This document shows, piece after piece, positions 1 through 24,060 of a DNA stretch of 24,060 nucleotides (the first letter of the stretch is position 1; each line of letters opens with the position of its first letter). Made by a program: the position numbers and the translations under genes. Below the pieces are notes generated by a model. The model was not told the origin of the DNA. It was given only the letters and a program-made list of their open reading frames with translations, and did no database searches. Origin of the DNA: a virus; the IMG/VR virus record IMGVR_UViG_3300007555_000037, positions 1 through 24,060 of that record. The stretch is one strand, 5' to 3'.

Positions 1-674
1 GCTCCGTTAGTAGATGATTTTTCAAGTGCAATAAAGTATTCTATTGCGGATTGTTTACTAGTGAACTGAGAAATTAGTTTAGAACTAATACCCACTTCAA
101 AGTCTTCGTTGACAACCTTTAGGTTGCTAACATTCATGATGAAGTTGAAATCAACTCCTTCGGGGTATGTACCCTCTACATCAATAGAGAATGCATTACT
201 CGTAGCGTCCTTACTATCAATGACAGATAGACGAACCGCACCAGTAGTCGGTGAGATAGAAATCTCATCGTGTCCAAGTGCAGCAGCGGCACGTTTTACT
301 TTACCTAGAGTATCGGTATCTAGAGAAAATTTAACATCTGCTTCTGGCATATTAATATCTTTGCCAGGCGATGTCAACATCTCAGGGTCAGAGAAGAAGT
401 ACTTCACGGACGAACGTCCAGTAGAATCACCTACAGTCACATAGTCCTTCTCGAACTTGAGTCGTGGTGAGTCAACCAATGACAGTACATTCAGAAACTC
501 ATTGAGATCGTATATACCAAATGAGGCGGGAAACTCTTCGGGGAGTTCTGCCTTAGATAGAACATTCCTTGCAACAGAGATGGTCTTTACAGTGTTACCT
601 TCGGTGATAACAATGTTTGGGTTGATTGTCGAATAGTTCTTCAGAACATTCAACGTAGTATCGGATAATTCCAT
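1..674 (-). CDS. 45: Sliding clamp (DNA polymerase processivity factor), 3' end outside window
   Basis: The reading frame is open from the ATG at 674 to the window edge and gives 224 codons, against 228 residues in T4 gp45, so only a few C-terminal residues should be missing. The start reads MELSDTTLNVLKNYSTINPN and is preceded by an AAAGGAA ribosome site 9 bases upstream. The family forms a trimeric ring that holds the phage polymerase on DNA and also acts as the mobile activator of late transcription together with gp55 and gp33. The position directly downstream of gp46 matches the T4 order 47-46-45. A sigma70-type promoter lies just upstream (711-739). The assignment rests on remembered family sequence and on gene order. 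Confidence 0.9.
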   Translation of the reverse strand, partial: MELSDTTLNVLKNYSTINPNIVITEGNTVKTISVARNVLSKAELPEEFPASFGIYDLNEFLNVLSLVDSPRLKFEKDYVTVGDSTGRSSVKYFFSDPEMLTSPGKDINMPEADVKFSLDTDTLGKVKRAAAALGHDEISISPTTGAVRLSVIDSKDATSNAFSIDVEGTYPEGVDFNFIMNVSNLKVVNEDFEVGISSKLISQFTSKQSAIEYFIALEKSSTNG

Positions 675-710
675 AATGTATTCCTTTCAGTTGTATAAGT
701 TATAAAGTGT

Positions 711-739
711 ATGATAACACACGTTTCAGTTAAAGTCAA
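711..739 (-). promoter_or_regulatory. Sigma70-type promoter for gp45
   Basis: On the minus strand a -35 TTGACT (739-734) and a -10 TATCAT (716-711) are separated by exactly 17 bases, with a TG just before the -10 (extended -10). The -35 contains the TGA stop codon of gp46. Transcription would start near 704, leaving about 30 bases of leader before the gp45 ATG. The 29-base element is almost the same as the tRNA promoter at 14047-14075. Confidence 0.75.
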
Positions 740-2451
740 GACTTTATTTTACTAAAGTTCTTTTCTTTTACGAACTCGATTTTGCGGTGGAACTGTGCAT
801 CCTCAAGTTCACTCTTGTGAGAGATAACAAATACGTTAGTATCCTCACCTAGCGTAGAGATAATCTTCATGAGGTTTTCGATACCCTCTTCATCCAGAGA
901 CGAGTCAAATGTCTCATCAAGGATTAGTAGATTGGTCGCCACACTATTCTTCATCTTCGCAATCTGTCTCCACGTAAATAGTAGGGACAAATCAATACGT
1001 TGTTTCTCACCCTCAGAGAATGAGTCATACGAAAATGCATCACGATGTCTAGAACGAATAGTCTCTTGGAAAGACTCGTCCAGATCAAAGTGTACGAAGA
1101 AGTCTAGAATCTGTAGGTACTTGTTGGTCAATTGGTTGATGACAGGCAAGTACTGTTTAATAATCTTGGTCTTGATACCAGTATCTTTCAACAACTCAGA
1201 ATACACTTGGTTGTACGAGAACTGTTCGTTTAGTCGATACTTAGAGTCTTGCAACTCTTCCTTATCAGTACGCAATGTCTCTAGGTCAGAGTTTGCTTCT
1301 GATAGGTCACCAGTACCCTCATCAATACGAGATATCTCACCATTAAGAGTATCGATGTTTCGGTTGATACTCATAATCTCTTGGGTATTGGCATCAATCT
1401 TAGACTGCCAACTGCGGATGTGGTCTTGCATTCTAGTGAGTTCTTCGAGTTTTGCATCCAAGTCAGACTTACGTACACCATGCATTTTCAACGCACCATC
1501 AATAGTACCCGCACGAGTCTTACATTTGTTTAGATGATACTCTTTCAACTTACGATCAATACCCTGATCACAGGTAGGGCACTTATCATTCTCTTCAAAG
1601 AACTTTGCTTGTTTGACCACATCCTTTTGTTGTGCCTTGAACCCAGCCGCAAACTCATTGAGGGATTGTATTTCCTTCCCCACACTAACGATCTCGGTAG
1701 TGACTTCCTTGGATTCGGTAACCTCCTTGGTCACCTCGGCATTCTTCTCATTGAGTACACGAATATCATCTTGCAACTGTTTGATAGTATCTAACTTCTG
1801 TTTCTTCTGGTGACTAGATATCGCACTCAGGTCACGTAGATACTTCTTCTGTGCATTGATCTTGGTATCGACTAGATTGATTTTATGTGTGTTATCCGCA
1901 ATCTGATCTTTGAGTAAAGATACTTTCTCTTTCAATAGAGAGTTCATCTTAGAGAACATATTGATATCCAGTAAGTCCTCGATCACTTCACGTCTAGACC
2001 CACCCGCCAACTGCATGAATGGTACAAAGGATGATGACCCAAGTACTACAATCTGGTGGAAAGATTTGTGGTTCAACTTGATGATGTTCTTCTCGAGCAT
2101 CGACTGGTATTCTTTGGCATGGGAATCTTGATTCACCATATTACCATTGACCCATATCTCAAACTTATTAGGTTTGATACCACGTATAACCTTGTACTGT
2201 TGTTTACCAATATCGAACTCAACCTCTACCAATGTACCTTTGCCATTAATAGTATTGATCAGTTGGTTCTTAGATATCTTTCGGTGAGGTTTACCGAACA
2301 GACCAAACGACAGGGCATCCAACATAGTGGACTTACCAGCACCATTGTGTCCTACCACTAGGGTAGTCGGAGTAGTATCAAAACTGATATCGGTGAAATT
2401 GTTTCCTGTACTGAGGAAATTCTTAAAACGGAGTTTCTTAAAATTTATCAT
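736..2451 (-). CDS. 46: Recombination endonuclease subunit, Rad50/SbcC-like ATPase
   Basis: This 571-residue protein (T4 gp46 is 560) is the ATPase half of the gp46/gp47 complex, which resects DNA ends for recombination-dependent replication and host DNA breakdown. Visible motifs are Walker A GHNGAGKST at residues 34-42, a long coiled coil with a CPTC zinc hook at 291-294, the ABC signature FSEGEKQR near 478-485, Walker B LLILDE near 508-513 and the H-loop ISH near 543. The frame can be extended 18 bases to a GTG at 2469, but that GTG lies inside a promoter spacer, so the ATG at 2451 (MINFKKLRF) is preferred. No Shine-Dalgarno precedes it and the predicted mRNA leader is almost nil. It is followed directly by gp45. 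Confidence 0.95.
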   Translation of the reverse strand: MINFKKLRFKNFLSTGNNFTDISFDTTPTTLVVGHNGAGKSTMLDALSFGLFGKPHRKISKNQLINTINGKGTLVEVEFDIGKQQYKVIRGIKPNKFEIWVNGNMVNQDSHAKEYQSMLEKNIIKLNHKSFHQIVVLGSSSFVPFMQLAGGSRREVIEDLLDINMFSKMNSLLKEKVSLLKDQIADNTHKINLVDTKINAQKKYLRDLSAISSHQKKQKLDTIKQLQDDIRVLNEKNAEVTKEVTESKEVTTEIVSVGKEIQSLNEFAAGFKAQQKDVVKQAKFFEENDKCPTCDQGIDRKLKEYHLNKCKTRAGTIDGALKMHGVRKSDLDAKLEELTRMQDHIRSWQSKIDANTQEIMSINRNIDTLNGEISRIDEGTGDLSEANSDLETLRTDKEELQDSKYRLNEQFSYNQVYSELLKDTGIKTKIIKQYLPVINQLTNKYLQILDFFVHFDLDESFQETIRSRHRDAFSYDSFSEGEKQRIDLSLLFTWRQIAKMKNSVATNLLILDETFDSSLDEEGIENLMKIISTLGEDTNVFVISHKSELEDAQFHRKIEFVKEKNFSKIKS

Positions 2452-2457
2452 TGGGTT

Positions 2458-2486
2458 ATAATACCACACTCATCATATAAAGTCAA
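2458..2486 (-). promoter_or_regulatory. Sigma70-type promoter at gp46 start
   Basis: The minus strand has TTGACT (2486-2481), 17 bases, then TATTAT (2463-2458). The first bases TTGACTTTA and the GTGTG before the -10 match the gp45 and tRNA promoters. The -10 ends only 6 bases before the gp46 ATG at 2451, so a transcript would be leaderless or nearly so. Confidence 0.6.
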
Positions 2487-2488
2487 AT

Positions 2489-2728
2489 TTATTTTTCGGT
2501 CATCCCGCACCAACTACATTCTTGTCCTTTAGCGATACTCATCTTAGTCGCCTCTGCGGTACAATAGTGTTCCCACATTACAGACTCTTCGGTGACGGTA
2601 GCGCAATCGTCTACCGCACTCGGTGGGTCTTTCTTCTTACCAAAGATGGCATCCCAGTTATTATCAAACTTCTTTTGATTGCCAGTTGGACGTTGTTTAC
2701 TTCCTTTACCACCATGTGTTGCACTCAT
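2489..2728 (-). CDS. Small conserved-type protein with C-terminal CxxC, between gp47 and gp46
   Basis: This 79-residue protein is not recognised with a function. Its ATG overlaps the gp47 stop by one base (TAATG) and a GGAG site lies 8 bases upstream inside gp47, which makes translation credible. The N-terminus is basic and Gly-rich (GGKGSKQRP), followed by a FDNNWDAIFG segment. The C-terminus has His54, Cys56, Cys71 and Cys74 (CSWCGM), which could bind zinc; this is inference. T4-like genomes commonly carry small genes at this position. It is probably co-expressed with the gp46/gp47 complex. Confidence 0.8.
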   Translation of the reverse strand: MSATHGGKGSKQRPTGNQKKFDNNWDAIFGKKKDPPSAVDDCATVTEESVMWEHYCTAEATKMSIAKGQECSWCGMTEK

Positions 2729-3786
2729 TATGCAATCTCCATGTTTTGTGCTTCTTTCATCAAATGAGATACCTCTTGTTTGATTCGGTCTTTATCTAGG
2801 TCAGTAACAACATTGTCAATATAATCATATACAAGTGTCTCTGTATCGTCAACACATATGTTGTCATCATCCACATTAGAACCGATGAACTCTGCGAAGT
2901 CTTCCGCAATCTTTAGTTCATGAATCTTCTGTGCCTGTACCCGATCAATGAATCGTTCAAACTCATATGGGTCACCTTTATTGGTAACAATAACCTTGAC
3001 GAACTTACTATCAAGATAAGAGAGGTCTTTGAACTTGTTCATGTTCTCGTGGTCATAGTAAATCTTCTCAAAGATAGTGAGAGGATTCTGAACCGCAGTC
3101 AATTCTCTTGTTTCGGTATCAAGGATGTGGAAGTGTTTGGGGTCATTACAATCATTCCAGAAGAACTCCATCTGAGCACCCAAGTAATGAATGTTATCCA
3201 TACTAGACTTCGCATGGAAGTGACCAGTCAACACCATATCAAATCGATCAAAGTGTTTCTTACTCATACCATCCATACACACTTGACCACGTGCCATCTC
3301 GAACCCTTGCAGTTCTAAGTGAGCACCAACAATCTCTGCACTAGTGTTCTTCAGAAACTCTAATGTGGTCTTCTCGTTCTCTGGATTAATCCAAGGAACC
3401 AATGCAACCTCTGTACCATCATAATCCATCACTGTTGGTTCCATAATAAGGTTCACTTCATTCATGTAGTGACCTTGGAGTTCCTTCAGTGCATTCAACT
3501 CATTGGTGTTCTTATAGTACACGTCATGGTTGCCAGGAATTATATCCATAGTGATACCATGCTTACGCATAGGTTCTAGGAATATCTTACGGTTGTGTTG
3601 TAGTGCCTTGAAGTTGATTGTCTTACGATTATCGTAATAATCACCCAAGTGTAGTATCTGTGTAATACCATTTTCTAACAGGTACGGAAAGAAAACGTCT
3701 CGGTAGAAACGTTCTTGATAATCCATAAAAATGTCAGATGAGTTTCGACAACCCGCATGGGTGTCATTTAGTATTGCAATTTTCAT
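2728..3786 (-). CDS. 47: Recombination endonuclease subunit, Mre11/SbcD-like nuclease
   Basis: The 352-residue product (T4 gp47 is 339) is the metallophosphoesterase nuclease partner of gp46. The expected metal-ligand motifs appear in order: DTH at residues 8-10, GDYYDNR from 48, GNHD at 85-88, a lone His at about 156 (GAHLE) and GHFH at 188-191. The start ATG directly follows the TAA of the upstream gene, so translation is probably coupled. Gene order gp47, a small gene, gp46, gp45 is as in many T4-like phages. It should act on double-strand ends during recombination-dependent replication. Confidence 0.95.
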   Translation of the reverse strand: MKIAILNDTHAGCRNSSDIFMDYQERFYRDVFFPYLLENGITQILHLGDYYDNRKTINFKALQHNRKIFLEPMRKHGITMDIIPGNHDVYYKNTNELNALKELQGHYMNEVNLIMEPTVMDYDGTEVALVPWINPENEKTTLEFLKNTSAEIVGAHLELQGFEMARGQVCMDGMSKKHFDRFDMVLTGHFHAKSSMDNIHYLGAQMEFFWNDCNDPKHFHILDTETRELTAVQNPLTIFEKIYYDHENMNKFKDLSYLDSKFVKVIVTNKGDPYEFERFIDRVQAQKIHELKIAEDFAEFIGSNVDDDNICVDDTETLVYDYIDNVVTDLDKDRIKQEVSHLMKEAQNMEIA

Positions 3787-4002
3787 TTAATCATATGCCT
3801 CAATACAAAGGGATTCTTTCGCACTGAAATTATATCCCATTGATTTCATAAAATCCTGTAACACCTCAACCATTTCATCACGTGATAAATCCTTCTGCAT
3901 GATATCTATAGTAATACGTGTGTTCACAGAAGAACTGTGTTCATACGGATGACATATCAATTGTATGTAAGGTTTATCAAGACTTGGATTGTTCTCCATC
4001 AT
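3787..4002 (-). CDS. Hypothetical 71-residue protein upstream of gp47
   Basis: This small soluble acidic protein begins MMENNPSLDKPYIQLICHP; I do not recognise a family. It starts inside the end of the preceding 49-residue gene (26-base overlap) after a GGTGAG site, and its TAA abuts the gp47 ATG. The tight packing and the absence of another open frame support a real gene. It looks like an alpha/beta protein with a TRITIDIMQKDLSRDEMVEVL segment; no catalytic motif is visible. Confidence 0.75.
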   Translation of the reverse strand: MMENNPSLDKPYIQLICHPYEHSSSVNTRITIDIMQKDLSRDEMVEVLQDFMKSMGYNFSAKESLCIEAYD

Positions 4003-4126
4003 AATTTCTCACCATCTTCATTGCTTCTGTCATAGGTAAACGACCAGCACTTGCATTCTGCAACTTGATCGCTTTCCTACGAAGTTTCTTTAGTTCGGTC
4101 TTTCTTTGATTTACTTTGTCCATCAT
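3977..4126 (-). CDS. Hypothetical basic 49-residue protein
   Basis: The open frame extends upstream to 4192, but the only strong ribosome site (GGAGG at 4135-4131) sits 4 and 7 bases before the paired ATGs at 4126 and 4123. I therefore start at 4126; 4123 is equally possible. The product is Lys/Arg-rich and predicted helical (RKTELKKLRRKAIKLQ), as in small nucleic-acid-binding or host-takeover proteins, but no family is recognised. A late promoter TATAAATA is 26 bases upstream. A sigma70-like -10 hexamer covers the start codon itself (see findings). Confidence 0.7.
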   Translation of the reverse strand: MMDKVNQRKTELKKLRRKAIKLQNASAGRLPMTEAMKMVRNYDGEQSKS

Positions 4127-4150
4127 ACCACCTCCAACAGTTAATGTCAA
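4122..4150 (-). promoter_or_regulatory. Sigma70-like promoter overlapping start codon of the 49-residue gene
   Basis: The minus strand has TTGACA (4150-4145), 17 bases, then TATGAT (4127-4122). The -35 includes the TGA stop of the glycosyltransferase-like gene, and the -10 includes the ATG at 4126. RNA started here would lack the small gene's start and would serve the downstream 71-residue gene and gp47. The match could be coincidental because the spacer carries the ribosome site. Confidence 0.4.
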
Positions 4151-5226
4151 GTATTTATAACTTCTTTTCTTCTCACCAACCCAATTTTCCATTGGGGTAA
4201 AGAAAAATCTGGACTAGGTAAATTTCCTTCCTCTCGAACTTCTTCTACCGCTTCCGCAAAACTGGGTAACCACTCCCATCCATATATGTCAACACCAGCA
4301 TTTGCGGTCTTCTGTCGGAACTCTATACTGTGAGGTAAAGTATCATTCAGATTTTGGTTATCGGAAATGTCGTAAGTTTCGTATGGTTTATACGTCCAAA
4401 AGTTTTTATCCTTCTCACGAGTAATACTATGGTTACCCATATATGTTATATAAGTTGGTTCCACACCTCTCCCATCTTTCTTGATAAACATCCTCAGACC
4501 ACCTTCTTGTGCAATCTTCTTATGTTTGAAGAACTGTATAGTATCCTCTCCTATGACAATATTATTATTATAATTAGTCAACTCTGCTGCTTTGCGAGAG
4601 AACCAAACCATTCGTGTCATGTACTCATATCTTTCGCTATATGTATTCATGATCTGATTGTGTCGGTATCGTTTGAACGCCATATCCCTATAGGTTCTAA
4701 TTTCTTCTTCGGTGAGTTCTATGTTACCGACATACTTTTTATACCTGTAGATCAACATCTCATACATCTCGTCTTCGTCCATGAACGCAATCGAAGACTT
4801 ATAAGACTTGTCCTGTAGGTATTGTGCCGACCCTAGTCGATCACCATCAGTCCAATAGATGTGTTGTTGTCTGTATAAACAAAGAAGGTCTGGGGGTGGG
4901 TGATCATCATAGAAGGGCAATCCGCTATAGAACTCATACCCATGTTGGGTAAGAATATCGTCACCATCAATACAAACCGCATACTCATTGTCAGACTCTA
5001 GAAACACTTTCAACAGGGAGTTCTTTCCTGTTGCCGGTGTTCCGTCCGACTCTGTCACGGTGTAGTCGATACCATACCCCTCAATCAACGCAACCAAAGA
5101 CTCTTCCTCGTCCTTGTCTTGAGTGTTGATGATGACATGAAAATTATCCCAGTTATCGAAATGACTGAGTAATCGTTTTTTGGTTAGTCTCACGTCCTTG
5201 GAGACTAACACATAGAACTTAACCAT
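4147..5226 (-). CDS. Glycosyltransferase-like protein (GT-A type)
   Basis: This 359-residue protein has an N-terminus that fits a nucleotide-sugar-binding fold: a beta strand (FYVLVSKD), an LVALIEGYGIDYTVTES segment, then hydrophobic AVCIDGDD at residues 83-90, which resembles the DxD metal/sugar-nucleotide motif. The rest is rich in Tyr and charged residues and is not recognised. It lies between conserved gp55 and gp47, where T4 has no such gene, so it is an accessory insertion. Five genes upstream are a cytidylyltransferase-like and a kinase-like enzyme, which could fit a sugar-modification role. The acceptor is unknown; DNA, virion proteins and host glycans are all possible. Function is inferred from one motif and general pattern only. 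Confidence 0.6.
   Translation of the reverse strand: MVKFYVLVSKDVRLTKKRLLSHFDNWDNFHVIINTQDKDEEESLVALIEGYGIDYTVTESDGTPATGKNSLLKVFLESDNEYAVCIDGDDILTQHGYEFYSGLPFYDDHPPPDLLCLYRQQHIYWTDGDRLGSAQYLQDKSYKSSIAFMDEDEMYEMLIYRYKKYVGNIELTEEEIRTYRDMAFKRYRHNQIMNTYSERYEYMTRMVWFSRKAAELTNYNNNIVIGEDTIQFFKHKKIAQEGGLRMFIKKDGRGVEPTYITYMGNHSITREKDKNFWTYKPYETYDISDNQNLNDTLPHSIEFRQKTANAGVDIYGWEWLPSFAEAVEEVREEGNLPSPDFSLPQWKIGLVRRKEVINT
4152..4159 (-). promoter_or_regulatory. T4-type late promoter TATAAATA
   Basis: An exact late-promoter octamer is read on the minus strand inside the last codons of the glycosyltransferase-like gene. RNA would start roughly 10 bases downstream and carry the GGAGG and ATG of the 49-residue gene, so late transcription would allow its translation. 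Confidence 0.6.
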
Positions 5227-5230
5227 GTAA

Positions 5231-5842
5231 CTATTCCGTTATAAAGTTGGTCAAGTCGGAATCTACTTTAACTGTGCGCCTCTTACGTTCTTTCTTAACA
5301 ATCGCTTTCCATTCGTTGTCCTTTCCTTTCACTTCATCGATACGCAAACGAAGTTGGTCAACAACCGCCTGTGCTGCCTCAGCTGAGTTATGGTCACCCA
5401 ATTGATTATCTAAGAATGCCTCAACACCAGACTGTTCCATGTAACGCATCTTGATGTCTTGTTGCTTCTTCTCCTTCTCAATCCTACGAAGGAATGCAAA
5501 CCAAGAAATCTGTGTGAAGTAGGCAAATGCGTTTGGTTTACCAGTACGAGTTGCCGCCTCTAGGTTGTAGTTCTCAATTGCCTTGAGACAGTTCTCTACC
5601 GCATCCATCACCATCTCTTCACGATAGGTGTAACGAACAAAGTTAGACTTGTGGGATAACCCCTCACAAATCTTTAGGAAACAAGTTGCAATGTAGTCGG
5701 GTACTACTGGTAGTTGGGGAACCTTTGCTTCTCTCGCACCATTAAGGTCGGTAACATAATCCACCACCGCTTGTGAGAATTGTGCATTGTTCACATAGTG
5801 GGGTTTGTCTTTCGGTTTAATTTTTGCTTTAGTTTCCGTCAT
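5231..5842 (-). CDS. 55: Late-transcription sigma factor
   Basis: The 203-residue product (T4 gp55 is 185) is the phage sigma factor that recognises TATAAATA late promoters with host RNA polymerase core, working with gp33 and the gp45 clamp. The diagnostic region is the sigma-2-like stretch with YREEMVMDAVENCLKAIENY and NAFAYFTQISWFAFLRRIEK (about residues 75-125), typical of gp55. The start ATG lies 14 bases inside the upstream cytidylyltransferase-like gene, with only a weak GGAAAA site. A possible internal promoter lies at 5898-5926. Its presence fits the seven exact late promoters seen in this window. Confidence 0.92.
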   Translation of the reverse strand: MTETKAKIKPKDKPHYVNNAQFSQAVVDYVTDLNGAREAKVPQLPVVPDYIATCFLKICEGLSHKSNFVRYTYREEMVMDAVENCLKAIENYNLEAATRTGKPNAFAYFTQISWFAFLRRIEKEKKQQDIKMRYMEQSGVEAFLDNQLGDHNSAEAAQAVVDQLRLRIDEVKGKDNEWKAIVKKERKRRTVKVDSDLTNFITE

Positions 5843-6257
5843 TATTATTTTCCATTTTATATCTCAAATTACTACTTGAAAGGTTGTGATGTCTCTTATT
5901 ATAATACAATTCAATGAAATTGGCAAGAGCATAATCCTTACCAGTGAAATCTTTTTTCTCATACTCTTCACCAATTATACGGACATCAAAGTTGATTAGG
6001 TGCATGAGTTTCAACAAGTCTTCTTCTGACTCATACGGAATAACCTCATCCACATACTTACAGGCCTGAACTTGAATGTGTCTTTCTGCAATAGACTGGA
6101 GAGGTTTGTTCTTCTCTGGTCTGTCTATAGAAGGGTCAGTCTGTAGTCCCACAATAAGGTAATCACAGACTTCCTTTGCTTCTCTTAACATTGCGACATG
6201 ACCCGCATGAAACAGGTCGAAGGTGGAACAGGTGAATCCTGTATTATAAATTTTCAT
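5829..6257 (-). CDS. Cytidylyltransferase-like nucleotidyltransferase (TagD-type)
   Basis: The 142-residue product has the signature of glycerol-3-phosphate cytidylyltransferase-type enzymes: FDLFHAGHVAML with the HxGH motif at residues 17-20, and LSSSNLR near the end, equivalent to the ISSTxxR motif. Such enzymes join a nucleoside triphosphate to a phosphorylated alcohol or sugar to make an activated donor. An upstream in-frame GTG at 6287 was rejected because it lies within a plus-strand promoter and would add a non-family extension; the ATG at 6257 starts MKIYNTGFTCSTFDL directly at the family's first strand. The gene overlaps gp55 by 14 bases. The true substrate is unknown. Confidence 0.85.
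   Translation of the reverse strand: MKIYNTGFTCSTFDLFHAGHVAMLREAKEVCDYLIVGLQTDPSIDRPEKNKPLQSIAERHIQVQACKYVDEVIPYESEEDLLKLMHLINFDVRIIGEEYEKKDFTGKDYALANFIELYYNKRHHNLSSSNLRYKMENNNDGN
5898..5926 (-). promoter_or_regulatory. Possible internal promoter for gp55
   Basis: The minus strand has TTGCCA (5926-5921), 17 bases, then TATAAT (5903-5898), inside the 3' part of the cytidylyltransferase-like gene and about 56 bases before the gp55 start. The -10 is perfect and the -35 has one mismatch. It lies in coding sequence, so chance cannot be excluded. Confidence 0.35.
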
Positions 6258-6266
6258 ATTTCTCAC

Positions 6267-6295
6267 TTGACAAAAGTTGTTGCTCACTGTATAAT
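6267..6295 (+). promoter_or_regulatory. Consensus sigma70 promoter on the plus strand (no plus-strand gene follows)
   Basis: A perfect TTGACA (6267-6272), a 17-base spacer and a perfect TATAAT (6290-6295) sit just upstream of the minus-strand cytidylyltransferase-like gene but point away from it. RNA would run antisense into the 6329-6799 gene. No plausible plus-strand coding region follows. Confidence 0.6.
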
Positions 6296-6328
6296 AAGCT
6301 TTACGTTCCCAGAGGGGTAAATACTATA

Positions 6329-6799
6329 TTAATGTAACTTAGATTTATCAAAAAGATTAATCACATTATTACTCGCACTATCATGTAACCCCATTCTTTG
6401 GAGGTAATCATCTATCTTATCTCCTGAGGCATCCTTATTTAATCTTTGTTCTGTGGACAATCCATATTTCTGATCATATTCAAATTCTCTCTGAGTATGC
6501 ATCTCATCCATATCAGCACACGCTTCATCATATTGTATCAACAAACTTCTAGTAGGAAATCCCATACCAACGATATGAGTGGTGTTGATAATAATTAGAT
6601 CGTCATTATTCTCTTGGTATACCATCCAAGGGCGAAATGCATAGTACTTAACACCCTCTTGATTTTCCATCATCACAAGTCTCATCGCCTTACGTGCGAG
6701 AATCTCGATATCATCTGCATCTTCCCATTGCAGAACTTCACAAAGTATCTCTTCACCATTGGCGAGCTTAAATTGTTTTATTTCTCCAGATTGATTCAT
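6329..6799 (-). CDS. Hypothetical protein with N-terminal Sm-like pattern
   Basis: This 156-residue protein is not assigned to a named family. The first 70 residues (FKLANGEEILCEVLQWED, then a run of short strands ending IIINTTHIVGMG) have the length and strand pattern of an Sm/LSm-fold domain, which would suggest RNA or protein binding; this is inference from pattern only. The C-terminal half is charged and helical and ends SNNVINLFDKSKLH. It starts at the ATG at 6799 with no strong ribosome site. A 46-base gap separates it from the kinase-like gene upstream, and a TCTAAATA (one mismatch to the late promoter) lies there. Confidence 0.75.
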   Translation of the reverse strand: MNQSGEIKQFKLANGEEILCEVLQWEDADDIEILARKAMRLVMMENQEGVKYYAFRPWMVYQENNDDLIIINTTHIVGMGFPTRSLLIQYDEACADMDEMHTQREFEYDQKYGLSTEQRLNKDASGDKIDDYLQRMGLHDSASNNVINLFDKSKLH

Positions 6800-6845
6800 A
6801 GTAAGTCCAATTAAACAGTTAGTTTGTATTAGTATTTAGACTAGA

Positions 6846-7280
6846 TTATGGATTGAGTCTTACCAGTTCTTTTAGGTACTCTTCTAAACCCTTTACCCCA
6901 GAGTCATAATCCTTGAAAGAATTTCTTAGTTGGTCTATATCAATCCAGTTCTTGATTCTTACATCATACTTCGTGGGGGTGTCGAACACCTTGTTGGTAT
7001 CCTCGAACCTTCCCTCTTTAATGGTGTCCATCCATATTATATAGTCAGCACCTAACTTATCTCTATAGTCGTTGAAGGGACATACGAAATCTATGATACC
7101 CCAGTCTTTAGAGTTCATTCGGTGAAACTGTCGCAGTCTTCCACCTTCACTGAAATCCCAGTCATCATAATACTCACGAAAAGTATCTGCATTGTAGTGT
7201 GGAACTAAAAAGTGATATGCCAACTCTCTTGCGAAGGTTGACTTTCCTGAGCCTGGTAATCCAAAAACTAATATCTTCAT
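6846..7280 (-). CDS. P-loop kinase-like protein (adenylylsulfate-kinase-like)
   Basis: The 144-residue product begins with a P-loop, GLPGSGKST at residues 7-15, followed by a short kinase-like fold (NADTFREYYDDWDF, then ADYIIWMDTI). This arrangement resembles adenylylsulfate kinase (CysC) and related small phage kinases, but the substrate-binding residues cannot be confirmed by eye. The start overlaps the uvsW stop (ATGA), so it is translationally coupled. Alternatives are a polynucleotide or nucleoside kinase. The neighbouring cytidylyltransferase-like gene suggests small-molecule activation, which is inference. Confidence 0.75.
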   Translation of the reverse strand: MKILVFGLPGSGKSTFARELAYHFLVPHYNADTFREYYDDWDFSEGGRLRQFHRMNSKDWGIIDFVCPFNDYRDKLGADYIIWMDTIKEGRFEDTNKVFDTPTKYDVRIKNWIDIDQLRNSFKDYDSGVKGLEEYLKELVRLNP

Positions 7281-8761
7281 TTCATATTTATCTGATGTAT
7301 TTTATAGGGAAATTGTTCTTTAGTATATATCTTGATTCTTTCTGCACTGTGACGTAGTGTAAAGTTCTTATGTGACTTAATATGCATATCGTCCGCAATA
7401 TCGTATAACTTCGCCACAGACCCATCGTCAGACTGTCTCAATCCACGCCCTATCGACTGTAGTACCTTAACCTGACTCTTACTAGGGGATGCGAATACTA
7501 TATTATGTAAATTCCTAATATTAATACCAGTACTGAAAGTCCCCAAACTAGCAACAATAATCGCATTCTTTTGTTTCTCCACGATACCACGTATCTGTTC
7601 ACGGTCAGTTGCATCCACTTCTCCAGACACATAGAATATCTTCCGACCTTCCTCTGCTTTATCTCTCATCATATCAAAGAGAATCTTACCATGTTTCTCT
7701 ACGAACTGGAATAGTACCAGAGTGTTACCTTTCTGGTCTAACGCAAGGTTGGTAATCAACTTGTTGCGTTTCTCGTGGGTAACGATATAATCCATCTCTT
7801 CTTGGTATGTCTTACCCTGCATCATATGACACACGTCATTATGATAACGCAGTAACAGGACAGATATGTCTAGTTGTGCAAGTGTTCCCTGTACCTGTAG
7901 ATCACGTGTCGCAGTAACTCGTTTAGTCGGCCCGAACAACCCTTCGAGTACAAGTTTGTTTGTCTCTGTACCATCTAATGTACCAGTCGTACCAAACCTG
8001 TACGCAGCATTGGAACACTTGTTCATAATACCAGACAGAGACTTCGCCTTGAATAGATGTACCTCATCACCGAACACACAACCAAACTGTTCGAACCACT
8101 CTTTCGGGAACTTGTAGATAGACTGCCATGTAGAGATTATGATCTGTTTGTCGGTCACCTTCTCCTTACCCGAATATATCTTGTGACATAGATCGGGGTC
8201 AAACCCATAGTCCTCGAAATCCTTGTGCATCTGTTCTACCAGACTTGTTGTCGGAACAACAATGAGAATCTTCTCACCAAAGTTTTCCATATACCAACGC
8301 ATTAGGTTGTAGATAATAAATGACTTACCCGAACCTGTGGGTGACAATAGGATTGCACGTTTCTCTTTTATGCCGTGGGTTACCGCATCATACTGGTAAT
8401 CACGTAAAGGAAAGGGTAGGTCTAGTTCACTCTGGAACTTAATAAGGTTTTGATGTTGGACATGGTTCTTATTTTCGGGATGACCATACTCGTCATTGTC
8501 GATCAACTCAATAGGATACATTCTATCTGCACAGAACTTCTTCAGATGTGCATAGAGACCCACATTGAGTTCACGAGTAATCTGATTAAATAACTTTATC
8601 TTACCGTCCCACTTACGTGATTTGAATGCGGGCATAAATTTATGGCCAGGCACATAGAACGAGAAGTACTCACGTAACTCTGGTATCTGGTGCGCCTCTG
8701 CATCAATTGTCATCATCGCATGGTCTTTCAGACCGACACGTATAGTGTTAGGTAAACTCAC
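7277..8761 (-). CDS. uvsW: UvsW-type recombination helicase
   Basis: This 494-residue superfamily 2 helicase (T4 UvsW is about 503) unwinds R-loops and branched recombination intermediates and helps switch from origin-dependent to recombination-dependent replication. Visible motifs are Walker A SPTGSGKS at residues 140-147, motif Ia VVPTTSLVEQM, DEVH at 232-235, GTTGT near 257 in place of SAT, and motif VI SIGRGLRQ near the end. The N-terminal 100 residues carry the small DNA-binding domain typical of UvsW (YVPGHKFMPAFKSRKWDGKI). It follows uvsY by 3 bases and overlaps the kinase-like gene by 4. Confidence 0.95.
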   Translation of the reverse strand: MSLPNTIRVGLKDHAMMTIDAEAHQIPELREYFSFYVPGHKFMPAFKSRKWDGKIKLFNQITRELNVGLYAHLKKFCADRMYPIELIDNDEYGHPENKNHVQHQNLIKFQSELDLPFPLRDYQYDAVTHGIKEKRAILLSPTGSGKSFIIYNLMRWYMENFGEKILIVVPTTSLVEQMHKDFEDYGFDPDLCHKIYSGKEKVTDKQIIISTWQSIYKFPKEWFEQFGCVFGDEVHLFKAKSLSGIMNKCSNAAYRFGTTGTLDGTETNKLVLEGLFGPTKRVTATRDLQVQGTLAQLDISVLLLRYHNDVCHMMQGKTYQEEMDYIVTHEKRNKLITNLALDQKGNTLVLFQFVEKHGKILFDMMRDKAEEGRKIFYVSGEVDATDREQIRGIVEKQKNAIIVASLGTFSTGINIRNLHNIVFASPSKSQVKVLQSIGRGLRQSDDGSVAKLYDIADDMHIKSHKNFTLRHSAERIKIYTKEQFPYKIHQINMK

Positions 8762-8764
8762 AAA

Positions 8765-9214
8765 TTATTGTCCCGCTTCAAACGAACGCCATCTAATCAT
8801 ATTTCCGATAGTCTGATGTCTCCAATTGAGATTGTTGACTATCTCTGTAAGTGTATCTATAATTGTTTTAAGATACTGAATCTTCATCTCAGAGTCTTGA
8901 ATCTCTTTGTCGGAGTCATAGTAGTACTCCTTGAAGTTCTTGGTGGTTGCACTGAGACCCTCGTATGGGTCATACGCCCACCCACGAGACTCAATGTCAT
9001 CTTGGGACATCTTGCCTTCGTAATAGAGGTACTTGTCTTTGAGTAGAACCTTCTGTTTGAACTCCGCCTGTTTGAGACGGAGTTTTGTCAATGAAAGGTA
9101 CTCAAGGTACTTTGCGTGAAGGGCGGGTGTCACCCTTGAGGTTTCGTCCAATTGATGTTTCGCAATTTCGGAGTCTTCTTTCCACTCCGCAAGAATGCTT
9201 TCCAAATCAATCAT
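8765..9214 (-). CDS. uvsY: Recombination mediator UvsY
   Basis: The 149-residue product (T4 UvsY is 137) loads the UvsX recombinase on gp32-covered single-stranded DNA. Support is a helical Lys/Glu-rich protein with the LRLKQAEFKQKVLLKDKYLYYEG segment, where T4 has a similar alkaline stretch ending YYSG, and the shared C-terminus ending FEAG plus one residue. It is directly upstream of uvsW, the usual T4-like linkage. A GGAG site lies 8 bases before the ATG. Confidence 0.85.
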   Translation of the reverse strand: MIDLESILAEWKEDSEIAKHQLDETSRVTPALHAKYLEYLSLTKLRLKQAEFKQKVLLKDKYLYYEGKMSQDDIESRGWAYDPYEGLSATTKNFKEYYYDSDKEIQDSEMKIQYLKTIIDTLTEIVNNLNWRHQTIGNMIRWRSFEAGQ

Positions 9215-9247
9215 AATATAATCTCCATAATGTAAAGGTATATAGTG

Positions 9248-9775
9248 TTAAGTTATCTCGAACTGTGAGAACCTAAATGAAGCGTCAAACGTCACGTAGG
9301 TTACATCTCCCTGTGTTGAGGTGAACTCAATATTACCAAGTGATATAGGCATACAATCCTTATACTTGATCTTTTGAGTTGTGTTGTTGTGACTAGACAA
9401 TACGTGTAGTGTAATGTCAGAGTATGTTGGTATCTTGGTCATTCTCTCGGATTGTGATACTTGACCATCATTGACAATACGAGTCAACCAATCGTACATC
9501 TCTTTATAGGATGATAGACTCTCGTCTAAAATGATCGAGAACGATACTTCGGTGAAGGTGATCTTGTCACCCGCCAAAGGTACTGACGTGATTCTTCGAA
9601 TGGGTAATTCTACAGGATTGACAGATGCGCCTGGATGTGATACAGACTGGACAAAGTATTCCAAGTTGGGATACCTTGCCCTGTCGATGACTACCTTAAA
9701 CCCTGTGGGTTGTAAGTAGTTTAGATTGGTTGTGATTTCCGCATCAGAAATCTGAACTTTACTGTCTACTGGCAT
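9248..9775 (-). CDS. Tail-tube-fold structural protein, gp19-like paralog
   Basis: This 175-residue protein has the same length as the gp19 in this window (20211-20738) and a similar central pattern: a hydrophobic strand ending in Pro, an x-PIRR or PFRG segment, AGD, an Ile-Leu-(N/D)-(D/E) strand and a helix with a Met-x-x-Trp. I infer a tail-tube fold, so it may be a baseplate or tail-terminal tube protein. I cannot tell which T4 gene it corresponds to, if any. It sits beside uvsY rather than in the tail block but has its own exact late promoter 24 bases upstream and an AGAGG ribosome site, as expected of a virion gene. Confidence 0.7.
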   Translation of the reverse strand: MPVDSKVQISDAEITTNLNYLQPTGFKVVIDRARYPNLEYFVQSVSHPGASVNPVELPIRRITSVPLAGDKITFTEVSFSIILDESLSSYKEMYDWLTRIVNDGQVSQSERMTKIPTYSDITLHVLSSHNNTTQKIKYKDCMPISLGNIEFTSTQGDVTYVTFDASFRFSQFEIT

Positions 9776-9798
9776 AATGACCTCTTATAATATACTTC

Positions 9799-9806
9799 TA
9801 TTTATA
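9799..9806 (-). promoter_or_regulatory. T4-type late promoter TATAAATA
   Basis: An exact late octamer on the minus strand, 24 bases before the ATG of the tube-like gene. The AGAGG ribosome site lies between them, which leaves room for a short leader. Confidence 0.75.
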
Positions 9807-9812
9807 AGAGAT

Positions 9813-9950
9813 TTAATGTACAGTTTCCTGTTCACGTATTTTTTCTGCGAGTTGTTTGACGACACCCGCCCAGTAGTTTTTCGCCCACTCGGTTTGTGAA
9901 CGTGCCAATGCATCATTCGCATTGGCGATTAATCTATGATAATCATACAT
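9813..9950 (-). CDS. Small 45-residue soluble protein
   Basis: This short gene begins MYDYHRLIANANDALARSQ and ends with TAA at 9815-9813. A GGGGAG ribosome site lies 8 bases before the ATG. It overlaps the upstream 64-residue gene by 8 bases, in the style of the surrounding genes. The product is predicted to be largely helical, with two Trp and a Lys/Glu-rich end (WAKNYWAGVVKQLAEKI). No family is recognised. It is the last gene of the first early cassette. Confidence 0.7.
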   Translation of the reverse strand: MYDYHRLIANANDALARSQTEWAKNYWAGVVKQLAEKIREQETVH

Positions 9951-10137
9951 CTACTATTCTCCCCTTTCCGACCCAGATGATTTCTTCGAACTTCTGTTCG
10001 TAGGTCTTACCATCTACAGTGAATCCAACTTCGTGTAACTGTTTCAATACGAACTTAACTGCTTCCTTTGCGGTCTCAAAAGAATACCACTTTAGACACT
10101 CACGACCTTGATTTGCAAGTCTTACTTCATACATCAT
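9943..10137 (-). CDS. Hypothetical 64-residue early protein
   Basis: It starts at paired ATGs (10137, 10134) after AAGGAGAG, 6 bases upstream. The first half looks like a small alpha/beta unit (MYEVRLANQGRECLKWYSF, then a helix rich in Ala, Lys and Val). The end is basic (WVGKGRIVDV). No family is recognised. The start follows the stop of the membrane-protein gene by one base, so the two are probably co-translated. Confidence 0.75.
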   Translation of the reverse strand: MMYEVRLANQGRECLKWYSFETAKEAVKFVLKQLHEVGFTVDGKTYEQKFEEIIWVGKGRIVDV

Positions 10138-10138
10138 G

Positions 10139-10279
10139 TTACTCTCCTTTATTTAGTTTGTTACTATAATCTTTACGTCTTTTTTTGAACTCGTCCACTG
10201 CAGCCAAGAAACGTATCGCTCCAGCAAAACAAAAGAACAATCCAAAAAACACAACTAGAAACTCTGTCAGTTCTGACAC
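10139..10279 (-). CDS. Small one-helix membrane protein, GTG start
   Basis: This 46-residue gene starts with GTG at 10279, sharing its first G with the TAG stop of the upstream gene. AAGGAGG lies 7 bases upstream and is among the best ribosome sites in the window. Residues 7-27 are hydrophobic (FLVVFFGLFFCFAGAIRFLAA), long enough for one membrane helix, followed by a basic tail (FKKRRKDYSNKLNKGE) expected in the cytoplasm. There is no cleavable signal. Small one-helix proteins in early phage regions sometimes act in membrane takeover, lysis timing or superinfection exclusion; the role here is unknown. Confidence 0.75.
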   Translation of the reverse strand: MSELTEFLVVFFGLFFCFAGAIRFLAAVDEFKKRRKDYSNKLNKGE

Positions 10280-10704
10280 TACGCAACCTCCTTCAGTTGT
10301 CTGTGGTATCTGTGGTATCCCGCACGATCACCTTTCGGCAACATGATGAACGACTCTTTAGCACCCTCGGTGCCGAAGGGCAACTCCCTCTCAGCAACAA
10401 AGTTGCCATAGAAGTTACGAGTGATGAAGAATGGTGTCTCCCACTCCTCCCACGGAGTCTGGTCACGGTCTACAACAGACCAGTCGAGAAGATACTCCTC
10501 GTATGATTCGTTCCTGTCCTCGATCAGAGGGCGAATCGCCTTCATGAGGTCTCTACCACTATCTTCCGAGTGGTCGAAGTCAAACACATAGGTGCTACCA
10601 CCTTTGTTCTTCCAGTACTGTGGACATTTCCCCACACCATCCCAGTCATGGGCGCCATAGTTTTCACGAACTTGGGTCTCAATTACTAAACGAAGTCTTG
10701 CCAT
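10279..10704 (-). CDS. Hypothetical early protein, 141 residues
   Basis: The frame opens at 10734, but the ATG at 10704 (MARLRLVIETQVRENYGAHD) is preferred: it follows a GAGAG-type site in the conserved promoter leader, and the extra upstream residues come from that leader. The protein is acidic and aromatic-rich, with NYGAHDWDG near the start, CPQYWKNKGG, and a TPWEEWETPFFITRNFYGNF segment. I believe similar proteins occur in other T4-like marine phages, but I cannot name a function. First gene of the first early cassette. Confidence 0.75.
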   Translation of the reverse strand: MARLRLVIETQVRENYGAHDWDGVGKCPQYWKNKGGSTYVFDFDHSEDSGRDLMKAIRPLIEDRNESYEEYLLDWSVVDRDQTPWEEWETPFFITRNFYGNFVAERELPFGTEGAKESFIMLPKGDRAGYHRYHRQLKEVA

Positions 10705-10721
10705 AATTAATTTTCTCTCTT

Positions 10722-10792
10722 TTCTCATTCTCAATACAAGTATTATACAACATCCAACAGGTTTTGTCTAATACCTTTTTGTTATAAGGAAG
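10722..10792 (-). repeat. Repeated early promoter cassette, copy 1
   Basis: A 71-base direct repeat aligned without gaps to 11103-11173. Conserved blocks (plus-strand reading) are TTCTCATTCTCAATACAAG, TATTATACAACAT, TTTTGTCTAATACC and TTTTGTTATAAGGAAG. It contains the promoter at 10742-10770 and the leader of the next gene. Confidence 0.85.
10742..10770 (-). promoter_or_regulatory. Sigma70 early promoter in repeat copy 1
   Basis: The minus strand has TAGACA (10770-10765), 17 bases, then a perfect TATAAT (10747-10742) preceded by TG. It would drive the 141-residue gene, the membrane protein and the two small genes after it. Confidence 0.75.
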
Positions 10793-10799
10793 TCCTTTC

Positions 10800-11087
10800 T
10801 TAGTACTGATTTGCTTCTGCGTGGTGGATGGCATCAGCATAGTAATTCTCTTCCCACTTGTCAGCAGTAGGAGCAGCACGTTCCTCTTGCTCTCGCAGTT
10901 CATTAAGGTGTTCATTCTCAGAACGAACCTCATCAATGTACTTCTCAATAGGAGCAGGGACTACATAATCATCAGAAAGTCGCAGTCTGTTATTCGCTGG
11001 GTCAGCATCAACAAAGATGATCTCTTCAACACGCATCCAGTGCGATTCTTCGGTCAGTCTTACATAGTCATTTTCAAATATAATCAT
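10800..11087 (-). CDS. Hypothetical acidic early protein, 95 residues
   Basis: It starts MIIFENDYVRLTEESHWMRV with a GAGAG ribosome site 7 bases upstream. The first half has the look of a small beta domain (DYVRLTEES, MRVEEIIFVDAD, NRLRLSDDYVVPAP); the second half is a charged helix rich in Glu (IDEVRSENEHLNELREQEER). No family is recognised. It stands alone behind its own copy of the repeated promoter. Confidence 0.75.
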   Translation of the reverse strand: MIIFENDYVRLTEESHWMRVEEIIFVDADPANNRLRLSDDYVVPAPIEKYIDEVRSENEHLNELREQEERAAPTADKWEENYYADAIHHAEANQY

Positions 11088-11102
11088 AATTTACTCTCTC
11101 AG

Positions 11103-11173
11103 TTCTCATTCTCAATACAAGTATTATACAACATAGAACATCTTTTGTCTAATACCGTTTTGTTATAAGGAAG
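11103..11173 (-). repeat. Repeated early promoter cassette, copy 2
   Basis: The second 71-base copy, gap-free against 10722-10792. It includes the promoter at 11123-11151 and the TAA stop of the 62-residue gene (11165-11163). Confidence 0.85.
11123..11151 (-). promoter_or_regulatory. Sigma70 early promoter in repeat copy 2
   Basis: The minus strand has TAGACA (11151-11146), 17 bases, then TATAAT (11128-11123) preceded by TG. Same layout as copy 1; it drives the 95-residue gene. Confidence 0.75.
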
Positions 11174-11351
11174 ACACTTTTAAGAACTTTCTACGTGACT
11201 TCGACCATTGTTTCTTAGGTTTCTTGAACATGATCTCTTCAGTAGTATTCTGTTTGATGTAACCCGCCAGTTGTCCAGCGGAGTTAACAATGTATGTGTG
11301 ATTGGGGATGTTATGGTCACCCCAATCGGTGACCTCTTGTAAGTATTCCAT
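11163..11351 (-). CDS. Hypothetical 62-residue early protein with basic tail
   Basis: Its ATG overlaps the stop of the upstream 113-residue gene by one base (TAATG). The sequence MEYLQEVTDWGDHNIPNHTY leads into a short strand pair and then a strongly basic end (KKPKKQWSKSRRKFLKV), as in nucleic-acid-binding or polymerase-binding small proteins; this is inference. The stop codon lies inside repeat copy 2. No family is recognised. Confidence 0.7.
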   Translation of the reverse strand: MEYLQEVTDWGDHNIPNHTYIVNSAGQLAGYIKQNTTEEIMFKKPKKQWSKSRRKFLKVSSL

Positions 11352-11692
11352 TATGATCTCTTCTTACGTGGTACGAAACCAAGCGCTTCCATTGCATAGA
11401 CGGGCGAACCAGACACCTCATAACCATCCTCATCAGACCAGAATTTGTTTCTGTGGTCAGACAGTTCAATATACTTTTCAATAGTAGCGTGCTTGACTAG
11501 GAAGTTAATCCAAGACTTGTATGGTTTAGAACCATACTTGAATCGTGCGATAAACGTGCGTTCTGGCATACCATGCCAAGATTCGTGACAGTTCGGAGAT
11601 ACTTCCTCCATAGTGCGTGAACCTTCAAACTCACCTTGGTACATAAGATACATACCATCCCAACTGAAGTTTTCTTTAACAAATTTAGTCAT
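11351..11692 (-). CDS. Hypothetical early protein, 113 residues
   Basis: The frame extends to 11758, but the ATG at 11692 (MTKFVKENFSWDGMYLMYQG) follows the conserved promoter leader with AGAGAG close upstream; the extension would run through the -10 and -35 sites. The product is rich in aromatic and charged residues (CHESWHGMPERTFIARFKYG) and ends in a basic PRKKRS. No family is recognised. First gene of a two-gene early operon with the 62-residue gene. Confidence 0.75.
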   Translation of the reverse strand: MTKFVKENFSWDGMYLMYQGEFEGSRTMEEVSPNCHESWHGMPERTFIARFKYGSKPYKSWINFLVKHATIEKYIELSDHRNKFWSDEDGYEVSGSPVYAMEALGFVPRKKRS

Positions 11693-11706
11693 AATCTCTC
11701 TCTCTT

Positions 11707-11760
11707 TTCTCATTCTCAATACAAGTATTATACAGTCCACGGCATCTTTTGTCAACACTT
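11707..11760 (-). repeat. Repeated early promoter cassette, copy 3 (partial)
   Basis: The leader and -10 part (TTCTCATTCTCAATACAAGTATTATACA in plus-strand reading) is identical to the other two copies; the region upstream of the -35 has diverged. Confidence 0.75.
11727..11755 (-). promoter_or_regulatory. Consensus sigma70 promoter in repeat copy 3
   Basis: The minus strand has perfect TTGACA (11755-11750), 17 bases, then perfect TATAAT (11732-11727). Drives the 113- and 62-residue genes. It is divergent from the plus-strand promoter whose -35 starts 36 bases away. Confidence 0.85.
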
Positions 11761-11790
11761 ATTTTGAAAAAAAGTAAAATAAATTAGTAC

Positions 11791-11819
11791 TTGACAATTT
11801 TTGCTATATACTGTATGAT
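11791..11819 (+). promoter_or_regulatory. Sigma70 early promoter for plus-strand cassette
   Basis: TTGACA (11791-11796), 17 bases, then TATGAT (11814-11819). RNA would start near 11826, giving an 18-base leader with a GAGAG ribosome site before the ATG at 11844. Confidence 0.8.
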
Positions 11820-11843
11820 GGTACACATAACTGAGAGAAATAC

Positions 11844-12983
11844 ATGATTCTATCCAAAACTGATGCAGATTACGCTGCAAACATCTTTACCGAGTTCTTT
11901 GCGAACTTTGACCGTATTGATGACTATATGAGACAGATTAAACTGGAACGAATGGACTCTATGCCATTCACTCTGCCCGGCATGGGGCCAGAGGAAGACC
12001 TATTCAATAACTTCGATATGCATCCCAAGGATATGGAGTTCACTATCGCAGAGGCGAAACGTGACCAATTCATGTCCTATATGGATATCACCACTTCCGC
12101 ACCTGTAGAAGCGTCAATTCCTGGCAAGATGATGAACTGGGTAGTGCGTGAGAAGAACACTGGTATGGTCATTGGTATGATTCGATTCGGGTCACCCACT
12201 ATTAATAGTAGACCACGTAATGAGTGGTTGGGTAAACCTCTAGACACAATGAATGCAGAGGTCATGAAACGATTCAACGAGTCCTGTATCATGGGATTCA
12301 ATATCGTACCTGTACAACCATTCGGGTTCAATTACCTCGGTGGTAAGTTACTTGCATCTATATGTACCTCACATACTGTACGTGATGCACTCAACAAGAA
12401 ATATGACTCAAACATCTGTATGTTCGAGACTACATCCTTATATGGTAATGCTAAGGGTGGTGTGTCTATGTACTCTGGTATGAAACCTCAATTGATTGGT
12501 AATGGACAGACAGACTCTAACTTTGCGCCATTGATTAACGATGACAACTATCGCAGACTAAGTGATTGGTTCATTGAACGTAATGGGGGTGAACCTCTTG
12601 TACCTAAAGACGCTTCATCTCGTAAGTTGAAGACACAACAGAAGATGGTGTCGATCATCAAGAACTCACTGAAACAATATGACATGGATGCATATAACAA
12701 GTTCTGTCAAACCTTTATTGATGCCAAAGGACTGACCCAACAAAAGAACTCGTATTACTCTTGCATGGGATATGACCGTGAGAGTGTGAAGAAGTACCTC
12801 AACCTTGAGTCCGATACTATTGTCAAAGCAGATAACTTTGATAGGTTCAGTCTTGAGGGTGTGACAGAATGGTGGCGTAAGAAGGCGACCAATCGATACG
12901 AAACTCTAAAAGCAGATGGGCGTTTGCGTTCTGTTATAGAGACTTGGAACACAAACGCAGACGATATCGATATCATTCGATAA
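11844..12983 (+). CDS. DUF4338 (DruA-like) protein, tentative
   Basis: This 379-residue protein is on the opposite strand to its neighbours. Residues about 90-215 follow the order of features I recall for DUF4338, the domain of DruA in Druantia defence: a strand pair (NWVVREKNTGMVIGMIRFGS), a Trp-Leu-Gly after a charged turn (NEWLGKPL), an Asn then a Val-Pro (GFNIVPVQPFGFNYLGGKLL), a Tyr-containing link, and an ETTSLYG segment followed by SMYSGMKP. The match is by pattern and is not certain. The C-terminal half is helical and basic, suggesting nucleic-acid binding. The early promoter points to action soon after infection. It is followed by a ParB-like gene in the same operon. Confidence 0.55.
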   Translation: MILSKTDADYAANIFTEFFANFDRIDDYMRQIKLERMDSMPFTLPGMGPEEDLFNNFDMHPKDMEFTIAEAKRDQFMSYMDITTSAPVEASIPGKMMNWVVREKNTGMVIGMIRFGSPTINSRPRNEWLGKPLDTMNAEVMKRFNESCIMGFNIVPVQPFGFNYLGGKLLASICTSHTVRDALNKKYDSNICMFETTSLYGNAKGGVSMYSGMKPQLIGNGQTDSNFAPLINDDNYRRLSDWFIERNGGEPLVPKDASSRKLKTQQKMVSIIKNSLKQYDMDAYNKFCQTFIDAKGLTQQKNSYYSCMGYDRESVKKYLNLESDTIVKADNFDRFSLEGVTEWWRKKATNRYETLKADGRLRSVIETWNTNADDIDIIR

Positions 12984-12984
12984 A

Positions 12985-13089
12985 ATGTTGTGTAATTTAC
13001 ATGAAGCGATGAACGCTGAAGGTTACACAATTAAATTAAATATGGAGAGCGAAAGCTATGAAAAAAACGAAAACTACACTACGACCTAA
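12985..13089 (+). CDS. Possible 34-residue ORF overlapping the ParB-like gene
   Basis: An ATG one base after the DruA-like stop opens a 34-codon frame (MLCNLHEAMNAEGYTIKLNM...) that ends 32 bases inside the next gene in another frame. There is no ribosome site, so translation would rely on coupling. It coincides with a stem-loop (TTGTGTAA at 12988-12995 with TTACACAA at 13023-13030), so the stretch may instead be a regulatory leader. Confidence 0.25.
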   Translation: MLCNLHEAMNAEGYTIKLNMESESYEKNENYTTT

Positions 13090-14050
13090 ACCCTTAAACG
13101 CAATCGTACCTGAAGCAAAAGGTATGCGAGTAATCGAAATGGGTTACATCCCAATGAAAATGATTGTTTCGTCCAAATTGGGAACTAACAAAAATAGACC
13201 AGAGGGCGTCAATGCTCGTAAAGTTAGTCTAATGGAAAATGTTATTCGAGCAGACAAATATCGTCCCGAATACTTTGAACCACCTGTCATAGAGAAAAAT
13301 GAAGATGGGACTTTCACTGTCCGCACTGGTGGTCACAGACACATGGCTCACGAAAACACAGGCAGAACAATCTTCTATGCAGCTGTTGTTGAGTTCTTTG
13401 ACGTTAACGGAAAGTCTGCTAATTATTGGAGAACAACTTACCAGTCTAACGAGAACGCTAAGAAAGAAGATGAAGTAGTCACTAAAAACTACCGCACAGA
13501 CCAAGGCATTATGTCCAGTATACAAAGTCTTGTCGATAGTGGTGATGTTGAACCGACTCCCAAAGGCATTCAATCCGCACTGGAAGATCAGGGATTCAGT
13601 CCTACTACCGAGAGAGGCATAAATCTTCTCAATAAGATTCGTCTTGACTTGGGACAGGTTGATGGTGTGACTCGTATCTATTCAAGGAACGAACTTAAAG
13701 GTACTGTAGAACAAGAAACTACTCCGACCACTACCGTGATAGTTCGTACAATGAAAGACTCTAGTGGTTATGACTTGGATTATGATTCTCGTTTGATGAA
13801 AAACATTATGGACTCATATCTGAACACCAAGAAGTACATCAATGTATTTCTACACTGGACTGGTCTAAACCCTAGTGATATTATCAAAGCACGTGAGATT
13901 AAGGATAATGTTATTGTTAACCAATATCTAAAAGCAAAACAATTTGTTGAAGCGTATGAATCTGGTGCATTGGATAACCGTGTTCAAATCCGATACTTAC
14001 CTCAGTTGAATGGTGAGTACGATGTAGAAGAAATCGCTCAGAAGGCTTGA
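13058..14050 (+). CDS. ParB/Srx-like domain protein
   Basis: The 330-residue product has a ParB/sulfiredoxin-type N-terminal half: a positioning segment (VIEMGYIPMKMIVSS, residues 25-39), NVIRADKYRPEYFEPPVIEK with the strand that precedes the motif, then VRTGGHRHMA, where residues 90-95 (TGGHRH) correspond to the G-H/Q-H/R-R nucleotide-binding motif. ParB-like folds bind CTP or ATP and act as nucleases, DNA clamps or transcription regulators; DGQHR proteins in DNA-modification systems are related. The C-terminal half is helical with no recognised domain. GGAG lies 8 bases before the ATG. Its TGA is embedded in the -35 of the tRNA promoter. Exact activity is unknown. Confidence 0.7.
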   Translation: MKKTKTTLRPKPLNAIVPEAKGMRVIEMGYIPMKMIVSSKLGTNKNRPEGVNARKVSLMENVIRADKYRPEYFEPPVIEKNEDGTFTVRTGGHRHMAHENTGRTIFYAAVVEFFDVNGKSANYWRTTYQSNENAKKEDEVVTKNYRTDQGIMSSIQSLVDSGDVEPTPKGIQSALEDQGFSPTTERGINLLNKIRLDLGQVDGVTRIYSRNELKGTVEQETTPTTTVIVRTMKDSSGYDLDYDSRLMKNIMDSYLNTKKYINVFLHWTGLNPSDIIKAREIKDNVIVNQYLKAKQFVEAYESGALDNRVQIRYLPQLNGEYDVEEIAQKA

Positions 14051-14075
14051 CTTTAACTGTTTGGTGTGTTATTAT
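14047..14075 (+). promoter_or_regulatory. Sigma70-type promoter for the tRNA gene
   Basis: TTGACT (14047-14052), 17 bases, then TATTAT (14070-14075), with GTGTG before the -10. The -35 contains the TGA stop of the ParB-like gene. It differs from the gp45 promoter at only five or so of 29 positions. The tRNA begins 11 bases after the -10. Confidence 0.75.
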
Positions 14076-14086
14076 ATAAAAACAAT

Positions 14087-14158
14087 GCGGAGTTGGTATA
14101 ACGATTACGTTAGGTGTCCAACCTAAAGATGGGGGTTCAAGTCCTCTGCTCCGCTCCA
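14087..14158 (+). tRNA. tRNA-Gly (UCC), structurally unusual
   Basis: A 72-base cloverleaf with encoded CCA. The acceptor GCGGAGT pairs with GCTCCGC (one G-T pair). The T arm has GGGGG, loop TTCAAGT, CCTCT. The anticodon arm is TTAGG, loop TGTCCAA, CCTAA, which puts the anticodon TCC at 14117-14119. Glycine identity is supported by C2-G71, discriminator T at 14155 and C35-C36. Two features are abnormal: position 33 is G instead of the universal U, and the D-loop (GTATAACGATTAC) is 3 bases shorter than in E. coli tRNA-Gly(UCC) and lacks the GG that contacts the T-loop. It has its own promoter and terminator, so it is likely transcribed; whether it is charged and used is uncertain. Confidence 0.75.
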
Positions 14159-14168
14159 ATCTCTCTCT

Positions 14169-14193
14169 ACCCCTCTTCGGAGGGGTTTTCTTT
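14169..14193 (+). terminator. Rho-independent terminator after the tRNA
   Basis: A 7-bp stem (ACCCCTC with GAGGGGT) closed by a TTCG tetraloop and followed by TTTTCTTT on the plus strand. It ends the tRNA transcript and the whole plus-strand cassette. Confidence 0.88.
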
Positions 14194-14224
14194 AAGTGCC
14201 ATCCTTGGCCGGCATACTCCTTAC

Positions 14225-14443
14225 TTATTCCCCTTCGGGTTCCCCTTCGGGTGCTGTTGCGGCAGTTCCAGTCTTGTCAGCAACATCTTTAATGACATTA
14301 GATGTTACGTCTAATATACCAGCGGTCACACCAAAGACATCAGAACCGACACCTTTAATAATACCACCAGTACCGTCAATGGTTGCATCAACGGTGGAAC
14401 AAGCAGACAAAACTAATGCGAATGCAATTGCAATGATACGCAT
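14225..14443 (-). CDS. Small secreted lipoprotein
   Basis: The 72-residue product has a short signal peptide (MRIIAIAFALVLSAC) with a lipobox LSAC and Cys15, so it should be lipid-modified and anchored in the host inner or outer membrane. The mature part is Gly/Val/Asp-rich (TVDATIDGTGGIIKGVGSDVF) and ends in PEGEPEGE, encoded by two tandem 12-base units. An AGGAG ribosome site precedes the ATG. A late promoter lies about 110 bases upstream. Phage lipoproteins of this size may serve as outer-membrane spanins or receptor-blocking exclusion proteins; no partner inner-membrane spanin is visible here, so function is open. Confidence 0.75.
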   Translation of the reverse strand: MRIIAIAFALVLSACSTVDATIDGTGGIIKGVGSDVFGVTAGILDVTSNVIKDVADKTGTAATAPEGEPEGE

Positions 14444-14554
14444 AACTATCTCCTGTTTTTAGATTACTGGATAACCAGACACAACGGTAATACCGTCTTT
14501 TTAAGGTATAGACATGACCGCCTTTTACTACTTTGTTCAGATCGTGAACACTGT

Positions 14555-14562
14555 TATTTATA
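14555..14562 (-). promoter_or_regulatory. T4-type late promoter TATAAATA upstream of the lipoprotein gene
   Basis: An exact late octamer on the minus strand. The approximately 100-base leader to the ATG at 14443 contains two small hairpins (CTGG-ATAA-CCAG at 14467-14478 and ACGGT-AAT-ACCGT at 14484-14496). This is the main content of the gap between gp23 and the lipoprotein gene. Confidence 0.65.
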
Positions 14563-14621
14563 CACTATAATGTACAATATATTGAACAACTAACCAGTTA
14601 ATTGACCACTTTATTACACAT

Positions 14622-14647
14622 AAAAAAAGAGGCACCGAAGTGCCTCT
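14622..14647 (-). terminator. Rho-independent terminator after gp23
   Basis: On the minus strand, AGAGGCAC pairs with GTGCCTCT around a TTCG loop (8-bp stem), followed by a run of seven T. It ends the capsid transcript just downstream of gp23. Confidence 0.92.
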
Positions 14648-14692
14648 CTAAAATGTGGTGAGTTAACCTCACTCTTATTTTTATACCGATTT

Positions 14693-16006
14693 CTAGGTTA
14701 AGATGTTAGTAACCTTGAAGATGCGGTAGTACTGGTTAGTCTTAGCAGTTGCAAGACCGTCAGAAGGTGTAGAACCAACAAATGGGTTAGACGCCATACC
14801 ATAACGAGTTTTGAACCCGATACGTGGTTGGAAGTCATCTTCACCAACTGCTTTAACCATCTGTAATGGTACATATGGGCAGTAGAATACACCTGAGTCA
14901 TATGGGTTAGTACCCTTATAACCTACAGTTACGTAGTCAGTGCTTGCATATGGGTCGATGTATACTTTGATGCGACCGTTAAGTAGACCAGCAAAAGTAT
15001 TACCAGTGTCATCTACTTGTAGGTTGTTCGCAAGAGCAGGACTATAGTCCAAAGAACCAGCAGCAGCAAGTGCAGTTGCAACATCTGAAGAACAGATGAT
15101 TACGTTACCTTTACCACGGCGAGTTTCTTTAGCGATAGTGTTTGCTTCACGATCAATCTGTACACCAAGACCTTTGAACTTCTCAGCACTCCAACGACCA
15201 TCTGTATCAGATGACATATTGAAAACACCTTTAGCAGTAACGTTTGCTTGTTGAGCACCAGTCTTCGCTTGAGAGTTGATAGTACGGATAACTTCACGGT
15301 TGATTTCCGCAAGAATTTCAGTACTAAGAATGTTCGCAAGTTCAGTTTCAGCGTCAAGACCGTGAATTGCTTTAAGGTCTTGTGCAAGTTCTAGAGTGTA
15401 CTCTGCTTTCAACGCACGTGATTTAGCAGTAACAGTTTGACGTTCGATTGTGAAACCCATCTCACCGAATGAAGAACCACCAGTACGACCAAGTGCTTCA
15501 GCATCAGCAGTAGGCATACCACCAGCAGTAAGGTTAGAAAGTCTAGTACCTTGTGAATCAACTCCATTCCAACCAGACGCATTGTCTGAATCGTGAGTAC
15601 CAGAACTGTCACCAGAGAAACGAGTCTCTGCTTCGTTGAACAATGCTTCACGGTTAGAAGTAGAACCACCTTTGTAGCGTGACTTCATAGCGAAGATCAA
15701 ACCAGTTGGGCCATTCATAGGTTGAACACCACACACATCATAAGCGATGAGGTTAGGCATTGCACGGCGTACTAATGAGATTAGTACTGGGTCAAAGTTG
15801 TTAACTGAACCAGTTGCGTTTGCAGGAGCAGCAGCGTTTTCAGTCATGAAACCTTGAGAAGCAGAACGTTCTTCTGAGATTGCTTTCTCTTGGTTTTCTA
15901 GGATTGCAGCGGTAACTGCACGGCGGTGATTGTCTTGAATCACGCCAGCAGACTCTTCGTTAAGAACTGGAGCCCACTTTTCGATTAAATTATCGTAAGA
16001 TTGCAT
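14693..16006 (-). CDS. 23: Major capsid protein
   Basis: The 437-residue product is the gp23 precursor that forms the head's hexamers. It matches T4 gp23 along its length: LLN-K/LIEKW-type start, ILENQEK, VRRAMPNLIAYDVCGVQPMN, EMGFTIERQTVTAKSRALKAEYTLELAQDLKAIHG, and YVTVGYKGTNPYDSGVFYCPY near the end. The T4 gp21 cleavage context FLTE-A corresponds to FMTE at residues 53-56, so mature protein should begin at Asn57. It is about 84 residues shorter than T4 gp23 (521), mainly because the insertion domain after FAMKSRY is reduced. It has an AAGGAA ribosome site and is followed by a strong terminator. Confidence 0.97.
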   Translation of the reverse strand: MQSYDNLIEKWAPVLNEESAGVIQDNHRRAVTAAILENQEKAISEERSASQGFMTENAAAPANATGSVNNFDPVLISLVRRAMPNLIAYDVCGVQPMNGPTGLIFAMKSRYKGGSTSNREALFNEAETRFSGDSSGTHDSDNASGWNGVDSQGTRLSNLTAGGMPTADAEALGRTGGSSFGEMGFTIERQTVTAKSRALKAEYTLELAQDLKAIHGLDAETELANILSTEILAEINREVIRTINSQAKTGAQQANVTAKGVFNMSSDTDGRWSAEKFKGLGVQIDREANTIAKETRRGKGNVIICSSDVATALAAAGSLDYSPALANNLQVDDTGNTFAGLLNGRIKVYIDPYASTDYVTVGYKGTNPYDSGVFYCPYVPLQMVKAVGEDDFQPRIGFKTRYGMASNPFVGSTPSDGLATAKTNQYYRIFKVTNILT

Positions 16007-16024
16007 TTGGATATTCCTTATTAA

Positions 16025-17059
16025 TTATCTTTTAGGTGTTGTTTTGCGAATAGTTTGAAGATATTGTTCCATTACAGAAGATACTTCAACAGTACTGTCA
16101 GCGTCTTCTATAATTGATTCTACTTCTTCACTACTTGCGACTTCTTTGGCGAAGTGTGACTCGATGATTGTTTGGACTTTAGATTCGAAAGAATCATCAA
16201 AATCAAAACCTTCAACAAGTGACTTCAATTTAACTACTTGAGTTTCTGCAAGGTCACGTGACGCTTCTCTGATAACAGATTCACGTTTGTAATCTTCCAA
16301 CTCAGCAGCAGTTTCGATTACTCTCTGAGTGCTTTCGTTGAGTTTAGTTTCTAACTCTTCGACAGACTCAGCAAGTTCGTCAACTAGGTCTACCTTAGAC
16401 TCTGGTACGTCAATGTAAGACTCTGAGAACAGGTCTTTCATTTTGTCCATGAAAGTTTCAGCGATTTCAGTACGGAGACCGTTCTGAATTGCAACTTGAT
16501 TACTTTCCATCCAAGATTCAACTACATAATTCAGGTAGCTGTCTACTTTCTCTACAAGGTCTGCTTTAGTAGAAGATACTTCTTCTGCTAATTCTTCCTT
16601 ATACTGCGTTTCTAAACGATCAACTTCTTCTGACAATTTAGATTTTACAGCTGACTCAAAAATTACTGCGGTTTTTGCCTTAAACTCATCACTGAGAGTG
16701 GCTTCAGACTCGACTAATGCATCTAGTTCAGCAGCAGTGTCAACACTTGTTTCAGCGATGACTTCATCTGTACCCATATCTACTGATTCTTCAACACCAC
16801 AAACTGCCTCGTAAGCAGACTGAATATCCGCCTTCTTACCTTTCAACAGTTGAGCATTGATTGCACTAACCATACCCGCTTTAGTTTTTGGAGCAGGAGC
16901 TTTCTTAACGGCGTCAGCTGCTTTCTTTACAGATGCGATAGACTCGTCTTCGCCTTCTGTACCTTCTACAACTTCGGTCGTTTCTTCGAGAGTTTCTTCC
17001 ACAATGTCGTTAATTTCTTCATCGTGAAGTTCAACTTCGACTTTATTTTCTTCAGTCAT
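16025..17059 (-). CDS. 22: Prohead scaffold (core) protein
   Basis: The 344-residue product is highly acidic with long Glu/Lys/Ser helices and predicted coiled coil (for example LAESVEELETKLNESTQRV), as expected for the gp22 assembly core that is degraded by gp21 before packaging. It is longer than T4 gp22 (269). Its place between gp21 and gp23 fixes the identity. Translation starts after a strong TAAGGAG site 6 bases from the ATG. Several x-x-Glu sites could be gp21 cuts, but I cannot single them out. Confidence 0.92.
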   Translation of the reverse strand: MTEENKVEVELHDEEINDIVEETLEETTEVVEGTEGEDESIASVKKAADAVKKAPAPKTKAGMVSAINAQLLKGKKADIQSAYEAVCGVEESVDMGTDEVIAETSVDTAAELDALVESEATLSDEFKAKTAVIFESAVKSKLSEEVDRLETQYKEELAEEVSSTKADLVEKVDSYLNYVVESWMESNQVAIQNGLRTEIAETFMDKMKDLFSESYIDVPESKVDLVDELAESVEELETKLNESTQRVIETAAELEDYKRESVIREASRDLAETQVVKLKSLVEGFDFDDSFESKVQTIIESHFAKEVASSEEVESIIEDADSTVEVSSVMEQYLQTIRKTTPKR

Positions 17060-17069
17060 TATTGACTCC

Positions 17070-17732
17070 TTACATATTAGATTTGATTAACGAGAGGAAA
17101 TTTTTGAACTCTCGAACACTTGTCTCATATAAGACAGTTTTCGGAGCGTTTTTAATTTCAGTCTCCATTTCTTCAATTACTTGAGGTTTCAAAACACCGT
17201 TATTCCAAACCCAGTCTACACCTTCCATTATACCATTAACGAAAGCTTCAGGTGCGCTAGGGTCTTGTACAATGTCAACAGTACTAAGAATAAAGTCGTC
17301 TTTAACGACCATTGCGCCATTTTGTCTCTCAAGACTACCCATACCACGAGTTGACACACCTAGTTGAACACCACCATCAAGAAGACCTTTAACAATCTTA
17401 CCCATCGGAGTATCCAATATTTGTGCCTTTCCAACCACATCATTTCCCTCAAACTTGAGGTCTGTGATGAGATGTGAAACTTTATCCAAGTTAACAGTCG
17501 GCCCTTCGGGGTGATTCAACTCACCTACGGCACGTTTCTGACTAACTTGTTCTTGAACGTACTTGTCTACAGCTCTTTCCATAATTGCTTTAGGATAGAC
17601 ACGTCCGTTACGATTCTTCTTATCTGCCTGTGCGAAAACGCCTTCGATGACGTAGTTCTTCTCGCCATTCTCTTTCTTTTCAACAAGACAGGATAGAGTA
17701 TTATTATCCGTAAATTCTGTAATTAACTTCAT
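17070..17732 (-). CDS. 21: Prohead core protease
   Basis: The 220-residue product (T4 gp21 is 212) is the serine protease that matures the prohead by cutting scaffold and capsid proteins. Catalytic residues are visible: His74 in GELNHPEGP and Ser127 in LGVSTRGMG, with an Asp in TVDIVQDPSAP near 153-157 as third member. The ATG overlaps the stop of the upstream 71-residue gene by one base (TAATG). It should act on FMTE at gp23 residues 53-56. Confidence 0.96.
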   Translation of the reverse strand: MKLITEFTDNNTLSCLVEKKENGEKNYVIEGVFAQADKKNRNGRVYPKAIMERAVDKYVQEQVSQKRAVGELNHPEGPTVNLDKVSHLITDLKFEGNDVVGKAQILDTPMGKIVKGLLDGGVQLGVSTRGMGSLERQNGAMVVKDDFILSTVDIVQDPSAPEAFVNGIMEGVDWVWNNGVLKPQVIEEMETEIKNAPKTVLYETSVREFKNFLSLIKSNM

Positions 17733-17947
17733 TAGGTCAATTCCTCTATTACTTTTTTTGCAGATTTCTCTGCATCCTTTTGTGACTTGAAGGCGTCTAA
17801 CTTGTCACCATCAATATATACCACAAAAGGTAGAGTCCCCTTCTCCTTTACAATGAGAACAGGGATACGTTTAATCTTCTTATCAAAGACTACTTCACCT
17901 TTCGGTTTCTTTTTTATTTCGGACAGTATTTCTTTATAAGATTTCAT
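17732..17947 (-). CDS. Small prohead-region protein upstream of gp21
   Basis: The 71-residue basic protein begins MKSYKEILSEIKKKPKGEVV and has a short beta domain (IKRIPVLIVKEKG, FVVYIDGDKLDAF) followed by a Lys/Glu helix. Its position between gp67 and gp21 corresponds to T4 gene 68, a prohead core protein, but T4 gp68 is 141 residues and I cannot confirm homology. Two tandem late promoters lie directly upstream. The nearer ends 5 bases before the ATG and no Shine-Dalgarno is visible. Confidence 0.75.
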   Translation of the reverse strand: MKSYKEILSEIKKKPKGEVVFDKKIKRIPVLIVKEKGTLPFVVYIDGDKLDAFKSQKDAEKSAKKVIEELT

Positions 17948-17952
17948 AGTAT

Positions 17953-17976
17953 TATTTATACAAATTAATATTTATA
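17953..17976 (-). promoter_or_regulatory. Tandem late promoters upstream of gp21-22-23
   Basis: Two exact minus-strand TATAAATA octamers at 17976-17969 and 17960-17953, start to start 16 bases. They probably drive the 71-residue gene, gp21, gp22 and gp23. Only the distal one leaves space for a short leader before the ATG at 17947. Confidence 0.8.
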
Positions 17977-17983
17977 AAATTAA

Positions 17984-18355
17984 TTATCTTTGTAGAAAAC
18001 CCGCCTTTGCCGAAGGCGTTTTACCACCCTTAAACATATTGGGGTTGGTCGCTAGATGACTCGGTAACTTACCCTTCTTTATCAACTTATGTAGTACTTT
18101 CTGTAACTCGTGAGTGTCTACCCCAAGTTGTCTAGCGACCTTTGCGATTCCTGCCGCACCTTGTTTTGGATTCTTTTTTCTCCAATCAAGGTAGTAACGA
18201 ATTGCTTTCTTATATAGCATACCCTTTACGCCAGGAATTTTCACTGCGATATCTGTCGGAATATTAATAGATTCCATGATTGCTTCATCAATGTCTTCAT
18301 CAGTTAGAACTTCAATTAAATCAAATTCTTCTGTGAATGTCTTGAAACTAATCAT
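17984..18355 (-). CDS. Prohead-region protein, 123 residues
   Basis: The N-terminus MISFKTFTEEFDLIEVLTDE and acidic first third are typical of T4-like prohead core polypeptides. The rest is basic and helical (YKKAIRYYLDWRKKNPKQG, then a helix-turn-helix-like RQLGVDTHELQKVLHKLIKKG), and the end is Gly/Lys-rich. By position it could stand for T4 gp68, but I see no decisive similarity. It overlaps the gp67 gene by 8 bases. Confidence 0.7.
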   Translation of the reverse strand: MISFKTFTEEFDLIEVLTDEDIDEAIMESINIPTDIAVKIPGVKGMLYKKAIRYYLDWRKKNPKQGAAGIAKVARQLGVDTHELQKVLHKLIKKGKLPSHLATNPNMFKGGKTPSAKAGFLQR

Positions 18356-18632
18356 CGGTTTCCTCTTCCTCTACTACTTCTTCCTCTTCCTCAACATCAT
18401 CTAACTCAACTTCTTCATCTTCGATGTCTTCGATGTCATCGTCTTGGTCGTTGAAGATTGCTTGTGCAGTTGCAATACGTTGTGCTTCTAGTGCATCTGC
18501 CATCTTGTCTTGTATAAGACTATTGAAAGAACCTTCCGCATTATTCAAGTCACCATCAGTGATTTGATTTATTAGGTTTTCTACCGCAGTAGGTTCTACA
18601 ACTTCTTGTTCTTGATTTTCTACTTCACTCAT
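18348..18632 (-). CDS. 67: Prohead core protein gp67 (internal peptide precursor)
   Basis: The 94-residue product ends in a very acidic tail (a long Glu/Asp run from about residue 66) and has a central helix MADALEAQRIATAQAIF, as in T4 gp67 (80 residues), which is cut by gp21 into internal peptides that stay in the head. It lies directly downstream of gp20 (2-base gap), the T4 order 20-67-68-21. Confidence 0.85.
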   Translation of the reverse strand: MSEVENQEQEVVEPTAVENLINQITDGDLNNAEGSFNSLIQDKMADALEAQRIATAQAIFNDQDDDIEDIEDEEVELDDVEEEEEVVEEEETDD

Positions 18633-18634
18633 TA

Positions 18635-20137
18635 TTATTCCTCATCTTCGTCTACAGTGGAATTTTCACCTTCGACTTGTTTTTTCATTTCTTCGATGTC
18701 CTCATCAGACATCATCATTACGTTCTTCATTGCCCACTCACGTGAGAAATACTCGCCCACATACTGTGATACCTGATCAAGAGTTTGCAGTCTGTTCTGC
18801 AATAGTTCTGCATCCTTTAACTCAGTAAAGTGGTTGTCTCTCTGGAAGTCTACTGTGATATATCCTTTCCAAGTCTCCCAATCCTGTTCGGTAATAATAC
18901 CTTTTAGAATTAGTTGTTTCTTCAGAATACCACTAAACAATGCAGAGAATCTTCTACGAAGTCTGTCAATAAACTTCTGGAACTTAACTTCGTCCCTTCC
19001 GATTTCGGTTGACCTACCCAGAGAAAACTGTGATTCTTGTTCCAAACGAGATACAGGTACGTTCAACGCACGATACAATCTCTTCTGGAAGTAGATGATA
19101 TCATCAATCTGACCAAGATTCTCACCGCCAGGCAGTGTACTTATCTCTGTGCCACGACCACCCTCTCTACGAGGTAACCAGAAGTCTTCCAACATAGACA
19201 TATGTTTGCGGTCATCTTTTAGTTGACCAGTGTTCGAATCGTAGACAATCTTATTACGATAACGAGACATGATGTCCTTCATGTATGCTTCTGACTTATT
19301 GCGTGGCATATTACCCACGTCAATATAGAAGATTCTACGTTCGGGGGCACGTGCAAGACGATAGATTACAAGTGAATCTTCCATCATGCGTAATTGATTA
19401 ATTGGTTTCAGTGCCTTATGTAGGTAGGACACAACCTGTTTCTTACTTGGGTCTAATAGACCACTAGAAACATATGAGATACTATCGGGAGAAAGTCTTA
19501 CACCTTGATTGGTTCCTGCTTTCTCTTGATAGATATAAAATTCGTTGACCTTCTCGACAACCTTTGCGCCTGAGATAGGGTCTTTTTTATAGTTTACTTC
19601 TTTAACTTTACGAATCTTTGCAGCATCGATAGGTCGGATTTCTTGAATACCCGACTTTAGATTAGATTCGTTTACTACGAGGTGGTGATATACTCGACCA
19701 TCTACATAGAATGAACGGAATATGTCATGACCGAGTTCTGTAAAGTTCATCATATTATAGATGTTGTTGAACTCTTCGACCATTTGTTTTTTGATATTTT
19801 CGGGAGCTTCTACTTTCTCTAGATTAAGTTCACATGAACCATCCATCTCAGAACCCACAATAGACTCGTTGACGATATCTTCTACGGCAGCATCAACTTC
19901 GGGATGTGTCGCAACACCACGATATTTGAGTACAAGTGCTTGGTTGTCTTTCGCCTTATTCCCTTCCATGTCAATGTACTGACCATAGTGAGAACCAGAC
20001 GCTGTTACATAACCCGCACCATCATCATCGGTGGGAGCAACAATCGACCTTAACTTGTCTTTTTCTTTTGTTGGTTTTTCCTGACGTTTCAGTTCGAAAC
20101 CAAATAATTTTATACCGCTATTATCGTTATCTGCCAT
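18635..20137 (-). CDS. 20: Portal vertex protein
   Basis: The 500-residue product (T4 gp20 is 524) forms the dodecameric portal through which DNA is packaged and to which the neck attaches. Characteristic stretches are KYRGVATHPEVDAAVEDIVNE, RAPERRIFYIDVGNMPRNKSEAYMKDIM, and SRLEQESQFSLGRSTEIGRDEVKF in the second half. It lies between gp19 and gp67 as in T4. An AAGG site precedes the ATG, and a hairpin with a T-rich tail lies between gp19 and this gene. Confidence 0.96.
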   Translation of the reverse strand: MADNDNSGIKLFGFELKRQEKPTKEKDKLRSIVAPTDDDGAGYVTASGSHYGQYIDMEGNKAKDNQALVLKYRGVATHPEVDAAVEDIVNESIVGSEMDGSCELNLEKVEAPENIKKQMVEEFNNIYNMMNFTELGHDIFRSFYVDGRVYHHLVVNESNLKSGIQEIRPIDAAKIRKVKEVNYKKDPISGAKVVEKVNEFYIYQEKAGTNQGVRLSPDSISYVSSGLLDPSKKQVVSYLHKALKPINQLRMMEDSLVIYRLARAPERRIFYIDVGNMPRNKSEAYMKDIMSRYRNKIVYDSNTGQLKDDRKHMSMLEDFWLPRREGGRGTEISTLPGGENLGQIDDIIYFQKRLYRALNVPVSRLEQESQFSLGRSTEIGRDEVKFQKFIDRLRRRFSALFSGILKKQLILKGIITEQDWETWKGYITVDFQRDNHFTELKDAELLQNRLQTLDQVSQYVGEYFSREWAMKNVMMMSDEDIEEMKKQVEGENSTVDEDEE

Positions 20138-20164
20138 ATCTTACCTTCAAATTCCTTATTATAA

Positions 20165-20190
20165 AAGTGACAGAGGGATTTCTCCCCCTG
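20165..20190 (-). terminator. Hairpin terminator or attenuator between gp19 and gp20
   Basis: On the minus strand CAGGGGGA pairs with TCCCTCTG around a GAAA loop (8 bp, one G-U), followed by TCACTTTTAT. The pairing is complete only on the minus-strand RNA, because the opposite strand has an A-C mismatch. It probably separates part of the gp18-19 transcript from gp20. Confidence 0.6.
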
Positions 20191-20210
20191 CCCTTTTATG
20201 TATAACTAGA

Positions 20211-20738
20211 TTAACTAGTGGTATCACTTTCCCAGTACTGGACTTGGAACTCAACCGTGAACTCTTCAATCACATCGTTTGTTTCATAGTTAACGTCAAT
20301 TGCACTAACGTTAGTCGGGAAACATCCTCTGAAATTGTAGGTCTTAGTTGCATTACCTTCTCTATCTAATTGTTCAATAACCAAATCTGCCTGATAATCG
20401 ATAGGATTAACCAGACCAGAGTTTGATTGATGTCCATTGATACCATTCATCCAGCGTTCCATAGCATTACGGATACTGAAATCGGTATCATTTAGAATAG
20501 TCACAGTCCAAGGTTCAAATGTACGGTCACCCGCCATTTTCAGTTGTCTACCACGGAAAGGTACATCGAATACGTTCATAATCGAAGCAGGTAACTGTGC
20601 AGCCTTACACAAGAAGGATGTAAGTTCTACATCACCACCCGCATAGCCTGGAAAGTTAACTGTCGCTTTGAACAGATTGGGACGAGCACCGCCCCCTCTT
20701 AATTTTGACTTAAAGTCATCTACACCTAATACAGCCAT
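20211..20738 (-). CDS. 19: Tail tube protein
   Basis: The 175-residue product (T4 gp19 is 163) forms the inner tail tube. It begins MAVLGVDDFKSKLRGGGARP and has FLCKAAQLPASIMNVFDVPF, AGDRTFEPWTVTILNDTDF, and a helix with a WMNGINGH pattern, as in other T4-like gp19 proteins. It lies 12 bases after gp18 with an AGGGG ribosome site and is co-transcribed with it. The protein at 9248-9775 shares its length and central pattern. Confidence 0.93.
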   Translation of the reverse strand: MAVLGVDDFKSKLRGGGARPNLFKATVNFPGYAGGDVELTSFLCKAAQLPASIMNVFDVPFRGRQLKMAGDRTFEPWTVTILNDTDFSIRNAMERWMNGINGHQSNSGLVNPIDYQADLVIEQLDREGNATKTYNFRGCFPTNVSAIDVNYETNDVIEEFTVEFQVQYWESDTTS

Positions 20739-20750
20739 TTTTATTTCCCC

Positions 20751-22610
20751 TTATACCGTGCCAACTACTTCTTCAAAGTCCACACCAGTTCTAACTGCAA
20801 CAAAGTTCAATGTTACGTAGTTAATAGAACGAGCGGGTTTGATGAAGATAGAAGCGATAAATTCATTACGATCAACCACAGCACCAGTGTTGTTTGTTTC
20901 ATCACATACAACCTTAAAGTCTGTAATACCTCTTCGACCTTGAATCTCTCGCAAGAAAGGTTCCACAATGTTTACGAACTCTGCACGAGTAAACTCGTCA
21001 TTGAACTCAAACATCACGTTACGTCCAGCGATTCCAATTGCTCTTTCGATACCAAGGAACAATCTACGTACATTGATACGATCAAATGCAGAAGGTCTTG
21101 ATTCGGAAGTCTTATCACCATAAAGGATAATTCCTTCGCCTGGGATATTTGCGATTGGGTTAATACCTGCTTTGTACAGAGTATCTCTGTCCGACTTTAC
21201 TGGTGAGAGAGCGATATCAGTTATACCAAGATAACGTCCTCGTCTACTACCAGCGGGTGAGAACCAAGGTGCAGCAACCAAGTCTGTCGCAGCCATCAGA
21301 CCAGCGGTCGATGATGCAGCAGGGATTTTGATGTACTTGTCGTTATACTTATCATATACTTTCAAGAAGTTGTTATCTTGAATTAAGTATGATGATTTGG
21401 TATATTCTTTGTTACAAGCAACGACAGCAGCAGTAGTACCAAGAGTGATTGCAGCCTGAGATGGAGATGCGACCGCAACACAATCTTTACGAAGCGAACC
21501 AGCGGTTGCAACAAGATCATTCACGATGGTTTTTGCATCTATATCCGTTGAACCTAATGGAGCGATTAAGAAATCCACTTCGATATTATCTACATCTTCA
21601 AAATGGTCAAATCCACTTAGAATCGAACCTGTACTTAATGGGTCAGTATCAGTCGAACCACTGTGGAAATTCCACGTTTGTTGAGATGTACGACCAACTG
21701 GAGAACCAAAGTCTTTGGTGACTGCTGGGTTATTAACAGTACTATTCCAATTCGAAGCTGTATCACTGAATGTTGCAGAAGGGTCGCCTGCACTGTCACC
21801 ACTAACTAGTGTTGAGTTATGCAGTTTTGCGCCAAAGTCAGCAGAATCTGCTGAACTAGCTGAGTGAGGAACACCAGCGTAAATCCACTGAGACCTTGTC
21901 TTCAATACTTCTTTGAAGTAGTTTGACGTGCCATCAGTGTTTTTAGCGTTCTTTGCAACAGAGAGGAATGGGAATGTTTCTAATACCGTTCCTTGAACAC
22001 CAGTGATCGAACCTTCATTATCGTATACAACAACATGAAGTTCGTCATTTTTACCATTCAGAGATTCAACGTGTTTTGATGTGCCTGGAGCCTCATCAAA
22101 TTGACTAGCGTAAGTCCAACTATTAAATGCTGAAGCTTTTGCAGATTGACTACCATCGAGAGCATCGGTTAGTGAACCGAAGATTGATACACCAAGAGAA
22201 CTACCTAACTTGCCTGGGTATTTCGCAATGAATACACCATCAGATGAATCTACCGTGAGGGATTCAAAAGCATCCTCATTTTTGATCTGGTCTGCTGTCA
22301 GTGAACCAAGACTGTTGTGGTTACACAAAGCATTCTTGTCACTATCGGTTTCACGTACTACGTGAAGTGAGTTGGAGTAACGTAAAAAGTAAGCAGCAGA
22401 ATGAAAATCTACTGTACTTGTTGAGTCGGGTGACGAAAAGGTGTTGACCAATCCATTCTCATCCGAGACTAGAGTGGGTACACCTACTGGGCCCCAACCG
22501 AACTTCCCTACAAATGCACCAGTAGAAGTTTGAACATTAGGCACTACGCCCGTAAGGTCAATTTCCTTTACTGTTACAGCAGGAGAAGCAGAGGGTGTGA
22601 AAAGTGCCAT
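20751..22610 (-). CDS. 18: Contractile tail sheath protein
   Basis: The 619-residue product (T4 gp18 is 659) forms the contractile sheath. The N-terminus MALFTPSASPAVTVKEIDLT and TSTGAFVGKFGWGPVG, and the C-terminal block FLGIERAIGIAGRNVMFEFND, FTRAEFVNIVEPFLREIQG, and NYVTLNFVAVRTGVDFEEV, are typical of T4-like sheath proteins. The middle (residues about 130-330) is Ser/Asp/Thr-rich and less conserved, corresponding to the outer protruding domains. It starts after AAAGGATAA and tandem late promoters at 22676-22699. Confidence 0.96.
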   Translation of the reverse strand: MALFTPSASPAVTVKEIDLTGVVPNVQTSTGAFVGKFGWGPVGVPTLVSDENGLVNTFSSPDSTSTVDFHSAAYFLRYSNSLHVVRETDSDKNALCNHNSLGSLTADQIKNEDAFESLTVDSSDGVFIAKYPGKLGSSLGVSIFGSLTDALDGSQSAKASAFNSWTYASQFDEAPGTSKHVESLNGKNDELHVVVYDNEGSITGVQGTVLETFPFLSVAKNAKNTDGTSNYFKEVLKTRSQWIYAGVPHSASSADSADFGAKLHNSTLVSGDSAGDPSATFSDTASNWNSTVNNPAVTKDFGSPVGRTSQQTWNFHSGSTDTDPLSTGSILSGFDHFEDVDNIEVDFLIAPLGSTDIDAKTIVNDLVATAGSLRKDCVAVASPSQAAITLGTTAAVVACNKEYTKSSYLIQDNNFLKVYDKYNDKYIKIPAASSTAGLMAATDLVAAPWFSPAGSRRGRYLGITDIALSPVKSDRDTLYKAGINPIANIPGEGIILYGDKTSESRPSAFDRINVRRLFLGIERAIGIAGRNVMFEFNDEFTRAEFVNIVEPFLREIQGRRGITDFKVVCDETNNTGAVVDRNEFIASIFIKPARSINYVTLNFVAVRTGVDFEEVVGTV

Positions 22611-22675
22611 AACTTTATCCTTTTTTTCGTTTATCTAATTATAAGTTTTCATAATACGTTTATTTTCAATACTTT

Positions 22676-22699
22676 TATTTATAATAATAACTATTTATA
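22676..22699 (-). promoter_or_regulatory. Tandem late promoters upstream of gp18
   Basis: Two exact minus-strand TATAAATA octamers at 22699-22692 and 22683-22676, start to start 16 bases, the same spacing as the pair at 17953-17976. The leader to the ATG at 22610 is about 55 bases. Confidence 0.85.
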
Positions 22700-22707
22700 G
22701 AAAACGC

Positions 22708-22736
22708 TTGACAATTCTTGTAATTACGTGTATAAT
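22708..22736 (+). promoter_or_regulatory. Consensus sigma70 promoter on the plus strand, antisense to terminase
   Basis: A perfect TTGACA (22708-22713), 17 bases, and a perfect TATAAT (22731-22736) point rightwards into the 3' end of the minus-strand terminase gene. Only a TTG-start frame with no ribosome site follows. A transcript would be antisense RNA or an unrecognised small RNA. Confidence 0.6.
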
Positions 22737-22764
22737 CTAAGCTGTGTTTGGGGAGAGTTGAATA

Positions 22765-24060
22765 CTACCATTCAGTACCACCTTCGAAGTTATGCCAACC
22801 TTTATGTTCCTCATCATCTACAATGTCATTCAATCCATTATCGATAAAACCAACTGGTGGTACATCATCATCAATTTCTTTCATTTTTCTTGCGAACATC
22901 ATCTCTTTTAGATTGATGTCTGTCATATCGGCAAAGAATTGAGATGTAACAAAGTATCCGAACATAACCAGATTCATCATTAGATCATCGTGGTTACCAT
23001 CAGATGCTTCGTATGACTGACCTTTTGAAGTGAAAGTTGATATCTCCATAATAGTATTCTCATCAACGATACTCAACTTCTTCTCTTCTAGGATATCCTT
23101 GATAGAAGAACAACCAAGTCTCTTGGTCTTCCTATTTATCTCGATACCAATTCTGTTCGCTTTGACTGCGGACTCCATATGAAGGTTCTCATACTCTAGG
23201 TCTTGATACAGTCCATTACATACAACTGTACCCTGATCATTGGATTCAACAACAACATATGCCTCATTGTAGAAATTTGCGTACTTATATATAACATTAG
23301 GAAAGAGTAAAGGAGATATAGTATTATTGCGATAGACAGCAACCTGTTTGAAAGGTCTCGTGCTAATGTCGATTACGTTAAACGTAGAATAATCCTGTCC
23401 TCTTCCTTTTGATACGTCCACCATCATAACATATTCATGTTCTTTCTGTGGGTTGTCATATATTAATAAGTCCCCCCCTTCACGATGAGTTGAAGGTTGT
23501 GCGGCACGAAAACCTAATAGTGTCTCGGCATTAATTAGGGTATCACCTGTCCCAAAGAAAGTATTACCAAATTCTTGGTCAAACTGTAATTGGGATGTAT
23601 TACCTATCGTCTGTCTCTTCCACGCTTCATCTCTGCCAGGCACATCATACCAGTTCACTGTAAACGGAACAAAGTCATTTACCTTTTGTACCGCACCTTC
23701 CCATATCTTATGGAAGGTATTACCGATACCATTTGCGGTAGATGTAATGATTACCTTGGTGTCCTTACCCGCAGAGATTACTGGATAGGTAGAAGTGTAA
23801 AACTCATTTGCACGTTCAACAAACGCAAACTCATCTAGGAACAATAGGTTAACAGACATACCACGAATAGAACTACCAGAGGTAGATGCTGCAATGATAC
23901 GAGAATTGTTACTAAATTCTATAGAACCTTTGTTGAGTGCTTTAGTGCCTGGCTGTAGGAAGAATGGAAGATTCTCTAACATCAACGTGACACGACCCAA
24001 CATCTCTCTTGCGGTAGAACCTTTGTTAGCAAGTACGGCAATAACCTTCTCACTATGAAA
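22765..24060 (-). CDS. 17: Large terminase subunit, 5' end outside window
   Basis: The reading frame is open to the window edge and shows the last 431 residues (T4 gp17 is 610). The visible part includes ANKGSTAREMLGRV, Walker B LLFLDE at about residues 72-77, and the coupling motif TSTANG. The RNase-H-like nuclease domain follows, with acidic MMVDVSKGRGQDYSTF, VVVESND and DGNHDDLMMNLVMF. The enzyme powers DNA packaging through the portal and cuts the concatemer. The N-terminal Walker A lies beyond the edge. It is followed by the gp18 promoter region, with no terminator visible. Confidence 0.96.
   Translation of the reverse strand, partial: FHSEKVIAVLANKGSTAREMLGRVTLMLENLPFFLQPGTKALNKGSIEFSNNSRIIAASTSGSSIRGMSVNLLFLDEFAFVERANEFYTSTYPVISAGKDTKVIITSTANGIGNTFHKIWEGAVQKVNDFVPFTVNWYDVPGRDEAWKRQTIGNTSQLQFDQEFGNTFFGTGDTLINAETLLGFRAAQPSTHREGGDLLIYDNPQKEHEYVMMVDVSKGRGQDYSTFNVIDISTRPFKQVAVYRNNTISPLLFPNVIYKYANFYNEAYVVVESNDQGTVVCNGLYQDLEYENLHMESAVKANRIGIEINRKTKRLGCSSIKDILEEKKLSIVDENTIMEISTFTSKGQSYEASDGNHDDLMMNLVMFGYFVTSQFFADMTDINLKEMMFARKMKEIDDDVPPVGFIDNGLNDIVDDEEHKGWHNFEGGTEW

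Follow-up and report, generated by a model that had tools for sequence, protein, structure and literature searches.

We describe a cassette, carried by a fragment of a marine T4-like phage, in which a DruA-domain protein (P1) and a ParB-like protein (P2) are followed by an aberrant tRNA-Gly. The window, meaning the whole stretch of 24,060 nucleotides that was analysed, comes from this phage. We propose that the phage uses the cassette to modify DNA and that glycyl-tRNA would be the donor to an enzyme of the Mom/DruA type, a reading to which we give an even chance. The proposal is built on a glycine-specific tRNA association that recurs in two unrelated phage groups, and on the loss of U33 from members of these tRNAs while the elements recognized by GlyRS are retained. 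DNA modification was one of three roles, with anti-defence and exclusion, that a first-pass annotation of this DNA had offered, and it is the best fit among the three. That annotation assigned no role to the tRNA, which is the most informative part of the cassette.

Cassette anatomy and genomic setting

All recognised phage genes of the window are on the minus strand, and these structural and replication genes are broken by a plus-strand block at 11791-14186 that reads promoter, P1, P2, tRNA-Gly, terminator. Apart from P1 (379 aa, 11844-12983) and P2 (330 aa, 13058-14050), the plus strand of the window has no long genes. A candidate sigma70-type promoter, TTGACA-17-TATGAT, lies ahead of P1 at 11791-11819 and is called by consensus match only (11 of 12 positions). 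A second promoter-like sequence at 14047-14075, TTGACT-17-TATTAT with 10 of 12 consensus matches, has its -35 box overlapping the P2 stop codon and extends into the spacer that precedes the tRNA. The tRNA-Gly(UCC) at 14087-14158, which has an encoded CCA, was detected by ARAGORN and scores 42.1 bits with the Rfam tRNA model; downstream of it, at 14169-14186, is a sequence with the pattern of an intrinsic terminator, a stem followed by a T-tail. The open reading frames, promoter and terminator bear out the first-pass description of a plus-strand cassette amid minus-strand genes, and the tRNA is as odd as was then noted, having G33 in its anticodon loop (TGTCCAA) in place of U33 and a D-loop that lacks GG. 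A small predicted lipoprotein (MRIIAIAFALVLSAC...) is encoded on the minus strand at 14225-14443, in the gap that separates the cassette from the major capsid gene.

A DruA-domain protein and its exchangeable partners

P1 matches the Pfam DruA profile (PF14236) with 40.6 bits against a gathering cut-off of 27, confirming an assignment to DUF4338 that had been made by eye, and all P1 relatives tested exceed the cut-off as well (33-80 bits). It is matched across its full length by phrog_19197 (E=8e-146). About 30 records of cyanophages and pelagiphages contain full-length homologues with 42-51% identity, and homologues with 60-100% identity were found at more than 80 IMG/VR loci; the conserved positions are grouped in S85, GxIRFGSP..NS.PR, P.QP.G.N..GGKLL and TTSLYG....S.Y. 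One homologue has been labelled 'methylcarbamoylase mom' by a database annotator. Pelagibacter phage HTVC008M (L087, L131) encodes a pair of diverged DruA-domain paralogues, and its only tRNA is a tRNA-Gly(acc) with an abnormal T-loop.

The AlphaFold2 model of P1 (pLDDT 78) has a GNAT-like fold. GNAT acyltransferases fill the top of its Foldseek list against the PDB, with E-values of only 5e-3 to 0.1, and the best relevantly named phage protein in a structure search of a viral library is Mom (prob 1.00, E 2.1e-3, TM 0.53 on the target). DUF4338 has been described independently as a GNAT domain (PMC10853773). The closest structural matches of P1 are uncharacterised giant-virus proteins (A0A3G4ZXG3, A0A5K0UAJ3 and A0A3G4ZRA1), so that DruA-like GNATs seem to extend to viruses of eukaryotes. 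P1 did not match the Mom profile PF25680 in a profile search, and profile-profile comparison of P1/DruA with Mom gave about 1%, even when 81 diverse Mom sequences were used. Because sequence profiles fail to join P1 and Mom, we claim a shared fold and a shared context, and not membership of the Mom family. A profile-profile value of 100% for P1 against DruA was discarded because sequences were common to both alignments. PDB sequence searches gave no match for either P1 or P2.

P2 carries a GGHR signature motif (GGHRHMAxE). Compared with PHROGs it matches only the ParB-like phrog_1033, remotely and over residues 47-114 (E=2.6e-4); nothing significant was found in Pfam, with no ParB or GmrSD_N match and no HNH domain. 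No P2 relative was found in the phage collection, and a second profile scan gave no further ones. A predicted model, built from 3 sequences only, had a pLDDT of 38 and was not used for fold search. P2 homologues adjoin P1 in 4/4 homologous loci, and other ParB-superfold partners take this place elsewhere. With the DUF4338 profile match, the ParB-like match and this recurrent adjacency all found, the pairing suggested on first pass stands. The spacer between P1 and P2 (12984-13057) is conserved and in two related loci (L003 and L004; L003:3067-3180) extends the P2 reading frame at its N-terminus (CNIHEAINAEGYIIKLN), so that the P2 start codon, which is uncertain, may differ from the one given here, or a small gene may have been lost.

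P1 is found in many marine T4-like phages, either in the replisome operon or at the head of a partner cassette. In isolates the replisome operon is its usual place; in cyanophages it is either flanked by gp44 and gp62 of the clamp loader or follows the DNA polymerase gene gp43, which is a fitting location for an enzyme that acts on replicating DNA. In loci akin to that of the window it is the first gene of a cassette beside the major capsid gene. The genes behind P1 vary and include the P2 type, families c18, c70, c67, c48, c26 and c84, DUF932 and smaller ones. Partner c26 has a weak GmrSD_N match, and c84 has GmrSD_N plus HNH. Profile-profile comparison joins c18 to c70 (97.6%), c26 to c84 (93%) and the merged c18 and c70 profile to P2 (92.7%, E 4e-7, 295 columns), where control families gave at most 0.6% against merged profiles. 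This homology to other GxHR-type partners, together with the remote phrog_1033 match, supports the earlier call of P2 as ParB-like. As GmrS has been placed in the ParB/Srx fold (PMC4619093), these profile joins indicate that the larger partners, for the most part, probably share the ParB superfold and are exchanged behind a constant P1. Pelagibacter phage Mosig (L130) encodes, near its sliding-clamp gene, a ParB-like protein of the c18 type together with a DruA-domain protein, the two about 5 kb apart (2985-3956 and 8886-10184).

A tRNA-Gly linked to two GNAT families

The association of P1 with tRNA-Gly is well supported. In the P1 loci retrieved, all 25 tRNAs that lie no more than 4 kb from P1 are tRNA-Gly, and behind four different partner families the tRNA-Gly begins 40 nt past the end of the open frame. 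At the capsid-gene site, tRNA-Gly is present in 5/5 loci with P1 versus 0/42 without it. Across whole contigs and isolates, tRNA-Gly occurs in 23/25 P1-positive records versus 2/21 P1-negative relatives (p=9e-9, a value that, like the other p-values for this association, ignores shared ancestry), and among records with any tRNA the counts are 23/25 versus 2/12. Other isotypes are far more weakly linked to P1: proline comes next (p=0.02), and arginine, threonine, leucine and asparagine have no association. The exceptions are two P1-positive isolates that lack tRNA-Gly, S-B68 and Mosig, and Syn1 and one contig, which have tRNA-Gly and no P1. In several P1-positive contigs the tRNA-Gly is in a distant tRNA cluster and not beside P1, and no hidden tRNA-Gly turned up when the surroundings of the 57 other P1 loci were scanned.

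The second case is provided by Mom, for which the link to tRNA-Gly is likewise well supported. In Microbacterium phage Antuna the genes for a ParB-like protein, a Mom-like protein and a tRNA-Gly are consecutive, with the tRNA on the other strand. We used the Antuna Mom as query to collect 81 actinophage-type Mom loci, in 46 of which ParB is directly upstream of Mom. ARAGORN detected 8 tRNAs in these loci, all 8 of them glycine tRNAs that abut Mom. A covariance model trained on 21 linked tRNA-Gly matched 43/81 loci, nearly all matches starting -18 to +60 nt from the end of the Mom match; this count alone would be biased, since the sequences used in training are among those counted and the alignment had been fitted to this model, a bias of which the ARAGORN and acceptor-pattern counts are free. 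The acceptor pattern GCG-N4..N4-CGC-U73 (7/7) marks the 3' end of Mom in 77/81 loci, where 1.5 would be expected, and three of the four loci that lack it there (Antuna, its near-copy L293, and L364) have the tRNA on the opposite strand or 5' of Mom. In the alignment of Mom-linked elements 97% of positions that should pair are paired, and 18/21 pairs have two-sided changes, supporting the fold. Arthrobacter phage Sonny has a ParB-like protein, one small gene, a Mom-like protein and the same tRNA-like element. A contig of only 2277 bases (L322) has the element at 19 and again at 2175, close to either end, which would fit Mom lying on a circle or tandem of about 2.2 kb. No tRNA-like element was found behind mom in phage Mu. 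Melnitz-type Mom was considered as a third tRNA-Gly case and rejected, as these loci have no tRNA-Gly; instead, 38 loci (L292:6991-7064, L374-L430) have a tRNA-Trp(cca) that lies upstream of Mom by about 1 kb, and misreading of a glycine tRNA was ruled out, the tRNA being a genuine tRNA-Trp (G73).

In most Mom loci the ORF and the tRNA-like element overlap at the 3' end of Mom, as they might if the element acted in cis on the GNAT mRNA, sensing glycylation and either regulating the mRNA or directing its processing. We consider this very unlikely, since the tRNA in the window is behind another gene and has its own promoter-like box, and since some P1-positive phages have the tRNA kilobases away from P1 and Antuna has it on the opposite strand. 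A restriction-modification-like or exclusion module of P1 and P2 that uses an acyl-CoA donor, the tRNA being incidental, would accommodate the variable nuclease-like partners and the Mom-REase fusions described in jumbo phages (PMC7824862). Such a module leaves unexplained both the tRNA association across whole records and the acceptor count of 77/81, and we think it improbable. Judged by eye, a canonical CoA-binding signature is not evident in motif A of P1.

Many of the linked tRNA-Gly lack U33 or the GG of the D-loop, many other linked copies are canonical, and many Mom-linked elements are shortened. U33 is near-universal in tRNAs. Among 42 distinct tRNA-Gly, 12 have G33, all of them in P1-positive or Mom-positive records and belonging to at least 3 sequence types, versus none of the 140 other tRNAs in the same data. 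GlyRS reads the acceptor positions together with C35 and C36, and these identity elements are kept (G1-C72, C2-G71, U73, C35 and C36), as seen in the window tRNA and in the alignment. Loss of decoding features with retention of the GlyRS elements is what would be expected if a tRNA were charged with glycine yet went unused by ribosomes, and from its sequence the window tRNA-Gly looks unfit for translation.

These features bear on two further explanations. The tRNA-Gly might be an ordinary codon-usage tRNA, associated with P1 through hitchhiking at a common insertion site, as the tRNA-Gly held in ordinary tRNA clusters by some P1-positive phages and the canonical form of many linked copies would allow. 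The isotype specificity, the recurrence, in unrelated phages, right where the Mom gene ends and the loss of U33 speak against this explanation, which we regard as unlikely. Alternatively, P1 could resemble the TacT and AtaT2 toxins, which favour Gly-tRNA: it would be a GNAT that acetylates glycyl-tRNA and stops host translation, and the phage tRNA-Gly would replace the host tRNA or resist acetylation. The GNAT fold, the presence of the bacterial-toxin GNAT 7byy among the PDB matches of the P1 model and the tRNA-Gly link are in keeping with such a toxin. Replacement tRNAs should decode, however, and many of these have G33 or lack the D-loop GG, with many Mom-linked ones shortened; moreover, the replisome-operon location and the GmrSD and HNH partners indicate DNA, and Mom is an established DNA modifier. 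The probability we assign to a toxin is accordingly small.

Proposed mechanism and comparison with known systems

In the glycyl-tRNA donor mechanism that we propose, the phage tRNA-Gly, having lost decoding features, would be charged by host GlyRS, and the glycyl-tRNA would serve as group donor to P1, a putative DruA/Mom-like transferase of GNAT fold that would place a glycine-derived group on phage DNA. P2, the predicted ParB/Srx-fold partner, may attack unmarked DNA of the host or of a competing phage, or may direct the modification. Mu Mom adds a glycinamide-like group to adenine N6, and by analogy the base targeted by P1 would probably be adenine. N6-glycyl-adenine, as would be formed by acyl transfer from glycyl-tRNA, is an isomer of the N6-carbamoylmethyl-adenine of Mu, and a rearrangement or a different product would thus be needed.

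The donor of the glycine-derived group of Mom has so far been proposed only as something like glycyl-CoA, which was named as a possible donor (PMC7824862). A dedicated glycyl-tRNA is an alternative source of glycine that also explains the tRNA gene, and we hold it an evenly balanced question that glycyl-tRNA, not acyl-CoA, supplies the DNA mark through a non-decoding tRNA-Gly dedicated to a Mom/DruA GNAT. It has further been proposed that phage Mom shields the DNA of the phage and a fused endonuclease attacks other DNA (PMC7824862), a proposal that fits the nuclease-like partners of P1. Our literature search, to which preprints and many subscription journals were outside, found no paper on Mom with glycyl-tRNA. 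If the mechanism is correct, it would, within the literature searched, be the first to connect tRNA charging with the modification of DNA; it would supply the donor for Mom modification and be a categorically new DNA-modification chemistry, and would explain why certain phages retain one particular tRNA. A tRNA-Gly that is conserved, apparently unfit for translation and found beside two GNAT families makes the tRNA donor directly testable.

Mom of phage Mu (PF25680), a DNA adenine modifier of the GNAT superfamily, is like P1 in its GNAT-like fold, and its actinophage relatives are, like P1, paired with ParB-like proteins and tRNA-Gly-like elements. P1 differs from Mom in lacking a sequence-profile match and in being larger, with extra N- and C-terminal helices. 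With DruA of Druantia (DUF4338, PF14236) P1 shares the DruA domain above the curated cut-off; unlike Druantia, the cassette is phage-carried and has a ParB-like partner and a tRNA, and no helicase of DruE size or other Druantia gene is present in the 24-kb window, where the largest ORF is 619 aa. Some P1 partners resemble the GmrSD type IV restriction system (a ParB/Srx-fold GmrS plus an HNH GmrD) in carrying GmrSD_N, one of them with HNH, whereas P2 has neither and HNH is found only in relatives of the cassette. We know of no GmrSD system paired with a GNAT and a tRNA. In staphylococci, a cell-wall tRNA-Gly that is poorly suited to the ribosome is the glycine donor to Fem transferases of GNAT-like fold; the acceptor in that system is a peptidoglycan precursor, and in the cassette proposed here it would be DNA.
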